From Paraburkholderia sp. (GTDB lineage: Bacteria; Pseudomonadota; Gammaproteobacteria; Burkholderiales; Burkholderiaceae), in the NCBI GenBank assembly GCA_004322045.1, contig SCRN01000043.1:186001-250000 (forward strand): a stretch of 64,000 nucleotides of DNA, in the 5' to 3' direction. A program made the position numbers and the translations under genes. Under the pieces are notes generated by a model. The model had not been told where the DNA came from. It did not search any database and was given only the letters and a program-made list of their open reading frames with translations. This document shows, in pieces, positions 1 through 64,000 of the stretch. Within the stretch, counting starts at the first letter, position 1; every line of letters starts with the position of its first letter.

Positions 1-103
1 CTCGCTCCCAATAAAGCCTGGTGAACTCCTCGAGGCCGATGCGCGCGCCGAACGTCCTGACAAACCGTCCGTAGTCCGCCTTTATCTGAGCTGAGTAGCA
101 CAT
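1..103 (-). CDS. SRAP-family (YedK/HMCES-like) protein, N-terminal fragment
   Basis: Only the first 34 codons are inside the window; the gene runs off the left edge. The minus-strand translation begins MCYSAQIKADYGRFVRTFGA and continues with RIGLEEFTRLYWER. Cys2 directly after the initiator Met is the invariant catalytic residue of the SOS-response-associated peptidase family, which crosslinks to abasic sites in single-stranded DNA. The MCYSAQ start followed by a DYxxFVRxFGA stretch is typical of the longer Burkholderia members as I recall them. The rest of the active site (Asn, Glu, His) lies outside the window. It is divergent from the type VI genes and probably unrelated to them. Confidence 0.72.
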   Translation of the reverse strand, partial: MCYSAQIKADYGRFVRTFGARIGLEEFTRLYWER

Positions 104-511
104 GGCCGCCTCCCATCCAACGACCTCATAATAGTACGGCAACGACCTGTATGAATATACAGTTGTCGATGATCGCCGCTGGGAGCCGAACCGGAATCGG
201 TCGGATAACAGCGGACACGAATGCGTCAATCCAAATCTTGAGGCGCCGCGCATATTCCTCAAAGCATTTTCGAGATAGCCTCCATAAAGCTCCGTCCGGA
301 CAGAATTGCTAAATACCTCTAGGTAAGAAATGCTTCGCCGGTGCGACGATGAAAAATAGGAAACGCTTTCATTTGGCAGAAATTACCGAAATGAAAGGCG
401 ATAATTCTTTAATTGTTTGGAAAGCGACAGCATCAGTGTAATTCCTTGAATTTATAATCTATGATTCCCCTCCTTTAATTCGGTTGCGCTACTGGAGAGG
501 AATTAATCGAT
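104..511. other. AT-rich intergenic region upstream of the type VI module
   Basis: No convincing gene. The right half (about 300-505) is clearly more AT-rich than the flanks, as expected for a promoter region of horizontally mobile type VI payload genes and for H-NS binding. It carries a 9-bp inverted repeat (annotated separately) and several TATAAT-like stretches around 420-480. A ribosome-binding site GAGAGG lies 9-14 bases before the vgrG ATG. Confidence 0.5.
366..397. repeat. 9-bp inverted repeat CTTTCATTT / AAATGAAAG
   Basis: CTTTCATTT at 366-374 is a perfect inverted copy of AAATGAAAG at 389-397, separated by 14 bases. It sits about 115 bases before the vgrG start in an AT-rich region. 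It could be an operator for a dimeric regulator or a weak RNA stem; no specific regulator is recognised. Confidence 0.4.
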
Positions 512-1489
512 ATGGGTAGATCCGCTCACTCACTTATGCTTGAGGTCGGAATCGAGCAAGGCAACAGAGCGTTGATACTCAGCACGCCTCTCGGCGCGCA
601 GGTGCTGCTGCCTCAACGAGTGGTGGGGGAGTCGCGCATCGGACGCGAGTTCGAGATGACAGTAGATGTCGTGTCCCGCGAGCGCGTCATCGAATTGAAG
701 AAGCTGATGGCAAAGCCGGTCACGTTGTGGGTCCGCCAGCGGGACAACAGCTATCTCCCCTATCACGGGTTCGTCTTCGCGACGAGAAGGCTTGGCTCCG
801 ACGGGGGCATGACGTACTACCAGCTTTCGTTCTCGTCCTGGATGCGATTCTTGCGTCATCGGAAGGACGCGAGGATCTTTCAAAACCGAACGACAGCGGA
901 CATCCTGGCCGAGGTATTCGACGGCCATTCCCATGCACGCGGGCAATACCGATTCGACTTGCGCAACCGTGGCGCGACGCACTCGTACTGCACGCAGTAC
1001 GACAGCGATCACAACTTCGTCCATCGGTTGATGGAATCCGAAGGCTGGTTCACCTACATTGAGCAGGCGGAGAACGGGAAGTCGCATACGGTCGTTATAA
1101 CCGACGACATGTATCGCTTCAAGCCGCTCGACACGCAGGATGTCACTTTTTATCGCGCAGAACGACGAACTAGTGCCGATGCCCTCGTGGAGTGGAGCAG
1201 CGAGCGCGTCGTCCAAAGCGTCGCCTATGCTATTCGCACGTCCGACTACAAGCAGCCCGACTGGCCGAGGGAACGCTCCGGCACCTCGACGGACGGGCAC
1301 GGTGATGTTCCTAGTGAACTCGAAGTTTACGAGTACGCGGGCCCCTACAGCTTCCCTCCGAGAGAGGCGGCGAATGACCGGGGCTCGCTTGCGGTCCAAT
1401 ACCGCCTCGAAGAGTATGAGTCACGAACCAAGCGTTTTTATGGCGTCGGCAGCGGCCTCAGTATGGATGCGGGCGGTGGTTCGACTTGA
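512..1489 (+). CDS. vgrG: Type VI secretion tip protein VgrG, N-terminal part (frameshifted)
   Basis: This 325-residue reading frame is the gp27-like half of a VgrG spike protein, which forms the trimeric tip of the type VI secretion tube and carries effectors. Family features include the STPLGAQVLLPQRVVGESRIGREFEMTVDVVS opening (split by position, not shown whole), FHDGFV-like 'YHGFVF', an 'FSSWMRFLRHRKDARIFQNR' block and 'YDSDHNFVHRLMESEGW'. The frame breaks within 'RFYGVGS...MDAGG' at about 1473-1478. The expected continuation WFDLKNHPEHD lies in another frame, so one base appears to be missing in the GGGCGGTGG stretch. Restoring it would fuse this ORF with the next into one protein of about 850 residues, the usual VgrG length. 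Whether the shift is real, programmed or a sequencing error cannot be told from one sequence. Confidence 0.88.
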   Translation: MGRSAHSLMLEVGIEQGNRALILSTPLGAQVLLPQRVVGESRIGREFEMTVDVVSRERVIELKKLMAKPVTLWVRQRDNSYLPYHGFVFATRRLGSDGGMTYYQLSFSSWMRFLRHRKDARIFQNRTTADILAEVFDGHSHARGQYRFDLRNRGATHSYCTQYDSDHNFVHRLMESEGWFTYIEQAENGKSHTVVITDDMYRFKPLDTQDVTFYRAERRTSADALVEWSSERVVQSVAYAIRTSDYKQPDWPRERSGTSTDGHGDVPSELEVYEYAGPYSFPPREAANDRGSLAVQYRLEEYESRTKRFYGVGSGLSMDAGGGST

Positions 1490-3063
1490 AGAACCATCCC
1501 GAGCACGATTCGGATAAACCACAAGAGAAGGAATTCGCAACCATCGCGGTAAGGTGGTGCATCCAAAACAACCTGCCGCTGGGAAACAGTCGGCCGTTTC
1601 CGCACAGCCTGCAAAACCAACTTACGCGCATGAGGGCGCGATACAAGGACATGCAATCGCTGTTCACGTCCCGAGACGAGAGCGGCAACGAAAGCTTTTT
1701 CTTGGTCGAAATCGAGGCGCAACGGCGACGGGTGCCGTATCGCAGTCCATTCGACCACAAGAAGCCTGGCATGCATATGCAGACGGCGACGGTTGTCGGG
1801 CCTGCCGGCGAAGAAATATTCACCGACGAGTTGAATCGCGTGAAGGTCCAGATGCACTGGGACCGGCTCGGAAACAACGACCAGTCATCCTCATGCTGGA
1901 TGCGCGTCGTCTCGCCGAATGCAGGGAGCGGCTTCGGTGGGGTTTTCGTGCCACGAGTGGGCCACGAGGTTGCAATTGACTACATCGACGGCGACTGCGA
2001 CCGTCCAGTTATCACGGGCGTGTTGTTCAACGGGCTCAATACACCTCACTGGCACACCAATGGGCTGTTGTCTGGGTTCAAGTCGAAGGAGTATGGCGGG
2101 CGAGGCTTTAGCCAACTGGTTTTTGACGACTCCACGGGCCAAAATCGCGCGCAAATTTACAGTTCGACTGCGAGCTCGTATTTGCACATCGGGTATCTCA
2201 TCGACCACAGCGGGAATACGCGCGGGAGCTACCTCGGCACGGGTTTCGACCTGAAGACCGACTCGTGGGGAACGTTACGGGCGGGGCAAGGGCTCTACGT
2301 TTCGACGTACGCCCGCGGCGGCACTTCGAGCCAGCCGCTCGACGTGAAAGAGGCGACGCAGCATCTCATTGATTCAGGCGGAGTCATTCAGCGCCGTTCG
2401 CTTGCAGCGGTCGACGGTAAAGCCGATGGGCTCGACTCGGCGCAAAGCGCTATCAAAGACTTCGCGTCGGCCACCCAGAGCAACGTCCAGGGTAGCCAAC
2501 TCGGGGGCCGCACGGCAGGCGGCGGCAGTGGTAGCGCCAACGGCTTTTCGCAACCCATCATGCTGCTGGCCAGTCCGGCTGGTATGGGTTTGTCGAGCCA
2601 GCAATCGCTGCATGCCGCCGCCACCGAGCACATCAACCTCGTGAGCGGTTCCAGCACCTACGTTTCGACCGCGAAATCATGGATTGCGAGCGTCGGCGAA
2701 AGGCTGAGTTTTTTCGTGCAGAACGCGGGCATCAAGCTGTTCGCCGGTAAGGGCAAGATGGAATTGCAAGCGCAGTCGGACAACATCGAAATCACCGCCG
2801 ATAAGACCGTCAAGGTCGTTTCTACTTCCGACGCGGTGGACGTGATGGCGCGAAAGCAAATTACGCTTAGAGCCGGTGGCGCAACCATCCGACTCTCGGG
2901 GGGAAACATCTACGTACATGCGCCAGGCACCGTCGAGGTCAAGGGGGCGCAGCATGTCTTCGACGGGCCTGCTAGCGAAAACGCTTCGGCGCAACTTGCA
3001 TCGGCCAAGTCGTGCGCTCAGCAGATGGGTGCTGCTGCGCAGTCCGGTGCCGCACTTGTATAG
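1486..3063 (+). CDS. VgrG C-terminal part: gp5/OB fold, beta-helix and DUF2345
   Basis: The open frame starts at a TTG (1486) overlapping the upstream stop, but this is most likely the continuation of vgrG after a one-base loss rather than a separate gene. It opens with the conserved NHPEHD block and contains the OB-fold signature 'VKVQMHWDRLG', 'SSCWMRVVSPNAGSGFGG', 'PRVGHEVAIDYIDGDCDRPVITG' and 'GRGFSQLVFDDSTGQ'. After about residue 330 come DUF2345-type beta-helix repeats ('HAAATEHINLVSGSS', 'GIKLFAGKGKMELQAQSDNIEITADKTVKV'). The C-terminus has no obvious toxin domain, so cargo is presumably loaded through the DUF4123 adaptor encoded 8 bases downstream. Confidence 0.85.
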   Translation: MKNHPEHDSDKPQEKEFATIAVRWCIQNNLPLGNSRPFPHSLQNQLTRMRARYKDMQSLFTSRDESGNESFFLVEIEAQRRRVPYRSPFDHKKPGMHMQTATVVGPAGEEIFTDELNRVKVQMHWDRLGNNDQSSSCWMRVVSPNAGSGFGGVFVPRVGHEVAIDYIDGDCDRPVITGVLFNGLNTPHWHTNGLLSGFKSKEYGGRGFSQLVFDDSTGQNRAQIYSSTASSYLHIGYLIDHSGNTRGSYLGTGFDLKTDSWGTLRAGQGLYVSTYARGGTSSQPLDVKEATQHLIDSGGVIQRRSLAAVDGKADGLDSAQSAIKDFASATQSNVQGSQLGGRTAGGGSGSANGFSQPIMLLASPAGMGLSSQQSLHAAATEHINLVSGSSTYVSTAKSWIASVGERLSFFVQNAGIKLFAGKGKMELQAQSDNIEITADKTVKVVSTSDAVDVMARKQITLRAGGATIRLSGGNIYVHAPGTVEVKGAQHVFDGPASENASAQLASAKSCAQQMGAAAQSGAALV

Positions 3064-3070
3064 GTTACCC

Positions 3071-3874
3071 ATGGTTCACTACGTCATCGTTGAACCGCTC
3101 AATGGGAAGCTAGAGCTTCCCGATGTGCCTCCCGTTTATGCCGTTGGCGAGCTTGTGCCCGAGCGGCGGCCGGAATTGGCAGGCAATGCGCCGGTGCTCC
3201 ATTGCGCTGAACACCCGGACGAGCAACTGCCGGCATTGCGCGCGGATGCGGAGCGCGCTCGCGCGTCGGGAGCGCCACCGGTTATTTGCGCCATCCTCGA
3301 ATGTGATAAGGCGACTCATCGACTGCAGCACCACCTTTCGGCGCGTCTGGTGTTGTCGAAGCCGAGCGAAGGGACCGCGATTTTCCGATTCTATGACCCG
3401 CGCGTGTTTGCGCATCTGCGTTGGATACTGAAGCCCGAGCAGTTGGGCTCACTGATGGGGCCAACTGCTCGCTGGACGTACCTCGACCGACAAGCTGGAT
3501 GGGTGACGGTGGAACGTGCCGACGTCACGAGCGACGAGTTCGTGCTTACTGCCGCGCAGTATAAGCAAGTCGCGCGCATCGAGATTGTCGAGCGAGCGCT
3601 GGAGGCACTTCGTAGCAATGGAACCGCAATCACGCCCGATATGCCGTCGCTGCTTGAGGCTCAACTGGCAAAGGGCGAGACATACGGCCTCTCTGGCGGT
3701 GACCTGCTGGCGTTCGCCCTTCACGGCACGGTCGTCTCTCCCTATTTCGACCGGCACCCGCGCGTCCGCGCGGTGCTACAGGAGCCCGAGAAGCATCCCT
3801 ACGTGGAAACCGTCGCGCGCTGGACGCAACCCGAATGGGAGGCGATTGCGCGCGAGAGTATCCAGTACCCGTGA
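3071..3874 (+). CDS. DUF4123 type VI effector adaptor/chaperone
   Basis: A 267-residue protein starting at ATG 3071, seven bases after the vgrG stop. Motifs fit DUF4123 (Tap/TEC): an N-terminal hydrophobic strand 'HYVIVEPLNG', the central 'LSARLVLSKPSEGTAIFRFYDPRVFAHLRWIL' block and a 'LMGPTARWTYLDRQAGWVTV' strand pair. Members of this family load a cognate effector onto VgrG and are encoded between vgrG and the effector, exactly as here. A longer in-frame extension overlaps the vgrG end and was rejected because it has no family similarity. The C-terminal third is helical and probably effector-specific. Confidence 0.85.
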   Translation: MVHYVIVEPLNGKLELPDVPPVYAVGELVPERRPELAGNAPVLHCAEHPDEQLPALRADAERARASGAPPVICAILECDKATHRLQHHLSARLVLSKPSEGTAIFRFYDPRVFAHLRWILKPEQLGSLMGPTARWTYLDRQAGWVTVERADVTSDEFVLTAAQYKQVARIEIVERALEALRSNGTAITPDMPSLLEAQLAKGETYGLSGGDLLAFALHGTVVSPYFDRHPRVRAVLQEPEKHPYVETVARWTQPEWEAIARESIQYP

Positions 3875-3910
3875 CCCCTGTCGCATCCCCGGATTGAACC
3901 AGACAAGAAA

Positions 3911-6478
3911 ATGGCATACGACTTCGACTTCTCGAATATCGGTCAGTTGACGACAACGGCAATACAGGCGCCGACGCGCGAGTCCGGCAGCTGCAACATG
4001 TGCAAGAAGAAGGGCCTTCCTATCTTGCCGGTCCGCTACTCGGCATTCGCAGATACGAAAGCGCATAACGCATCCGCCGCAGTTAGGCTCATGGGTGGTC
4101 AGTTTGGCGATGGCGTTATGAACATCGCCGTAAAGAAGGCGAAGTACACGCTACGCACACTGCGTTACGGCTACGTGTACGTGTTCTACCCGAAGACCGG
4201 ACGATGGCAGGCGTATGCGGTGACGGCCGAAGGAAACCTATACGAATTCCCACCGGATTTGAACATCGACAGAAGGCTCGAGCAGCCGTTCCACTGCCAG
4301 CAGAAAGGACACGCTCAGCTCGCGCAGTGCATCGCTATCGAGGATGCAAAAAAGGCTGGCGTCGTGTATATCGCTTTCAGCGAGGCGCGGTGGACGAAGA
4401 AGGTGCGCGACGCGTATGCGTCGAATTTCATGGGCTGCCGCGACAAGCGGATGCAAAAATTCGATGCAGCGGGCTGGTTCAACGGTAGTACGGAGCAGCC
4501 TCATGCTGAGAGCGTGACCCATGTCGCCGACCTGCTGAATGAATACAAGGGAAGTGCGCCCGACGCTCTCGTGACGGCCTGTTTCACATATCACAACCGA
4601 GCCGGGCAAGGACCCGACCTTAAAAAGGCGATGGACTCCATTACGCCGGACAAGGGGCTTGTCTTTGCACTGTGGGACGCGGCAGGCATCACCCAGGAAC
4701 TGAACTTCGAGCAGCGGGCCGCGTATGGTGCCGCACTCGAGCCCTATGGACATGGCATCTGGGCTGCGAGCGCCATCGATGCGCTGCACGACGCCGTCGT
4801 TGCGTCGGCCAACGAAGACGTTGAAAGTGGTTCCCGTTTGATGGAGGCCAACGCGTACGAAGGATTGGGAGCCAGTGCGATGTTCGACGGCGGCAAGCTG
4901 CTCGAAAAGCAACTCAAGAGCATCGAAAAGATGAAGGAGGCTGGTCTCGTCAGCGCGGGTCCCGAAGCTTGGAAACCATACACAACGCATTACCGGCAGC
5001 AGGCCATCGTCGATTTCAAGCAACACATGGCCAAGGCATTGGACCAAGAGCAGGCGAACACCCTCGTGCCGCTATCCCGGGACCACCAAGCGTGGTTGAC
5101 GAGTTCTGCGTTGCTGAATGCCTTCGAGTTTGACTACGAACGTGGTGATGTTCGAAGCGGCATTGGCTACACGATCATGTTGACGAACTGCATCGAAGGT
5201 GCGGCAGACCGTAAGGAGACCGTCGATGTGCTTCTCAAATGGGCACAAGGCGACGTTACGGACACGCGCAATCCGCTGCTCCGAGCTTTCGTACTGAACG
5301 ACCCTGTCCTAGGGGAAAAGGTTAAGGAGGCATCGAGCTATCCTTACAAGGAGTTGAGAGAAGCCGTGGCAAAGCTTATTGAGTCGTACAGCAACGTGGC
5401 GTACGTTACTAAACATGCGAACCAAGGCCTTGCTGCCGCGCTCTCTGGCTCGTTCGCACGCCTCTTGCACGAAGTAGGAGGGCCGTTGGTCGAGGTCATA
5501 ACCAAGAACGTGGATGCAGTCGCGGCGAAGGTAATCTACGCAGCAATGTGTGTGCGCACCGGCAAAGTGTTCGAGGTCAAGCCGGTGTACGGGTCGCCGA
5601 ATCAATGGGTCAGCTATATCGCCCGCCAAATGCAAGTGATGCTGCCTGGTCGGCAGCAAGCGGATGTTCAAGATTTGCAAAAGGCACTTCAAAGAAAGGC
5701 CGCGCCTGCCGGCGGCGAAAAGGATTGGGAGGTCAAGGCGAAGCAGTTCGTTCCGGTCGAGACGCTGCCGGACGAGGCGGCCGCTATGGCTGGTATGAAG
5801 CCGAGGCCAGGTGTTTCGGCGAAGATGATGGCCGCGACATTGACGCCCGATGTTGTCGAAAAGATATACATGCCGAAGTTCCGGCTGTTCGCCAGAGGGG
5901 AGCCGGCCTATGCCGGCATCGGCGCGATTTTCAACGCCATCAACTTGCGTTTTGCGCGCGAGGAACTGAAGAAGTCCAATCACTTCAACTCGACCGAGAA
6001 CACCATCAAGTTCGACAATGCTGCCGGCGGGCTAGTCGCTAGCGTCTCGCAGTACGGACATCGCTCGATAGAATCAATCGAGAAGTCCGGGGCAAAAATT
6101 GGAGAGGGCTGGCTCAAGCTAGGCAAAGCTATGGAAATGGTGGGGAAGTTGGGCGGCGCAGTAGTCGGGCTAGTGTCGGCCGCTATCGAGGGATATCACG
6201 CGTGGGACGAGTGGAAACATGGGAATATCTTGCTGATGTCTCTCTATATCTCGTCTGCAGTCGTTGGGGTCTTGCTGGTGTGCGCCGCGTCCAGTGGCCC
6301 AGTACTCGCACTTCCGCTTCTCGTAATCGCCGCAGTGCTCGGTGTGGTAATTAACTATTTCAAGGAAAGAGAAATCAACGATTGGCTCGAGCAATGTTAC
6401 TTCGGGATAAAGGAAGCGAAGGAGCTATTCCAGTCGCTAGCTGAAGACCAAAAGGCGCTTGCGTCTGTAATCTCGTAA
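3911..6478 (+). CDS. VasX-like/BTH_I2691-family type VI effector with C-terminal membrane segments
   Basis: An 855-residue protein. The N-terminus carries the VasX-type region: 'CNMCKKKGLPILPVRYS' (residues about 24-42), then 'LRTLRYGYVYVFYPKTGRWQAYAV' and 'IAFSEARWTKKVRDAYAS', which match the BTH_I2691 effector family of Burkholderia as I recall it. Near the C-terminus are hydrophobic segments at about residues 742-766 and 772-816 separated by a short hydrophilic turn. This layout fits a colicin-like pore-forming toxin acting on the inner membrane of the target cell. It follows the DUF4123 adaptor and precedes a membrane protein that could protect the producer. The ribosome-binding site is weak (AGACAAG). 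Confidence 0.83.
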   Translation: MAYDFDFSNIGQLTTTAIQAPTRESGSCNMCKKKGLPILPVRYSAFADTKAHNASAAVRLMGGQFGDGVMNIAVKKAKYTLRTLRYGYVYVFYPKTGRWQAYAVTAEGNLYEFPPDLNIDRRLEQPFHCQQKGHAQLAQCIAIEDAKKAGVVYIAFSEARWTKKVRDAYASNFMGCRDKRMQKFDAAGWFNGSTEQPHAESVTHVADLLNEYKGSAPDALVTACFTYHNRAGQGPDLKKAMDSITPDKGLVFALWDAAGITQELNFEQRAAYGAALEPYGHGIWAASAIDALHDAVVASANEDVESGSRLMEANAYEGLGASAMFDGGKLLEKQLKSIEKMKEAGLVSAGPEAWKPYTTHYRQQAIVDFKQHMAKALDQEQANTLVPLSRDHQAWLTSSALLNAFEFDYERGDVRSGIGYTIMLTNCIEGAADRKETVDVLLKWAQGDVTDTRNPLLRAFVLNDPVLGEKVKEASSYPYKELREAVAKLIESYSNVAYVTKHANQGLAAALSGSFARLLHEVGGPLVEVITKNVDAVAAKVIYAAMCVRTGKVFEVKPVYGSPNQWVSYIARQMQVMLPGRQQADVQDLQKALQRKAAPAGGEKDWEVKAKQFVPVETLPDEAAAMAGMKPRPGVSAKMMAATLTPDVVEKIYMPKFRLFARGEPAYAGIGAIFNAINLRFAREELKKSNHFNSTENTIKFDNAAGGLVASVSQYGHRSIESIEKSGAKIGEGWLKLGKAMEMVGKLGGAVVGLVSAAIEGYHAWDEWKHGNILLMSLYISSAVVGVLLVCAASSGPVLALPLLVIAAVLGVVINYFKEREINDWLEQCYFGIKEAKELFQSLAEDQKALASVIS

Positions 6479-6490
6479 CCAGGAGCAGGC

Positions 6491-7459
6491 ATGACTTCTA
6501 ACAGAAGCTGGCGTCGCACTAAATGGTCCGTGACGGATGAGGAGTTGTCGGCTCGCCTACAGCAGAAAGAGCCATGCGCCGAGAGGGCGACGAGCAGTGG
6601 CACGGCATTTACGGCCACGGATAGCTACCTCGAGGTTTGCGATGGCCTCTATCGCGAAAAAGGTTGGGGGGTGCTCGCGTTCGCGACGGCGGGTACCGCA
6701 GCGCTGTGTTTAACGGCGATGACTGCTTGGATGGCTACACACGTCCCTGCTGCCATGGAGCAAAAAGGGCAGGCCAGTCTATCGCGCTGGGTGTTGGGGT
6801 TTTTCACACTCGTTGAAGTTGGTGTATTCATCTTGCCACTTCGTTCTCTTTTGAAAGACTGTTTCAACTACACGAGCAAGCCGATTCGCTTCAATAGAAT
6901 CGACCGAAAGATTTACGCATTTCGTCACAACGGCCCTGGCGGCGTCGTTTCCGTGCCGTGGGACGAAGCGTTCCTCTACGTGGAACGGCAACCCAAAGCA
7001 GGCTTGACGTCTACTGCTCCTCGCATGATTTGCTGCCTCGTCCTTGATGAGCATGGAAAAGTCTCCGACAGTTTCCGCATTGGCAAACGAGTGGTGCTTG
7101 CCTCTTCGGAAGAAGGAGAACTCGGCAGAAAGGTCATGGCCGAGCTATACGAAGATTTCGAGTACTACCGCCGTTTCATGGAGGACGGCCCTGCTTCCCT
7201 GCCACCGGTCACCGAGTTCCTATCTACGAAGGTCTCTTTTCGGAACTCCTTGAAACTACAGTTCGATGGCATGTCGGACATGTTGCGCTCAGGGAACTTG
7301 TTTCTCCTGTTGGTCGGCATCATCGCCGCAATACCGGCGTTCATTCTCGCTGTCGCATATCACCTCGCGCAGTTGACCTGTCGTGAGCCCGTATGGCCCG
7401 ACGACGTCGAGCGCGCTTGCACGCCGTCTCCAAGGCAGACGGAGGGAATCGCATCATGA
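6491..7459 (+). CDS. DUF6708-like membrane protein, candidate effector immunity
   Basis: A 322-residue protein beginning 13 bases after the effector, with AGGAGC before the ATG. Hydrophobic helices lie at about residues 58-82 and 98-118 and again at 272-296; the middle portion is soluble ('FNRIDRKIYAFRHNGPGGVVSVPWDEAFLYVE'). The pattern matches the DUF6708 family often found beside BTH_I2691 effectors. Inferred role: an inner-membrane immunity protein that blocks the pore formed by the upstream toxin. Evidence is positional plus topology; family assignment is from memory. Its stop overlaps the PAAR gene start by four bases (ATGA). Confidence 0.68.
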   Translation: MTSNRSWRRTKWSVTDEELSARLQQKEPCAERATSSGTAFTATDSYLEVCDGLYREKGWGVLAFATAGTAALCLTAMTAWMATHVPAAMEQKGQASLSRWVLGFFTLVEVGVFILPLRSLLKDCFNYTSKPIRFNRIDRKIYAFRHNGPGGVVSVPWDEAFLYVERQPKAGLTSTAPRMICCLVLDEHGKVSDSFRIGKRVVLASSEEGELGRKVMAELYEDFEYYRRFMEDGPASLPPVTEFLSTKVSFRNSLKLQFDGMSDMLRSGNLFLLLVGIIAAIPAFILAVAYHLAQLTCREPVWPDDVERACTPSPRQTEGIAS

Positions 7460-7740
7460 CCCGCCGATTCATTCGCAAGGGAGACAAGACCGACCGTGAT
7501 GGTATTGTCACTGACGGTATTGGAAATTCCTCGTTGCAAGGCCGGCCTTTAGCTTACCTGGGCGCCCCCGTGCAGTGTCCCGCGTGCGGCACGCAGGGCG
7601 TGATCATCAGTGACGGCTCGCCACGCACGATGACGGTGATGAGTAAGCAAGTCGCGCTTGAGAACGACCTGTGCCAGTGCAAATGCGATCCGTTGCCGAA
7701 GCTCATCGCATCTCAGGCGCTTGGTTCCCTAACTACCTAA
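7456..7740 (+). CDS. PAAR-domain type VI spike protein
   Basis: A 94-residue protein starting at the ATG of an ATGA overlap with the preceding stop. It shows a PAAR layout: 'FIRKGDKTDRDGIVTDGI' near the N-terminus, 'GAPVQCPACG' and 'GVIISDGSP' in the middle, and a 'C..K/C' tail (CQCKCDP) ending in 'LIASQ'. PAAR proteins form the sharp zinc-binding tip on VgrG. It completes a self-contained VgrG-adaptor-effector-immunity-PAAR payload module. A longer start at 7393 lies inside the upstream gene and is unlikely. Confidence 0.82.
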   Translation: MTRRFIRKGDKTDRDGIVTDGIGNSSLQGRPLAYLGAPVQCPACGTQGVIISDGSPRTMTVMSKQVALENDLCQCKCDPLPKLIASQALGSLTT

Positions 7741-7895
7741 CGACTCAAACCAATCTTTCCCCACGCATTGGGTATGTGTGCGAATGAAGCCAATCGAGAA
7801 AAGTGACATCCAGTCGTCCGAAAACCCACTCCCCGCTGGCACCCACCGTTACTCTCATGGCATAGTGCATCCAATTCGTCTTTATGGAGCAACCT

Positions 7896-8621
7896 ATGCC
7901 CACCCTGGAAGCAATCGAGATCAAGATCAAGCGTCTGCAAGAGCAGGCCGAAGCGATCAGAGTCAAAGAGGCCTCAGCTACGCTCGACCGCATCGTCGAG
8001 CTCATGCGGGACAATGGAATTACGATTGCTGACGTCGAGGCTCACCTTGGCGGTGCGAAGCGCAGAGGAAGGGTCGGCAAGAAGGCAACTGCAAGCACTG
8101 CGGCTGTTGCGCCGAAATACGTGAACCCGAAGACAGGCGCGACGTGGTCGGGCCGCGGTCGTGCGCCGGCTTGGATTGCCAATGCAAAGAATCGTGACCG
8201 CTTTCTCGTCGATGGCAATGCAGAGAGTTTGGCGACTCCCGAAGTGCGTAAAGCGAAGCGAGGGGGTAACTACGTCAGAGGGCAGCAGCCGGCGAAGTAC
8301 CGCGACCCAGAAAGCGGCGCGACGTGGTCGGGCCGTGGGCGCGCGCCGGCGTGGTTAGCGAATGCGAAGGATCGAGCGAAATTCGAGATCGCGGCGGCCA
8401 ACGGACGTGCGAAGGTAACGTCGACGCGTGCAGGTAAAAAGACCTCGACCGCCGCCAAACGGAAAGGACCGCCTAAAGGCAAGCAGGCTGCCAAATATCT
8501 GAATCCCGAAACTGGCGCGACGTGGAGCGGGCGCGGTCCAGCGCCGGCGTGGCTTGCGGCTGCAAGTGACCGCTCGGAATTTCTAATCCGTCCGAATGGC
8601 GCGCACAAGGCCACTGCCTAA
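7896..8621 (+). CDS. H-NS-family nucleoid protein with three DNA-binding motifs
   Basis: A 241-residue protein started at the ATG at 7896 because GGAG lies 6 bases upstream; an ATG at 7884 is also possible. Residues 1-50 form the oligomerisation helix ('IEIKIKRLQEQAEAIRVKEA...LDRIVELMRDNGI'). The DNA-binding signature YxxPxTGATWSGRGRAPAW occurs three times, at about residues 75-93, 135-153 and 201-219, separated by Lys/Ala-rich linkers. Family members normally have one copy. H-NS proteins silence AT-rich foreign DNA; its position beside the type VI module suggests local silencing. The third copy has Pro in place of Arg (GRGPAPAW). Confidence 0.9.
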   Translation: MPTLEAIEIKIKRLQEQAEAIRVKEASATLDRIVELMRDNGITIADVEAHLGGAKRRGRVGKKATASTAAVAPKYVNPKTGATWSGRGRAPAWIANAKNRDRFLVDGNAESLATPEVRKAKRGGNYVRGQQPAKYRDPESGATWSGRGRAPAWLANAKDRAKFEIAAANGRAKVTSTRAGKKTSTAAKRKGPPKGKQAAKYLNPETGATWSGRGPAPAWLAAASDRSEFLIRPNGAHKATA

Positions 8622-8691
8622 GTGAGGCGTCGCATCGCTCGGCAAGGTCCAGCCGGCGCTCTGCGACCAGATTGTGCCTAAATCGGCTCAA

Positions 8692-8786
8692 TATCTGCTC
8701 ACGCATTCGTAGTATCTGCTCATTCGCTTGAAGTATCTGCTCATTTCTATAGAATCTGCTCAAATTTGAGCGGATTCTGAGCAGAT
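8692..8786. promoter_or_regulatory. Operator-like array: four direct TATCTGCTCA copies plus one inverted copy
   Basis: TATCTGCTCA occurs at 8692-8701, 8713-8722 and 8734-8743 with an exact 21-bp period; AATCTGCTCA follows at 8753-8762, and the inverted TGAGCAGAT is at 8778-8786. The fourth copy overlaps a perfect 14-bp palindrome GCTCAAATTTGAGC (8758-8771). The array ends two bases before the ATG of the Fic gene, so a bound protein would block transcription or translation of that gene. The 21-bp period equals two helical turns, placing binding sites on one face. The likely binder is the N-terminal helix-turn-helix of the Fic protein itself. Confidence 0.75.
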
Positions 8787-8788
8787 AA

Positions 8789-10156
8789 ATGACCAAAGTG
8801 ACACCGGAAGTCATCCTGGCGGTCGTCCAGCGCCTGGCCGAAGCTGGGCAGCCGGATGTGTCCTCCGCCCAGGTCATTGCCGCGACAGGCGGCAGCTCGG
8901 CCACCGTCCGACGCCATCTCGAGGCGTTGCGCGATAGCGGAAAGCTCACGCGCAGCGGCCAAGCGCGGGCAACCCGCTATCGACTGGCTGCGGGCGCCAC
9001 CGCCACCGCACAACCTGTCGCCCCCACGGCACCGACCGAAGTCGAAACGCCATCTCAGCCGGTATGGTCGGCCGCAGCAATCGATTTGCGCAAGAAGCTC
9101 GACGTCCCTCTTGCCGCACGCGACCCGGTCACATACCAACGTGAATTCGTCGAAAGCTACGTTCCTAACGATAGTTGGCTGATGCCGAGGGACCTGGCCG
9201 AAGCACTTTATCGTGCGGGGAGCATGAAGGAGCAATTACCGGCCGGCACTTACGCGCGCAAAGTGCTCGAGCAATTGCTGATCGACCTGTCCTGGTCGTC
9301 ATCTCGCCTGGAAGGCAACCCGTACACCATGCTGGCAACCCAGGAGTTATTCAAGCGTGGAACGGCCGACGACGATGCCGATGCGGTGATGCTGCTCAAT
9401 CACAAGGCGGCTATCGAATTCCTCGTGGACGCGGTCCCGCTTCAAGAGTTGTCTAGTTCGCTCATCAGAAACCTACACGCCGTGCTGATGCAAGACCTTC
9501 TCGCAGATACCCAGGGGTTGGGGGCGATTAGAAGGAAAGTAGTCAATATCAGCGACACGGTTTATGTGCCGACGCAGGTACCGGCCATACTCGAAGAGAT
9601 GCTCGAGATCATCCTGAACAAGGCGAGATACATCAAGAATCCGATCGAGGCGGCCTTTTTCCTCTGGGTGAATCTGGCCTATCTGCAGCCGTTCGAGGAT
9701 GGCAACAAGCGCACTAGCCGCCTAGCGGCGAATATCCCGCTGATGCTGTACAACTGCGCGCCGCTATCGTTCTTGGATGTCGAGCCATACGACTACGCGC
9801 GCGCAATGCCTGGCGTGTACGAGTATAGAGACACCTCGCTCGCCGTAGATCTGTTCGCGTGGACGTACCGGCGCTCGTTGAAGCGGTATGTCGTCGTCAT
9901 GGAATCGATGGGTAAGCCGGACGCGCTTCGGCTTCGGTACCGTGAACGCCTGACAGAGGCCATCGTTTTGGTCGTCGCAAACCGCAAATCCGCGCAGGCC
10001 GCGCAAGTCGAATTGGGGCTCTCGGAGAGCACGGCGCCGGGATTCCAGGCCATGCTGCTCGATGAATTGAAGAAGTTGGAAGTGTTCAACTGCGCTCGGT
10101 ATCGATTGACGCCGAATACAGTGCAAGCGTGGCTCGATGCAGGCCGCCCGCACTAA
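8789..10156 (+). CDS. Fic-domain protein with N-terminal winged helix, catalytic His replaced
   Basis: A 455-residue protein. Residues 1-66 form a winged-helix domain ('SSAQVIAATGGSSATVRRHLEALRDSGKL'). A (S/T)xxxE(G/N) inhibitory motif is at 171-176 (SSRLEG), and the Fic core is at about 285-315 with 'LQPFEDGNKRTSR'. The standard Fic motif HPFxx(G/D)GNGR has His as the general base for AMP transfer; here it is Gln300, and the GNGR Gly is Lys. The nucleotide-binding GN and the Arg are kept. The residue predicted to catalyse AMPylation is therefore absent, though some such proteins may have other activities. No antitoxin gene is adjacent. Probably self-regulated through the upstream repeat array. 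Confidence 0.88.
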   Translation: MTKVTPEVILAVVQRLAEAGQPDVSSAQVIAATGGSSATVRRHLEALRDSGKLTRSGQARATRYRLAAGATATAQPVAPTAPTEVETPSQPVWSAAAIDLRKKLDVPLAARDPVTYQREFVESYVPNDSWLMPRDLAEALYRAGSMKEQLPAGTYARKVLEQLLIDLSWSSSRLEGNPYTMLATQELFKRGTADDDADAVMLLNHKAAIEFLVDAVPLQELSSSLIRNLHAVLMQDLLADTQGLGAIRRKVVNISDTVYVPTQVPAILEEMLEIILNKARYIKNPIEAAFFLWVNLAYLQPFEDGNKRTSRLAANIPLMLYNCAPLSFLDVEPYDYARAMPGVYEYRDTSLAVDLFAWTYRRSLKRYVVVMESMGKPDALRLRYRERLTEAIVLVVANRKSAQAAQVELGLSESTAPGFQAMLLDELKKLEVFNCARYRLTPNTVQAWLDAGRPH

Positions 10157-10203
10157 ACGCGAGTGCGCGACAAGCGGAAACAAAGCAAGCGGCCGCCCCA
10201 CAC

Positions 10204-11160
10204 TTAAGAAGCCAGCGCCTCCGCAATCGCTTCGCAAAGCTCCTTCGGCGCGAACTTGGCCACATAGCCGTTGGCCCCGGCATTACGCACGTGCGCCTCG
10301 TTCGCCGATCCCGTCAAAGACGAATGAATGATCACGGGGATATGCTTGAGCCGCTCGTCCGCCTTGATACGGCGAGTCAGCATGAACCCGTCCATTTCGG
10401 GCATTTCCAAATCGGTAATGACGAGCGAGATCTTCTCGCGCGCCGGCACCTTTTCTTTCTCGGCTTCGTCGGCCACACGCTGCAGCATTTGCCACGCTTC
10501 CTCGCCCGTTGTCGCGAGCATGTGCGGCGCGCCGATCGCCGTCAGCGCTTGATCGAGCAGGGTGCGCGCAAACGCCGAATCGTCCGCGGCCAAAATCTTT
10601 CCGCCCGCCGCATACTTGACTTCCGCACTCAACTCCGCTTTGTCCACGTCGCGATGCTGCTCGGGGAAAACGTCACGCATGACTTGCTCGACGTCGAGCA
10701 CTTGGGCAAGGCGTAGCTCGCCCGATTCCCCATTGAAGCGCGCAATGCTCGTGATATACGCCGAGCCCCCCGCGCATTCCGCCGGATGCACCTGGCTCCA
10801 CTCGAGCCGGACGATGTCGTCGACGTCTTCGACGGCAAATGCCTGCGTCGTACGTGCAAACTCGGTAATCAACAAAATATTCCGTTCGCGGGTGGGCGTG
10901 CTGCGCGTGAGCTTGCACAAATCGATCACCGGGATGATCTGCCCGCGAATGTCGATGGCGCCCGACACCGCATCCGGCGCGCCGGCGATCGGCGTAATTT
11001 CGCGATTCGTGATGATTTCTCGAACCTTGAAAACATTGATACCGTACAGCGCCGGCTCCGCGCCCGGCCGTGCTTGGCCCAAGCGAAAGAGAAGAAGTTC
11101 GAACTTGTTTTTGCTCGTGAGCTGCGTGCGCTCATCGTGCACGATGTCGTGGCTAGTCAT
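10204..11160 (-). CDS. cheV: CheV chemotaxis coupling protein (CheW-REC)
   Basis: A 318-residue protein with a CheW-like domain (about 15-165: 'YGINVFKVREII', 'GAIDIRGQIIPVIDL', 'AFAVEDVDDIVRLEW') followed by a receiver domain (about 185-315: 'ILAADDSAFARTLLDQAL', phosphoacceptor region 'LVITDLEMPEMDGF', 'YVAKFAPKEL'). CheV couples chemoreceptors to the CheA kinase and is tuned by phosphorylation of its receiver Asp. It is encoded alone here, convergent with the Fic gene, and no other chemotaxis gene is in the window. Confidence 0.92.
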   Translation of the reverse strand: MTSHDIVHDERTQLTSKNKFELLLFRLGQARPGAEPALYGINVFKVREIITNREITPIAGAPDAVSGAIDIRGQIIPVIDLCKLTRSTPTRERNILLITEFARTTQAFAVEDVDDIVRLEWSQVHPAECAGGSAYITSIARFNGESGELRLAQVLDVEQVMRDVFPEQHRDVDKAELSAEVKYAAGGKILAADDSAFARTLLDQALTAIGAPHMLATTGEEAWQMLQRVADEAEKEKVPAREKISLVITDLEMPEMDGFMLTRRIKADERLKHIPVIIHSSLTGSANEAHVRNAGANGYVAKFAPKELCEAIAEALAS

Positions 11161-11520
11161 GCCTGCCCTCTGCGTGGAATCCCAACGGCGCGCCGCACTT
11201 TGCTGCGCAGAGCGCCCACTTTCTATCTGGTTGTCGGCGGCATGCGGATAAAACTAAAGGCGCGTTACACGCGGGATCCACCGAGAAAAAACGGGGTTCG
11301 GTTACCTGCTGAGGGAACACGCAATGAGGGCCAAGGCGCGTCGCAGCCTGCGGCCACGCGCCGAGCACGTGCGAAGCCCAGCAGCGCCCGCTTACAACCG
11401 CGCACAGCGGATCCGAGCTTTATCAGGGAAAACACCTGGCCGAGCCGAGCGTCGGCTAGCCGAGGGGTTTGTGCGGGACGAGCCTGTGCTGATCGGCTCG
11501 TCCCGCTTTTCAGTGAAGTC
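11161..11520. other. Gene-free stretch between cheV and the PsiF gene
   Basis: No supported gene. The left part is the upstream region of cheV (read on the minus strand). The right end holds the strong hairpin annotated at 11473-11510. Short open frames here lack ribosome-binding sites and family similarity. Confidence 0.5.
11473..11510. terminator. Strong hairpin, probable terminator of the PsiF gene
   Basis: GCGGGACGAGCC (11473-11484) pairs perfectly with GGCTCGTCCCGC (11495-11506) across a 10-base loop, followed by TTTT on the plus strand. It begins 10 bases beyond the stop of the minus-strand PsiF-repeat gene. The T-run is on the plus-strand side, so on the minus strand it acts without a clear U-tract; it may stop traffic from both directions. 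Confidence 0.65.
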
Positions 11521-11853
11521 TTACTTGGCGGCGCCCGCTTCGCACTTCTTCATGAAAGAGGCCTTTGCCGCGCCGGCGAGCGGCTTGCCGTTCGAGCCGA
11601 CGGCCTTGGTTTCACAGTCCGCCTTCGCCGACTTCATCTTGTCGGCGTTGCATTTCTTCATGAACGACGTCTTGGCCGCGCCCACCAGCGGCTTGCCGTT
11701 CTTGCCCACGGCTTGCGCCGCGCAATCCGACGACGCGGGCGCAGCCGCCGTGGCCGCCGCACCGCTCGCAGCCGCAGCGCCGGAGGCTTGAGCGTGGGCC
11801 ATGCCCACCGCAAACATGCCCGCGATAGCCGCCAAGACAAATTTGTTCAACAT
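11521..11853 (-). CDS. Secreted PsiF-repeat protein
   Basis: A 110-residue protein started at 11853, where AGGAGG is 8 bases upstream; a start two codons earlier would be too close to that site. Residues 1-21 are a signal peptide (LNKFVLAAIAGMFAVGMAHA). The mature part has an Ala-rich linker and two copies of the PsiF repeat, recognisable as 'VGKNGKPLVGAAKTSFMKKC' and 'VGSNGKPLAGAAKASFMKKC', each with its paired Cys residues. PsiF is a periplasmic protein of unknown function, phosphate-starvation induced in E. coli; no Pho box could be identified here. Confidence 0.88.
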   Translation of the reverse strand: MLNKFVLAAIAGMFAVGMAHAQASGAAAASGAAATAAAPASSDCAAQAVGKNGKPLVGAAKTSFMKKCNADKMKSAKADCETKAVGSNGKPLAGAAKASFMKKCEAGAAK

Positions 11854-12165
11854 GACCATTCCCTCCTGAGGTGGTGTGAAGCAAAAGGCTTCTCCCCGTT
11901 AACGGTGCGCGACCCCGCCGGTTGACCGAGAACGTCGACGCATTTCATCCAACGATACACGCGTGCAGTCCCATCCCACTTTCCGATGCGTCCCCGCGAT
12001 CGCATGCGCGGGCCGCATCTCAGCTTCTCCTCCCCAATCGTCGTACCAGGCCGACAGCGTGCCGAAAGCGCACCGTCATCGCAGCTTCGCATTCGTCGTA
12101 GACAGTCGTCGATTTGCGCTGTCGCGTTTCTGTTCCGTTTCTCTCCCCCAACGATGAGGTGAAGC
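11854..12165. other. Divergent intergenic region between PsiF and phosphatase genes
   Basis: No gene supported. It must carry the promoters of both divergent neighbours. A ribosome-binding site AGGAGG for the PsiF gene is at its left end and GAGG for the phosphatase gene at its right end. A small 5-bp inverted repeat GAAGC/GCTTC near 11879-11893 is the only structure noted. Confidence 0.45.
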
Positions 12166-13845
12166 ATGGAAAACCGCAGGATGTGGTCGCACTTGGGCGC
12201 GGCTGTGGCAAGCGCCGTATTGGCAATGGCCGGCGTGCCAAGCGCCGCGCAAGCGAGCGATATCGGCCACGGGCCGGAACGTGGTCACGGCCATGACGCC
12301 AAAGACGTCAAACGAGTCCTGCTGATCAGCATCGATGGGCTGCACGAACAGGATCTCGCCCGCTGCGTCGGGGCGAACACCTGCCCGAACTTGGCCGTCC
12401 TCGCGCAATCGGGCATTACCTACACCGAGGCGCATACGCCGGGTCTTTCCGATTCGTTTCCTGGCCTCGCCGCGCTCGTGACGGGCGGCTCGCCGAAAAC
12501 GGCGGGCCTGTTCTACGACGTGTCGTATGACCGCACGCTGTATGCGCCGTCGGATGCCAATTGCACGGGCAAGCAAGGCTGGAATGTCGTCTTCGACGAA
12601 ACGACGGGCATCGATGCGGAAAACGGCGGCGCGCTGATCCACTTGAACGGCGGCGGCGCATTCAACCCGCAAGCCATTCCCCATGCGCTCGTGGACGGCG
12701 TCTGCAAACCGGTCTATCCGCACAACTACGTCAAGACGAATACGATCTTCGAAGTCGTCAAACAACATATGCCCAATGCGCGCACGGCATGGGCGGATAA
12801 GCACGCGTGGGGCTACGATTGGGTCAACGGGCCGTCGGGCCATGGGGTGGACGATCTCGCGCGCACCGAAATCAATTCCATCGATCCGGCGACCAACTCC
12901 GATTACACCGACGTCTACACGCACACGGAAAAGTTCGACGACTATCACGTGCAGGCGATCCTCAACGAGATCGACGGTAAAGATTCGACGGGCGCGGCGA
13001 GCGCGGCGGTGCCGACGGTGTTCGGTACGAACTTCCAGACGCTAAGCGTTGCGCAGAAGGCACCGGTAGCGAAGGGCGGCGGTTATCTTGACGCCGCTTT
13101 CACGCCGGGGCCGCAAGTCTCGGCTGCCATCGCCTATGCCGATGCCGCGGTCGGCCGTATGGTCGCCGAACTGAAGCAGCGCAATCTGTTTTCGAGCACG
13201 GCCATCATCGTGACGGCCAAGCATGGTCAATCGCCGACTGACCACACCAAGCTCGTCAAGAACGGCGATACGTTGACGGCGCTACTCGAAGCCAACAACT
13301 ATCTCGACGCCAACGGCAACTTCGGCCAGAACGCCACGACCTCGGGTAACTTGAACGACGGCACGGGCCTTGTCGGCACGGGTTTCGTGCAGACCGACGA
13401 CGTGGGCCTCGTTTGGCTGCGTGACCGCTCGCAACGCGACGCCGTAGTGGCGACGTTGAAAGCGAATCTCGGCTGCAATGCCCCCGGCATCTGCGCCGAC
13501 GGGCCGCAAGCGTACATCCTCTCCGGGCCTGCGCTCGCACGTCGTTTCGGCGATCCCGCGCTGGGCCGCACGCCCGACATCGTCGTGCAGCCGAACCCCG
13601 GTGTGATTTACTCGTCGAGCAAGAAGAAGGACGAAGAGCACGGCGGCAACGCGCCCGACGACAGCCACTTGGGCTTATTGGTGTCGCTGCCCGGCATCCG
13701 TCATGCGCGCACGATCGCAGCACGGGTGGAAACAACGCAAGTCGCGCCGACGATCCTGCGCCTGCTCGATTTGAAGCCGGGGTGGCTCCACGCCGTCGAG
13801 CGCGAAGGCACGCAAGCGCTGCCCGAGTTCGAAGGCGAGCGTTGA
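12166..13845 (+). CDS. Secreted alkaline-phosphatase-superfamily hydrolase
   Basis: A 559-residue protein with a GAGG site 6 bases before the ATG and a signal peptide (residues about 1-30, ending SAAQA). It shows alkaline-phosphatase-superfamily metal-site motifs: 'VLLISIDGLHEQDL' (Asp57), a nucleophile region 'HTPGLSDSFPGLAALVTGG', 'SSTAIIVTAKHGQSP' with a metal His, and 'PDDSHLGLLVSLPG' toward the C-terminus. This fits the nucleotide pyrophosphatase / type I phosphodiesterase group more than classical PhoA. Substrate unknown. Neighbouring PsiF might suggest a phosphate-related role, but that is inference. Confidence 0.82.
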   Translation: MENRRMWSHLGAAVASAVLAMAGVPSAAQASDIGHGPERGHGHDAKDVKRVLLISIDGLHEQDLARCVGANTCPNLAVLAQSGITYTEAHTPGLSDSFPGLAALVTGGSPKTAGLFYDVSYDRTLYAPSDANCTGKQGWNVVFDETTGIDAENGGALIHLNGGGAFNPQAIPHALVDGVCKPVYPHNYVKTNTIFEVVKQHMPNARTAWADKHAWGYDWVNGPSGHGVDDLARTEINSIDPATNSDYTDVYTHTEKFDDYHVQAILNEIDGKDSTGAASAAVPTVFGTNFQTLSVAQKAPVAKGGGYLDAAFTPGPQVSAAIAYADAAVGRMVAELKQRNLFSSTAIIVTAKHGQSPTDHTKLVKNGDTLTALLEANNYLDANGNFGQNATTSGNLNDGTGLVGTGFVQTDDVGLVWLRDRSQRDAVVATLKANLGCNAPGICADGPQAYILSGPALARRFGDPALGRTPDIVVQPNPGVIYSSSKKKDEEHGGNAPDDSHLGLLVSLPGIRHARTIAARVETTQVAPTILRLLDLKPGWLHAVEREGTQALPEFEGER

Positions 13846-13866
13846 TCTCGCTGCGGTGAAGACAAG

Positions 13867-13905
13867 CACGCGCCGCTCGCTCTATTGGATGCGGCGCGTG
13901 TGTCT
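13867..13905 (+). terminator. Rho-independent terminator after the phosphatase gene
   Basis: CACGCGCCGC (13867-13876) pairs perfectly with GCGGCGCGTG (13891-13900) across a 14-base loop, followed by TGTCTTT. It lies 22 bases after the stop codon. The T-run is short, so strength is moderate. Confidence 0.65.
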
Positions 13906-13988
13906 TTGCATAGGATCCCTAACGAATTCGTCCTACCGCGCTACGAGGGGCAAGCCGCAACGCCCGCGGTCTGCGTCGCCCCTCGGCG

Positions 13989-14588
13989 CTAACGCTCGGC
14001 CCGTGTATCGCGCGCCGCGATAAGCCGTTCGACGCGGCGGTCGGGAACGAGCCACAGCAACGCCACCCCGGCGAAGAAGGCGAGACCGATGCTTGGATAG
14101 CCCACCCACGCAGCGGCAATGCCCAGCAGATACAACAGCGGCGAAACCTTGCCTTTCCTGTCGTGGCCGATCGCCTGAGCAAGCAGACTGCCTGGCCCAT
14201 GATGACGGACGAGTCCCGTTTGCAAGATGAACCAAGCGCACGCGCATGCGAGCAGATTGATGCCGTAGAGCACGGTCGGCCATCGCGCGAAATGATTCTC
14301 CCCCATCCATCCCGTGCTGAACAGCAGTAGCGACAGCCAAAACAACAGGTGCAGATTCCACCAGAGAATCGCGCCGGTCACGTGGTGCGCGGCCTGCAGC
14401 AGGTGATGGTGATTGTTCCAATAGATGCCGACGTAGATAAAGCTCAGCACGTAGCTCATGGCAATGGGCCAAAGCTGCGCCAGTGCGGGCAGGTCCTCCC
14501 CATGCGGGACTTTCAGTTCGAGCACCATGATGGTGATGATGACGGCCATGACGCCGTCGCTGAATGCTTCCAGGCGGTTTTTTTCCAT
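13989..14588 (-). CDS. TMEM175/DUF1211-family membrane channel
   Basis: A 199-residue integral membrane protein started at ATG 14588 because the family signature lies right at the N-terminus: 'RLEAFSDGVMAVIITIMVLEL' contains the FSDGxxA motif that lines the pore of bacterial TMEM175 potassium channels. Six hydrophobic helices can be recognised, including 'YVLSFIYVGIYWNNHHHLLQ', 'ILWWNLHLLFWLSLLLFSTGW' and the final 'IGLAFFAGVALLWLVP'. A 45-residue upstream extension is Arg-rich and was rejected. It lies 38 bases downstream of the RidA gene on the same strand and may be co-transcribed. Confidence 0.85.
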   Translation of the reverse strand: MEKNRLEAFSDGVMAVIITIMVLELKVPHGEDLPALAQLWPIAMSYVLSFIYVGIYWNNHHHLLQAAHHVTGAILWWNLHLLFWLSLLLFSTGWMGENHFARWPTVLYGINLLACACAWFILQTGLVRHHGPGSLLAQAIGHDRKGKVSPLLYLLGIAAAWVGYPSIGLAFFAGVALLWLVPDRRVERLIAARDTRAER

Positions 14589-14626
14589 CGTCGTCGGTTC
14601 GCGGTTCTGCCGATGTTCGAGCTTGG

Positions 14627-15013
14627 TTAGATGACTGCGGTCGCTTCGACTTCCACCTTGAAGCCGTAATGCAGCGCCCCTGTGGGGACGACCGCACGCG
14701 ATGGACGCGCAACGCCGATCCATTGTCCGTACACGTCGTTGAAGGCGGCCCAGTTAGCGACGTCGTCGACGTACACGCGCACCTGCACGAGCTTATCGAT
14801 GCCGCTGCCGGCAGCCAGCAGGGCGTGCTCGACGTTGGCCAGCACTTGCTTGGCCTGCGCCTCGAACGGTTGGTCAGCCAATTTTTGTCCCGAGGGCGTG
14901 ATCGGCAACTGGCCCGAGACGAAGACGAAGCCGTTCGCGACCGTCACATGACTGTAGTGGCCGCCGGGCGCCGGCAGCGAGGGGCTCGCCGGGTGCGTGA
15001 TGGGGGATGGCAT
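14627..15013 (-). CDS. RidA-family (YjgF/YER057c/UK114) protein
   Basis: A 128-residue protein, with GGAG 8 bases before the ATG at 15013. Motifs: 'GGHYSHVTVANGFVFVSGQLP', 'FEAQAKQVLANVEHALLAAGSGIDKLVQVRVYVDDVANWAAFNDVYGQW', and the signature 'RPSRAVVPTGALHYGFKVEVEATAV' whose Arg contacts substrate carboxylate. RidA members hydrolyse reactive enamines/imines from PLP enzymes; family relatives have other deaminase roles. The exact substrate cannot be read from sequence. Confidence 0.9.
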   Translation of the reverse strand: MPSPITHPASPSLPAPGGHYSHVTVANGFVFVSGQLPITPSGQKLADQPFEAQAKQVLANVEHALLAAGSGIDKLVQVRVYVDDVANWAAFNDVYGQWIGVARPSRAVVPTGALHYGFKVEVEATAVI

Positions 15014-15330
15014 GGATCGATCTCCGTAGATGAAGGATTGGCGCGGCCGTTGCGGCACAGCATTGCGACCGGTGACGTCGCGCTCCGTGATTTGAGCACA
15101 GGTCGCGGCATGGGGCGGATGCCGCACGCACGAGGGGGCTGCGTGACACGTCCGTAGCGCACGCGCTTCCTATCAAGCTTGACGGGTTCGTTGCGATCGC
15201 CCCTTTGCTAAATTCGCCTAATCGAGATAAACGTCGCCCGTGTAAGATTGCGTGGCGATGATTCACCGAATGTTGGCGCTCCCCGCCAACGTCCCGCAGG
15301 AGGTGTCCTGCATTCAATTAGGAGTCCGAA
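15014..15330 (+). other. Leader and promoter region of the peptide/radical-SAM operon
   Basis: No gene. A possible -35 TTGACG lies at 15179-15184 and several AT-rich -10 candidates follow (TAAATT 15209-15214, TAAGAT 15243-15248), but none pairs at ideal spacing, so the promoter is uncertain. The last 60 bases form two consecutive perfect hairpins (annotated next) and end in the ribosome-binding site AGGAG six bases before the peptide start. Confidence 0.45.
15272..15311 (+). promoter_or_regulatory. Two tandem RNA hairpins in the leader of the peptide gene
   Basis: GTTGGCG (15272-15278) pairs with CGCCAAC (15284-15290) over a 5-base loop; immediately after, GCAGGA (15296-15301) pairs with TCCTGC (15306-15311) over GGTG. 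Both stems are perfect and end 20 bases before the peptide ATG. The second stem contains an anti-Shine-Dalgarno-like AGGAGG in its 5' half and loop. This may be a structured leader that controls translation or attenuation. It does not match a riboswitch class I recognise. Confidence 0.5.
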
Positions 15331-15402
15331 ATGAACGATGTGTCGCATTACTTCGAGCCGCCCAAGGTGCAGCCCATGCCCGTGAAGATGGGTGTTTGGT
15401 AA
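15331..15402 (+). CDS. 23-residue peptide, candidate RiPP precursor or leader peptide
   Basis: A 24-codon ORF with an excellent ribosome-binding site (AGGAG, 6-base spacing). The peptide begins MNDVSHYFEPPKVQP and ends MPVKMGVW, so it is 23 residues long, the size of the PQQ precursor PqqA. It is Pro-rich with two aromatic clusters (His-Tyr-Phe near the N-terminus, a terminal Trp) and no Cys. It is followed by a hairpin and, 56 bases on, by a radical SAM enzyme gene. Strong translation signal, hairpin and enzyme neighbour together favour a ribosomally made, enzymatically modified peptide. A regulatory leader peptide is the main alternative. No similarity to a named precursor is recognised. 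Confidence 0.62.
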   Translation: MNDVSHYFEPPKVQPMPVKMGVW

Positions 15403-15422
15403 GCGGTTCGGCATAGAAGCGA

Positions 15423-15443
15423 GAAGGGGCCGCGCGCCCCTTC
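15423..15443 (+). other. Intercistronic hairpin between peptide and radical-SAM genes
   Basis: GAAGGGGC (15423-15430) pairs perfectly with GCCCCTTC (15436-15443) around CGCGC. No U-tract follows, so it is more likely a partial terminator or RNA-stabilising element than a full terminator. Such hairpins often let a short precursor be expressed above its downstream enzyme genes. The ribosome-binding site GGGAG of the next gene begins five bases after the stem. Confidence 0.6.
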
Positions 15444-15458
15444 GATTGGGAGAAACGC

Positions 15459-16877
15459 ATGCAGTTGCGCTCAGGCAGCACGCTCGTCAAATTCGATCGC
15501 CAGTTTCCGATCTACAACTTCTTCTTTCCGAACCAGGGCAAAGCGCGCGCGGCGGCGTCCGTGCCGCAAGTCTGGAACGAGGCGGCGCATCACGTGCGCT
15601 CGCGTGCGCTGTATTTCCATATTCCGTTTTGCGACACGATCTGCAACTTCTGTCCATTTACGCGGGGCCGCTATTCGAGCCGCGCCGTCATCGACGAATA
15701 CTTCGCGAGCTTGCTTGCCGAAATTCGTTTGAAAGCGGATCTGATCGACTTGAAGCGTGTGCCGGTTTCGGCAATCTTCTTCGGCGGCGGCACACCCAGC
15801 TTGCTGGACCCGGAGCAGATCGTCGAACTCGGCGAACTGATACGGCGCACGTTCGACTTGTCGGCACTGAGGGAATTTTCGTTCGAGGTCGAAGCCAAGA
15901 GTTTGACGAAGGAGCGTGCGCAGGCGATGCGCGCCATCGGCGTCACGCATCCGCGGTTCGGCCTGCAAAGCTTTTCTCCGAAATGGCGCGACATGTTCGA
16001 TCTGACCGCCACGCTCGATCAAATCCATGACGCGGCCGCGTTGTTGAAGCGGCTGTTTCCATATCAAACGTTCGACATCTTGTACGGCATGAGCGGTCAA
16101 GACGAAGAGGAGTTGATCGCCGATTTGGAAGCGGCCGTTGCGCTCGGAACCACGAACGTCGACATTTATCCGATCGATAACATCGTCACGCAAGTCGGCT
16201 TGCATGCGAAGTTGGACGCGTCCGGCGCCGTGCCCACTTCGGCCATGCGCAAGTTCGGCATGAACGTATTGATCGATCAAGCGATGCGGCATGCGGGGTT
16301 CATGCCGCATAACGGCCACGGTTACGTTCGCACGCCCGCCACGGGCGATGTCGTGAGCGACGCGTATTCGTTCGTCTATCACGAGCATGTGTACGGCTAT
16401 CACGATCACGACCTGATGGGCTTCGGCGTCAATGCGATCAGCTCGACGATGGGGCACGTCCTGACGCAAACCCACAGCAAGAAGATGTATCACGAGGCGA
16501 TCGCGCAAGGCCGGGTCCCCTGCGAAATCAGCCGGCATGAGCGGGCGCTCGATTTCGCCCGGCCGATCGTGCTGCGTTTGCCGTATCACGGCCGCCTCGA
16601 TAAGCGGCGCGTGCGATGGGATGCCGTGCATCCGGAAGTGCTCGAAAAGCTTGACCGTGTTCGGCAAGAAGGGTTCGTCGTCGAGGACGATACGTCCTTG
16701 GCGTTGACCAAGCTCGGCTGGTATTGGTACGTCAATCTCATGTACTACCTCATGCCGAATGCGGATCAATTGCTGATGAACGGCATGGTGATCGATAAGC
16801 TGAAAGACCCTGGCCGGCGGTTCTCCAAGCGGGAACTATTGTTTCCGCCCGTGCCCGCGCAAGTTGCCGAGGGATGA
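15459..16877 (+). CDS. HemN-like radical SAM enzyme
   Basis: A 472-residue protein, with GGGAG 6 bases before the ATG. The radical SAM cluster motif CxxxCxxC is at Cys58, Cys62 and Cys65 in 'YFHIPFCDTICNFCPFTRG', and the SAM-binding 'AIFFGGGTPSLLDPEQI' follows. 'EVEAKSLTKERAQAMRAIGV...RFGLQSFSPK' fits the coproporphyrinogen-dehydrogenase (HemN) branch, including its C-terminal domain. HemN-type enzymes bind two SAM molecules; branch members make heme precursors, but others methylate, cyclopropanate or degrade heme. Here the neighbours are a short peptide, an exporter and SAM decarboxylase, not heme genes, so heme synthesis is unlikely. Stop overlaps the next start (ATGA). Confidence 0.85.
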   Translation: MQLRSGSTLVKFDRQFPIYNFFFPNQGKARAAASVPQVWNEAAHHVRSRALYFHIPFCDTICNFCPFTRGRYSSRAVIDEYFASLLAEIRLKADLIDLKRVPVSAIFFGGGTPSLLDPEQIVELGELIRRTFDLSALREFSFEVEAKSLTKERAQAMRAIGVTHPRFGLQSFSPKWRDMFDLTATLDQIHDAAALLKRLFPYQTFDILYGMSGQDEEELIADLEAAVALGTTNVDIYPIDNIVTQVGLHAKLDASGAVPTSAMRKFGMNVLIDQAMRHAGFMPHNGHGYVRTPATGDVVSDAYSFVYHEHVYGYHDHDLMGFGVNAISSTMGHVLTQTHSKKMYHEAIAQGRVPCEISRHERALDFARPIVLRLPYHGRLDKRRVRWDAVHPEVLEKLDRVRQEGFVVEDDTSLALTKLGWYWYVNLMYYLMPNADQLLMNGMVIDKLKDPGRRFSKRELLFPPVPAQVAEG

Positions 16878-18103
16878 CGATGCTCGCGATGCTGCGCAAG
16901 GAACGCCGTCTGTCCATCCTGTTGACGGGCAATCTGCTGTCGCAAATCGGCGACGGTGTTCACGAATTCATCTTTATCGTCACCGTGCTGAACGTCACGC
17001 ATGCGAACGTGGCGCTTTCGGGCGCGGTCTACTTCTTTCGATTCATCCCGTACGTCGTGCTCGGCCCGCTGGGCGGCGCGCTATCGGATCGGTACTCGCG
17101 CCGTTCGTTGATGATCGCCGCCGATCTGGCGCGGATGATCATTACGGGCGCGTTTTGTTTTCTGTTGTCGAGCACGCAGATCGACGTGGCGGCGCTGGCG
17201 CTGATCGGCATGTCGATGACGGCGTTTCGCACGCTGTTTCAGCCCGCGTTCCAAGGCACCATTCCCGTGCTGGTGCGGGCCGAGCACTTGCCGGCAGCCA
17301 ACGGCGCGGCGCAAATGGTGGCTGAAATGGGCGGGCTCATCGGGCCCGCGCTCGGTGGCGGGCTGCTTTACGCCGTGGCGGACTCGGGCTACGTGCTGGC
17401 GATAGATGCCGCCACCTATTTGGTCTCGGCGCTTTGCGTTTGGCGAACGATCGCGCCATCGGGGCCGGCCGCACGCGGCGAACCGGTCGCGCGCTGCACG
17501 CTACGCGGCTTGTACGGCGAGTTCGCGACGAACTTCAAAGCATCGCTGGCCAAGCGCGAGCTGTTCGTCAGCATCGGGTACTCGGCGCTGTGCATTCTGT
17601 TCGTCGGTGCGGCCTTGCGTGTCCTCATCCCAACGATGCTCAAGAGCGAAGGCTACGCCGACAGTGTGATCGGCTTCGCAATGAGCGCCATTGCCCTCGG
17701 CGCGTTGAGCGGTGCACTTGTATGCAGCAGCGTCTCGCGCGATTTCAGCACGCCGAGCTTGATGACGTATTGGCGCTGCTACGGCTTCATGCTGGCGCTG
17801 CTGCCGTTGTGTGCAGTCAGTGTGCCGGCAACGTTCGCCGGATGCTTCGTGCTCGGCGCAATCGGTGCGTTCGTCGATGTGGTGCTGCCCACCAACATTC
17901 AGCGCTTATCCACCGACGCGAACGTCGGCAAGAACTTCAGCTTGTTCTCGACGCTGGCCAATACGAGCGAGGCGATGTCGGGCGCCTTCGCGGGTGCGCT
18001 CAGCGCCATTGCACCGGTCGCCGTCGGAATCTCGATCATCGGCGTGGCCGTGGTATCGGTGGGATACGCGGGCACTGCACGGGCGTCCAAACGTCATGAA
18101 TGA
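16874..18103 (+). CDS. MFS exporter
   Basis: A 409-residue major facilitator protein, starting inside the stop codon of the radical SAM gene (ATGA overlap). Twelve hydrophobic helices are apparent; the loop 2-3 signature appears as 'GGALSDRYSRRSLMIAADLARM'. The architecture is closest to the EntS / MFS_3 type exporters of siderophores and antibiotics ('GNLLSQIGDGVHEFIFIVTVLNVT', 'FRTLFQPAFQGTIPVLV'). Given the operon, it most likely exports the product of the pathway. Direction and substrate are inference. Confidence 0.87.
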   Translation: MTMLAMLRKERRLSILLTGNLLSQIGDGVHEFIFIVTVLNVTHANVALSGAVYFFRFIPYVVLGPLGGALSDRYSRRSLMIAADLARMIITGAFCFLLSSTQIDVAALALIGMSMTAFRTLFQPAFQGTIPVLVRAEHLPAANGAAQMVAEMGGLIGPALGGGLLYAVADSGYVLAIDAATYLVSALCVWRTIAPSGPAARGEPVARCTLRGLYGEFATNFKASLAKRELFVSIGYSALCILFVGAALRVLIPTMLKSEGYADSVIGFAMSAIALGALSGALVCSSVSRDFSTPSLMTYWRCYGFMLALLPLCAVSVPATFAGCFVLGAIGAFVDVVLPTNIQRLSTDANVGKNFSLFSTLANTSEAMSGAFAGALSAIAPVAVGISIIGVAVVSVGYAGTARASKRHE

Positions 18104-18479
18104 ATCGGAGCATCTGGCCTATGGCCGTCATGTGCTGGTCGATATTGCCCAAGCCGACCACGCGCTGCTCAACGATCGCGACGCACTCATGCGCGCGCTG
18201 ACCGACGCTGCCGTGGCCGAGGGTGCGACCGTGCTCGGCACGATCGAGCATGCGTTCGAACCGAACGGCGTCACGATCTTGCTGCTGCTCGCGGAGTCGC
18301 ACGTTTCGCTGCATACGTATCCTGACGAAGGACGCGCATTCTTCGATGCGTTCACCTGCGGCGTGCGCTGCGAGCCGGTGCGCATCTTTCGCCGGTTCGT
18401 CGCCGCGCATCCGGTGGGCACGTATCGAATGGTGCTTTGCGAGCGCGGCGAAGCCGGGCCGCGGGAGACGGCGCTGTGA
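18096..18479 (+). CDS. speD: S-adenosylmethionine decarboxylase proenzyme (class 1B SpeD type)
   Basis: A 127-residue protein starting 8 bases before the end of the MFS gene. The self-cleavage site Glu67-Ser68 lies in 'AESHVSLHTYPDEG', so Ser68 would become the pyruvoyl cofactor; the conserved His73 and Cys88 ('DAFTCG') are both present, and length matches class 1B enzymes. The enzyme should make decarboxylated SAM, the aminopropyl donor. No spermidine synthase gene is in the window, so the aminopropyl donor may serve the neighbouring pathway rather than ordinary polyamine synthesis. The last 45 residues are divergent. Confidence 0.85.
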   Translation: MNESEHLAYGRHVLVDIAQADHALLNDRDALMRALTDAAVAEGATVLGTIEHAFEPNGVTILLLLAESHVSLHTYPDEGRAFFDAFTCGVRCEPVRIFRRFVAAHPVGTYRMVLCERGEAGPRETAL

Positions 18480-18626
18480 GGGGCCGGTGCGACGCTGCGC
18501 GACGCTTTAGAGCCCACGCTGCCCATCGACAGCTTGCCACCGCTTATTGCCGTCCTTAAACTCGCGCGTGATTCCAATACGCCGCCGCACCAAGGCGGTC
18601 CCCACGCGAGAAGGAGCCCAATCAGC

Positions 18627-19934
18627 ATGGCCGAATCCTATTTTCCGCGCTGGCGCATCGCGCCGCGCGCCACCGAGGGCCGCGTCGTCGCGCCCGACGA
18701 GCGTTTGCCGTGGCCGCAGACGCTCGCAATGGGCGTTCAACACGTCGTCGCCATGTTCGGCTCGACCGTGCTCGCCCCGCTGCTCATGGGCTTCGATCCG
18801 AACTTGTGCATTCTCATGTCCGGCATCGGCACCCTGCTGTTCTTCGTGCTCGTCGGCGGCCGCGTGCCGAGCTACCTGGGTTCGAGCTTCTCGTTCATCG
18901 GGCTCGTCATCGCCGTGACGGGCTATGCGGGACACGGCCCCAACCTGAACATCCCCGTTGCGCTCGGCGGCATCATCGTCCGCGGCGTCGTCTACGCGAT
19001 CATCGGGCTCATCGTCGCTGCGGTCGGCACCAAGTGGATCGAGACGCTCATGCCGCCCGTCGTGACCGGTTCGATCGTCGCGGTCATCGGCCTGAACCTC
19101 GCGCCCATCGCCGTGAAAAGCGTAAGCGGCTCGAACTTCGATTCGTGGATGGCCATCGTGACCGTGCTCAGCGTCGGCATCGTCGCCGTGTTCACGCGCG
19201 GCATGGTGCAGCGGCTACTCATTCTCGTAGGCCTGCTGATCGCCTACGCGATCTACGCCGTGGCCACCAACGGCATGGGCCTTGGCAAGCCGATCGATTT
19301 CTCGATCGTCGCCAATGCCGCCTGGTTCGGCATGCCGCACTTCTCGGCACCCGTCTTCGATGGGCATGCCATGCTGCTGCTCGCGCCCGTCGCCATCATC
19401 CTCGTCGCCGAGAACCTCGGCCACATCAAGGCGGTGAGCGCGATGACGGGGCACAATCTCGATCGCTACATCGGCCGCGCCTTCGTGGGCGACGGCCTTG
19501 CGACCATCGTTTCGGGCTTCGCCGGCGGCACGGGCGTCACGACCTATGCGGAAAACATCGGCGTCATGGCGGTCACCAAGATCTATTCGACGATCGTATT
19601 CGTCGTGGCGGCCGTCATTGCGATCGTGCTCGGCTTCTCGCCGAAGTTCGGCGCGCTGATTCAAACTATCCCCGGGCCTGTGCTCGGCGGCGTGTCGATC
19701 GTCGTCTTCGGCCTCATCGCCGTGACGGGCGCACGCATTTGGGTCGTCAATAAGGTCGACTTCTCCGACAATCGCAACCTCATCGTCGCGGCCGTGACAT
19801 TGGTGATCGGCGCGGGCAACTTCTCGTTGCAACTCGGCGGGTTCGCGCTAGGCGGCATCGGGACCGCCACCTTCGGCGCCATCCTCCTCTACGCATTGCT
19901 ACGCCGCGAAGTGGCGCGCGGCCCGGTGCTCTAA
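18627..19934 (+). CDS. NCS2-family nucleobase (uracil/xanthine) permease
   Basis: A 435-residue membrane protein started at ATG 18627, with AAGGAG 10 bases upstream. It shows the NCS2 signature: 'WPQTLAMGVQHVVAMFGSTVLAPLLMG', 'GGRVPSYLGSSFSFIG', the 'LVAENLGHIKAVSAMTG' helix with the substrate-contacting Glu, and 'TTYAENIGVMAVTKIYS'. This points to the UraA/PyrP subgroup of proton symporters. It is separated from speD by 147 bases and begins a new unit. Xanthine versus uracil specificity cannot be fixed by eye. Confidence 0.9.
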   Translation: MAESYFPRWRIAPRATEGRVVAPDERLPWPQTLAMGVQHVVAMFGSTVLAPLLMGFDPNLCILMSGIGTLLFFVLVGGRVPSYLGSSFSFIGLVIAVTGYAGHGPNLNIPVALGGIIVRGVVYAIIGLIVAAVGTKWIETLMPPVVTGSIVAVIGLNLAPIAVKSVSGSNFDSWMAIVTVLSVGIVAVFTRGMVQRLLILVGLLIAYAIYAVATNGMGLGKPIDFSIVANAAWFGMPHFSAPVFDGHAMLLLAPVAIILVAENLGHIKAVSAMTGHNLDRYIGRAFVGDGLATIVSGFAGGTGVTTYAENIGVMAVTKIYSTIVFVVAAVIAIVLGFSPKFGALIQTIPGPVLGGVSIVVFGLIAVTGARIWVVNKVDFSDNRNLIVAAVTLVIGAGNFSLQLGGFALGGIGTATFGAILLYALLRREVARGPVL

Positions 19935-20236
19935 GCGCCGTCATCGGTCTTACGGCGTGCGCGCTTGCACCTTGACGGTGCGGGCGCGCACGCCCTGGCG
20001 TTGCGTCTGCCAGGGCACTCGGAAAGCGCCAATCCCGCCTCCAACCCGCTCTGCGCTCGTCGTGCCGCCGCGCCATGCATCGATGCGGGCTGCGCACGGA
20101 CCTTGCTTTGCTCACGGCTGCCACTACAGTACAAAGAGCCGAGGGAGCCGTCGATGAGGTCTATCGTCATGTGTGTTCGTCGTCACCGTTCCAGCGCCGT
20201 GTCCGGCGTTCGCGCGCGCCGCGCGTGGGGAGCGCC
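19935..20236. other. Gene-free stretch between permease and EAL gene
   Basis: No gene supported; long open frames here are GC-rich extensions of the EAL gene. The main structure is the hairpin at 19992-20016. A GGGGAG ribosome-binding site closes the stretch. Confidence 0.4.
19992..20016 (+). terminator. Hairpin downstream of the NCS2 permease
   Basis: GCCCTGGC (19992-19999) pairs perfectly with GCCAGGGC (20009-20016) over a 9-base loop, 58 bases after the permease stop. No U-tract follows, so termination is only probable. Confidence 0.4.
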
Positions 20237-21517
20237 ATGGTGATTTCCGTGCGGGAAAGAGGCGTGGCTGCGCCGCGATCGCTCGAGCCCGATCTGGTCT
20301 CCGGGCTGCAACGCTACGTTTTGCGCCATCGCGACCTCACGCTCACGAGCGTGTTTCAGCCGATCTTCAGCTTGTCGCACTTGCGCGCCGTCGGCTACGA
20401 GGCGCTACTGCGTGCCCACGACATCTTCGATCGGCCCGTGCCGCCGCTCGACGTATTCGGCGATGCGGCGCGCCAGGGCGAGCTTCACTATGTCGATCGT
20501 CTCGCGCAGTCATTGCATCTGGAGAACTTCAAGACGCTGCATGCCGAGCGCGAGTGGCTCTTTTTGAACATTCACGCGGGCGCGCTCGCCGATTCCTATC
20601 ACGAGGCCGCGCTGCGCGCGCACCTCGACCGGCTAGAACTGTCGCCGCGCCGTATCGTGCTAGAACTGCAAGCGGTGCGCGCCGAAGACTTCGACAAATT
20701 GGCCGACGAAGCGCGCCGCTTTCGCGAGCGGGGCTTCTTGATCGCACTCGACGATTTCGGCGCGGGCGATTCGAATTTGGAGCGGATTTGGCAACTCGAT
20801 CCGGACATCGTCAAGATCGATCGCATGATGCTCTCGCAGGCGGCGCATCGCACGCAAGCGGCGGCCATTCTGCCCGGCTTCGTGGCGATGCTGCACGAGG
20901 CCGGCAAGCTCGTGCTCATCGAGGGTGTCGAGACCGAGCACGAAGCGCAATTGGCGTTCTCGTGCGACGCGGATTTCGTTCAGGGCTTTCATTTCGGGCG
21001 GCCGAGTCCGGGCGCCGCTGATAGCGCCTACGCCGCCGAGCGCATTGCGGCCCTGGCGGAGTGCCACGGCGCGCAGACCCAAGCGCGCGAGCGTGTGCGT
21101 GCCAGCCGGCTCGCGCCGTACGTGCGCGCGTTCGAACGCGCGGCTGAGCGCCTAGCGCGGGGCGAGCCGCTCGATGAAGTGTGCTGGAACTTCCTTGCGC
21201 TCGATCATGCCGCGCGCTGCTTCCTACTCGACGAAGAGGGCCGCCAGAAGAGCCGCAACGTCGTGCTGCGCGCCGACCGCGCAGGGCACGAAGCGCGGTT
21301 TTTACCCGTGGCCGACGCGCAAGGGGCGAACTGGATGCGGCGTCCTTACTTCCGTGAGGCGATCGATGCGCCCGATCGCGTTCACGCCACCCGTCCGTAC
21401 CTGTCGATCAACGAAGCGCTTCCTTGCGTGACGCTGTCGGTGGCCGTGCGGATCGACACAGGCCTGTGCGTCCTATGCGGCGACATCGATTGGCAGGAAG
21501 ACGCGACCGGTCTTTAG
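20237..21517 (+). CDS. EAL-domain cyclic-di-GMP phosphodiesterase with C-terminal sensor domain
   Basis: A 426-residue soluble protein started at ATG 20237 (GGGGAG upstream). The EAL domain spans about residues 35-265 with intact catalytic residues: 'GYEALLRAH' (Glu55), 'LFLNIHAG', 'ALDDFGAGDSNLERIW', 'DIVKIDR' and 'LVLIEGVETEHEA'. It should therefore hydrolyse c-di-GMP. Residues about 290-420 form a PAS/Cache-like region ('LDEVCWNFLALDHAARCFLLDEEG...RPYLSINEALPCVTLSVAVRID') resembling the YkuI C-terminal domain, which probably senses a ligand. No membrane segment is seen. Confidence 0.88.
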   Translation: MVISVRERGVAAPRSLEPDLVSGLQRYVLRHRDLTLTSVFQPIFSLSHLRAVGYEALLRAHDIFDRPVPPLDVFGDAARQGELHYVDRLAQSLHLENFKTLHAEREWLFLNIHAGALADSYHEAALRAHLDRLELSPRRIVLELQAVRAEDFDKLADEARRFRERGFLIALDDFGAGDSNLERIWQLDPDIVKIDRMMLSQAAHRTQAAAILPGFVAMLHEAGKLVLIEGVETEHEAQLAFSCDADFVQGFHFGRPSPGAADSAYAAERIAALAECHGAQTQARERVRASRLAPYVRAFERAAERLARGEPLDEVCWNFLALDHAARCFLLDEEGRQKSRNVVLRADRAGHEARFLPVADAQGANWMRRPYFREAIDAPDRVHATRPYLSINEALPCVTLSVAVRIDTGLCVLCGDIDWQEDATGL

Positions 21518-21660
21518 ACTTGCACGGCCGGCCGCCATCCGCGGCCGCCGTCGTCAACTCGCACCCGCTCCCTTGATCTGGCTGGTTCGACGCCTATCAT
21601 CAAGATAGCGCGGCGGGCTAGGCGCGCTCCCCGTTCATAAAAACCACAAGGAGCACAGAC

Positions 21661-22866
21661 ATGACGGTTCGGCAACCCGCTGCAGCGCGTGTATTGAGCG
21701 GTCTCAGGCGAGCGGCGCTCGCCGGCTTCGGCATAGCCGCCCTATCGATCGCCGCCTCCCCTGGCGCGGCGTGCGCGCAAGAGACGATCAAGATCGGGGT
21801 GCCGGTGCCGCTGTCGGGTGGCTATGCGACGGCCGGCAAGGATATCTTGAACGGCGCGCAACTGGCCGCCGACGACATCAATCGCCGGGGCGGCGTGCTC
21901 GGCAAAAAGATCGAGCTTGTGCCGGAAGACGACGAATGCGACGCGGACACGGCGGCTCAGGCTGCGCAAACGCTCGTCGGGAAAGGCGTCGTCGCCGTGG
22001 CGGGCGGTTACTGTTCGAGCGCGGCGCTGCCCGAGTTGCGCGTCTTTCACGGCGCTGGCATAGCTTATGTGATGGATGCCTCGACGAATCCGGAGCTGAC
22101 CGAGAAAGGGTGGGACAACGCGTTTCGCACGATCGGCCGAGACGACGAGCAGGGTCCGTTCGCCGCCAAGCTCATGAAGGAAGTCCTGCATGCGAAGACG
22201 GTGGCCGTGGTGAACGACAACACGACCTATTCGAAAGGGCTCGCCGAGAACACCGTGGAAGCGTTGAAGCAGCAGGGCATCGAGGTGGTGTACGACGATG
22301 CGCTGACGCCGGGGCAGATGGATTACGCCGATGTCGCCAAGCAAGTGGCGGCGCTCAAGCCCGACGTCGTCTACTACACGGGCTATTACCCCGAGGCCGC
22401 CTTGCTCGCGCGGGATTTTCACCAGTTGAAGCTTCGCATCAAATACTTCATGGGTGGCGACGGGACGACGCAGCCCACGCTCATCAGCACCGCAGGCAAG
22501 GCGGCCAACGGCATGATCTGCACCACCGCCCCGCTGCCCGCATTCCTCACCGGCGCGAAGGCGCGCCGCTTCATCGGCGATTACAAGAAGGCATACGGCG
22601 CCGAGCCCGGACCGTATTCGATTTACGAATACGATGCCGTCTCCATAACGGCCAAGGCGATCGCGAACGCCAATTCGACCAAGCCCGCGGACATCGTCGC
22701 CGCTCTGCACAAGATTTCGAATTTCAGCGGGGCGACGGGCGAGATCGCGTTCAACGAAAAAGGCGATCGCTCCAAGGCGGTCTATGTGGCCGTGATCGTG
22801 AAAGGCGGGAAGTTCCAAACCTACCGGCAACTCGATCAGAAGGGGCGTTGGGTGGCGTCGAAGTAA
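21661..22866 (+). CDS. Branched-chain amino-acid-type ABC transporter substrate-binding protein
   Basis: A 401-residue periplasmic protein with AAGGAG 7 bases before the ATG and a signal peptide ending near residue 40 (ACAQ). Family features: 'IKIGVPVPLSGGYATAGKDILNGAQLAADDIN', 'ELVPEDDECDADTAAQAAQTLV', 'KTVAVVNDNTTYSKGLAENTVEALKQQG' and 'YDAVSITAKAIANANST'. These match LivJ/LivK binding proteins. The permease and ATPase genes are not adjacent, so this is an orphan binding protein that must work with components encoded elsewhere. Ligand unknown. Confidence 0.9.
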   Translation: MTVRQPAAARVLSGLRRAALAGFGIAALSIAASPGAACAQETIKIGVPVPLSGGYATAGKDILNGAQLAADDINRRGGVLGKKIELVPEDDECDADTAAQAAQTLVGKGVVAVAGGYCSSAALPELRVFHGAGIAYVMDASTNPELTEKGWDNAFRTIGRDDEQGPFAAKLMKEVLHAKTVAVVNDNTTYSKGLAENTVEALKQQGIEVVYDDALTPGQMDYADVAKQVAALKPDVVYYTGYYPEAALLARDFHQLKLRIKYFMGGDGTTQPTLISTAGKAANGMICTTAPLPAFLTGAKARRFIGDYKKAYGAEPGPYSIYEYDAVSITAKAIANANSTKPADIVAALHKISNFSGATGEIAFNEKGDRSKAVYVAVIVKGGKFQTYRQLDQKGRWVASK

Positions 22867-22880
22867 GCAGGGTAACGGGC

Positions 22881-22904
22881 GGGCGCCGCCGGAACGCGGC
22901 GCCC
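22881..22904. terminator. Bidirectional hairpin between convergent genes
   Basis: GGGCGCCGC (22881-22889) pairs perfectly with GCGGCGCCC (22896-22904). It lies 14 bases after the binding-protein stop and 22 bases after the end of the convergent indolepyruvate oxidoreductase gene, so it may serve both. No T-run on either side. Confidence 0.5.
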
Positions 22905-22926
22905 CACGTGTGCCAAGTCTGTCTTC

Positions 22927-25900
22927 TTATTTCGCAACGACCACCGGGATGCCGCGCAGCGAGCCTGCGCCTTTCATCTCGTCGAGCGCGCGTTGCACGG
23001 CGGGGCTGGTCGCCGCTTCCAAGCCGAGGCGGGCGGCCAGTTCGCGCTCGCTGCGTTTCACGCTGGCTAGGTTGCGCAGTTTCACGTGCCCGTAGCCGCG
23101 CACGCGAGCGTGCAGTTCCGCTAGCTGCGCGATCGCTTCGGCATTTTCCGCGTTCATGCGATCGAGCGCGCGTTCCATCGTCGTTTGGTAATCGTTCGCA
23201 AGCGCGCGTTCCATGCGGCGTTCGGCGGTGCGGCCGAACGGATCGAGCGCGGTGCCGCGCAAACCGCGCCATTTCGCGAGCATGCCGAGCACCGGCCAGA
23301 GCCATTGGCCGAATGTGCGCTTGCGCGGCGCCTGGCCCGGCTTGGCTTTCGCGAGCGCCGGCGGCGCCAAGTTGAAACTGACGCGAAAATCCTTGCCGGC
23401 CTTGCCTTCGAACTGCGCTTCGAGCGCCTCGCGAAATGCGGCGTCGGTATGCAAGCGTGCGACTTCGTATTCGTCTTTGACGGCGAGCAAGCGGTAGAAC
23501 GTGGTCGCCACGGCGGGCGCGACCCGAGCTTGCGGCACACGGCCTTCGGCCTGGCGCGCCGCCGTGACGAGGGCGCGGTAGCGCTCGACGTAGCGCGGAC
23601 CGCCATAGGCGGCAAGGCGCCGTTCGCGATCGGCGACGAGCGCGTCGAGTTCCACAAGCTCGTCAGCGGGCGTTCCAGATGCCGTGCGCGCCCTATGACG
23701 CTCGGCCCAAAGTGCTTCGAGCGCGGCGGCATCGCCCGCCGCGAGACGGCCTACCGCGAACGCGAGCTTATTCATCGGCACGGCGACGTTGTTCAGCTCG
23801 ATCGCGCGCATCAATGCCGCGTGCGAGACCGGCACGAGGCCCAACTGCCAGGCGAAGCCGAGCATGAGAATGTTCGCGCCGATCGAATCGCCGAGAAACA
23901 TAGCGGCTAGCGCCTGCGCATCGCAGGTCGACATGAATTCGGCGCCTGCGGCGGCGCGCATTTTGTCGACGAGCGCATCGGCGTGCAAATTCGCGTCCGG
24001 ATCATGGACGAACGAGGCGTTCGGAATCTGGTGCGTGTTGACGACGATCCGGGTGCGGCCATGGCGAACCGTTTGCAATGCATCCGCACTCGCCCCAACG
24101 ACCATGTCGCAGGCAAGCAGCACATCGGCCTGCTGCGTATCGATGCGCACTTGGTTCAGCCATTCGTCGCGCGCCGCGAAGCGCACGAACGAGAGCACCG
24201 AGCCGCCCTTTTGCGCGAAGCCCATGAAGTCGAGCACCGACGCGCTTTTGCCTTCGAGGTGAGCCGCCATGCTGATCAGCGCCCCGACGGTCACGACCCC
24301 CGTGCCGCCCACGCCGGTCACGAGAATGTCGTACGGCGCGGCATCCAGATGCGTGCGCGGAACCGGCAATGCCTGGACGCTGCGCGCCAAAGCCGCTTCG
24401 TCGAACGCCACGCCGGCCGCCTTCTTCAGCTTGCCGCCTTCGATCGTGACGAAGCTCGGGCAAAAGCCGTTCACGCAGGAGAAGTCTTTGTTGCACGACG
24501 ATTGATCGATCCGGCGCTTGCGGCCAAGCGGCGTTTCCACGGGCTCGACCGACAGGCAGTTCGACTGCACGCCGCAGTCGCCGCAGCCTTCGCAGACCGC
24601 TTCATTGATGAACAGCCGCTTGTCCGGATCGGGGAATTCGCCTTTCTTGCGGCGGCGGCGCTTTTCGGCGGCGCAGGTTTGATCGTAGATGAGGACCGTC
24701 ACGCCGGGCGTGTCGCGCAGCTCGCGCTGGACGTCGTCGAGTTCGCGCCGGTGGTGGAACGTCGTGCCCTTCGGGAAGAGGGCATGATGGCCATCGTACT
24801 TCTCAGGCTCGTCGGAGACGACGACGAAGCGCGAGACGCCTTCGGCTTCGACTTGGCGGGCGATCTGCGGCACCGAAATGCTGCCGTCGACGGGTTGGCC
24901 GCCCGTCATGGCGACGGCGTCGTTGTAGAGGATCTTGTAGGTGATGTTGGCCTTGGCCGCCACGGCTTGGCGGATGGCGAGGATGCCCGAATGAAAATAC
25001 GTGCCGTCGCCGAGATTTTGGAAGACGTGCTTGGTCTTCGTAAACATCGAGTGCGAGGCCCAGTCGACGCCTTCCCCGCCCATCTGAATCAAGCCCGTGG
25101 TAGCGCGATCCATCCACGAGGCCATGAAATGGCAGCCGATGCCCGCATGAGCGATCGAGCCTTCGGGCACCTTCGTCGACGTGTTGTGCGGGCAGCCCGA
25201 GCAGAAGTAGGGCGTGCGGCGCACGGCGTCGGCCGCGTTCGAGAGAATGCTCGGCGCGACGAGATCGACCACGCGCTCGCGCCGGTCCAGCGCAGGCTTA
25301 TGCCCAGCCAGCCATTGCGCGAACACGGGCAGCACGCGCGAGGGGCGCAACTCGCCGAGCGCCGATAGCAGCGCCGCGCCGCCTGCATCGTGCTTGCCGA
25401 CGATCGCCGGCCGCTCGCCCGCCGGGCGGTTGTACAGGTAGTCCTTGATTTGTTGCTCGACGACCGGGCCTTTCTCTTCGATCACGAGCACTTCGGAGAG
25501 CCCCTCCACGAACGTGTCGATGCGCGACAGTTCGAGCGGGAACGAGAGTCCGACCTTGTAGATGCGCACGCCGGCGGCGTCGAGATCGGCGACGGTCAGA
25601 TCGAGCCGGCGCAGCGCCTCCATCAGATCCAGATGCGCTTTGCCGCAGGTGACGATGCCGATATTGGCGTTCGGGCTTTGGGCGATCCATTTGTCGATGC
25701 TGTTCACGCAGGCGAACGCGCGCACGGCATCGAGTTTGGCGGCCAGGCGCGCTTCGATCGTCAGGCTCGGCAAGTCGGGCCAACGATTGTGCAGGCCGCC
25801 CGCGGGCGCCGCGAAATCGGTGGGGGCGGGCCAATGCGAGGCCAAGGCGTCCAGGTCGACCGTGGCGCCCGATTCGACCGTCTCCGAAATCGCCTTGAAG

Positions 25901-26523
25901 CCCACCCATGCGCCCGAGAAGCGCGAGAGCGCGAAGCCGTATGCGCCGAATTCCAGCATGTCGGCGATGTGCGACGGGTTGACGACCGGCATGTGCCACG
26001 CCATGAGGGCGAAGTCGCTTTGATGCGGCATGGAGGACGATACGCAGCCGTGATCGTCGCCGGCCACGACGAGCACGCCGCCGTGCGGCGACGAGCCGTA
26101 GGCATTGCCATGCTTCAGGGCGTCGCCCGCGCGGTCGACGCCGGGGCCTTTGCCGTACCACATGGCGAAGACGCCATCGACGGTGCGTTCGGGATCGGCT
26201 TCGACGCGCTGGGTGCCGAGCACCGCAGTGCCGCCGAGTTCTTCGTTGATCGCAGGCAAAAAGCGCACATCGCTCGCATCGAGCAGCTTCTTGGCCTTCC
26301 ACATCTGTTGATCGACCATGCCGAGGGGCGAGCCGCGATAGCCGCTGACGAAGCCTGCCGTGTTCCAGCCGAGCGCGCGATCGAGCTCGCGCTGCATCAG
26401 CATGATGCGCACGAGCGCCTGCGTGCCGGTGAGAAAGATGCGGCCGCGCGTGGCGGTCAGGTTATCGGTGAGGCGGTAGTCCGATAGAGCGGGCGTGCCG
26501 TCGATCGGCAGGCGGGCGGTCAT
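22927..26523 (-). CDS. Indolepyruvate ferredoxin oxidoreductase, fused alpha/beta type
   Basis: A 1198-residue protein that oxidatively decarboxylates aryl (and possibly branched) 2-oxo acids to acyl-CoA with TPP and Fe-S clusters. The N-terminal half has 'SGYRGSPLGMVDQQMWKAKK' and 'GVFAMWYGKGPGVDRAGDALKHGN'; the TPP region 'YFCSGCPHNTSTKVPEGS...GIGCHFMASWMDR' follows, then a ferredoxin-like cluster at about residues 640-690 ('NEAVCEGCGDCGVQSNCLSVEP', 'SSCNKDFSCVNGFCPSF'). The gamma domain 'DILVTGVGGTGVVTVGALISMAAH' is C-terminal. The one-polypeptide form is typical of aerobic betaproteobacteria. It stands alone in its unit. Confidence 0.92.
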   Translation of the reverse strand: MTARLPIDGTPALSDYRLTDNLTATRGRIFLTGTQALVRIMLMQRELDRALGWNTAGFVSGYRGSPLGMVDQQMWKAKKLLDASDVRFLPAINEELGGTAVLGTQRVEADPERTVDGVFAMWYGKGPGVDRAGDALKHGNAYGSSPHGGVLVVAGDDHGCVSSSMPHQSDFALMAWHMPVVNPSHIADMLEFGAYGFALSRFSGAWVGFKAISETVESGATVDLDALASHWPAPTDFAAPAGGLHNRWPDLPSLTIEARLAAKLDAVRAFACVNSIDKWIAQSPNANIGIVTCGKAHLDLMEALRRLDLTVADLDAAGVRIYKVGLSFPLELSRIDTFVEGLSEVLVIEEKGPVVEQQIKDYLYNRPAGERPAIVGKHDAGGAALLSALGELRPSRVLPVFAQWLAGHKPALDRRERVVDLVAPSILSNAADAVRRTPYFCSGCPHNTSTKVPEGSIAHAGIGCHFMASWMDRATTGLIQMGGEGVDWASHSMFTKTKHVFQNLGDGTYFHSGILAIRQAVAAKANITYKILYNDAVAMTGGQPVDGSISVPQIARQVEAEGVSRFVVVSDEPEKYDGHHALFPKGTTFHHRRELDDVQRELRDTPGVTVLIYDQTCAAEKRRRRKKGEFPDPDKRLFINEAVCEGCGDCGVQSNCLSVEPVETPLGRKRRIDQSSCNKDFSCVNGFCPSFVTIEGGKLKKAAGVAFDEAALARSVQALPVPRTHLDAAPYDILVTGVGGTGVVTVGALISMAAHLEGKSASVLDFMGFAQKGGSVLSFVRFAARDEWLNQVRIDTQQADVLLACDMVVGASADALQTVRHGRTRIVVNTHQIPNASFVHDPDANLHADALVDKMRAAAGAEFMSTCDAQALAAMFLGDSIGANILMLGFAWQLGLVPVSHAALMRAIELNNVAVPMNKLAFAVGRLAAGDAAALEALWAERHRARTASGTPADELVELDALVADRERRLAAYGGPRYVERYRALVTAARQAEGRVPQARVAPAVATTFYRLLAVKDEYEVARLHTDAAFREALEAQFEGKAGKDFRVSFNLAPPALAKAKPGQAPRKRTFGQWLWPVLGMLAKWRGLRGTALDPFGRTAERRMERALANDYQTTMERALDRMNAENAEAIAQLAELHARVRGYGHVKLRNLASVKRSERELAARLGLEAATSPAVQRALDEMKGAGSLRGIPVVVAK

Positions 26524-26832
26524 GGTGTGTCTCCTTCAAGCTCTTTTTTGCCCCATCCAAGACCGGTGTCCGGCCGAAGGGGGTAACGCCCGTCCGACGC
26601 GGGGCAGCGAAGGCTCTATTCTTTAGCGAGGCAGCCGGAGGATTTTTTCTATCTCGTCGACGGCGGCACGAAGGTGCGGCAATTTGTCCGCGACAACGCC
26701 GGGATTGGAGAGGAATTTTTCGCTGACCGGCGCCGAAGGAAAATTGCAACGCCGCGGCGATTGCCGGCGCCGGGGGAAACCCGAAGGCGAAGGCGCTGTG
26801 CCGAGCGGGACGGGCTCGGTTGCGGGGGGCGG
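26524..26832. other. Gene-free stretch upstream of indolepyruvate oxidoreductase
   Basis: Contains the promoter side of the minus-strand oxidoreductase gene and the downstream side of the KirBac gene. No terminator with a U-tract, operator palindrome or small gene was recognised. Confidence 0.4.
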
Positions 26833-27870
26833 TTACGCCGGGGTTATGGCTTGCGCGCCCGCCTCGTCTCCATCGTCCAGCGCGACGACCTCGTCGAACT
26901 GCGCGTAGTCGATGTGCGTGATGCCGTCCTCGTCCTCGTGCAGCAAGTCGACGAATCGATGCTGCCAGCGGATCTCCTCGTGGCCCCACGCGCGGCGGCC
27001 ATACATCATCTGCGTAGTGGTTTCGTCGGCCCCCTCGATCATCAACATCAGCGACGCTTCGCTGGCGGCGAGGCTTTCCGCCGTTTCACCGTAGAGCGGG
27101 CTTGTTTCGTCGATCACGTGCATCAGGTTCCAACCCAGCAGGAAGGTGGGGTGCTGCTCGCGCACGAGCTTCAGGTCCTGGATGCGCCACAGCGGATACC
27201 CCTCGGGCTTGCGCTCGTAGCGCATCAGCCGAAGCTTGGCCTTAGCTTCGACGATGAAGTTTTGCCGCGCGTTGGCGGCGCGCAGCATCAGCGTCGGCTT
27301 GCCGTCGAGCGGGCGCACGACGGCATAGCGCGCGAAGATGATGCGAGCGCGCGGGCGGGAAAAACGCACGAAGATGAGACCTGTCGCCAAAGCGATGCTC
27401 GACATGCCCGTGAAAATTTCGAGCGTCGCGATTGCGTGCGCGTAGACCGTCTGCGGGTGCATGTCGCCGTAGCCGACCGTCGCCAGCGTTTCCACGCTGA
27501 AGAAGAACGCGCCGAGGAAGCCGTCGGGGGCTTGATTCGCGATCGGTGCATGGCCGCACGTGTAGAGTGCGGCGAATGCGGCGTTGAGCAGCACGAAGAA
27601 AGCGGCGAGTGCGCCGAAGAAAACAGGCCAGCTCGCCGTTAGCGCACGATGGTATAGATCCAGGTTCGTGCGGCCCGGCAAGCCGTGCGTGACGACCGTG
27701 CCGGTACCCGTGCGCAGGATGCGGCTGCCCCGGCTACCGGCGCGCGCACGCTTGGCCGCTTTCGGGGCGGGACGGGCATGGGGCGAGCGCGGCACGCGCG
27801 GCGCGGCGCGCTCCGGTGTAGCCTGGCCTTCGGGGGGGGCCGTGTCGGGTGGGCGTGTCTCGGTCGACAT
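26833..27870 (-). CDS. KirBac-type inward-rectifier potassium channel
   Basis: A 345-residue protein. The K+ selectivity filter TVGYGD is at residues 131-136, flanked by two transmembrane helices (about 80-103 and 145-168: 'AHAIATLEIFTGMSSIALATGLIFV'). The cytoplasmic Kir domain follows ('FARYAVVRPLDGKPTLMLRAANARQN', 'YPLWRIQDLKLVREQHPTF', 'LHVIDETSPL'-like segment). The N-terminal 60 residues are Pro/Ala/Arg-rich and low complexity. A slide helix 'GRTNLDLYHRALTASW' precedes the first membrane helix, as in KirBac1.1. Confidence 0.93.
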   Translation of the reverse strand: MSTETRPPDTAPPEGQATPERAAPRVPRSPHARPAPKAAKRARAGSRGSRILRTGTGTVVTHGLPGRTNLDLYHRALTASWPVFFGALAAFFVLLNAAFAALYTCGHAPIANQAPDGFLGAFFFSVETLATVGYGDMHPQTVYAHAIATLEIFTGMSSIALATGLIFVRFSRPRARIIFARYAVVRPLDGKPTLMLRAANARQNFIVEAKAKLRLMRYERKPEGYPLWRIQDLKLVREQHPTFLLGWNLMHVIDETSPLYGETAESLAASEASLMLMIEGADETTTQMMYGRRAWGHEEIRWQHRFVDLLHEDEDGITHIDYAQFDEVVALDDGDEAGAQAITPA

Positions 27871-27928
27871 CGATGCTGCGCTTCATCGGGAACGGGCGCA
27901 GCGTAGCATGCGCGGCTTCCGGGCGCGA

Positions 27929-28174
27929 CTACGGAAACGCCCTGGGCTTGGGCACGCCGGCGCCACGCTCGATGTCGGCTTGAGCTTGCTGGCGCGCCGA
28001 TTCGATGGCGTCGACGGCCTGCGCAAAACCCGTGTCGCCGCCTACCGTCGTCCAGCGCTGCACGGGTTTGTCCTGCTGCCGGATTTCATACTCGGCGTCC
28101 CAGCGCGAGCCTTCGAGCTCGATAGGACGCACGTGAATCGAATAGACGCCGTAGACGTAGCTCTCTTCGGTCAT
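27929..28174 (-). CDS. Small conserved protein (DUF6566-like), copy 1
   Basis: An 81-residue soluble protein without signal or membrane segment: 'YVYGVYSIHVRPIELEGSRWDAEYEI', 'WTTVGGDTGF', then an Ala-rich helix 'AVDAIESARQQAQADIERG'. It shares the overall pattern (Y-x-G-x-Y start, central strand with a polar turn, C-terminal EA helix) with the next gene, so the two look like distant tandem paralogs. Possibly DUF6566; function unknown. Confidence 0.68.
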   Translation of the reverse strand: MTEESYVYGVYSIHVRPIELEGSRWDAEYEIRQQDKPVQRWTTVGGDTGFAQAVDAIESARQQAQADIERGAGVPKPRAFP

Positions 28175-28272
28175 GTCGAACCTCCATTCGCCTTGCTTCG
28201 GCGAGCGTTCGAAGCGTTCGAAGCCAGCGGGGCGCCCGATGCAATGGCTACGCCACCGCGCCGCAGCTCGCG

Positions 28273-28494
28273 CTACAACTCGATTTCGCCGAGGATTTGA
28301 TGCGCGAGCGCTTTGGCTTCTTCTAGCGCCTCCGAGACGGTTGCGCTCACGCCCTTGACTTCATAGACCGTCGTCTCGGGTTCGGTCGCGTCGTCGCGGG
28401 CCAGGTGAACGACGCCTTGAAACCGGCCGTCGTCGAGTTGCTGAACGCCGGCCGTGGCCGTATAGATGCCTTTCGTGTAGGTGACGTCTTCCAT
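28273..28494 (-). CDS. Small conserved protein (DUF6566-like), copy 2
   Basis: A 73-residue protein started at ATG 28494. Its layout mirrors the downstream neighbour: 'TYTKGIYTATAGVQQLDDGRFQGVVHL', 'ETTVYEVKGVSATVSEALEEAKALAHQILGEIEL'. It lies 98 bases upstream of copy 1 on the same strand. The longer upstream frame is Arg-rich and out of character. Function unknown. Confidence 0.68.
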   Translation of the reverse strand: MEDVTYTKGIYTATAGVQQLDDGRFQGVVHLARDDATEPETTVYEVKGVSATVSEALEEAKALAHQILGEIEL

Positions 28495-28618
28495 GATGAC
28501 GCTCCTGTCCGGGACGCATGAATTCATCGTAGCACGCGCGCGTGGCGCGCACCGGCGGCAAGCTCGATTCGCGGCCATCGAACTGGGGCGGCTGTAGCCC
28601 CCGCGGCTTGATCCCGTC

Positions 28619-29569
28619 CTACTCGAGCAGCGCAACGATCTCGTCGAGCGACGGCGAATGCGCCCCCGCGTGCCGGCACGCCGCCGCGCCCGCCGCCAAT
28701 GCGAACGCCAAATGGTCGCGCCAGCCGCGTTCGGGCCGCTGCATCAAGCTGAACAGCAAGCCGCCGATCGAAGCGTCGCCCGCACCGACCGTATCGACGA
28801 CTTCGACCCGCGGCGGCATCGCCGCAATCGTCTCGCCCGGGGCGATCAACGTCGCGGCGCCCGAGCCGCGCGTGACGAGCACGGTCGCCGCAGGGTTCAT
28901 CGCGCGCAGCAGGTCGAGCGCCGTGTCTTCATCCGTGCCGAAGAGGCAACGCAGATCTTCGTCGGAGACTTTGACGAGATCGGCGAGCGCCACCATCGTT
29001 TCGAGCATGGGGCGATAGCCGTGCTCCATGACGTTGCGATAGTTCGGATCGAAACTGATGCGCACGCCCTTCGCGCGCAGCTCTGCCGCCAATGTGGAAA
29101 GCGTGGTCGACAGCGGCGCACGCGCAAGGCTGATGCCGCCGAAATGCGCCCAGCGTGCTGCGCCCGTCCAGCCTTCGGGCAGCGACTCGGGGTCGAACGC
29201 GAGGTCGGCGCTGGCATCGCCAATGAAAAAATAGGCCGGCGGATGCGTGCGATGCACGATGGCCAAAAGCGGTGCGCGCGGGACGCGCTGCAAGAAGCGT
29301 AGGTCAAGGCCCGCCGCTTCGCTCGCGCGCCACAAATCGTCGGAGAAGCAATCGACGCCGATCGCGCCTGCGAACGCCGTCGGCACGCCTAGGCGCGCCA
29401 CGGCGCGTGCCACGTTCCAACCGGCGCCGCCCGGGTGGGAGGTCCAGTGCGGTCCGTCCGTGCGCACGAGATCGGTCAGGATGTCGCCCGCGCTGACGAA
29501 CATCGGGAAGTCGGGCCGCTCTCTGAGCGCGGCAGCCGATGATGCGTTCGAAGCGCTCGAGGTTTGCAT
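28619..29569 (-). CDS. PfkB-family carbohydrate kinase (probable fructokinase)
   Basis: A 316-residue sugar kinase, started at ATG 29569 (a TTG five codons earlier overlaps the previous stop). PfkB motifs: 'HPGGAGWNVARAVARLGVPTAFAGAIGVD' (first signature) and 'VEVVDTVGAGDASIGGLLFSLM' with the catalytic Asp in GAGD. It is the last gene of a LacI-AGE-PfkB operon. With an AGE epimerase/isomerase just upstream, phosphorylation of fructose is the most economical assignment, but other ketoses are possible. Confidence 0.87.
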   Translation of the reverse strand: MQTSSASNASSAAALRERPDFPMFVSAGDILTDLVRTDGPHWTSHPGGAGWNVARAVARLGVPTAFAGAIGVDCFSDDLWRASEAAGLDLRFLQRVPRAPLLAIVHRTHPPAYFFIGDASADLAFDPESLPEGWTGAARWAHFGGISLARAPLSTTLSTLAAELRAKGVRISFDPNYRNVMEHGYRPMLETMVALADLVKVSDEDLRCLFGTDEDTALDLLRAMNPAATVLVTRGSGAATLIAPGETIAAMPPRVEVVDTVGAGDASIGGLLFSLMQRPERGWRDHLAFALAAGAAACRHAGAHSPSLDEIVALLE

Positions 29570-29580
29570 AGATCGTCCGT

Positions 29581-30981
29581 TCAAGCGCGGCTCGTCAAGC
29601 CGTTGCCATTGCCGTTGCGAGTTCCGCGGCCGTCGCCGTTGCCGCCGGTGGCCGCGTGCAGGGTGGAAGCCGGCGTCACGCCATTGCCGAGCGCATTCGC
29701 ATCGCCGTTCACGTGGCTTTCGCCAAGCGCGTTCAACACCTCGTAGCAGGCGCCCATCGTGTGGTAATCGGTCTTGCCGGCCGGGCTCTTCTCATCGCTG
29801 TATTTGCGGTTGTCGCATGTGAGGATGCGATACCAGGCGCCATGGCGGTGGTCGACGAAATGCGTCCAGCTGTAGCGCCAAATCTCGTCGTACCAGTCCC
29901 AAAAACGCTCGCTGCCGGTGCGATGACCGAGGAGCGCGGCGGCCGCCAGCGTTTCGGCCTGCACCCAGAAGTACTTGTCGTGATCGCAGATCTTGCCATC
30001 CGGGCCGAAGCCGTAGCAAAGGCCGCCGTGCTCGTCGTCCCAGGCGTGCGTGAGCGCCGCATCGAACAGCTCGACGGCGCGCGGCAGCAGCCAGGGCAGA
30101 GGGCGATGGCGCTCGAGGATCAACAGCAGTTTGGCCCATTCGGTCTGATGCCCGGGCTGAAAGCCCCAGGGCCGAAAGATGTTCGAGCTGTCTTCTTCGT
30201 TGTAGTGCCAATCGACGGACCAATCCGCGTGGAAGTGCTCCCAGACGAGCCCGTGCGAAAGGTTGGCCTGCCGCTCGGTGATGTGGGTGGCGACGCGCTC
30301 GGCCCGGTCGAGATAGACGAGGTGCCCGGTCGCCTCGTAGGCCGCGAGCAGCGCTTCGGTCGCATGCATGTTCGCGTTCTGACCGCGGTAGGTCGAGACA
30401 TGCCAGTCGGGCGTCGCCTCATCGGCGTAGAGCCCGGCGGCCGGATCCCAGAAACGGCGCTCCATCAGCTCGAACGTTTCGGCAATCTGCAGGCGCGCCT
30501 CTTCGATTCCGGCCATCGCCGCGTGTGCTTGCGCGAGCAAGACGAAGGCGAGGCCATAACAGTGCCGGGTGCCGTCCACCGTGCGCTTTTCTCGGTTGCG
30601 CCATTCGATTTCCCAGTCGTAGCCGCGGTGTTCCGGGTCCCAATGCGCATCGCGCAAGAACGCGAGGCCGTGACGCGCGTATTCCAGATACTGCGGATCG
30701 CGCAAATGCCGGTAGGCCATCGCGTAATTGAAGATGAAGCGGCAACTGCTCACTAGGTGACGCGAGCTGCGGTTGTAGACCGTGCCGTCGTCCTTGAAAT
30801 AGTGGAAGAAGCCCCCCGAGGCATCGTAGACGGTCGGCCCATAGAACGCGAGCGTATCGGCCACGTGATCGAGCAAGAACGCGCGATCCCGAAAATCGTC
30901 GACGGGCGGCACGAGGGCATTCGTATGGACCGTGCCGGGCGCCGGCTTGATGCCTCGATTGGTGTTGGGAAGCGTCGTCAT
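29581..30981 (-). CDS. AGE-family sugar epimerase/isomerase
   Basis: A 466-residue protein of the N-acylglucosamine 2-epimerase / mannose isomerase family with its (alpha/alpha)6 barrel. Motifs: 'SCRFIFNYAMAYRHLRDPQYLEYARHGLAFLRD', 'HCYGLAFVLLAQAHAAMAGIEEA', 'GQNANMHATEALLAAYEATG', 'GFQPGHQTEWAKLLLILER' (His of the active site) and 'KYFWVQAETLAAAALLGHRTG'. In this operon a D-mannose to D-fructose isomerase (YihS-like) is favoured. The last 45 residues are Gly/Asn-rich low-complexity sequence ('GGNGDGRGTRNGNGNG'). Start overlaps the LacI stop by ATGA. Confidence 0.88.
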   Translation of the reverse strand: MTTLPNTNRGIKPAPGTVHTNALVPPVDDFRDRAFLLDHVADTLAFYGPTVYDASGGFFHYFKDDGTVYNRSSRHLVSSCRFIFNYAMAYRHLRDPQYLEYARHGLAFLRDAHWDPEHRGYDWEIEWRNREKRTVDGTRHCYGLAFVLLAQAHAAMAGIEEARLQIAETFELMERRFWDPAAGLYADEATPDWHVSTYRGQNANMHATEALLAAYEATGHLVYLDRAERVATHITERQANLSHGLVWEHFHADWSVDWHYNEEDSSNIFRPWGFQPGHQTEWAKLLLILERHRPLPWLLPRAVELFDAALTHAWDDEHGGLCYGFGPDGKICDHDKYFWVQAETLAAAALLGHRTGSERFWDWYDEIWRYSWTHFVDHRHGAWYRILTCDNRKYSDEKSPAGKTDYHTMGACYEVLNALGESHVNGDANALGNGVTPASTLHAATGGNGDGRGTRNGNGNGLTSRA

Positions 30982-32018
30982 GATGTGATTTCCGATTCGA
31001 TGCCGGCTTGGCCGAGCGCGTGCTGCGCGCCGGCGCCGCCGACCGTGCTGGCCCGCGCGACGAGCCGCACCGGCAGTCGTACCGTCAACTCGACGGGCGT
31101 ATCTTCGAGCAGCAACTGCACGCCGCGCGCGCCGAGGGCTTCTTTGTCGATCGCGATCGTGGTCAGTGCGGGCGTAGCGTGGGAGGCCGCGGGAATGTCG
31201 TCGAAGCCGACGAACGCAATGTCCTCGGGCACGCGCAAGCCGCGTGCTAGCGCGACGCGCATCGCGGCGAGCGCTGCAACGTCGTTATAGGCGAAAACCG
31301 CGTTCGGCATGCGCTCTGGCCCTTGCGTGTCGAGCAGCCGCTGCATCGCCAATTCGGCGCCTTCGTCCGGCGGCAGGTGCGCATCGATCGAGGTTTCGAG
31401 CGACGGGTCGAACAGCAGCCCCGCTTCGAAGAAGGCCCGCCGGTAGCCGAGCGCGCGCTGCGCGATGCTGTAATGCGCGAGCGAGCCGCCGATGAACGCG
31501 ACGCGCTTGCGCCCGAGGGCGAATAAGTGCCGCATCGCCAGCATGGCGCCCTGAGCGTTATCGAGATTGACCGAGCGCATATTCGGCGCCCAGAGATCGA
31601 TCAACACCATTGGGCGCTGCATCGCGGCCACGGAGGCCAGCGTTTCCGGCTCGACGAACCCCGCCACCGCAATGGCATCGGGCGCGTGCAGGCGCAATTG
31701 CTCGGCCACATCCTCGGTCGGACCGGCCGTCAGCAGCGAGGGCACGATGCCGTGCGCGCGGCAGGCATCCTCCACGCCATGCAGAACATGCGAGAAAAAG
31801 GGGCTCGCGCCGAAGTTGTTGTGCTGCCGGTGCAGCAGGAAGGTGAGGCGCCGGATGCGCGGGCGCAATTGCGCCGCGTCGTAGCCGAGCCGTTGCGCTG
31901 TCTCCACGACGCGCAGCCGCGTGGCTTCGGACAGGCCCGGCTGGTTTTTCAGGGCGCGCGACACGGTGCCGATCGATACGTTCGCCGCGCGGGCGATATC
32001 GCGAATCGTGGTGGCCAT
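30978..32018 (-). CDS. LacI-family transcriptional regulator
   Basis: A 346-residue repressor. N-terminal helix-turn-helix: 'TIRDIARAANVSIGTVSRALKNQPGLSEATRLRV', hinge helix 'LGYDAAQLRPRIRRLTF', then a periplasmic-binding-like sugar domain ('FVGFDDIPAASHATPALTTIAIDKEALG'). It begins the operon and is coupled to the AGE gene by ATGA, so it most likely represses its own operon in the absence of the sugar. A candidate operator lies 117 bases upstream. Confidence 0.93.
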   Translation of the reverse strand: MATTIRDIARAANVSIGTVSRALKNQPGLSEATRLRVVETAQRLGYDAAQLRPRIRRLTFLLHRQHNNFGASPFFSHVLHGVEDACRAHGIVPSLLTAGPTEDVAEQLRLHAPDAIAVAGFVEPETLASVAAMQRPMVLIDLWAPNMRSVNLDNAQGAMLAMRHLFALGRKRVAFIGGSLAHYSIAQRALGYRRAFFEAGLLFDPSLETSIDAHLPPDEGAELAMQRLLDTQGPERMPNAVFAYNDVAALAAMRVALARGLRVPEDIAFVGFDDIPAASHATPALTTIAIDKEALGARGVQLLLEDTPVELTVRLPVRLVARASTVGGAGAQHALGQAGIESEITS

Positions 32019-32134
32019 GGTCGCTCGTTCCTCGGGTCTCGGTGCGGCGATTGTATAGTAAAAACCGCAAAAAAGACCGCCGTATGAGCTACATGATTGC
32101 CCTTAAGCGTTCATCTGCCGATGATTCAGGAACA

Positions 32135-32152
32135 TTTTACTGTTTAGTAAAA
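32135..32152. promoter_or_regulatory. Operator-like palindrome TTTTACT-GTTT-AGTAAAA
   Basis: TTTTACT (32135-32141) is a perfect inverted copy of AGTAAAA (32146-32152) around GTTT, 117 bases upstream of the LacI start. A further half site AGTAAAA is at 32058-32064, closer to the gene and in a likely promoter position. It overlaps a second inverted repeat GTTTAG/CTAAAC (32142-32147 and 32157-32162). LacI-family operators usually have CG at the centre, so the regulator is not certain; it sits five bases past the end of the EAL-GGDEF gene. Confidence 0.5.
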
Positions 32153-32156
32153 ATTG

Positions 32157-33995
32157 CTAAACGTGTGCTTCGCGCGCGTGCATCAGCGCAGCGCCTTCTT
32201 CGAGATCGATGACGAATATTCCCGCCGCGTCTTGTTTTGCGCGATGCTTGGCGAGCGCGGCCACCGAAGCGATCTCCTCGCTGCCGTAGCGCGCGGCCTT
32301 GTCGCGCGCCGGTTCGACGCGCACACACCCGATCGCCATGGTCACGAAGCCGAAAAACGTCGGGTTGCCGCGCCGGTCTTCGCCGTGAATGCCGCCCGTC
32401 ACGCGGTCCTCGTCCTCATAGAAATGCAGGCTGCCCGTGTTGAACGCAGCGACTGCGCGCAACACGCGCGCGTGCCAGTCCTCGCTTTGGAACAGGATCA
32501 GGAAATCGTCGCCCCCGACGTGGCCGAGAAAGTCGCGCGTCGGGTCGCACACGTCCGCCAGCACGGCCGCCGCGAACTTGAGCACCTCGTCGCCTTGCCA
32601 GTAGCCGTAACGATCGTTGAAAGGCTTGAAATGGTTCAGATCGACGTAGCAGGCCTGAAACCGCACCCGGTGTCCGACGAGCCGCGAGATATGGGAACTG
32701 ATCGGGATGTTGCCGGGCAGAAAGGTCAGCGGATTGGCGTAGCGGGCCGCTTCGATGCGCACTTCCGTGACGGCTCTGACAAGGCTCTCGCCGGTGCCCA
32801 GGCCCACGTAACGCCCTTCATCGGTGATGACGAAGCCGTCCGCGAGGTAGCGCTGATCGTCGCTCGCGAGGAGTTTGGCCATCTGCTCGACCGTCATCGA
32901 TTTTTCAATGACGACGGGCGACGCGTTGGCGAACAGCATGCAAGGGCGTTTGCCGAACAGCTCGCGGTGATAGGGCAGGGCGTAGCGGTCCATGAAGCTG
33001 CGCCGGTTGATGAGCGCGATCGGCTCGTCTTGCTCGACCACGGCGAGTGCATGCAGTGTCGGCAGGTGATTGAACAGATCGAGAACGTCGTTGTTCGTCG
33101 CGCTCGTGGGCAACGCGGGCGCCGGCACGATCATTTTCGCGGCGGCCATGCTGCCCGAGGGCGATGCGGCGATCGAGGTGCGCGTCGCTCCGGGAAACAC
33201 GGCGATGTGGCCGGCGCCCAGCGCTTCGCGCGCGGGTTCGGCGAGCTTGCGCAAGGCGCTCGGATTGGGCCGGCCGAGCAGAAAACCTTGGCCGAGCGCA
33301 ATGCCCATGTCGCGCACGACGATCAGATCGGCCGCGTTTTCGATGCCTTCGGCCACGAGGCGTGCGCCGCTCGCTTCCGCGAAATGCTGCATCGCGCGGA
33401 CGGCCTCGAACTTGAGCGGGTCGTTGGCGATGTCGTCGATGAAGAACCGATCGATTTTGACGACGTCGGGTTGCAAGCGCACCCAAAGATTCATGCTCGC
33501 GTTCGCCGTGCCGTAATCGTCGAGTGCGAATTCGATGCCGGCCTCGCGCAGGGACGCGACGGCCGGTGCGAACCGGGCAACGTCGGCAATCGTGCTTTGC
33601 TCGGTCAGCTCGACGACGAGACGCTCGGCCGCCACACCGCATTGCTGCAGCCAATCGATGGTGCGCTCGCGCGTCGCCTGCAGCGCGACGAGGGCGTCGG
33701 CGCTGAAGTTCAGGAACAGCTTGCCTTCGCATCCGAGCTGCGCGAACGCCGTCGCGCAGGTGCGCGCGGCGGCATGCTCGAGCGCCACGGATTGCCCTTG
33801 GCGGGCGGCGCGATCGAACAGCGCGCCCGGCGATTCCAGCGAGGATCCGGCCGGGCCGCGAATGAGCCCTTCGTAACCGAGAATCGTGCCGCCGTCGAAA
33901 TCGACGATCGGTTGAAACACGGCGGTGAGCGCGCGCCGGGCGATCAGCTCGGTGACGGACGGCTCGCCGCGAAGCGAAGACTGGCTCAATGACAT
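32157..33995 (-). CDS. EAL - CBS pair - GGDEF regulatory protein
   Basis: A 612-residue cytoplasmic protein started at ATG 33995. Domains: EAL (about 20-260; 'GYEGLIRGP' with Glu42, 'LVVELTEQS', 'ALDDYGTANASMNLWVRLQPDVVKIDRFF', 'LVAEGIEN'), paired CBS (about 330-430, 'LASDDQRYLADGFVITDEGRYVGLGTGE') and GGDEF (about 440-600). The EAL motif is EGL and DDFG is DDYG, both tolerated in active enzymes. The cyclase motif reads GGDDF at about residue 494, so cyclase activity is doubtful and the domain may regulate the phosphodiesterase. Gene order EAL-CBS-GGDEF is the reverse of the common GGDEF-EAL order. Confidence 0.87.
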   Translation of the reverse strand: MSLSQSSLRGEPSVTELIARRALTAVFQPIVDFDGGTILGYEGLIRGPAGSSLESPGALFDRAARQGQSVALEHAAARTCATAFAQLGCEGKLFLNFSADALVALQATRERTIDWLQQCGVAAERLVVELTEQSTIADVARFAPAVASLREAGIEFALDDYGTANASMNLWVRLQPDVVKIDRFFIDDIANDPLKFEAVRAMQHFAEASGARLVAEGIENAADLIVVRDMGIALGQGFLLGRPNPSALRKLAEPAREALGAGHIAVFPGATRTSIAASPSGSMAAAKMIVPAPALPTSATNNDVLDLFNHLPTLHALAVVEQDEPIALINRRSFMDRYALPYHRELFGKRPCMLFANASPVVIEKSMTVEQMAKLLASDDQRYLADGFVITDEGRYVGLGTGESLVRAVTEVRIEAARYANPLTFLPGNIPISSHISRLVGHRVRFQACYVDLNHFKPFNDRYGYWQGDEVLKFAAAVLADVCDPTRDFLGHVGGDDFLILFQSEDWHARVLRAVAAFNTGSLHFYEDEDRVTGGIHGEDRRGNPTFFGFVTMAIGCVRVEPARDKAARYGSEEIASVAALAKHRAKQDAAGIFVIDLEEGAALMHAREAHV

Positions 33996-34118
33996 GACGA
34001 AACAACAAGCCGGAAACGATTGGATACTCGGCTTATCGACCTTGACGATTGAGAGTTGAATGAATTTTTGGTGAAGCGATGCACAGCGGTGGTGCACACT
34101 GGCGCACCGCGCTTGCGG

Positions 34119-35384
34119 CTAGTCGGCGACCGGCTCGCAACCGGGCTGTGCGACCGCGTCGTTCGCCGCGTCGATGCCTACGTGTTCGCGCACGAGATCG
34201 GCGATAGGAATCGGCTCGGCGTCTTGGGGGAGCTCGGCATCGTCCGTGCGCTCGGCGATGACGACGCGGTTGCGGCCGCTGTCCTTTGCATCGAGCAACG
34301 CGCTATCGGCACGCCGGATCACGCGCTCGATCGGCTCGCCGCGCACGTGTTGCGCAACGCCCACGCTGATGGTCAACGTGACTTCGAGCTGGCGCGCGTC
34401 TTCGATCCGCTTGCGCAGCCGCTCGGCGACGCGCGCCGCGTCATGCTGATCGGCGGCGGGCAGCAGCACGACGAACTCCTCTCCGCCGAAACGGCCTGCG
34501 ACGTCGGTCGGCCTCATGCTGTCTTGGATATGCCGCGCGATCAATTGCAGCGCGCGATCGCCCGTGTCGTGGCCGAAGCGATCGTTCACCGACTTGAAGT
34601 GATCGGCGTCGATGTACAGCACGGAAAAGGGCTGGCCCACGCGCTCGGTGCGCAGCAAAATGCGGCGGCCCAGCTCGAACACGCGGCGCCTGCGGGGCAA
34701 CTGCGTCAGCTCGTCGATGTCGGCGAAGGCGCGTAGCTGACGCTCCAACCGGAAGCTTTTCTTCTGCGAGCGCAGCGCGAACAGGTTCGTGACGAGACTC
34801 GTCGAAATGGCGATGAACATGGAGAGCACGACGCCGAACTGCTCGACGGCGGGAGGCTTGCTGAGCGCCACCAGCGCGAGCGGGCCGGCGATGGCGAGCG
34901 CAGCGGTTGCCGGAAAATCCCATCCGCGCAGCAGCACGGGGCTGAAGGACAGCGGAATCAGCACGAACGCGGGGAGCACGATCAGCATGCCGTCGCCCCA
35001 TTGCAACGCATGCAGCACGATGCCCGCTTCGAGCGAGGCGATGAAAGCGAGCGCAGCAAGACTCGCGCGCAGCCCGCTGCCTCTGGCCCAAGCCACGGCA
35101 AGCGAGGCCGCCATCGGCAGAGCGGGCAAGGAACTCGCGAGCGCGGCCGGCGCCATGCGTTGATTGTCGAGCCACGCGTCGCCGACCACCAGCACGACAT
35201 AGCCGACGAGCGCCGTCGCAAGCTGCGCACAGAGAAACGACCACAGGCGATGGGCCGCGTAGTCTTCGAACGATTGGTTGTCTTCCGGCGCCTCGATGGT
35301 CTTGGCGCGCTGCCCCCGGATGCGCCGTACGCGGCGCGCCGTCCCTTCCTGGCGTTCGTCGTCGGATCGATCCTCGCTGCTCAT
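34119..35384 (-). CDS. Membrane-bound diguanylate cyclase
   Basis: A 421-residue protein with about six hydrophobic helices between residues 47 and 205 ('LCAQLATALVGYVVLVVGDAWL', 'LIVLPAFVLIPLSFSPVLL', 'FPATAALAIAGPLALVALS', 'VVLSMFIAISTSLVTNLFAL') and a C-terminal GGDEF domain ('DIDELTQLPRRRRVFELGRR', 'FSVLYIDADHFKSVNDRFGHDTGDRAL', 'GRFGGEEFVVLLP'). The active GGEEF motif is intact and an RxxD inhibitory site (RPTD) precedes it at the standard distance. It should make c-di-GMP in response to a signal sensed by the membrane domain. Confidence 0.9.
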   Translation of the reverse strand: MSSEDRSDDERQEGTARRVRRIRGQRAKTIEAPEDNQSFEDYAAHRLWSFLCAQLATALVGYVVLVVGDAWLDNQRMAPAALASSLPALPMAASLAVAWARGSGLRASLAALAFIASLEAGIVLHALQWGDGMLIVLPAFVLIPLSFSPVLLRGWDFPATAALAIAGPLALVALSKPPAVEQFGVVLSMFIAISTSLVTNLFALRSQKKSFRLERQLRAFADIDELTQLPRRRRVFELGRRILLRTERVGQPFSVLYIDADHFKSVNDRFGHDTGDRALQLIARHIQDSMRPTDVAGRFGGEEFVVLLPAADQHDAARVAERLRKRIEDARQLEVTLTISVGVAQHVRGEPIERVIRRADSALLDAKDSGRNRVVIAERTDDAELPQDAEPIPIADLVREHVGIDAANDAVAQPGCEPVAD

Positions 35385-35777
35385 TTATTTTCTCGCTTGG
35401 ACGTGCAACTTCGGCATTTACTGAAAAATTTTATCGGCACCCCGTTCCGTCGCGCCATTCTAATAGCGCTAAATGTCGAATGGGACGATTTTAAGAAGAT
35501 TTATGAGTGGCAGTTGGCCGCTCACGGTGTGGGAACCCCGGAAGCGTTATCCGGCGGTGCTTGAGCGCACGATGCGATAACGCGCCCGGTACTTCGGTAA
35601 CCGTGTGTTTCACAGGATTTGGGTATCGAGGAAACCGCAAACGTTTGCCGTTCGCAATAAGCTTTTCCCGCTGCAAAATCTTTGCCCGGTTATCGCCTTT
35701 CTCGATTCGAGCCGATTTTCGGTGCAAGGCGATCTGCATGCCGGCGGCGGGCGTCGATGTAGCCCGCGCCGCGTACC
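35385..35777. other. Gene-free stretch between cyclase and transporter genes
   Basis: No gene supported. The left 150 bases are AT-rich and hold the promoter side of the cyclase gene, with a TAGCGCTA palindrome at 35464-35471. The right half is GC-rich and shows nothing recognisable. Confidence 0.4.
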
Positions 35778-36788
35778 TCAGTGCTCGGCGTGCGCCGCCG
35801 GCCGCGCACCTTCATCGTGGACATCGCGCGCAGCCCACCGCTGGGCGAGCGCTGCACAGACCATCAACTGGATTTGATGAAACAGCATGAGCGGCAAGAC
35901 TACCGCGCCGACGGCTTGCGAGGCGAAGATCACCTTCGCCATGGGAATGCCCGAGGCGAGGCTTTTCTTCGAGCCGCAGAAGATGATGGTGATCCGATCT
36001 TCGCGATTGAAGCCGAGCCGCTTGCTGGCAAGCGAGGTGAACGCGAGCGCCGCGGCGAGCAACAGCGCATTGACGACGAACAGCCCCGCCAGCGCGCCGA
36101 GCGAAAGGTGCCGCCAAAGGCCCTCGTTGACGGCCTCGCTGAATGCCGTGTAGACGACAAGCAGGATCGAGCCTTGATCGACGAAGCGCAGGACCGGCCG
36201 ATGGCGGTCGAGCCACGGGCCGATGAGCGGCCGCATGATTTGCCCCGCGATGAACGGCACGAGCAATTGCATGACGATTGCGCCGACGGTGTGCCACCCG
36301 GAGCCGGACGCCCCTGTGTGATTCGTGACGATTAGACTCACGAGCGCCGGCGTGACGAAGATTCCGATGAGGCTCGAGGCCGAAGCGCTGCAGACAGCGG
36401 CCGGTACGTTGCCGCGTGCGATCGACGTGAATGCGATCGAAGACTGGACCGTCGAGGGCAACGTGCAGAGAAACAGAATCCCCATGTAGAGCTCGGGTGT
36501 CACGAGCGGGGCGGCAAGGGGTTTCATCGCCAAGCCGAGCAGCGGAAACATGACGAATGTGCTCACCAGCACGAGTGCGTGCAGCCGCCAATGCGTGGCG
36601 CCCGCGACGACCGCTTCGCGCGAGAGTTTCGCGCCGTGCAGAAAGAACAGCAAACCGACGGCGATATTCGTCAGCCAATTGATGGCCACGGCCGTTTCGC
36701 CGCGGCAGGGCAAAATGCTCGCCAGCACCACCGTGCCGATCAATGCGAGCGTGAAGTTGTCAGGCACCAGAAAAGAGGGACGACGCAT
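35778..36788 (-). CDS. Bile-acid:sodium symporter (BASS/SBF-like) family transporter
   Basis: A 336-residue membrane protein started at ATG 36788; a 47-residue upstream extension was rejected. About ten hydrophobic segments, including 'LTNIAVGLLFFLHGAKLSREAVVAGATHWRLH', 'GILFLCTLPSTVQSSIAFTSIARGNVPAAVCSASASSLIG' and 'FCGSKKSLASGIPMAKVIF'. The TVQSSIAFTSIARGN block and GSKKSLASG block are hallmarks of the SBF-like (PF13593, YfeH/RCH1) branch. Substrate not known for bacterial members. Confidence 0.85.
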   Translation of the reverse strand: MRRPSFLVPDNFTLALIGTVVLASILPCRGETAVAINWLTNIAVGLLFFLHGAKLSREAVVAGATHWRLHALVLVSTFVMFPLLGLAMKPLAAPLVTPELYMGILFLCTLPSTVQSSIAFTSIARGNVPAAVCSASASSLIGIFVTPALVSLIVTNHTGASGSGWHTVGAIVMQLLVPFIAGQIMRPLIGPWLDRHRPVLRFVDQGSILLVVYTAFSEAVNEGLWRHLSLGALAGLFVVNALLLAAALAFTSLASKRLGFNREDRITIIFCGSKKSLASGIPMAKVIFASQAVGAVVLPLMLFHQIQLMVCAALAQRWAARDVHDEGARPAAHAEH

Positions 36789-37121
36789 GAGTAAAGCTTC
36801 TCGTAAGCGATAAAAAACGCGCTGCAAAAAAACGCGCATGAAGCAGACAAAAAATACGGCAAAAAAAGCCGCGGCAGGCGGCGGCTGAAAATGGTCGCAC
36901 GAATATCGCCGGCCGAACAAAACCGCCACAGTAACACCGCGTTACAACGGCGTCGCTCGTCTAACATTTTTTGCCTCGACACCTGAACGGGCGGCCCATA
37001 AATTATCCGAAGAGATCCCTCGGCGCACCGATTTATCTGACGACCGCTCGATAAAGAAGGCGCCCCGCCGCGCGCCGATGCGCGACGGCATCCGAGAGGA
37101 TGGTTGGCGAGTGCATCGATC
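36789..37121. other. Gene-free stretch before the secreted small protein
   Basis: No gene supported. It holds A-rich tracts repeated around 'AAAAAACGCGC' (36808-36835) and a GTAAC-ACCGC-GTTAC inverted repeat at 36931-36945 that could be a LysR-type or other operator. It contains the promoters of the divergent transporter and the secreted-protein gene. Confidence 0.4.
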
Positions 37122-37589
37122 ATGGCCGATTCGGCTTTTCATACCTTTTCGCGTTGGGCCGCAGTTGCGTTGTGCGCAGCCGTGGGCTCGCTCGCCTATG
37201 CCCGGCCGCCGCAAGGTCCGCACGGCGGTCGCGGCGGCTATGGCGCTGCGCCCGCCGGCCCGTTTTGGCGCGCGCCGGAGCCGTCGGCCGGTGCCGCCCC
37301 GCGTGGCGGCGGGCAACGCTCGTTCGCCATCACGACGAGCCCGTATGGTCACGGCGGCCCGCGCGTGGCGCCTGCGCCGTTGATCGCCGCGGCCGCCACC
37401 CCGTTCAGGCCGGTCAGCGACGAAGCGCGCGCCCAGGCGCACGAAGGCGGCGCCGCGTACCTGCGCGCGGGGTCCATTCGCGCCGATATCGCCCGCTACA
37501 ACGAAGAGCGCGGCCCAACCCACGTGCCTCGCCCTCCTTCCTCTGGCGGCCGTCCGCCTCAAGCAGCGATGCCGGGCTTTCGCAACTGA
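37122..37589 (+). CDS. Small secreted Gly/Pro-rich protein of unknown function
   Basis: A 155-residue protein started at ATG 37122. A signal peptide (SRWAAVALCAAVGSLAYA, cleavage near residue 27) is followed by a Gly/Pro-rich region ('GPHGGRGGYGAAPAGPFW') and a conserved-looking C-terminal block 'YLRAGSIRADIARYNEERG', which I recall from other Burkholderia secreted proteins. No ribosome-binding site is obvious. Function unknown; probably periplasmic. Confidence 0.6.
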   Translation: MADSAFHTFSRWAAVALCAAVGSLAYARPPQGPHGGRGGYGAAPAGPFWRAPEPSAGAAPRGGGQRSFAITTSPYGHGGPRVAPAPLIAAAATPFRPVSDEARAQAHEGGAAYLRAGSIRADIARYNEERGPTHVPRPPSSGGRPPQAAMPGFRN

Positions 37590-38127
37590 CGGCCCCGTCA
37601 GCTCACCGGGCCGATCCTAGGCGGCTCTTTCTGTTCGCTCTCTCCCCGTAGCCCGTCTTGCCGATGCGGCTCGCCGTTCGCCGTTCGCCGGCTCGACGCG
37701 TCGCTTGGCGCCCGCCGCCTGTCCTCGTGGTGATGCAAATACGCCACACTTTTGCAGCCGAAACCGCGCTTCGAGGTCCCAGGAAAGGAGTCCTCGGACG
37801 AAATCATTTTGTCGTCGCACGCGCATGCGTCACTATTTCGACCTATCTCGTCCGAATGCTTGCGAGCGAGCGTCGGCGCGGTTCTCCGACCGGTCGCGAC
37901 GCGCCCGGCGGGCGCTGCGGCGGTGCGTGCCGCACCGTATGCGGGCGGCCGCGCCCCGACTAGGCGCGAGCTTAAGCGAATCGCTATACCGGCAATAAGC
38001 GGACGTAATTTTGTCCAGAAAAATGGTCCGTAACGATGGATCCGCCCCCGAACTAGCGAGTCAAGGCGATCCCAGGCCCCGAGAACGGTTCGCGCGCTTC
38101 ATTTTTTTGACAAAGACAGGAGATCTC
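37590..38127. other. Gene-free stretch upstream of the porin
   Basis: 538 bases without a supported gene. A CGCCGTT-type tandem (three near-copies of a 7-mer) lies at about 37670-37690. The right end carries the porin leader, a T-run (TTTTTTT, 38101-38108) and AGGAG before the porin start. Porin genes often have long regulated leaders, but no known element was recognised. Confidence 0.45.
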
Positions 38128-39231
38128 ATGAAAGCCAACGTCAGCCGCGCGCTGAAAACAACGCTTCGCATGGCGGCGCTCGCCGCTTTGGCCGCCGGGG
38201 GCGAATTCGCCCACGCACAATCGAGCGTGCAACTGTATGGGCAAGTCGACGCTTGGGCCGGGATGCAGCAGTTCCCCGGCGGCAAGCGCGCGTGGGTGGA
38301 AGGCGGCGGTGGGATGTCGACGTCCTACTGGGGCATGAAGGGCGCCGAAGATTTGGGTAACGGCTATCGCGCCGTCTTCACGTTGGAAGACTTCTTCCTG
38401 CCGCAAAGCGGCAATTACGGCCGCTTCTCGGGCGATACGTTCTTTGCCCGCAACGCATACGTGGGGATCGAGTCGCCCTACGGCACGGTGACGGCCGGCC
38501 GATTGACGACGCACCTGTTCGTTTCGACGATTCTGTTCAACCCGTTCATCGATTCGTACACGTTCTCGCCGATGGTCTATCACGTGTTCCTCGGCAATAC
38601 GGCGGTTCCGACGGGCGCGACCTACGCGACGGATACGGGCGTCGTGGGCGACTCCGGCTGGAACAACGCGGTCCAATATTCCACGCCGAACTACAACGGC
38701 CTATCGGGCAGCATCATGTACGGCCTGGGCAATCAAGCCGGCAACAACGGCGCGAAGAAGTGGAGCGCGCAGTTCCTTTACTTCCACGGCCCCTTTGCCG
38801 CGACCGGCGTCTACCAATACGTCAACTTCAACAATGCGCCGAACGACTTGGGCCAGGTCACGCCCTTCGGCACGATCGTGCCATTCAAGAGCCAGGGCGT
38901 GGCGCAGTTCGGCGCCAGCTACGACCTGAAGTTCGTGAAGTTCTACGGCCAGTACATGTACACGAAGAACGACGCGCTGACGGGCGGCGGTTGGCACGTG
39001 AACACGGGGCAAGGCGGCGTGACCGTGCCCGTGGGGCCGGGCACCGCAATGGCCTCGTACGCATACTCGCGCGACAGCGGCGGCTTGAATCAAACGCGCC
39101 GCACCTGGGCGCTCGGCTACGATTACCCGTTGTCCAAGCGGACCGACCTGTACGCGGCGTACATGAACGACCAGATCAGCGGCTTGTCGACGGGCCAAAC
39201 GCTCGGCGCGGGGATTCGGGCCAAGTTCTGA
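38128..39231 (+). CDS. OmpC-like general porin
   Basis: A 367-residue outer-membrane protein with AGGAG five bases before the ATG and a signal peptide cleaved after 'GEFAHA' (about residue 30). The mature protein starts 'QSSVQLYGQVDAW', and alternates polar and aromatic residues in beta strands, with strand features 'LSGSIMYGLGNQAGN' and 'RRTWALGYDYPLSKRTDLYAAYMNDQ'. It ends in 'GIRAKF', the C-terminal Phe required for outer-membrane assembly. This is the Burkholderia/Neisseria trimeric porin family. A UUCG-tetraloop hairpin follows the stop. Confidence 0.93.
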   Translation: MKANVSRALKTTLRMAALAALAAGGEFAHAQSSVQLYGQVDAWAGMQQFPGGKRAWVEGGGGMSTSYWGMKGAEDLGNGYRAVFTLEDFFLPQSGNYGRFSGDTFFARNAYVGIESPYGTVTAGRLTTHLFVSTILFNPFIDSYTFSPMVYHVFLGNTAVPTGATYATDTGVVGDSGWNNAVQYSTPNYNGLSGSIMYGLGNQAGNNGAKKWSAQFLYFHGPFAATGVYQYVNFNNAPNDLGQVTPFGTIVPFKSQGVAQFGASYDLKFVKFYGQYMYTKNDALTGGGWHVNTGQGGVTVPVGPGTAMASYAYSRDSGGLNQTRRTWALGYDYPLSKRTDLYAAYMNDQISGLSTGQTLGAGIRAKF

Positions 39232-39252
39232 TCGGTTGCGGGCCGTTGCCGT

Positions 39253-39272
39253 CCCGAGCCTTCGGGCCCGGG
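39253..39272 (+). terminator. UUCG-loop hairpin after the porin
   Basis: CCCGAGCC (39253-39260) faces GGCCCGGG (39265-39272) with TTCG loop and one A-C mismatch, 22 bases after the porin stop. There is no U-tract, so it may act as an mRNA 3' stabiliser rather than an efficient terminator. Confidence 0.4.
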
Positions 39273-39342
39273 CGGCTGCTCTGCAGCCGTCTCGGATGCC
39301 GGTGGATCGATGCGGTTGATGCGGTTGATGAGGTCAACCTGG

Positions 39343-40305
39343 TCAATGCAATCGGCGCCGCAATTGGCGCCAACTTGCGTAGGTCGGCAGGCCCGCGTCG
39401 AGCGCCGACGCATCGAGCGGCGCGAGGCTGTAGAAAGCACCCTTCCATCCCGGCACCGGTACCGGCTGCACACTCGGCACGACGGTCCGGTTCGGCCGAT
39501 ACGCTTGATCGGGCCAAAACAGCGGCATCAGCGATCGCGTTTCCATCCCTTCCCGCATCCAGTCGGGTCCACCGGCGTCGGCCACCGTGTCGCACTGGAA
39601 CGCCCATTCGTCGGCGTCCCACGCTATGAAAACACTAGGCCTGCCCGCAGCATCGAACAGGAGCACGGCGTCCTGTTCCGGGCGCCAGTAATATTCGACG
39701 AAGTTTTCGCGGGCCGCCAAATCGTCGAGGACTTGCACGACTCGAGGATCGCAATAGGTCGCCCCCACATCGTGGACGCCGATGCACCCGCGCAACCTAC
39801 AGTGCCTTTTATTTGCCTCGCGTAGTGCGCCAGCCAAGGTGGCCGGCATGGCCGCATCGCGCTTGCGCAGATAAATATCGATGAGTCCAGCGTTGAAGGC
39901 GTCCACGGCCTGCCGATCGCCCGCCGCTCCGGTCAACAGGATTTTCGTGCAGACGATATCGCTGATCGACTCGAGAAATTGGATCCCGTCCATCCCCGGC
40001 ATTTCATAATCGACGACGACCGCCGCCACTTCTTCGAACCTCGTCGGATCGCGCAGCGCGTCCTTGCCCAGTGCATTGGCGCCGCCCCGTTCCAATCGAG
40101 AATACGCTTCGCCCGCCATTCGGATAAGCGGGACGCTGCGATCCCGCGAACGCATGAAATCGAGCGCCGCCTCGGGTTGCGTGAAAAAACGGTTCAGTTG
40201 CCCGTCTCGAAAAACTCCCCGTAATCCATCGAGAAAATCGGCGCTGTCATCGAGAAAAACCGCAGATGCGGGATAGAACAGCGGCTGCGTGACAAAAGAA
40301 CTCAT
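39343..40305 (-). CDS. LqsR-like response regulator
   Basis: A 320-residue protein started at ATG 40305 (GAGG upstream). The receiver has an unusual insertion: the acidic pair is Asp19-Asp20 ('AVFLDDSADFLDGLRGVF') but the phosphoacceptor is Asp99 ('AAVVVDYEMPGMDGIQFLES'), about 40 residues later than in a normal receiver. This late acceptor is the feature of Legionella LqsR. The output domain (about 180-320, 'YYWRPEQDAVLLFDAAGRPSVFIAWDADEW') is not a known DNA-binding domain. It lies next to a thioesterase and a sensor kinase like LqsS. Family call is by recalled architecture. Confidence 0.7.
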   Translation of the reverse strand: MSSFVTQPLFYPASAVFLDDSADFLDGLRGVFRDGQLNRFFTQPEAALDFMRSRDRSVPLIRMAGEAYSRLERGGANALGKDALRDPTRFEEVAAVVVDYEMPGMDGIQFLESISDIVCTKILLTGAAGDRQAVDAFNAGLIDIYLRKRDAAMPATLAGALREANKRHCRLRGCIGVHDVGATYCDPRVVQVLDDLAARENFVEYYWRPEQDAVLLFDAAGRPSVFIAWDADEWAFQCDTVADAGGPDWMREGMETRSLMPLFWPDQAYRPNRTVVPSVQPVPVPGWKGAFYSLAPLDASALDAGLPTYASWRQLRRRLH

Positions 40306-40470
40306 ACCGGCCTCGTGAAAAAAGAAAAGCGGCGCGACACAGCGATCGGCGCTCAACCCAAATTGTTACAGATTGCGATTTTCGACAAATGGGCGCGGTA
40401 AGAATCGCACATTCCCCAGGCTTTGGGGAATGTGCGCTACCGCTCGTAGCAATTTCCGAGGAGTTTATCC

Positions 40471-40968
40471 ATGTTGACGCGAGAAACCATTCCGCATCTG
40501 CTTTCCAACGGTGCGGCGCTCTTGACGCCCGAAGCGCTCGATGTCGCGGCATCCAAGACTTTCCACCATACGATCGACATCTATCTGAAGGACTCCAATT
40601 CGTTTATGAACACCTATTTCGCCCGGTATTTCGAATGGCAGGGGATCTGCCGCGAACGCTGGTTTTACGAATGCATCGACAATAATCTGCTCGGCGCGGG
40701 CGGCGCATTCGTCACGAAACGGGCTCACCAAGAGTATGTTCAGGAGACGTTCCCGTTCCAGCGAGTCGACTGTTATCTGAACACGGTAAAGGTGAGGCAG
40801 TGTTCGGCCTATTTGCTGTTCCGCTTTTACGTCGGCGGCCGGCCCGTTTCCATGGGCTATCAGCAGATTCTGTTCGCAGGCCCGGACAAGCGCATTCGGC
40901 GTTTCCCCGCCGGCGTGGTCGAGCGCGTGACCGAATACGAGCTGGACTTGCCTCCCGACCGGGATTGA
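40471..40968 (+). CDS. Hot-dog-fold thioesterase-like protein
   Basis: A 165-residue protein with GAGGAG 7 bases before the ATG. The block 'HHTIDIYLKDSNSFMNTYFARYFEWQGICRERWFYECI' corresponds to the 4-hydroxybenzoyl-CoA thioesterase pattern (V-x-Y-x-D-T/S-N/D ... VYFxxYFxWxExxR). The catalytic Asp position of YbgC-like enzymes appears as Asp in 'LKDSNSF'. Flanked by response regulator and sensor kinase genes, it may make or hydrolyse a signal or fatty acyl product. It is transcribed opposite to both. Confidence 0.62.
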   Translation: MLTRETIPHLLSNGAALLTPEALDVAASKTFHHTIDIYLKDSNSFMNTYFARYFEWQGICRERWFYECIDNNLLGAGGAFVTKRAHQEYVQETFPFQRVDCYLNTVKVRQCSAYLLFRFYVGGRPVSMGYQQILFAGPDKRIRRFPAGVVERVTEYELDLPPDRD

Positions 40969-41048
40969 TCGTGCCCATCCGCCGGGTTGACCCGATGCAT
41001 TAGCGTCGGCCAATGGACGGCGGATCGTGCAGCGCCATGATCCGCCGT

Positions 41049-42434
41049 TCATCGCGGCTCCGGCAGACGCAGCGTGAAAGTCGTGTGCACGCCGGGCGCG
41101 GACTCGCATGAAATGCCGCCGCCGAACGCTTCGCAGACGCGGCGGCAGAACGTCAAGCCGACGCCGGCCCCTCGCCCGTGGGCCTTCGTCGAGTAGAACG
41201 GATCGAAAATCCTGGGCAGCGCGTCGGCGTCGATGCCGCAGCCGCTATCGCGGAAGCGCACGACGCAATACCCCTCGCGGCGGCATGCATCAATAGCGAT
41301 ATCCCCCTTGCCTGCCGCCTGGATCGCATGAATCGCGTTCTTCAACAAGTTGAAGAAAACGAAGATCAGCAAGGAGTCGGAGCCGACGAATTGGACCGCG
41401 GGGTCGATCTGCGCCACCGAAACGAGGTTTCGCTCACCCGCCCGAAACGGATACCGATCGAGCGCCGATTCGATACAGGTGCGGATGGCATGGGCGGAGA
41501 AAGTGCTCGGATCGAGCCGGTTCAAGGTGAGCGAAGCGAGCGACATCTCGATCACGGTGCTCGTGCTGTCGACCTGGCGCCGGATCGCCGATGCAAGCGC
41601 AGGCAATCTGTCAGGCTCTTCACGCATATAGAGGCGGTCGGCGCATAGCCGATGTTGCACCGCCAGCCGGTAGCCGCGCATCAGTTCTGGCAGCGCGCGG
41701 CGCAGTTCGTCGGCGTGCAGACCGATCGTCGCGAGCGGCGTTGCAACCTCGTGCGCGACCGTCGCCAGCATGAGGCGAGGGCTCATCAATCCGTAACGGA
41801 CAATGGATACCGCCAGTATGCCGAGGCTGACGGCGATAAAGACGGCGCCGAGCGGGTAGAACGCATAGCCGTAATTCACGGCGTAATCGGTCGCGGCAAG
41901 GGAATAAAGGCCGAGGCTGACGAGGCACAAATCGAGCAGCTTACGGGGCCGCGAGGCGCGGGCTCGACGCGTTTCTGCAATTAGCAGCCAGCCGCTGCGC
42001 CCGGCGAGAAAAACCGTTTGCGCGACGTGGACCGGATGCAATGGCCCGGCCTTCGGGTAGTATCCGAAAAAAAACGAGCGAAAGCCGTCGATCACTTCAT
42101 CGCCGCTCAGCAATAACAGCGCAAGCGCTGCAGATAGTCCGTAAGACGCCATCAATAACCGCTTTTCCGCGCGCGCTGCGGCAATTTCCATCACGAAGTG
42201 ATAGAAGGTGGTCGGCAAGAACAAGATAAACAAATAGCCGATCTTCACGAGCAAGCTTGCCAGCTGCGGGTCGGTGGTCTGAAACAGAAATGCCCAGGTG
42301 GCTTGCCAGACGAATGTCGTCCCGCACATCGCGATAAATGGCGCCGCCACGCGCGTGAAACCCTCGGTTACCAGCACATAAGCGCCGAAACCGAGAAACA
42401 ACGCCGACACGAAGGCGGGTAATAGCGAGTACAT
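41049..42434 (-). CDS. Sensor histidine kinase (LqsS/CqsS-like)
   Basis: A 461-residue membrane kinase started at ATG 42434. About seven hydrophobic helices cover residues 1-215 ('LLPAFVSALFLGFGAYVLVT', 'LLVKIGYLFILFLPTTFYHFVMEI', 'LGAVFIAVSLGILAVSIVRYG'). The kinase region has the H-box 'ATVAHEVATPLATIGLHADEL', N-box 'VFFNLLKNAIHAI', G1 'FRDSGCGID' and G2 'GRGAGVGLTFCRRVCEAFGGG'. This matches membrane quorum-sensing kinases of the Lqs/Jqs type. No CqsA/LqsA synthase is in the window, so the signal would come from elsewhere. Confidence 0.78.
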   Translation of the reverse strand: MYSLLPAFVSALFLGFGAYVLVTEGFTRVAAPFIAMCGTTFVWQATWAFLFQTTDPQLASLLVKIGYLFILFLPTTFYHFVMEIAAARAEKRLLMASYGLSAALALLLLSGDEVIDGFRSFFFGYYPKAGPLHPVHVAQTVFLAGRSGWLLIAETRRARASRPRKLLDLCLVSLGLYSLAATDYAVNYGYAFYPLGAVFIAVSLGILAVSIVRYGLMSPRLMLATVAHEVATPLATIGLHADELRRALPELMRGYRLAVQHRLCADRLYMREEPDRLPALASAIRRQVDSTSTVIEMSLASLTLNRLDPSTFSAHAIRTCIESALDRYPFRAGERNLVSVAQIDPAVQFVGSDSLLIFVFFNLLKNAIHAIQAAGKGDIAIDACRREGYCVVRFRDSGCGIDADALPRIFDPFYSTKAHGRGAGVGLTFCRRVCEAFGGGISCESAPGVHTTFTLRLPEPR

Positions 42435-42764
42435 GGCGCGTTTTTCGTGATGCCTCGGCGAGCCTACCAGCCGATCGCGGCATTCCACAAAAACAGACGT
42501 GTCTGTTTGGTGTGGGTTGCCTGATGGCGGAGGATCGATAAATCCATGCGAAAAGGGCAGAGCGCAGATATGGGCATGCTTCGTTTCGATGGGGCGGTGT
42601 CGAACCGCGATATTAACCGAGCTTGGCTGATTCGCTGTCAATCGAACCGGGAATTACCGGGCGTAAAGCAATTGCGGTGGCGCGGCAATCGATGGGCCGA
42701 CATCGCACCGTTGCCTATACTTCGAACACTAGGGGCGCAGCCGGCATGCGCTAGCGAGGGAACC
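42435..42764. other. Divergent region between sensor kinase and icmF
   Basis: No gene supported; an in-frame extension of icmF to 42546 has no mutase similarity. The notable element is the 18-bp palindrome annotated at 42491-42508. GAGGGAA precedes the icmF ATG. Confidence 0.45.
42491..42508. promoter_or_regulatory. Operator-like palindrome AAACAGAC-GT-GTCTGTTT
   Basis: Perfect 8-bp arms AAACAGAC (42491-42498) and GTCTGTTT (42501-42508) around GT. This is a typical size and form for a TetR- or GntR-family operator. It lies 57 bases upstream of the sensor-kinase start and 257 bases upstream of icmF, so it more likely controls the kinase gene. No TetR gene is next to it. Confidence 0.6.
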
Positions 42765-45700
42765 ATGACCGATCTTTCGACGCCGCAATGTCTCGGCCCG
42801 GCACGGCCGAGTCCGGCCGCCCGTTTGCGGTTCGTTACGGCCGCTGCGCTGTTCGATGGCCATGACGCCGCGATCAACATCGTCCGGCGCATCTTGCAAG
42901 CGAGCGGAGTCGAAGTCGTGCATCTCGGGCATAACCGCTCCGTTGCCGAGGTCGCGCGCGCCGCGCTCGATGAAGACGCCGATGGCGTAGCGGTGTCCAG
43001 CTACCAGGGCGGCCACATCGAATACTTCAAGTATCTGGTGGACGCGCTGCGCGATGGGGGCGGCGAGCGTATTCGCGTATTCGGCGGCGGCGGCGGGGTG
43101 ATCGTGCCCGAGGAGATCGAGGCGCTCGAGCGCTACGGCGTCGAGCGCATTTATTCGCCGCAAGATGGGCAACGCCTGGGCTTGCAGGGGATGATCGACG
43201 ACATGATCGCGCGCTGCGGCAGCGCGGCCGCGATGCCGCCCACTGCGATGCCGCCCACTGCGATGCCGCCCATCGAGACGCTGGCGGCCACGGGCGATCG
43301 GGCTTGGCGCGCCCTCGCCACGCTGATCAGCGCGCTCGAAGACGATCGCGTCGATCCGGCCGTGCGAGTCGCGCTGCGCGAGCGCGCTCGCGCGCAAGGG
43401 GCGCTCGCGCCCGTGCTCGGCGTGACAGGCACGGGCGGGGCCGGCAAGTCGTCGTTGACCGATGAGCTCGTGCGGCGTTTCAGGCTCGACTATGCCGACG
43501 AACTCGCGATTGCGATCCTCGCGATCGACCCGTCGCGGCGCAAGTCGGGCGGCGCCTTGCTCGGCGATCGGATTCGAATGAACGCAATCGGCGATTGGGG
43601 GCGCGGGACGCGCGTGTTCATGCGCTCGCTCGCGACGCGCGAAGCGGCGACCGAACTGCCCGATGCCATCCCCGATGCAATCGCGGCCTGCCAAGCGGCG
43701 CGCTTCGATCTGATCATCGTCGAGACGTCGGGCATCGGCCAGGGCGACGCCGCGATTGCGCAGGTGGCCAATCGATCGCTCTACGTGATGACGCCGGAGT
43801 TCGGCGCGGCGAGTCAACTCGAAAAAATCGACATGCTCGACTTTGCCGACTTCGTCGCTATCAACAAGTTCGATCGCAGCGGTGCGCTCGATGCGCTGCG
43901 CGATGTCGCCAAGCAGATGCAACGCAATCAAGGCGCGTTCGATGTGGCGCCGGACGCCATGCCCGTGTTCGGCACGATCGCCTCACGCTTTAACGACGAG
44001 GGCGTCACGGCACTTTACCAGCGCATCGCGCTCGCGCTCGGCGAGTGCGGATTGCGCTCGCCCGCGCTCGGGCGGCGCCTGCCGCGCGTCGACGTGCGCC
44101 ACTCGCGCGAGGGCGGGGCGATCGTGCCTGCGGCACGTGTTCGTTACTTGTCCGACATTACCGTGACCGTGCGGGCCTACCGCGCGCGGGCCGAGGAGCA
44201 GGCGCAATGCGCGCGCGAGCGTTGGCAGTTGTGCGAAGCCAAGCGGATGGCGATGTCGACGAGCAACGCCCCAACCGCCCCAACATCCGATCCGGTCGCC
44301 GCCCGCCTCGACGCGTTGATTGCCGAGCGCGAAGCGCGGCTCGGCGCGCCCGAGCGAGCGTTGCTCGATGCATGGCCCCATACCGTCGCGCAATATTCGG
44401 GCGAGGAGCGCGTGGTGTCGATCCGCAGTCGCGAGATTCGCACGAAACTGACCGAGACGACGCTGTCCGGCACGCGATTGCGCAAGGTGTCGTTGCCGAA
44501 GTTCGCGGATCCCGGCGAGACGCTGCGCTGGTTGATGCTGGAAAACCTGCCGGGCGCGTTCCCGTTCACGGCCGGCGTGTTTCCGTTCAAGCGCGAGAAC
44601 GAAGATCCCACGCGCATGTTCGCGGGCGTTGGCGACCCGCCGCGCACGAACCGCCGCTTCAAGCTGCTTTCCGAGGGCATGCCGGCGCGACGTTTATCGA
44701 CAGCGTTCGATTCGGTCACGCTCTATGGCGAAGATCCCGACGAGCGCCCCGATATCTACGGCAAGATCGGCAACTCGGGCGTATCGGTGGCAACGCTCGA
44801 GGACATGATCGCGCTCTATGACGGCTTCGATTTGTGCGATCCGGCAACGTCGGTTTCGATGACGATCAACGGTCCCGCACCCACGATCCTCGCGATGTTC
44901 TTCAACGCGGCGATCGATCAGCAACTGGCGCGTCTTCGCGCGCAATGCGCCGCGCAAAACCGCGCGCCGAGCGCCGATGAAATCGAGCAAGCGCGCGCCA
45001 ACGCGTTGCGCGAAGTGCGCGGCACCGTGCAAGCGGACATCCTCAAAGAGGATCAAGGCCAAAACACCTGTATTTTTTCGACCGACTTCAGCCTGAAGAT
45101 GATGGGCGACGTGCAGGCCTATTTCATCGAACACGGCGTGCGCAATTTCTATTCGGTGTCGATCTCGGGCTACCACATCGCCGAGGCGGGGGCCAACCCG
45201 ATCACGCAACTCGCGTACACGCTCGCCAACGGCTTCACCTACGTCGAAGCCTATCTGGCGCGGGGGCTGGCGATCGACGATTTCGCGCCGAACCTGTCGT
45301 TCTTCTTCTCGAACGGCATGGAGCCGGAGTACACGGTGCTCGGCCGCGTGGCGCGCCGCATTTGGGCGATCGCCTTGCGGGACAAATACGGCGCCAACGA
45401 ACGCAGTCAAAAGCTCAAGTACCACGTGCAGACATCGGGCCGGAGCCTGCACGCGCAGGAAATCGAGTTCAACGATATCCGCACGACGCTGCAGGCGCTG
45501 ATCGCCGTCTATGACAACTGCAACTCGTTGCATACGAATGCATTCGACGAAGCGATCACGACGCCGACCGAAGCGTCAGTACGCCGCGCGATGGCCGTGC
45601 AACTGATCATCAATCGGGAATGGGGTTTGGCGAAGAATCAAAATCCGAACCAAGGCAGCTTCGTCATCGAGGAGTTGACCGATCTCGTCGAAGCGGCGGT

Positions 45701-46118
45701 GCTCGATGAGTTCGACCGGCTGACGGCGCGCGGTGGGGTGCTCGGTGCAATGGAGACGGGCTACCAGCGCGGACGGATCCAAGACGAATCGATGCGGTAC
45801 GAGCATCGCAAGCACGACGGCTCGTATCCGATCGTCGGCGTGAACACGTTCGTCGGCGAACGAGAACCCGAGCGGACGGGTCCGTTGACCTTGGATCGGT
45901 CGACGACGGAGGAAAAAGAGCGCCAGCGCGAACGGCTGGCGGCCTTTCACGCTCGCCATCGCGATGAAGCCGCGCCGATGCTCGAGCGCTTGCGGCGCGC
46001 CGTCATCGATGGGGATAACGTGTTCGCTGTGCTGATGGATGCGGTGCGCGTCTGTTCACTCGGGCAGATCACGCACGCGTTGTTCGAGGTTGGCGGACAG
46101 TACCGGCGCAACATGTGA
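42765..46118 (+). CDS. icmF: Fused isobutyryl-CoA mutase IcmF
   Basis: A 1117-residue B12-dependent mutase, started at ATG 42765. Order: B12-binding domain (about 20-155; 'ALFDGHDAAINIVRRILQASGVEVVHLGHN' with His33 as lower ligand), a linker carrying a tandem repeat (156-170), the G-protein chaperone MeaI domain (about 180-510; P-loop 'GVTGTGGAGKSSLTDELVRR', 'ILAIDPSRRKSGGALLGDRIRMN') and the mutase barrel (about 520-1117; 'TAGVFPFKRENEDPTRMFAGVGDPPRTNRRF', 'SVSISGYHIAEAGANPITQLAYTLANG'). Phe in 'GVFPF' at the position of the methylmalonyl-CoA mutase Tyr favours isobutyryl/pivalyl-CoA substrates. It interconverts isobutyryl-CoA and n-butyryl-CoA. Confidence 0.93.
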   Translation: MTDLSTPQCLGPARPSPAARLRFVTAAALFDGHDAAINIVRRILQASGVEVVHLGHNRSVAEVARAALDEDADGVAVSSYQGGHIEYFKYLVDALRDGGGERIRVFGGGGGVIVPEEIEALERYGVERIYSPQDGQRLGLQGMIDDMIARCGSAAAMPPTAMPPTAMPPIETLAATGDRAWRALATLISALEDDRVDPAVRVALRERARAQGALAPVLGVTGTGGAGKSSLTDELVRRFRLDYADELAIAILAIDPSRRKSGGALLGDRIRMNAIGDWGRGTRVFMRSLATREAATELPDAIPDAIAACQAARFDLIIVETSGIGQGDAAIAQVANRSLYVMTPEFGAASQLEKIDMLDFADFVAINKFDRSGALDALRDVAKQMQRNQGAFDVAPDAMPVFGTIASRFNDEGVTALYQRIALALGECGLRSPALGRRLPRVDVRHSREGGAIVPAARVRYLSDITVTVRAYRARAEEQAQCARERWQLCEAKRMAMSTSNAPTAPTSDPVAARLDALIAEREARLGAPERALLDAWPHTVAQYSGEERVVSIRSREIRTKLTETTLSGTRLRKVSLPKFADPGETLRWLMLENLPGAFPFTAGVFPFKRENEDPTRMFAGVGDPPRTNRRFKLLSEGMPARRLSTAFDSVTLYGEDPDERPDIYGKIGNSGVSVATLEDMIALYDGFDLCDPATSVSMTINGPAPTILAMFFNAAIDQQLARLRAQCAAQNRAPSADEIEQARANALREVRGTVQADILKEDQGQNTCIFSTDFSLKMMGDVQAYFIEHGVRNFYSVSISGYHIAEAGANPITQLAYTLANGFTYVEAYLARGLAIDDFAPNLSFFFSNGMEPEYTVLGRVARRIWAIALRDKYGANERSQKLKYHVQTSGRSLHAQEIEFNDIRTTLQALIAVYDNCNSLHTNAFDEAITTPTEASVRRAMAVQLIINREWGLAKNQNPNQGSFVIEELTDLVEAAVLDEFDRLTARGGVLGAMETGYQRGRIQDESMRYEHRKHDGSYPIVGVNTFVGEREPERTGPLTLDRSTTEEKERQRERLAAFHARHRDEAAPMLERLRRAVIDGDNVFAVLMDAVRVCSLGQITHALFEVGGQYRRNM
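43230..43274 (+). repeat. Three 15-bp tandem repeats in the icmF linker
   Basis: GCGATGCCGCCCACT occurs at 43230-43244 and 43245-43259, and as GCGATGCCGCCCATC at 43260-43274. They encode AMPPT-AMPPT-AMPPI in the flexible linker between the B12 and G-protein domains. In-frame 15-bp units allow length change by slippage without a frameshift. Confidence 0.85.
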
Positions 46119-46258
46119 GCGGCGCGCGTAGCGCAGAGCCGCGAACGTGCGAACGTGCGAACGGCGGCGCGAAGGCGCGCCATCGCGCAGCGCGCAGCCC
46201 GCACACGTTCATTCGCCGAATGGATCGCGAGCGAGACCGCCGTCTCGCCCGGTAAGGC

Positions 46259-47218
46259 TCAGCGCGCCGCGACGAGGCGGGCGAGGGCAGCGTCGTATTC
46301 CTGCTTGAGGCGCTCGACCAGCGCCGCCACGGTCGGCACGTCGTCCATCAAGCCGACGCCTTGCCCGGCGCCCCAGATGTCTTTCCACGCTTTGGCCTTG
46401 TCGCTGCCGAAATTCATCTTCGTTTTGTCGGACTGCGGCAGCGCTTCGGGATCGAGCCCGGCGTTGACGATGCTCTCGCGGATATAGTTGCCGTGCACGC
46501 CGGTGAACAAGTTCGTGTAGATGATGTCCGACGCGCTTGAGTTTACGATGGCGCGCTTGTAATCGTCGACGGCATGCGCTTCCTGCGTCGCGATGAAGCG
46601 CGTGCCCATGTAGGCGAGATCGGCGCCCATCGCTTGGGCCGCGAGAATCGAGCCGCCATTGGCGATCGCCCCCGAGAGCACGATCGGCCCGTCGAAGATG
46701 CGCCGCACTTCGCCCACCAGCGCGAACGGCGAAGTCGTGCCCGCGTGGCCGCCCGCGCCCGCCGCCACGAGAATCAAACCGTCCACGCCGGCCTCCAGCG
46801 CCTTTTGCGCATGACGCAAGTTGATCACGTCGTGCAGCACGATGCCGCCGTAGCTGTGAACGGCGTCGATGATCTCTCTGGCTGGTGCGCGCAGGCTCGT
46901 GATGAAGATCGGCACCTTGTGCTCGACGCATACGCGCACGTCCTGCTCGAGTCGCACGTTGGACTGATGCACGATTTGATTCACGGCGATCGGCCCGATT
47001 CGTGCGGCGGGATGCGCAGACCGATAGGCGGCCAATTCCTCGTTCATCTGCGTGAGCCACTCGTTCAGCAATTGCGCCGGCCGCGCGTTCAGCGCGGGAA
47101 ACGAGCCGACGATACCGGCCTTGCATTGGGCCAGGACGAGCTCGGGGTAGCTGACGATGAACATCGGTGATGCCACCACAGGCAGCGTCAGATTCTGTAG
47201 GACGGCGGGCAGGGCCAT
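46259..47218 (-). CDS. Nitronate monooxygenase
   Basis: A 319-residue FMN-dependent TIM-barrel enzyme. Motifs: 'LTLPVVASPMFIVSYPELVLAQCKAGIVGSFPALNARP', catalytic His region 'LILVAAGAGGHAGTTSPFALVGEVRRIF', 'LSGAIANGGSILAAQAMGADLAYMGTRFIATQE' and 'SASDIIYTNLFTGVHGNYI'. The GAGGHAG signature marks class I NMOs, which oxidise propionate 3-nitronate. It is preceded by a clean -10 box overlapped by a palindrome, pointing to tight repression. Confidence 0.9.
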   Translation of the reverse strand: MALPAVLQNLTLPVVASPMFIVSYPELVLAQCKAGIVGSFPALNARPAQLLNEWLTQMNEELAAYRSAHPAARIGPIAVNQIVHQSNVRLEQDVRVCVEHKVPIFITSLRAPAREIIDAVHSYGGIVLHDVINLRHAQKALEAGVDGLILVAAGAGGHAGTTSPFALVGEVRRIFDGPIVLSGAIANGGSILAAQAMGADLAYMGTRFIATQEAHAVDDYKRAIVNSSASDIIYTNLFTGVHGNYIRESIVNAGLDPEALPQSDKTKMNFGSDKAKAWKDIWGAGQGVGLMDDVPTVAALVERLKQEYDAALARLVAAR

Positions 47219-47244
47219 GACGCGTGTCTCCTTGGTTTCTAAAA

Positions 47245-47263
47245 GAACGATCGTTCGATTATA
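47245..47263 (-). promoter_or_regulatory. TATAAT -10 box with adjacent 12-bp palindrome GAACGATCGTTC
   Basis: On the minus strand TATAAT (47258-47263) is followed one base later by the perfect palindrome GAACGATCGTTC (47245-47256), right where transcription would start, 27 bases before the nitronate monooxygenase start codon. A clear -35 box was not found. The palindrome is typical of TetR-family operators in this family of bacteria, so the gene is probably repressed by an unlinked TetR protein and possibly activated from a weak -35. Confidence 0.68.
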
Positions 47264-47409
47264 GAGGATGCGGAAGGGGCGGACAGCGGACTCGGTGTTG
47301 GAGGGAGTGCTCTGCTTCTACGTTTCGTGGCGCGGCGAACGAGCGCGCGTCATTGAGCCGCCTAAAATACGAGAAGTTCGAACAACGATAAGCAGCAGGA
47401 GTGAGCGTG

Positions 47410-48333
47410 ATGAGTTTTGCCGACTTTACCCCGTTTCGCGTCGACGCCGGCGGCGTCGAGATCTTTGGCATGAGGGGCGGGGAAGGCCCTCCGTTATTGC
47501 TGATGCACGGACATCCGCAAACGCACCGGATCTGGGAACGCTGTGTGCCGCATTTGGCTGAGCATTTCACCGTCGTTGCGACCGACTTGCGCGGCTACGG
47601 GGAATCGGACAAGCCGCCGAGCGATGAGACACACGCGCCCTATTCGAAGCGAGTCATGGCGGCCGATCAAGTCGCCGTCATGCGTCACTTCGGCTTCGAC
47701 CGGTTTCTCGTTTGCGCGCACGATCGCGGCGCGCGCGTGGCGCATCGGATGGCGCTCGATCATCCGGACGTCGTCGAGCGCATGATGCTGCTCGACATCG
47801 CGCCCACCCTCGCGATGTACGAGGGCACCGACCGCGCCTTCGCCACCGCCTACTTTCACTGGTTTTTCTTGATCCAGCCGCAGCCCTTGCCCGAAACGCT
47901 GATCGGCGCGGACCCGGCGGCCTATGTCAGGGGCGTCATGGGCAGCCGTCACGCGGGGCTCGCGCCGTTCGACCCCGATGCGCTGCAAGCCTATTGCGAT
48001 GCCTTGTCGGCGCCGGGCGCCGTGCATGCGATGTGCGAGGACTATCGCGCTTCGGCCACGATCGATCTCGAGCACGATCGCGCCGATCTCGAGCGCGGGC
48101 GCAAGGTGGGCTGCCCCGTGCGCGTGCTGTGGGGCGAGCAGGGCGTCGTCGCGCGCTGCTTCGATCCGTTGCACGAATGGCGCAACGTTGCGCGCGACGT
48201 CAGCGGTCGCTCGCTCGCTTGCGGCCATTACATCCCGGAAGAAGCGCCCGATGCGCTCATCGCCGAAGTTCATGATTTCTTCGAAACCGACGAATCGGGC
48301 GAACGGGTTTTGAGCGCGCGCGGCTTGGGCTGA
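47410..48333 (+). CDS. Alpha/beta hydrolase, haloacetate dehalogenase-like
   Basis: A 307-residue hydrolase started at ATG 47410 (AGGAG eight bases upstream; a GTG start three codons earlier is too close to it). Motifs: 'LLLMHGHPQTHRIWERCVPHLAEHFTVVATDLRGYGESDKP', nucleophile 'FLVCAHDRGARVAHRMALDHPDVV' with Asp in HDRG, 'YFHWFFLIQPQPLPE' supplying the halide-stabilising Trp, and a C-terminal His in 'ACGHYIPEEAP'. An Asp nucleophile and paired Arg in DLRG match fluoroacetate dehalogenases (DehH1). Real substrate unproven. Its 3' end overlaps the convergent AsnC gene by 64 bases. Confidence 0.85.
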   Translation: MSFADFTPFRVDAGGVEIFGMRGGEGPPLLLMHGHPQTHRIWERCVPHLAEHFTVVATDLRGYGESDKPPSDETHAPYSKRVMAADQVAVMRHFGFDRFLVCAHDRGARVAHRMALDHPDVVERMMLLDIAPTLAMYEGTDRAFATAYFHWFFLIQPQPLPETLIGADPAAYVRGVMGSRHAGLAPFDPDALQAYCDALSAPGAVHAMCEDYRASATIDLEHDRADLERGRKVGCPVRVLWGEQGVVARCFDPLHEWRNVARDVSGRSLACGHYIPEEAPDALIAEVHDFFETDESGERVLSARGLG

Positions 48334-48851
48334 GCCGCCGCCCCCGCGTCGAGCGCCGCGCGCATCTTGCGCGGCTCGCCCGGAGCGAGGGGCGGCAGGC
48401 GGCGCGCGACTGGCGTCGCTTTCACGATGGCCGTGCTCGTCTCCGCACGCTCGCCCACCTTCGACAAAATCCCGTCGAGTTCCTCGATGTTGCGCAGAAA
48501 AAGGCGGCAGATGAAGCAATCATCGCCTGTCACCTTGTCGCATTCGACGAATTCGGGGATGCGGCGGATTTCGTCTTCGACGAGATGCAACTGCCCCGGC
48601 AGCGGTTTGACGCGAACGATCGCCTGCAGCGTGTAGCCGAGCGCGCGCGGGTCGACCTGCACCGTGTAGCGCTCGATGACCCCTTGCGCTTCGAGCCGCC
48701 GCAGCCGCTCGGCCGTGCTCGGGGCCGAGAGCCCCACCTCGCGCGCCAGATCGGCGATGGCCGTGCGAGCATCCTGTGCGAGCAGGCGCAGCAATGCCCG
48801 ATCGGTTTCGTCCAGCGAGGCCGTTGCGTCACTGGAAAGGCGTTTGGCCAT
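48270..48851 (-). CDS. Lrp/AsnC-family transcriptional regulator
   Basis: A 193-residue protein started at ATG 48851 (AAGG five bases upstream). Helix-turn-helix: 'LDETDRALLRLLAQDARTAIADLAREVGLSAPSTAERLRRLEAQGVI'; the RAM effector domain follows ('LGYTLQAIVRVKPLPGQLHLVEDEIRRIPEFVECDKVTGDDCFICRLFLRNIEELDGIL'). The tail from residue about 150 is an extra Arg/Pro/Ala-rich extension, which is the part overlapping the convergent hydrolase. It is divergent from the EamA transporter and probably controls it. Confidence 0.9.
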   Translation of the reverse strand: MAKRLSSDATASLDETDRALLRLLAQDARTAIADLAREVGLSAPSTAERLRRLEAQGVIERYTVQVDPRALGYTLQAIVRVKPLPGQLHLVEDEIRRIPEFVECDKVTGDDCFICRLFLRNIEELDGILSKVGERAETSTAIVKATPVARRLPPLAPGEPRKMRAALDAGAAAQPKPRALKTRSPDSSVSKKS

Positions 48852-49041
48852 AGTCACCTTCGTTTCAAAGAGAAAATTCGAGTTTTGCCTTAGTTTAGCT
48901 ATGTCGCCGTCGAACGCTAATCGCTAGACTGATTCGCATGATGTTCGACCGATGCGTTGCAGGGGCGGCCCGGGAAACGGATCGTCGGCGCAATGCAAGT
49001 AATGCGGGCAACGCAAAACCAAGAAACAGATAGGTGCTGAC

Positions 49042-49983
49042 ATGGCGACTAACGAAGCAGGCAAGGAAATCCGGCGCGGCGCGATCGAGATGATCACTGC
49101 GATGCTGATCTCTGGCACGATCGGATGGCTCGTCGTTGCATCGGGGCAATCGCCGCAAAACGTCGTATTCGTGCGTTGTTTGCTCGGCGCGCCGACGCTC
49201 GCGGCGATTTGCGTAGCCCTCGGGCTGATTCGTCGCGACGTGCTGTCCTGGCGCGTGCTCGGTCTCGCGGCGCTAGGCGGCGCGGCGATCGTCGCGAACT
49301 GGGTGCTGCTCTTCGCGGCGTACTCGCGCGCTTCGATCTCGATGGCCACCGTGGCCTACAACACGCAGCCGTTCATGCTCGTGGTCCTGGGTGTCGTCGT
49401 ATTTCGCGAGCGGATCACCGCATCGACGGCCGCATGGCTCGCGCTCGCCTTCGTCGGTCTCGTGCTCGTCGTCAAGGTAGAGCCGGCGGTGTTGGCCGTG
49501 CCCGGGCAGTACCTGCTCGGAATCGGCTATGCGCTTGCCGCCGCTTTCTTCTACGCCGTTTCGTCGATCATCACCAAGCGGCTCAAGGGCACGCCCCCGC
49601 AATTGATCGCGCTGATCCAGGTCACGCTCGGCATCTTTTTGCTCGCGCCGTTCGTCACGCTGCATGCGTTGCCCAAGTCGTTCATGCCGTGGGCCGACCT
49701 CGCTACGATAGGCGTCGTGCATACGGGGCTCGTCTACGTCTTGCTCTACGGTGCGATCCAAAAGCTGCCCACCGCGATGACGGCCGCGCTCTCGTTCATC
49801 TACCCGATCGTGGCGATCGTCTGCGACCGGTTCGCGTTCGGGCAGACGCTCGCGTGGGTGCAACTCGCCGGCGCCGTCCTGATCTTGCTTGCGGCCGCGG
49901 GCGTCAATTTCGGCTGGCGTGTCCTGCCCCCGCGGCGTATCGTCGCTGGGCCGGCGGCGTACCGCGGCGCAAAGGGCGAGTGA
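49042..49983 (+). CDS. EamA/DMT-family exporter
   Basis: A 313-residue protein with ten predicted helices and two EamA repeats ('GTIGWLVVASGQSPQNVVFVRCLLGAPTLAAICVALGLIRRD', 'LLGIGYALAAAFFYAVSSIITKRLKGTPPQLIALIQVTLGIFLL'). Start ATG 49042 with AGGTG upstream. Its position opposite an Lrp/AsnC regulator fits an amino-acid or metabolite exporter induced by that regulator. A CCGATGC/GCATCGG stem (50013-50039) 30 bases past the stop may end the transcript. Confidence 0.88.
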   Translation: MATNEAGKEIRRGAIEMITAMLISGTIGWLVVASGQSPQNVVFVRCLLGAPTLAAICVALGLIRRDVLSWRVLGLAALGGAAIVANWVLLFAAYSRASISMATVAYNTQPFMLVVLGVVVFRERITASTAAWLALAFVGLVLVVKVEPAVLAVPGQYLLGIGYALAAAFFYAVSSIITKRLKGTPPQLIALIQVTLGIFLLAPFVTLHALPKSFMPWADLATIGVVHTGLVYVLLYGAIQKLPTAMTAALSFIYPIVAIVCDRFAFGQTLAWVQLAGAVLILLAAAGVNFGWRVLPPRRIVAGPAAYRGAKGE

Positions 49984-50186
49984 GGTCTGCCTCGCCGTCT
50001 GCAGGGAAATCACCGATGCGTGGCGTTGGCGTGCATCGGTATCATGACGACTGGCGCTGATCACGTCGAAAATTGCGCCGTTCGTCCTCGATGATGAACG
50101 GCTTTCTTTTTTTGTGCGCGCATGCAGCGCCAAGATGTGCGTACGGCGCTGCGCCGCCCTGACAGTTGTCGAGGCGGTCCCCGGCG

Positions 50187-50675
50187 CTATACGCGTAGCG
50201 CGACGTCGACCACCGGCGCACCTGTCAGCGCGATCAGTTCCTGCGGCGACAGATTGAAAACGGCGTGCGGATGTCCCGCCGCGGCCCACAGGCTGTCGAG
50301 CTGCAACAAATCCGAGTCGATCAGCGTGACGGGTGGCGTGAGATGTCCGATCGGACACACCCCGCCGATCGCATACCCCGTTTTCTCTCGTACGAACGCT
50401 GCGTCGGCGCGCCCAATCTCGCCCACGTGCTGCGCGACCTTCTTTTCATCGACACGATTGACGCCGCTGGCCACGACGAGCACCGGCGCGTCGTCGTGGC
50501 GGCGGCGAAATAGAATCGCCTTGGCGATTTGCGCGACGGAGCAGCCGAGCCCCGCCGCGGCTTCGGCTGAAGTCTTCCCCGTTTGCGACAACATGACGAC
50601 CGGCTTTTCATGGCCGCGCTCGCGCAGCAGCAACGCGACGCGGCGGGCTGTCTCGGGCAGTGCGGCCAGGTTCAT
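50187..50675 (-). CDS. YbaK/ProX-type aminoacyl-tRNA deacylase
   Basis: A 162-residue protein started at ATG 50675, which overlaps the HMG-CoA lyase stop (ATGA); an ATG three codons earlier is also possible. Motifs: 'AAAGLGCSVAQIAKAILFR', 'VVASGVNRVDEKKVAQHV', 'TGYAIGGVCPIGHLTPPVTLIDSDLLQLDSLWAAAGHPHAVFNLSPQEL'. This is the INS/YbaK domain, which hydrolyses misacylated tRNAs such as Ala- or Cys-tRNA(Pro). Translational coupling to a lyase gene is probably positional only. Confidence 0.85.
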   Translation of the reverse strand: MNLAALPETARRVALLLRERGHEKPVVMLSQTGKTSAEAAAGLGCSVAQIAKAILFRRRHDDAPVLVVASGVNRVDEKKVAQHVGEIGRADAAFVREKTGYAIGGVCPIGHLTPPVTLIDSDLLQLDSLWAAAGHPHAVFNLSPQELIALTGAPVVDVALRV

Positions 50676-51595
50676 GATGCGCATGCGGCGTTGGCCGCTT
50701 TGGCGAGCAGCGCGCGGCCCGCGCGCGAGGCGTTTTGCCGGCCGATCGACGACGAAATGAAATCGCCGATCGCTACCACCGCATTCAAGTCGATGCCGGT
50801 TTCGATGCCGAGCCCGTGCATCAGATACAACACGTCTTCGGTGGCGACGTTGCCGGTCGCTCCCTTGGCGTAGGGGCAACCACCCAGCCCGGCCACCGAC
50901 GCATGAAAAATTTCGATGCCTTCGAGCAGCGACGCGTAGATGTTCGCGAGCGCCTGCCCATACGTATCATGGAAATGCCCCGACAACTGCTCGCGCGGAA
51001 ATACTTTCGTGACAGCGGCGAACACTTCGCGCGTGCGTCCCGGCGTGCCGACGCCGATCGTGTCGGCGATATCGATCTCATCGCACCCGAGCGCGGCCAT
51101 CCGCTGCACGACATCGACCACTGACGGGACCGGTACGTCGCCCTGATACGGGCAGCCGAGCGCGCACGAGATGCTGCCGCGCAGGCGCATGCCGGACTCC
51201 TTGGCCGCGCGCGCGACAGGTTCGAAGCGCGCGATGCTCTCGACGATGCTGCAGTTGATGTTCTTCTGCGAGAACGCTTCGCTTGCCGCGCCGAAGATCA
51301 CGATCTCATCGGCGTGCGCGGCCAGGGCGCCGTCGAAACCCTTCATGTTCGGCGTCAGCACCGAGTAGACCGTGCCTTGGTGGCGTTCGATGCGGGTCAT
51401 GACCTGCGCGCCGTCGGCCATCTGCGGCACCCATTTCGGCGAGACGAACGATGCCGCTTCGATATTGCGAAACCCTGCTGCCGACAGACGGTTCACGAGA
51501 TCGATCTTGACCTCGGTGGGCACGAACTGCTTTTCGTTTTGCAGCCCGTCGCGCGGGCCGACTTCGACGATTTTGACTGCAGCCGGCAAAGACAT
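50672..51595 (-). CDS. mvaB: Hydroxymethylglutaryl-CoA lyase
   Basis: A 307-residue TIM-barrel lyase of leucine degradation that splits HMG-CoA to acetyl-CoA and acetoacetate. Motifs: 'KIVEVGPRDGLQNEKQFV' (Arg and Asp of the active site), 'FRNIEAASFVSPKWVPQMAD', 'CALGCPYQGDVPV', the metal ligands 'LSGHFHDTYGQALANIYASL' and the flexible catalytic loop 'GLGGCPYAKGATGNVATEDVLYLMHGLG' with its Cys. Confidence 0.93.
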   Translation of the reverse strand: MSLPAAVKIVEVGPRDGLQNEKQFVPTEVKIDLVNRLSAAGFRNIEAASFVSPKWVPQMADGAQVMTRIERHQGTVYSVLTPNMKGFDGALAAHADEIVIFGAASEAFSQKNINCSIVESIARFEPVARAAKESGMRLRGSISCALGCPYQGDVPVPSVVDVVQRMAALGCDEIDIADTIGVGTPGRTREVFAAVTKVFPREQLSGHFHDTYGQALANIYASLLEGIEIFHASVAGLGGCPYAKGATGNVATEDVLYLMHGLGIETGIDLNAVVAIGDFISSSIGRQNASRAGRALLAKAANAACAS

Positions 51596-51707
51596 GGAAT
51601 GTCTCCTCGATAAACTCGTTCGGAATACTAAGCAAATCGGTTAGGCGCAACGAATGCGCACACTCATTTGCCCAATTTCGTATGCGTGAATGCGTAAATG
51701 GTAGTTG

Positions 51708-52664
51708 CTAGTAACCGCGCCGGTGGTCGACGATGCCGCCGATGGCCTCGCCGCGCGCGAGTGCGTCAATCTTACGCGCAATTTGTTCGACGGCAGGCTC
51801 TCGCAACGTGAGCGCCGCGATGTGCGGGGTGATCGTCACGCGCGGCATGCGCCAGAACGGATGGTCGTGCGGCAGCGGCTCTTGGCAAAAGACGTCGAGC
51901 GTGGCGGCGGCAAGGCGGCCCGCATCGATTGCGTCGATCAGGTCCTGTTCGACCAGATGGGCACCCCGAGCCAGATTGACGAGGTAGGCGCCGTGAGCGA
52001 GATGGGAAAACGTCGTCCGGTTCAAGATGCCGTCGGTCGCCGGCGTGCTCGGCAGTAGATTGACGACGAGCTTGAGGCCTTCCAAGAACGCGGGCAATTC
52101 GCGCTCGCCGGCGAACGTCGCGACGCCGTCGATCGTTTTTTCGCCGCGGCTATAGCCGCGCACGGGCAAACCGAGCGATGCAAGCGACTTCGCGACCTGC
52201 GCCCCCAGCGCGCCCAGGCCGAGCACGCCGACATGGAAGGTTTCCGGCGCATGCGGTTCGAGCACGCGCCACCGCGCTCGTTCGTCGTGCTGGCGCTGCG
52301 CTAGGTCGTATTCGTCGAAGCGGCGCAGGTAGCGCAGCGCGGCGTACACGGCATATTCGGCCATTTGCGTCGCCATGCCCGTATCCTCGAGCCGCACGAG
52401 CGGCACATCGGGGGGCAGCGTACCGGGCCGCGTTCGTTCGAGCGCGAGCAACGCATCGACGCCCGCGCCGAGCACGAAGATGGCGCGCAAGCCCTCACGT
52501 GGGGCAAACAACTCGGCGGGCGGGCGCCAGACGATGGCGAAATCGGCGGCAGCCGTGTCGCCCGGCGTCCACAGACGCACGTCGGCCGAGGGCAACACGC
52601 GCGCGAGCGACGCCAGCCAGGCCGGCGCGTCGTCGGCCTGCGGGGTGTAGAAGATGATCTTCAT
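51708..52664 (-). CDS. ghrA: Glyoxylate/hydroxypyruvate reductase A
   Basis: A 318-residue D-2-hydroxyacid dehydrogenase. NAD(P) binding: 'VGVLGLGALGAQVAKSLASLGLPVRGYSR'; catalytic Arg in 'YLVNLARGAHLVEQDLIDAIDAG', Glu in 'CQEPLPHDHPFWRMP', and His in 'ITPHIAALTLREP'. The N-terminal 'MKIIFYTPQADDAPAWLASLARVLPSADVRLW' matches GhrA rather than GhrB. It reduces glyoxylate and hydroxypyruvate. Confidence 0.92.
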   Translation of the reverse strand: MKIIFYTPQADDAPAWLASLARVLPSADVRLWTPGDTAAADFAIVWRPPAELFAPREGLRAIFVLGAGVDALLALERTRPGTLPPDVPLVRLEDTGMATQMAEYAVYAALRYLRRFDEYDLAQRQHDERARWRVLEPHAPETFHVGVLGLGALGAQVAKSLASLGLPVRGYSRGEKTIDGVATFAGERELPAFLEGLKLVVNLLPSTPATDGILNRTTFSHLAHGAYLVNLARGAHLVEQDLIDAIDAGRLAAATLDVFCQEPLPHDHPFWRMPRVTITPHIAALTLREPAVEQIARKIDALARGEAIGGIVDHRRGY

Positions 52665-52768
52665 GCAAGGGCGGGCGCGCGGGGAAAGCGCGACCCGTAT
52701 CGATGGACGTTGGCCGTTATTTTACGGTCAACCTGCGAGGTTGGTGATGGGGCATGTCGGCATGACGC

Positions 52769-53398
52769 GTGGCCCCACATGCTATGTTAAGTTCAGAGTT
52801 TCGCATCGTGCGCACCGGCGAGTCGTTCGAAGATGGCCAGTCGAAAGGAATCTATCAAGGCAACGGATACGGATACGTGCCGGACATTCGATGCGACGAA
52901 GGCCTCGCGCGTCGCGGCACGATGGGCTGCGTCTATCCTGAGGCTCCGGCGATATTTAGCGGCATTAGCGCGAGCGATCCGCTCGTCAAAGAGTCAGCGG
53001 TCCACATCCGAGAAGCACAGGCGTCTGGCAAGCCGGGCATGTTCGTGGCTCGTGACGACGGCAGCATCCTCCCGGACTCAAGCGCATCACCGCTCTCGCG
53101 CACGCGCGATGGGGCACTCATCACGGAAAACCGAAAAGCCGCGCGCAAGCAGTACGTGGAGCAATATGCCGAGGAGCCTGTATGCGAGGTGACAGTTGAT
53201 CCAGACGAGCCGCCCGGGCCGTGCAACTGCGACGAGTACCCGTTCGCCTCGACCAACGAAGGGGCGTCGCGCGCCGCGTTCTCGGTCAAACGGATTGATA
53301 GCGCCGATAACCAACAGGCCGGGACCCGCCTGGGCAATTTTTATACATCCCAGCGCGTTTTGGACCGCGATCCGTTCTATGTGACCATCACCGACTAA
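52769..53398 (+). CDS. NucA/NucB-type DNase toxin domain protein
   Basis: A 209-residue ORF from a GTG start (an ATG at codon 6 is an alternative). Residues 35-90 ('YVPDIRCDEGLARRGTMGCVYPEAP') and 150-209 contain the NucA/NucB core: 'CNCDEYPFASTNEGASR' (Asp155, Glu156, Glu164 predicted catalytic), 'KRIDSADNQQAGTRLGNFYTS'. In polymorphic toxins this fold is the C-terminal DNA-cleaving tip of Rhs or type VI effectors. No Rhs, PAAR or other delivery region precedes it, so this is either an orphan cytotoxin tip or a truncated remnant. Codon use differs from the flanking bio and ghr genes. Confidence 0.82.
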   Translation: MAPHAMLSSEFRIVRTGESFEDGQSKGIYQGNGYGYVPDIRCDEGLARRGTMGCVYPEAPAIFSGISASDPLVKESAVHIREAQASGKPGMFVARDDGSILPDSSASPLSRTRDGALITENRKAARKQYVEQYAEEPVCEVTVDPDEPPGPCNCDEYPFASTNEGASRAAFSVKRIDSADNQQAGTRLGNFYTSQRVLDRDPFYVTITD

Positions 53399-53447
53399 CC
53401 CGTATCAAGATGGCAAGACGACCTTGCACCTTAGGACATTCCGCCCC

Positions 53448-54872
53448 GTGCCAGACTCTTCGAAAGCGCCCTCGATGGCTGCCCGTCCTCATCCCGTGTG
53501 GTTGGACACGGCTTACGAACTGTGCCGCGCCTGCGTGCCCGGCGAGATTCCCAGCGAGCTTGTGCGGATCGAGGACGCTTGCCTGCGCGTCGCGGCGCAA
53601 GACGTGCAAGCGCCCGAGGCGGTCCCGCGTGTGCCGTATTCGACCTGTCGTGGTCACGCGGTGCGAGCGGCCGACACGGCAGGCGCGTCGGCCATCACCC
53701 CCATCGAGCTGCCTGCGAGCAGCGCACTGACCACCTATGTCGCGCATGGGGGCGATCCCGCTGCGCGCGCGCTCGCGCCGGGCGAGTGCGAGTTCTTGCC
53801 CGCCGGCATCGCGCTGCCTGAGCACGCCGATACGGTTCTGCCGAGCATCGAAGTCCTGACGGATGACCTGGCCGGACGTGTCACTGACGGCGTGCGGTTC
53901 ACGGCGCCGCTAGCTGAACGGGCCAATGTGTGCGCGCGCGGGGAGGACTATGCGCGAGGCGCGACGCTCGTCACGCGTGGCACACGCATCACCGCGCAAC
54001 TGCAGGCCGTGCTGATCGCCGCTGGGGTGCTCACGCTCCCGGTGTACAAACGTCCGCGAATCGGTGTCGTGTTGAGCAGTTACGACACGGTGCCAGCAGC
54101 CGAGGTGACCCATCCGTGGCAGCGCCCGGATGCAACGGGCGCCTATGTGCGCTCGGTGCTTGAACGGTGGGGATATGTCGTACCAGCGATCGAGCAGTTG
54201 ACCCCGCTGGGCGCTGCCAGCGCCACCGACGACGCGCGCGTGGAGCATCCTGAGTATGTCCAACGACTGCTTGAGTTGATGGCGCGCTACGATTTGCTCA
54301 TTGGCGTTGGCATGCCGGCGGACTCCATGCTGCTCGGGTGTGGGCTGGGCGGACCCTTCGCGTTTCCCACGGGACGCCAGCTCATTGACCTCGACCAGAC
54401 GAGTGGCCTGAGCTTCGCGCTGGCATTAAGCGACGACCGCACCCCGCCCGTGAGGCGCAAGCGCCCGATCTACCGGTCGGGCTCGTCGTCGGAGATCGCG
54501 GGCTGGGAAGGCTACGCCTACTATGATCGAGCGGTCGTGCTCAATCTTCCCGGCTATACCCCTGACGTTGCCGCGACCATGCAGGTGGCCGTGCGCCGCA
54601 TCCTCGATCTGATGACGGGGGTTCGGGAGCCTGGGCCTCAGTGGCGCCAGGGCGTATTGACCAGTCCGATTACGCGGCGCCAAGCCGTTCATCGCCTCCT
54701 GTGGGGCACGGCGCACGGGGATGAGAGTGGCCGCGTCGCAATTGCGGCGAGTGACGCGCAGAACGGCCTCCAGTTGAACGCCTTCGCGACCTCGAACGTC
54801 TTGCTGGCCATCCCCTCTGGTGTCGGCTGTGCGGCCGTCGGTGATTGGGTCGATTACGTTTCGCTCGACTAG
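53448..54872 (+). CDS. Divergent MoeA-like protein
   Basis: A 474-residue protein if started at GTG 53448 (TTG 53424 and ATG 53475 are alternatives). It has the MoeA fold order: 'LRVAAQDVQAPEAVPRVPYSTCRGHAV' (the 'PPFDxSxxDGYA' block, altered), 'ECEFLPAGIALPEHADTVLPSIEV', 'CARGEDYARGATLVTRGTRITAQLQAVLIAAGVLTLPVYKRPRIGVVLSS'. The usual 'TGDEL' and 'SGG' motifs are eroded ('SSYDTV'), so molybdenum insertion is doubtful. It begins 49 bases after the toxin gene in the same direction, the usual position of an immunity gene, but this is not a known immunity family. A molybdenum role or a host-fold reuse are the alternatives. Confidence 0.7.
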   Translation: MPDSSKAPSMAARPHPVWLDTAYELCRACVPGEIPSELVRIEDACLRVAAQDVQAPEAVPRVPYSTCRGHAVRAADTAGASAITPIELPASSALTTYVAHGGDPAARALAPGECEFLPAGIALPEHADTVLPSIEVLTDDLAGRVTDGVRFTAPLAERANVCARGEDYARGATLVTRGTRITAQLQAVLIAAGVLTLPVYKRPRIGVVLSSYDTVPAAEVTHPWQRPDATGAYVRSVLERWGYVVPAIEQLTPLGAASATDDARVEHPEYVQRLLELMARYDLLIGVGMPADSMLLGCGLGGPFAFPTGRQLIDLDQTSGLSFALALSDDRTPPVRRKRPIYRSGSSSEIAGWEGYAYYDRAVVLNLPGYTPDVAATMQVAVRRILDLMTGVREPGPQWRQGVLTSPITRRQAVHRLLWGTAHGDESGRVAIAASDAQNGLQLNAFATSNVLLAIPSGVGCAAVGDWVDYVSLD

Positions 54873-54887
54873 GGCATTCTTTCTTCG

Positions 54888-55109
54888 ATGGGGCGCATAA
54901 GGACGCGCTTGATCAGTTTCGATGCGCATATGCCGCTGTACACCAAAGGTCGGCGGCCGATACCGGAGACCGAGGATCGTGCGCTAACAGCATTTGTCTT
55001 GCGAGCACTACGCGACGCGCGCTCGATGAACGAGGTGCCGCCTGCGTGCCCGCACTGCGGAAGTGATGCGACGATCCTCGCCACGCGCCCGCACGCCAGA
55101 CGCCGATGA
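54888..55109 (+). CDS. DUF746-like zinc-ribbon fragment
   Basis: A 73-residue ORF 15 bases after the MoeA-like gene. It contains 'TAFVLRALRDARSMNEVPPACPHCGSDA', which I recall from Burkholderia DUF746 proteins, normally much longer with a second Cys pair. Here the frame ends shortly after the first CxxC, so it appears truncated. DUF746 proteins are usually linked to mobile DNA. Whether it is translated is unknown. Confidence 0.5.
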   Translation: MGRIRTRLISFDAHMPLYTKGRRPIPETEDRALTAFVLRALRDARSMNEVPPACPHCGSDATILATRPHARRR

Positions 55110-55246
55110 CGTTGCGCGATGGCAATCACGGATACTTGTCGCGCATCGACATCGGCCGCCCGCACGAGCATCTCGCCGCTAGCGCCGTCAATGCCGACGA
55201 GGCAAGCCGGTTTCGCGTGATTCGCTTCGCGGACGAAGCCGCGTAA
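55106..55246 (+). CDS. 46-residue ORF coupled by ATGA to the DUF746 fragment
   Basis: An ORF starting inside the preceding stop (ATGA overlap) and encoding a sequence with 'GYLSRIDIGRPHEHLAAS' and a 'FRVIRFADEAA' end. It has no family I recognise. The coupling makes it possible that it is expressed; it could also be a relic of a longer gene, with the overlap produced by a frame change. Confidence 0.3.
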   Translation: MTLRDGNHGYLSRIDIGRPHEHLAASAVNADEASRFRVIRFADEAA

Positions 55247-55255
55247 GCAGTGGCT

Positions 55256-55279
55256 GGGAGCGCGCACAGCCGCGCTCCC
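55256..55279 (-). terminator. Hairpin downstream of bioB
   Basis: GGGAGCGCG (55256-55264) pairs perfectly with CGCGCTCCC (55271-55279) across CACAGC, 22 bases beyond the bioB stop on the minus strand. There is no strong U-tract, so termination of the bio operon here is probable but not certain. Confidence 0.5.
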
Positions 55280-55301
55280 CGTGTCGAGTTTCGCCGCGCC
55301 G

Positions 55302-56336
55302 TCAGCCTGCCGCGCCGGCCTGCGCGTTTTGCGCGCGAATCCCGAGCCGTTCGAGCAACTTGCGATCGGCATCGGCCTGCGGGTTGCCCGTCGTCAGCAA
55401 TTGATCGCCGTAGAACATCGAATTGGCCCCGGCGAGAAAGCAGAGCGCCTGCAGCGCATCGTCCATCTGTTGCCGGCCCGCAGAGAGGCGCACGACGGCG
55501 CGCGGCATCGTGATGCGGGCCACGGCGATCGTGCGCACGAACTCGAAGGGGTCGATCGGATCGACATGACCGAGCGGCGTGCCTTCGATGGCGACGAGGT
55601 TGTTGATCGGCACCGACTCGGGGTAAGGGTCCAGGTTCGCGAGTTGCGCGATGAGGCCCGCGCGCTCGCGGCGCGATTCGCCCATGCCGACGATGCCGCC
55701 GCAGCAGACGTTGATCCCAGCGTCGCGCACATGGTCGAGCGTATCGAGCCGCTCTTGATAGCTGCGCGTCGAAATGATCTGCCCGTAGAACTCGGGCGAC
55801 GTATCGAGGTTGTGATTGTAGTAATCGAGCCCCGCTTCGCGCAGCGCATGCGCTTGGTGCGATTCGAGCATGCCGAGCGTCATGCACGTCTCCATCCCCA
55901 TCGCCTTCACGCCGCGAATCATCTCCGTGATCGGTTCGATGTGGCGATCCTTCGGGCTGCGCCATGCCGCGCCCATGCAAAAGCGCGTCGCGCCGTTTTC
56001 CTTGGCCAGGCGTGCGGCGTCGAGCACCGCGTCGACATCCATCAGTTTTTCCGCTTTCAAACCCGTGTCGTAGTGCGACGACTGCGAGCAGTATTTGCAA
56101 TCTTCCTCGCAGCCGCCCGTCTTGATCGAAAGCAGTGTCGAGAGCTGCACGGTGTTGCCGTCGAAGTGCTCGCGATGGACTTGTTGCGCGCGATAGAGCA
56201 GGTCGTTGAACGGGAGTTCGTAGAGCGCAATCACATCGGCGACGCGCCAGCGCTGGGAGGTGCGCGCCGCTTCGGGAGCGTGCGTCGTATCGGCGATGGC
56301 GGGTGCTGTGGGCGTAGCGTGTTGGGCTTCTGTCAT
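55302..56336 (-). CDS. bioB: Biotin synthase
   Basis: A 344-residue radical SAM enzyme that inserts sulfur into dethiobiotin. The cluster motif is CxxxCxxC in '[23 protein letters not shown]'; the [2Fe-2S] and substrate regions are seen in '[39 protein letters not shown]', '[21 protein letters not shown]' and '[20 protein letters not shown]'. An extra 30-residue Ala/Thr-rich N-terminus precedes the core. It is the last gene of the bio operon, 55 bases after bioD. Confidence 0.95.
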
Positions 56337-56391
56337 GTCGTTCGTCCTGGTTGGGATTCGATCGAATCGAAAGGCGAGGGATGAGGGGTGT

Positions 56392-57110
56392 TCAAGCGTT
56401 CGGCTGCAATGCGCGCACGAGCCCTTCGATGTCCAGATGCGCCGAGGCTTGCTCGGGCGAGGGCGGTGTCAGGTGCGGCACCGTGCCGATGAGCGGCGCG
56501 CGATGCTCGCGTTCGAGCCGCGCGCGCACCGTGTCGATGTTTTCATCGATGAACTGCATCGCAGGATCGACGATGTTCGCGACCCAGCCGACGAGGCGCA
56601 GGCCGCGCGCGGCGATCGCATCGGCCGTGAGCAGCGCGTGATTGATGCAGCCCAAGCGCACGCCGACGACGAGCAGGACCGGCAGCGCGAGCGCGACGGC
56701 GAGGTCGGCCGTATCGCGTTCATCGTCGAGCGGAACCCGAAAGCCGCCCACGCCTTCGACAACGATCACATCGGCGCGCCGCATCGCTTCGCGATGACAG
56801 TCGACGATCGGCGCGAGTTCAAGTGTTCGACCTTCCTGCGCCGCGACGATGTGAGGAGCGGCCGGTGCCTTGAGCAGATAGGGCGTTCTCACGTCGGGCG
56901 GCAGGATGGCGCCGGCGGCGGCATCGAGTTGGTCGGCGTCCTCGTTGTGCCAAAGTCTGTCTTGCGCATTGAAATACGCACCGGCGGCGACAGGTTTCAT
57001 GGCGGCCGCGGATAGGCCGGCTCGAGCGAAGCCGCGCAACAACGCACAGGAGACGAGGGTCTTGCCGATCTCGGTATCGGTGCCCGTCACGAAGAGCGAA
57101 AGCGCTGGGT

Positions 57111-57114
<4 letters not shown>
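56392..57114 (-). CDS. bioD: Dethiobiotin synthetase
   Basis: A 240-residue ATP-dependent carboxylase closing the ureido ring of dethiobiotin. It starts at TTG 57114, overlapping the bioF stop (TTGA). P-loop '[27 protein letters not shown]', Lys 'AMKPVAAGA', '[54 protein letters not shown]'. The rare TTG start inside the previous stop means translation is coupled to bioF. Confidence 0.92.
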
Positions 57115-58291
<1,177 letters not shown>

Positions 58292-58292
<1 letters not shown>

Positions 58293-59659
58293 CAGCAAGC
58301 TCCGTTCGAGAGCGTGGCTTCGAGCGTCGCGAGCGTGCGCGAGCCGAGCAGCGCGATCGTTTCGGAGTCCAAAATATAAGGCGGCATCAAATAGACCGTC
58401 GTACCAATCGGGCGCAGCAGCAATTCGCGCGACAACGCCTGCTCGAAAAAGCGCCGAGAGAACGCGCTGGCGGCATGACTTTCGAGCACGACGTCGAACG
58501 CGACGATCGTGCCACTGCGCCGGAAGTGGCGCACGCGCTCATGCTCCCTCACTGGCCCAAGCGCCTCGATCAACGCGGCCGATTTCCGCTCGTTCGAGGC
58601 CAAGACATCGCCGCGCTCGATGAGATCGAGCGTAGCGAGCGCGGCGCGGCAAGCGAGCGGATTGCCCGTGTACGAATGCGAATGCAAGAAGCCGCGCGTG
58701 GTGTCGTCGTCGTAAAACGCGGCATAGATCTCATCGCGCGAGAGCACGAGCGATAAAGGAAGGTAGCCGCCGCTGATGCCTTTGGACAAACAGAGAAAGT
58801 CGGGCCACACGTGCGCTTGCTCGCAAGCGAAGAAGGTGCCGGTGCGGCCGCAGCCCACGGCGATCTCGTCGGCGATTAAATGCACGTCGTAGGCATCGCA
58901 TAGCTTGCGCAGGCCCGCGATGTACGAAGCGTCGTGCATCGCCATGCCGCTTGCGCATTGCACGAGCGGCTCGACGATGAGCGCGGCGATGTGCGAGGCA
59001 CGCGCGTCGAACAGCTTGCGCACGTGCTCGAGTGCGCGCGCAGCGACGTGGGCGGCGCTCTCCCCCGGCTCGGCCGAACGTGCGTCGGGCGAGGCGACGA
59101 CGTGTGCGCCGCGAATCAAAGGATCGTAAGCATCCCTAAACAATGCGACGTCCGTCACGCCCAGCGCACCGATCGTTTCGCCGTGATAGCCGCCCGCAAC
59201 GCAGACGAATTCGCGTTTTTCCGCGCGGCCTCGATTGCGCCAGTAGTGCGCGCTCATCTTCAGCGCGATTTCGACGGCGCAGGCGCCGTCGGAAGCGAAA
59301 AACGCGTGTCCGAGCGTGCCCCGCGTGAGCGCCGACAAACGCTCGGCGAGTTCCACCGCGCTCTCGTGCGTACAGCCTGCCAACATGGCGTGCTCGAGCG
59401 TGTCGAGCTGCGTCTTCAGCGCGGCGTTGATGTCTTCATTGGCGTGACCGAAGAGGTTGACCCACCACGAGCTGATGGCATCGAGATAGCGGCGGCCGTC
59501 GTGGTCGTACAGCCATGCGCCCTTGCCGCGCGCGAGCGCGATGAGCGGCACGCGCTCGTGATGCTTCATCTGCGTGCAGGGATGCCAGACGGCGCGCAGG
59601 CTGCGGGCGACCCAGTCGCTAGCCTGCGTATTTCGATCGTCGACGACTTGCGTATTCAA
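58292..59659 (-). CDS. bioA: Adenosylmethionine-8-amino-7-oxononanoate aminotransferase
   Basis: A 455-residue PLP aminotransferase making 7,8-diaminopelargonic acid from KAPA with SAM as amino donor. Motifs: '[51 protein letters not shown]', '[23 protein letters not shown]', '[46 protein letters not shown]' with the catalytic Lys in LSKGISGG. First gene of the operon bioA-bioF-bioD-bioB. Confidence 0.95.
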
Positions 59660-60227
59660 TCACCGCTCCATGAGATGAACGTCCGCGCCACACCGCTCGC
59701 CGCCACGAAAATGCGTGACAGGTTGGTCTATTCGCATCGATAGGGCCGCACGGCACGGACAAAACCGGCGTGAGATTAGCGCGTTCGGCGATCGATTGCA
59801 CCTACCCGAGCCGCGTGTGCCGAGTGCTGGTTACGGGCAGTTCGGCGCAGCTCGCGACGCTTCGAATCAAATCGATCGAGATGGGCCGAATTGACGACGT
59901 CAGAGTGAGCCCGGCCTAAGAAAAAAATTTATGGCGGCCTGCGATGGAACCGATTTACATGCGGTGGGTGAGGACCGAGTCGATGGGCCGTGCGCAAACG
60001 TGTGAGGTTTGAAAGGGGGAATGCGAGCCCGCGCGGAGCAGCACATCACAGCGTTTGGAGGGGAGCAAGTGCAAGTATGAAGGCGGGAAAGCGCGGTTCG
60101 CGTCGTGGCTTGGCAAGACTGACGATGACTTTCGCAAACCCGCCGGCGCAGAGAGGGAACGAGCGAGAACGAGAGCGGCTGGCTCCAGCCGCAGAGCAAA
60201 AGGCACGGCGTAGCGACCCGTATAGGC
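59660..60227. other. Gene-free stretch upstream of the bio operon
   Basis: 568 bases without a supported gene. The left part holds the bioA promoter; no BirA/BioR-type operator palindrome was found. The right part is the downstream side of the alpha/beta hydrolase gene, which ends without a recognisable U-tract hairpin. Short open frames here (including one of 83 codons) lack ribosome-binding sites and family similarity. Confidence 0.45.
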
Positions 60228-61568
60228 TCAGTCCCGGCTTGCAAGCGCCGGCTGTTCCACATCCGTAGCAGGCGCGTCTTCGTGCGCGTTCGACGAGGCC
60301 GTTTGCACGCTCGCCCCCGATTTGCCGTGCCAGACGACCTCGTTGTCGACTGCATAGAGCTGGCACGGCGTATTGCCGTTTTCTTTGCTGCAGTTCGCGA
60401 GCGCGACCGACATCGGATCGTCCCCGCCTTCCGCCCACGACCATGCGCCCGAGGGCGATACGGCGAATGCACGCGTCGGATACTGGCTCAAGAACTTGCG
60501 ATAGGCCTCGCGTCCCGCCGCATCGACATAAGGAACCGAGCGAATGGAATCGACGGTCGCGTATCCCGACGCGGGCGGCAGCGCGGGGCCTTTGACCTGG
60601 TATTGCACGTGCGTCGGCATGCCGATGCGTTCGAGGAAGGCATCGACGGCTGGCCACCAGACTCTCACGCCGTCGCGATCGACGACGAGCCGATGCGCGT
60701 CGTTCTTGTAATCGCCGAAGTCGACCATCTTCGCCTGCGCACCGTGCGCGACGTAAGCGGCGTACATACGCTGCGTCAAATCGGGGCTCCACACCGAATC
60801 GTTGTCGCCGTAGATCCACAACGACGGCAAGCGGACGGCTTGCCCATACTGCTCGAACGCACGAGTCAGATTGTCCTGCCAGCCGGCACAGGCGTCCTGG
60901 CGCAACCCGCCCGAGAAATTGATGAGACCGCGCACGCCTCGCGCGGCATCCGTCCCGTAAGCGATCGTGGTGAGCCCGCCGTGAGAGGTGCCCGCGACGA
61001 CGATATGCGACGCGTCGACATACGATTGGGCCGACATGTACGCGATCGTGGCCCTGACGTCTTGCGCTTGGGCGATGCCGTTGCGCTCGACGTTGCAGCC
61101 TTCTTGCCGATAGGTGCCGCCCGAGTCTGCGAAGCCTTCGCGATTGGGTGCAACGACGGCATATCCGCGCTTCACGAATTCGCGAGCGAACGACAACGGC
61201 CGGCTGCGCGTTTGCGCGCGCGGATCGCCTTCGATTTTGCCGTGATTGAACACGACGAGCGGGAACGGCCCCGCGCCGTCGGGCTTGTAAATAGTCGCCT
61301 CGAGCGTGATGGTTCCGTCGGCATCGACGGGAATGCGCACGACCTGCTCGTTGAGATTACCGGCGAGCGCAGGCAGCACGTAGGGCGCGTGGCCGAATTC
61401 GAGGGGGGCGATCGATGCCCGCGAGAGCGGGCGAGCGTCGTTCGAGGCGAGCGAGATTTCGCGCATCGCCTCGCCGGCCGACTGTGCACTTCCGGCCGAA
61501 CCGGCGAAAGCGCCGGCCCATGCGCACGCACACAAACAACCGACGAATACGTTCTTCTTCAAACTCAT
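60228..61568 (-). CDS. Secreted alpha/beta hydrolase
   Basis: A 446-residue protein started at ATG 61568; a 60-residue upstream extension is rejected because the next Met begins a signal peptide ('SLKKNVFVGCLCACAWAGAFAGSAG', possible lipobox around Cys14/16). The catalytic Ser is in 'IVVAGTSHGGLTTIAYGTDAARGVRGLINFSGG' (GxSxG), with 'PLVVFNHGKIEGDP' forming the oxyanion hole and 'SLWIYGDNDSVWSPDLTQRMY' placing the acid. The last 110 residues are a less conserved tail ('PYVDAAGREAYRKFLSQYPTRAFAVSPSGAWSW'). Dienelactone-hydrolase-like; substrate unknown. Confidence 0.8.
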   Translation of the reverse strand: MSLKKNVFVGCLCACAWAGAFAGSAGSAQSAGEAMREISLASNDARPLSRASIAPLEFGHAPYVLPALAGNLNEQVVRIPVDADGTITLEATIYKPDGAGPFPLVVFNHGKIEGDPRAQTRSRPLSFAREFVKRGYAVVAPNREGFADSGGTYRQEGCNVERNGIAQAQDVRATIAYMSAQSYVDASHIVVAGTSHGGLTTIAYGTDAARGVRGLINFSGGLRQDACAGWQDNLTRAFEQYGQAVRLPSLWIYGDNDSVWSPDLTQRMYAAYVAHGAQAKMVDFGDYKNDAHRLVVDRDGVRVWWPAVDAFLERIGMPTHVQYQVKGPALPPASGYATVDSIRSVPYVDAAGREAYRKFLSQYPTRAFAVSPSGAWSWAEGGDDPMSVALANCSKENGNTPCQLYAVDNEVVWHGKSGASVQTASSNAHEDAPATDVEQPALASRD

Positions 61569-61993
61569 GCGCGTGTCTGCCCCAATTCCCAAAAATGCAT
61601 CGCGACTTCCGAGCTGGCGGTGCTCGTGCGCCCCGGCTCGATTAGTATCCGCGAGTCGCTCGCGGCCCCGTTGCGCAAAAAGAGGCCGACGCGGGCCGCA
61701 ATTCGTCCCTTCGGCGGCGAAATGACGGCAGCCCATGGCGCAAAACAACGGAAAAGTGCTGCTTGGCGACGATTCGCTAAGGGTTACTACCAGCCCCGAG
61801 CAAGAGGTTTGTCGCCGGCATGGGTGCGCGCCGGGGCGTCGCGGGACGTCCGAGCCGATGCATCACAAGTGTGGTCATCGTAGCGTCGCCGAAATATTTC
61901 GTGCAATGCAGGAGAACCCGGGGCGCGGCGCGGCCCGAGTGGCGGCATCGGCAATCTTTGCCGTGACAAAGACCGCCGAGAGGCAGAGGTAAG
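61569..61993. other. Gene-free stretch between the hydrolase and YchJ genes
   Basis: 425 bases without a supported gene. It carries the promoter region of the secreted hydrolase on its left and the downstream side of the YchJ gene on its right. No terminator or operator-like repeat of note was recognised. Confidence 0.4.
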
Positions 61994-62446
61994 TCAGCGC
62001 TCGCTAACGTTGCCGTCCACGTAGCGCCAGCGTTCATCGCCATCGTCGCGCACGAAGCGGCTCACTTCGTGCAGGCGATGACCACGCCCGCCGCTCTTGT
62101 AGCGCGCCACGAATTCGACGATCGCATGACGCGCGTCTCGTTGCTCGAAGCGCTTGATCTGCAAGCCGAGCCAGCGCGGCGCATCGGGTGCGTCCGGGCC
62201 GGTGTCGAGATCGGCAGGGCAGGTGGCAGGATCCCACGTCGCGCGCAGATAGTCCGTGTGGCCGAGCACATACGCCGAGTAGCGCGAGCGCATGAGTTCG
62301 AGCGCGCTCGGTGCGAGGGCTCGTCCGTCGAGATAGGGGCCGCAGCAGGCCGCGAAGCGCGGGGCGGGGGCCGCGGGTGGGCGCCCAGGGGCCGCGCCGC
62401 CGCATGGGCAATCGAGCGGTGCTTGCTGCTTGGCCGAACCCGTCAT
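61994..62446 (-). CDS. YchJ-family protein (UPF0225, SEC-C motif)
   Basis: A 150-residue protein started at ATG 62446, overlapping the acyl-CoA dehydrogenase stop (ATGA). An N-terminal Cys-rich SEC-C-like motif ('PLDCPCGGAAP...RFAACCGPYLDG') is followed by an NTF2-like domain ('ELMRSRYSAYVLGHTDYLRATWDPATCPADL', 'WLGLQIKRF', 'EFVARYKSGGRGHRLHEVSRFVRDDGDERWRYVDG'). YchJ proteins are soluble metal-binding proteins of unknown role. Coupling to an acyl-CoA dehydrogenase gene seems incidental but is recurrent in this group. Confidence 0.82.
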   Translation of the reverse strand: MTGSAKQQAPLDCPCGGAAPGRPPAAPAPRFAACCGPYLDGRALAPSALELMRSRYSAYVLGHTDYLRATWDPATCPADLDTGPDAPDAPRWLGLQIKRFEQRDARHAIVEFVARYKSGGRGHRLHEVSRFVRDDGDERWRYVDGNVSER

Positions 62447-63576
62447 GCGCCCAGGCCTCGAGCGATCAAGATCTTCTGGATGTCTCTCGTGCCTTCGTAG
62501 ATTTGGCAGACGCGCACATCGCGATAGATGCGTTCGACGGGGAAGTCGCTGACGTAGCCGTACCCTCCGAACGCTTGCAGCGCCGCGGAACAGATTCGTT
62601 CGGCCGCTTCCGACGCGAAGAGCTTCGCCATCGCCGCTTCGGTCAGACAAGGCAGGCCTGCGTCCTTGAGCGATGCGGCGTGCCAAACGAGTTGGCGGGC
62701 AGCCTCGAGCTGCGTGGCCATTTCCGCGAACCGAAATTGCACGGCTTGGTGCGCATAGAGCGGCTGGCCGAAGCTTTGCCGCTCGCGTGCATAAGCGAGC
62801 GCCGCCTCGAATGCAGCGCGCGCCATGCCGACGCTTTGCGCCGCGACGCCGATGCGTCCGCCCTCGAGCCCCGAGAGCGCAATCTTGTAGCCTTCGCCTT
62901 CTTCGCCGATCCGATTGGCGACGGGCACGCGACAGCCTTCGAACACGATCTGCGCCGTGTCCGACGAATGCTGGCCGAGCTTGTCTTCGAGCCGCGCGAC
63001 GATATAGCCGGGCGTATCGGTCGGCACGAGAAACGCGCTGATCCCGCGTTTTCCCGCGGCTTTGTCGGTCACGGCTATGACGATCGCGACATCGCCGTGC
63101 TTGCCGCTCGTGATGAATTGCTTGACGCCATCTATCACATAACCGTCGCCGTCGCGCACGGCGCTCGTGCGTAGCGCCGATGCGTCCGAACCGGCTTGCG
63201 GTTCGGTCAAGCAAAACGCGCCGAGCATCTCGCCGCGCGCGAGCGGCGTGAGCCAATCGCGTTTTTGCTGCTCGCTGCCGTAAGCGAGCAAGATGCTGCA
63301 AACAGGGCAGTTATTGACCGAAATGGCGGTGGACGTGCCGCCGTCGCCGGCCGCGATTTCTTCCAGAATGACGGCAAGCGCAAGCGCGTCGAGCCCCGCG
63401 CCGCCGTATTCGGTTGGGACCAGCACGCCATAGGCGCCAAGTTCGGCCAATTGGCGATGCACGTCCTTCGGAAACGTGCGCTCGCGGTCCCATGCGGCCG
63501 CATGCGGTGCGATGGCTTCGCGCACGAAGGTGTGCACCGCGTCGCGGATCATTGCGTGATCCTGGTCGAGCACCAT
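62443..63576 (-). CDS. Acyl-CoA dehydrogenase
   Basis: A 377-residue flavoprotein of fatty or branched-chain acyl-CoA oxidation. Motifs: '[42 protein letters not shown]', '[53 protein letters not shown]', and '[30 protein letters not shown]' with the catalytic Glu in YEGT. Length and motifs are of the standard SCAD/IVD size. It follows the thiolase gene on the same strand by 96 bases, forming a beta-oxidation unit. Confidence 0.92.
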
Positions 63577-63672
63577 GTCGACGTCTCCTTATCGATGATC
63601 TCGAAATGCTCGATCGGCCACGCGTCAGGGCCGATCGGAGCAAACGGGGCGCACGCTAACCGGTGCGCGATC

Positions 63673-64000
63673 TCAAACGAGTTCGATGCCCATCGCCGTG
63701 GCTTCGCCGCCGCCGATGCACAGGCTCGCCACGCCACGCTTGCCGCCGCGCGCACGTAGCGCGCCGATGAGCGTAACGAGAATGCGCGCGCCCGAGGCGC
63801 CGATCGGGTGGCCGAGCGCGCATGCGCCGCCGTTGACGTTCACCTTCTCATGGGGAATCCCATGGTCTTTCATCGCGGCCATCGTCACGACGGCGAACGC
63901 TTCGTTGATCTCATAGAGATCGACGTCGCCCGCCTGCCAGCCGTTGCGCGTGAACAGCGTGCGAATCGCCCCGACGGGCGCCGTCGTGAACTTCGACGGT
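63673..64000 (-). CDS. Acetyl-CoA acetyltransferase (thiolase), C-terminal part
   Basis: The minus-strand frame runs off the right edge; 108 codons before the stop are visible. The visible part contains 'GDVDLYEINEAFAVVTMAAMKDHG', 'VNVNGGACALGHPIGASGARILVTLIGAL' (catalytic His in GHPIGASG) and 'GVASLCIGGGEATAMGIELV' (catalytic Cys in CIGGG). These are thiolase signatures 2 and 3. The start and active Cys of the N-terminal domain lie outside the window. It lies upstream of the acyl-CoA dehydrogenase and probably belongs to the same operon. Confidence 0.92.
   Translation of the reverse strand, partial: PSKFTTAPVGAIRTLFTRNGWQAGDVDLYEINEAFAVVTMAAMKDHGIPHEKVNVNGGACALGHPIGASGARILVTLIGALRARGGKRGVASLCIGGGEATAMGIELV

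Follow-up and report, generated by a model that had tools for sequence, protein, structure and literature searches.

A short tryptophan-containing peptide, a HemN-like radical SAM enzyme and a SpeD-type decarboxylase in a candidate RiPP operon of Paraburkholderia sp.

Gene organization of the operon

The window, i.e., the whole stretch of 64,000 nucleotides of contig SCRN01000043.1 that was analysed, carries one tight four-gene operon for a short peptide, a HemN-family radical SAM enzyme, an MFS transporter and SpeD (Table 1), in which the MFS start and the enzyme stop share an ATGA overlap and the SpeD start overlaps the end of the MFS gene by 8 bases. Pfam profile searches placed the enzyme in the radical SAM family PF04055 (E 9.5e-19), the transporter in MFS_1 (E 7.9e-25) and SpeD in AdoMet_dc PF02675 (E 1.5e-25), so that the gene content and packing given in a preliminary description of this DNA were reproduced by the reading frames, the overlaps and the family matches. 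The hairpin in the peptide-enzyme spacer is possibly a partial terminator raising the peptide to enzyme ratio; stem-loops of other sequence were also present in the spacers of 18 relatives, counted from raw folds with no shuffle baseline. A RidA-family gene on the minus strand (14627-15127) was rejected as part of the system, since a search of 38 loci at E 1e-15 gave no match to RidA. TMEM175, UraA and CheV homologues were observed on the flanks of the operon in L014-L016 and L021.

Table 1. Features of the operon, in positions of the window
Feature	Position	Strand	Basis
Peptide Shine-Dalgarno AGGAG	15320..15324	+	read in sequence; ATG start at 15331
Putative RiPP precursor MNDVSHYFEPPKVQPMPVKMGVW, 23 aa, C-terminal Trp	15331..15402	+	ORF and conservation in relatives
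G+C-rich hairpin, peptide-enzyme spacer	15423..15443	+	predicted fold
HemN-like radical SAM enzyme, 472 aa	15459..16877	+	family profiles, predicted HemN architecture
MFS transporter, 409 aa, presumed exporter	16874..18103	+	family profiles
SpeD-type pyruvoyl decarboxylase, 127 aa	18096..18479	+	family profiles, alignment

The peptide and its relatives

The peptide was examined in 46 enzyme loci (38 from the homologue search, the window, four plasmid loci and three Bacillota loci), which are not independent, since they include six from Trinickia and 13 from Bartonella/Brucella; the first operon gene of each locus was assigned by hand. By a strict rule (an ATG ORF preceded by a Shine-Dalgarno sequence and ending in Trp) 23 of the 46 loci were positive, while in 38 of the loci the identical rule found such ORFs upstream of only 2 of 301 other genes, and of 1 of 301 with a tighter limit on the position of the ORF end. 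The peptide is thus real and is kept beside relatives of the enzyme, the point on which the preliminary description had in advance staked its proposal. The remaining loci had a short ORF without ATG or with a weaker Shine-Dalgarno sequence (three: L028, L035, L046), carriers of about 100-150 residues with a Trp end (six: L027, L029 with an in-frame stop, L031, L032, the frameshifted L039, and L050), a tandem gene downstream of the enzyme (L030) or the EWxxx peptides of Bacillota (seven: L042-L044, L106, L129-L131); in one decayed locus (L051) the peptide ends in Arg and the enzyme gene is frameshifted, and no candidate precursor was found in five (the IS-truncated L023, L033, L038, L045, L048). 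Further records were kept outside this set: L107, which is a Klebsiella record like L023; L128, from the genome of L042; L147; and a broken Pandoraea copy (L011/L101).

Most of the relatives' peptides end in Trp, and the N-terminal part (ILSYFE or AIELF) is conserved together with the C-terminal end; pairwise pN/pS, uncorrected, was 0.38 for eight peptides. The conserved feature, newly recognised here, is a tryptophan, usually C-terminal. It is the final residue of the short Pseudomonadota peptides (apart from the decayed L051), of the Bartonella peptides, of the carriers and of the precursors of Ktedonosporobacter, whose genes sit between enzyme and MFS, while the single peptides of Bacillota end in W plus three residues. 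Precursor size ranged from seven codons (MFRENLW in Bartonella) to carriers of about 150 residues, and tandem cores occurred in L030, L105, L106 and L130, for example in MKKQEWLVVKAEWLVV and MAPKLGTDSIWTPKLGTDSIW. The system therefore has a genetically encoded precursor conserved beside a modifying enzyme, as well as core repeats and, in the conserved N-terminal part and C-terminal end, a leader/core organization, as expected of a RiPP. In pD74 an annotated CDS shares the stop of the peptide and starts 156 bases further upstream; the precursors of L105 and L106 were missing from the plasmid gene tables as listed.

The HemN-like enzyme

The enzyme has an intact CxxxCxxC motif (CDTICNFC) and GGGTPS, as already described. 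Its best curated relatives were the HutW/ChuW heme methyltransferase (161.1 bits, cut-off 400) and the HemN equivalog (109.8 bits, cut-off 324.95), both cut-offs being missed, and by these curated limits it is a HemN-family protein and not an enzyme of heme biosynthesis or degradation, in agreement with the earlier expectation. Structure prediction and alignment gave a HemN fold with the SAM-II tyrosine; the structural match to HemN begins at model residue 10 and so reaches into the N-terminal region, and NocN was the second solved relative in the structure comparison. The position of HemN Arg184, which we take to be SAM-binding, is occupied by Leu182 (Leu in 21 of 22 aligned rows, Met in one). 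The enzyme tree was built from 35 of the 46 loci plus an outgroup, with L018, L026, L035, L037, L038, L041, L044, L046, L047, L049 and L051 left out. One plasmid annotation names the enzyme hutW.

SpeD and polyamine genes

SpeD passed the NCBIfam adenosylmethionine decarboxylase cut-off (90.8 against 75.65 bits), and its Ser68, His73 and Cys88, presumably the catalytic residues, align with the T. maritima enzyme and were invariant in 11 of 11 aligned operon SpeDs (18 local SpeDs seen), which fits a class 1b SpeD and confirms that the residues are complete. The genome of the window yielded no other SpeD. The claim that no spermidine synthase lies nearby held for the surroundings of the operon in the window, but a SpeE-family aminopropyltransferase is encoded on a different contig of the genome (L052; 289.7 bits against a cut-off of 260), which weakens the argument drawn from that absence and leaves room for spermidine synthesis in this genome.

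A local SpeD was found in 18 of the 46 loci by tblastn in 38 loci plus L105, L106 and L129-L131, and it goes with one enzyme clade, which includes the locus of the window. Close linkage of SpeD and enzyme was kept through three gene orders, and both occur together on an 11.6-kb plasmid. Since SpeD is not universal and was not found in the one Bartonella genome searched, the core reaction of peptide and enzyme cannot need decarboxylated SAM (dcSAM) everywhere. In Gallibacterium and two MAGs, the latter possibly incomplete, the operon SpeD was the only SpeD and no SpeE (PF01564) was found, so that it is unlikely to serve spermidine synthesis in these genomes. A second SpeD was present in the genomes of P. 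gingeri (G300), B. aenigmatica (G305) and an Acidobacteria MAG (G312), and SpeF-type ornithine decarboxylase genes were present at four loci (L025, L026, L048, L104).

The ten operon SpeDs listed, L027 excepted, have HTYP[DE]..TCG and the listed Burkholderiaceae non-operon SpeDs HTWPE..MCG. In the SpeD tree, where the rows L060, L062 and L088 labelled HK are really operon copies and L055, L059, L064 and L069 are missing, the operon SpeDs did not form one clade: six changes were counted, at least three of them forced by well-supported branches, and SpeD may thus have been recruited or exchanged repeatedly. A degenerate SpeD suspected in a 132-aa ORF of Alicyclobacillus (L105) was rejected (Pfam 0.08, hhalign probability 0.9 percent). 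In a genome of the same genus (G122/L100), a SpeD with a similar motif but no accompanying enzyme was also dismissed, the three W-ended ORFs listed there being unlike the precursors.

Distribution

Members were found in Pseudomonadota, Bacillota, Chloroflexota, Acidobacteriota, Actinomycetota and Cyanobacteriota, some of them plasmid-borne. The genome search matched 12 of 299 genomes, from which G120 (28 percent identity) was set aside, and the class scan 2 of 369, namely the genome of the window and one whose neighbouring protein has the same end as that of L039. Viral contigs gave nine loci at 24-34 percent identity, each covering at most about half of the query; no phage matched at 1e-25, and none of the E. 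coli genomes searched had the Klebsiella DNA. General family typing of the cluster genes recognised neither a protease nor an RRE, and no description of such a system was found among the hits listed in searches of open-access full text, one of which listed 10 of 61 hits, all to a chance string.

Proposed pathway and alternatives

The operon probably represents an undescribed RiPP type whose dual-SAM HemN-like enzyme acts on a tryptophan, mostly at the C-terminus, with dcSAM feeding the proteobacterial branch. This reading draws on the conservation of the peptide and its Trp, the operon, the enzyme family and predicted fold, and the association of SpeD with an enzyme clade; the conserved peptide partner and the gene families are also in line with the peptide-modification and export pathway suggested before. 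The 23-residue ORF would encode a precursor in which an N-terminal recognition part is followed by a variable spacer and then by the tryptophan-containing C-terminal end. The enzyme, predicted to bind one SAM at its 4Fe-4S cluster and, next to this, a second SAM-like molecule, would modify this tryptophan, after which peptidases encoded outside the operon would trim the product and the MFS protein would export it. In the SpeD clade, dcSAM may be supplied to the pathway either as an aminopropyl donor or as a ligand of the second SAM site. That the second SAM site of the proteobacterial branch binds SpeD-made dcSAM for radical transfer of an aminopropyl (or aminopropyl-thio-methylene) group to Trp, in precursors down to seven codons, is put forward tentatively and appears unlikely; we know of no described enzyme with such a transfer.

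A specific form of the preferred explanation is HemN-type oxidative decarboxylation, in which abstraction of a Trp beta-hydrogen and loss of CO2 would produce a C-terminal indolyl-enamide, SpeD serving a separate step; this we regard as possible, albeit doubtful. The side chain of the HemN substrate, pyrrole-CH2-CH2-COOH, is by chemical inference similar to the indole-CH2-CH(NHR)-COOH of a C-terminal Trp, and MftC performs oxidative decarboxylation of a C-terminal Tyr. The terminal Trp of most precursor groups and the structural match extending into the N-terminal region of the enzyme are consistent with such a reaction, as is the chemistry given for HemN in excerpts of PMC12871812, where the second-SAM methylene radical takes the pro-S beta-hydrogen and promotes decarboxylation. 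However, the Bacillota cores continue for three residues after Trp and the tandem cores have inner, not C-terminal, tryptophans, so that a single reaction at a free C-terminus misfits some precursors and decarboxylation would need prior trimming, or another reaction would take place; SpeD, moreover, is given no explanation.

It seems rather unlikely that SpeD is there for polyamine supply only, making spermidine with a SpeE encoded elsewhere, while the RiPP system consists of peptide, enzyme and exporter. The SpeE-family enzyme in the genome of the window, the SpeF-type genes (as in polyamine metabolism), the Bartonella result and the split of operon SpeDs over the tree all suit such a role, but the close linkage over three gene orders, the shared plasmid and, with the caveat of MAG completeness, the genomes with an operon SpeD alone and no PF01564 match argue against it.

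Neofunctionalisation of the SpeD homologue into a pyruvoyl decarboxylase for ornithine, arginine or a Trp-derived product is improbable. The motif difference between operon and non-operon copies is in its favor, and excerpts of PMC10407285 state that SpeD homologues without SpeE may be ornithine (ODC) or arginine (ADC) decarboxylases, but the examples in those excerpts lie in polyamine gene clusters. The passed equivalog cut-off and the three aligned residues also speak against it, and an ODC already stands beside SpeD in L025, L026 and L104.

Regulatory leader peptides such as TnaC and SpeFL act by arrest or attenuation, and a tiny ORF with a strong Shine-Dalgarno sequence ahead of the first gene, a conserved terminal Trp codon and a stem-loop downstream would agree with such a leader before the enzyme and transporter genes. 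The window indeed has a single short ORF upstream, but among the relatives L030 has its tandem genes downstream of the enzyme and other loci have carriers, and the duplicated tandem cores, the post-enzyme gene position in Ktedonosporobacter and the carriers with the same end favor a RiPP precursor and rule the leader out as very improbable, the conserved N-terminal part and the varying first structural gene (SpeD or enzyme) pointing the same way. Rfam gave no match, which says little because it holds described families only. A HemN- or HutW-type heme enzyme with an incidental peptide, although suggested by the best curated relatives (161 and 110 bits) and the hutW annotation, is hardly credible and ruled out by the cut-offs of 400 and 325 bits, neither of which is reached, with no heme-metabolism family among the typed cluster genes and a peptide that co-occurs with the enzyme.

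That many relatives in distant bacteria retain the tryptophan suggests a kind of small molecule not described so far, made by the ribosome and modified by an enzyme. If the preferred RiPP reading is true, a new class would have been found via the context of its enzyme and not via its precursor, and polyamine enzymes (SpeD, sometimes SpeF) would be linked to peptide chemistry. The precursors include genes of 7-15 codons, and octapeptides of the MRTEWLVV type are small, synthetically accessible substrates for a HemN-type reaction, be it decarboxylation, methylene or aminopropyl transfer.

Comparison with known systems

The closest known enzymes are HemN and the class C methylases NosN/NocN, TbtI and PbtM2/M3. 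The present enzyme differs from HemN and HutW in scoring under both cut-offs, from HemN and the class C methylases in its putative substrate, the Trp of a short peptide, and in its linkage to SpeD and MFS, and from thiopeptide methylase systems by the lack of thiopeptide genes among those typed. Seven-codon precursor genes, plasmid-borne members and an MFS exporter are shared with microcin C, and dcSAM is reportedly the aminopropyl donor in microcin C of B. subtilis (Kulikovsky 2025). Microcin C, however, depends on the adenylating enzyme MccB and a precursor ending in Asn/Asp, whereas here Trp is terminal, a radical SAM enzyme is present instead, and general family typing of the cluster genes showed no MccB-type enzyme.

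In PQQ and mycofactocin biosynthesis, too, the substrate of a radical SAM enzyme is a small precursor that has a conserved aromatic residue, but the enzyme here is of HemN type, not SPASM type, and no separate RRE was recognised; the likeness to PqqA is in size only. Unlike in aminopyruvatide (ApyD, ApyO), the C-terminus here is Trp. An ApyD-like B12 radical SAM protein does lie beside the HemN-like gene in Microseira (L050), with an ApyD match of 295.9 bits against a cut-off of 750, and a P450 is present at some loci.

Operon and precursor peptide in the family

The operon and its conserved Trp-ended precursor are solidly established. The coordinates of the four genes confirmed the overlaps given in the preliminary description. 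In the genome of the window a second SpeD was not found, and a single SpeE-family aminopropyltransferase was located on a different contig. Among named relatives, that of Trinickia sp. Y13 was nearest to the enzyme (96 percent identity), and in four Trinickia relatives the operon was bracketed by homologues of the same chromosomal neighbors, TMEM175 and UraA. The RidA-family gene, divergent from the operon, had no match beside the operon in 38 related loci searched.

Features of the operon region in the window
Feature	Position	Strand	Basis
RidA-family gene	14627-15127	-	
Peptide ORF	15331-15402	+	sequence reading
HemN-like radical SAM enzyme	15459-16877	+	sequence and family search
MFS transporter	16874-18103	+	sequence and family search
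SpeD	18096-18479	+	sequence and family search

Relatives of the enzyme were found in 12 of 299 family genomes (E 1e-30), one match with 28 percent identity being taken as an ordinary HemN-type protein. The peptides adjoining the other relatives included MNDVSHYFEPPKVQPMPVKMGVW, MDDVSRYFEAPDAARMPVKIGAW, MEEVSRYFEAPAVAPMPVKMGGW and MEDILVYFEAPATALLPVKMGGW, with a pN/pS of 0.38 (uncorrected, eight family peptides). The Pandoraea copy (genome G125) was truncated and had no such peptide, and the family member L012 contained a carrier form of the precursor. A degenerate DNA pattern for the C-terminus of the Trinickia peptide matched once in each of seven of the 299 genomes, which were the seven same-genus genomes with the enzyme, and gave no match in the four same-genus genomes without it; since the pattern was derived from these same peptides, only its absence elsewhere is informative.

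Precursors in distant loci

Wider sampling produced 38 loci from GTDB genomes, six plasmid records and four positive genomes out of 397 in a Bacillota order. Conservation of the peptide beside homologous enzymes, which the preliminary description had left to be checked, was borne out by Trp-ended ORFs in both the family and these distant loci. By a fixed rule (an SD-preceded ATG ORF with a Trp end, lying a short distance 5' of the gene that opens the operon), such ORFs were present in 23 of 46 loci against 2 of 301 other genes of the same loci, a ratio that, given the relatedness among these loci, is no probability.

Trp-ended candidates were found in Aquitalea, P. gingeri, a Rhodobacteraceae MAG, Gallibacterium (MESAIDLFATELPTEHYDFNDVAW), Glaesserella pD74 (MENAIELFVSRKNEEHYDFNNVAW, the annotated CDS starting further upstream) and Xenorhabdus pXT141 (MESAMELFEVDINDCDLQGLCMW). 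Bartonella and Brucella tritici had 7-codon genes (MFRENLW, MFRSNLW, MFRESLW, MFHENLW, MFREFSW), mostly with a strong SD; in one Bartonella the start codon was replaced by ATT, and in Bartonella locus L038 the gene was not found. The Bacillota candidates were MKRNEWIAI, MRTEWLVV, MKKEWVALKNEWVAL and MKKQEWLVVKAEWLVV, together with MRDIVWDIVW in Alicyclobacillus. In Ktedonosporobacter two candidates were located between the enzyme and MFS genes, MAPKLGTDSIWTPKLGTDSIW and an ORF that starts with TTG and ends in GTVEGW; no precursor was visible at the second enzyme copy of this organism (L033).

In six loci the short peptide was replaced by a Trp-ended carrier of about 100–150 residues. The carriers were of TPR type in L027 and L029 (a MAG, with in-frame stop) and TIGR03067-like in L031, L039 and L050 (model matches slightly under cut-off; L039 frameshifted), while that of L032 was assigned as TIGR03067-like by eye from resemblance. 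Between the carrier and the HemN-like gene, both L050 (5489-9401) and L039 encoded a B12-binding radical SAM protein, typed in L050 as ApyD-like below cut-off. Locus L051 had a precursor-like ORF (7520-7663) with a Cys-Arg instead of a Trp end beside a frameshifted enzyme gene, and is read as a decayed copy, with an assembly error possible since this is a MAG.

A regulatory leader peptide was rejected as very unlikely, since tandem repeats of the Trp motif, copy-number differences among relatives (MRTEWLVV versus MKKQEWLVVKAEWLVV), the post-enzyme location in one genome and the carrier domains are precursor traits which an arrest leader would not need. A stem-loop was predicted in all 19 spacers folded (window and 18 relatives), several followed by a T-run; it suits partial termination favoring precursor expression, attenuation would fit it as well, and, there being no shuffle control, it was counted for neither.

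SpeD and the proposed pathway

The system is likely a RiPP pathway, with the HemN-like enzyme probably acting on Trp, judging by its conservation. Among the matches listed by title and opening of the abstract in full-text searches of the open-access PMC literature, with passages from PMC10853860, PMC10407285, PMC13381572, PMC12871812, PMC9062424 and PMC11285071, no description of such a pathway came up; a prior description is possible.

In the enzyme tree, one clade (97/95) comprised 19 of 36 rows, 16 of them with a local SpeD; none was found beside the remaining 16 non-outgroup rows (about 1.5 kb per side seen for L129–L131). Three gene orders occurred: peptide-enzyme-MFS-SpeD, peptide-SpeD-enzyme-MFS and peptide-enzyme-SpeD-MFS. 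From this gene context, SpeD may plausibly provide decarboxylated SAM (dcSAM) for the pathway; a RiPP precedent for dcSAM is the B. subtilis microcin C work of Kulikovsky et al. (2025), by its title as cited in PMC13381572. Spermidine supply is a live alternative for the role of SpeD. Among 15 genomes tested, the operon SpeD was the only one, with PF01564 proteins absent, in a Gallibacterium isolate and two MAGs; three genomes had a second SpeD; and Salinarimonas and an Azospirillaceae MAG had loci without SpeD, yet a SpeD adjoining SpeE elsewhere. The single Bartonella genome tested had neither. A SpeF-type ornithine decarboxylase gene was present in four loci. A neofunctionalised SpeD is likewise a live alternative. 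In the SpeD tree the operon proteins did not form one single clade. In a same-genus, enzyme-free genome (L100, G122:C1:811000-823000, reverse strand), a SpeD carrying the motif HTYPE..FTCG was located beside ORFs of 232 and 243 aa.

Other neighbors and cluster copies

A P450-like gene was present in seven loci, and the heme-ligand cysteine region was, by eye, kept in six of them and missing in the IS-adjacent Klebsiella copy. The Klebsiella pneumoniae plasmid copy of the cluster (L023 8001-13000 and L107) consisted of enzyme, P450 and MFS genes, with peptide and SpeD not found; its enzyme gene had IS-like sequence in place of the 5' end, and a transposase gene of the ISL3 type lay within the copy. 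In Bacillus and Cytobacillus clusters a DinB/bacillithiol-transferase-like gene was located 3' of the MFS gene (L042 10614-11099, L106 8631-9113).
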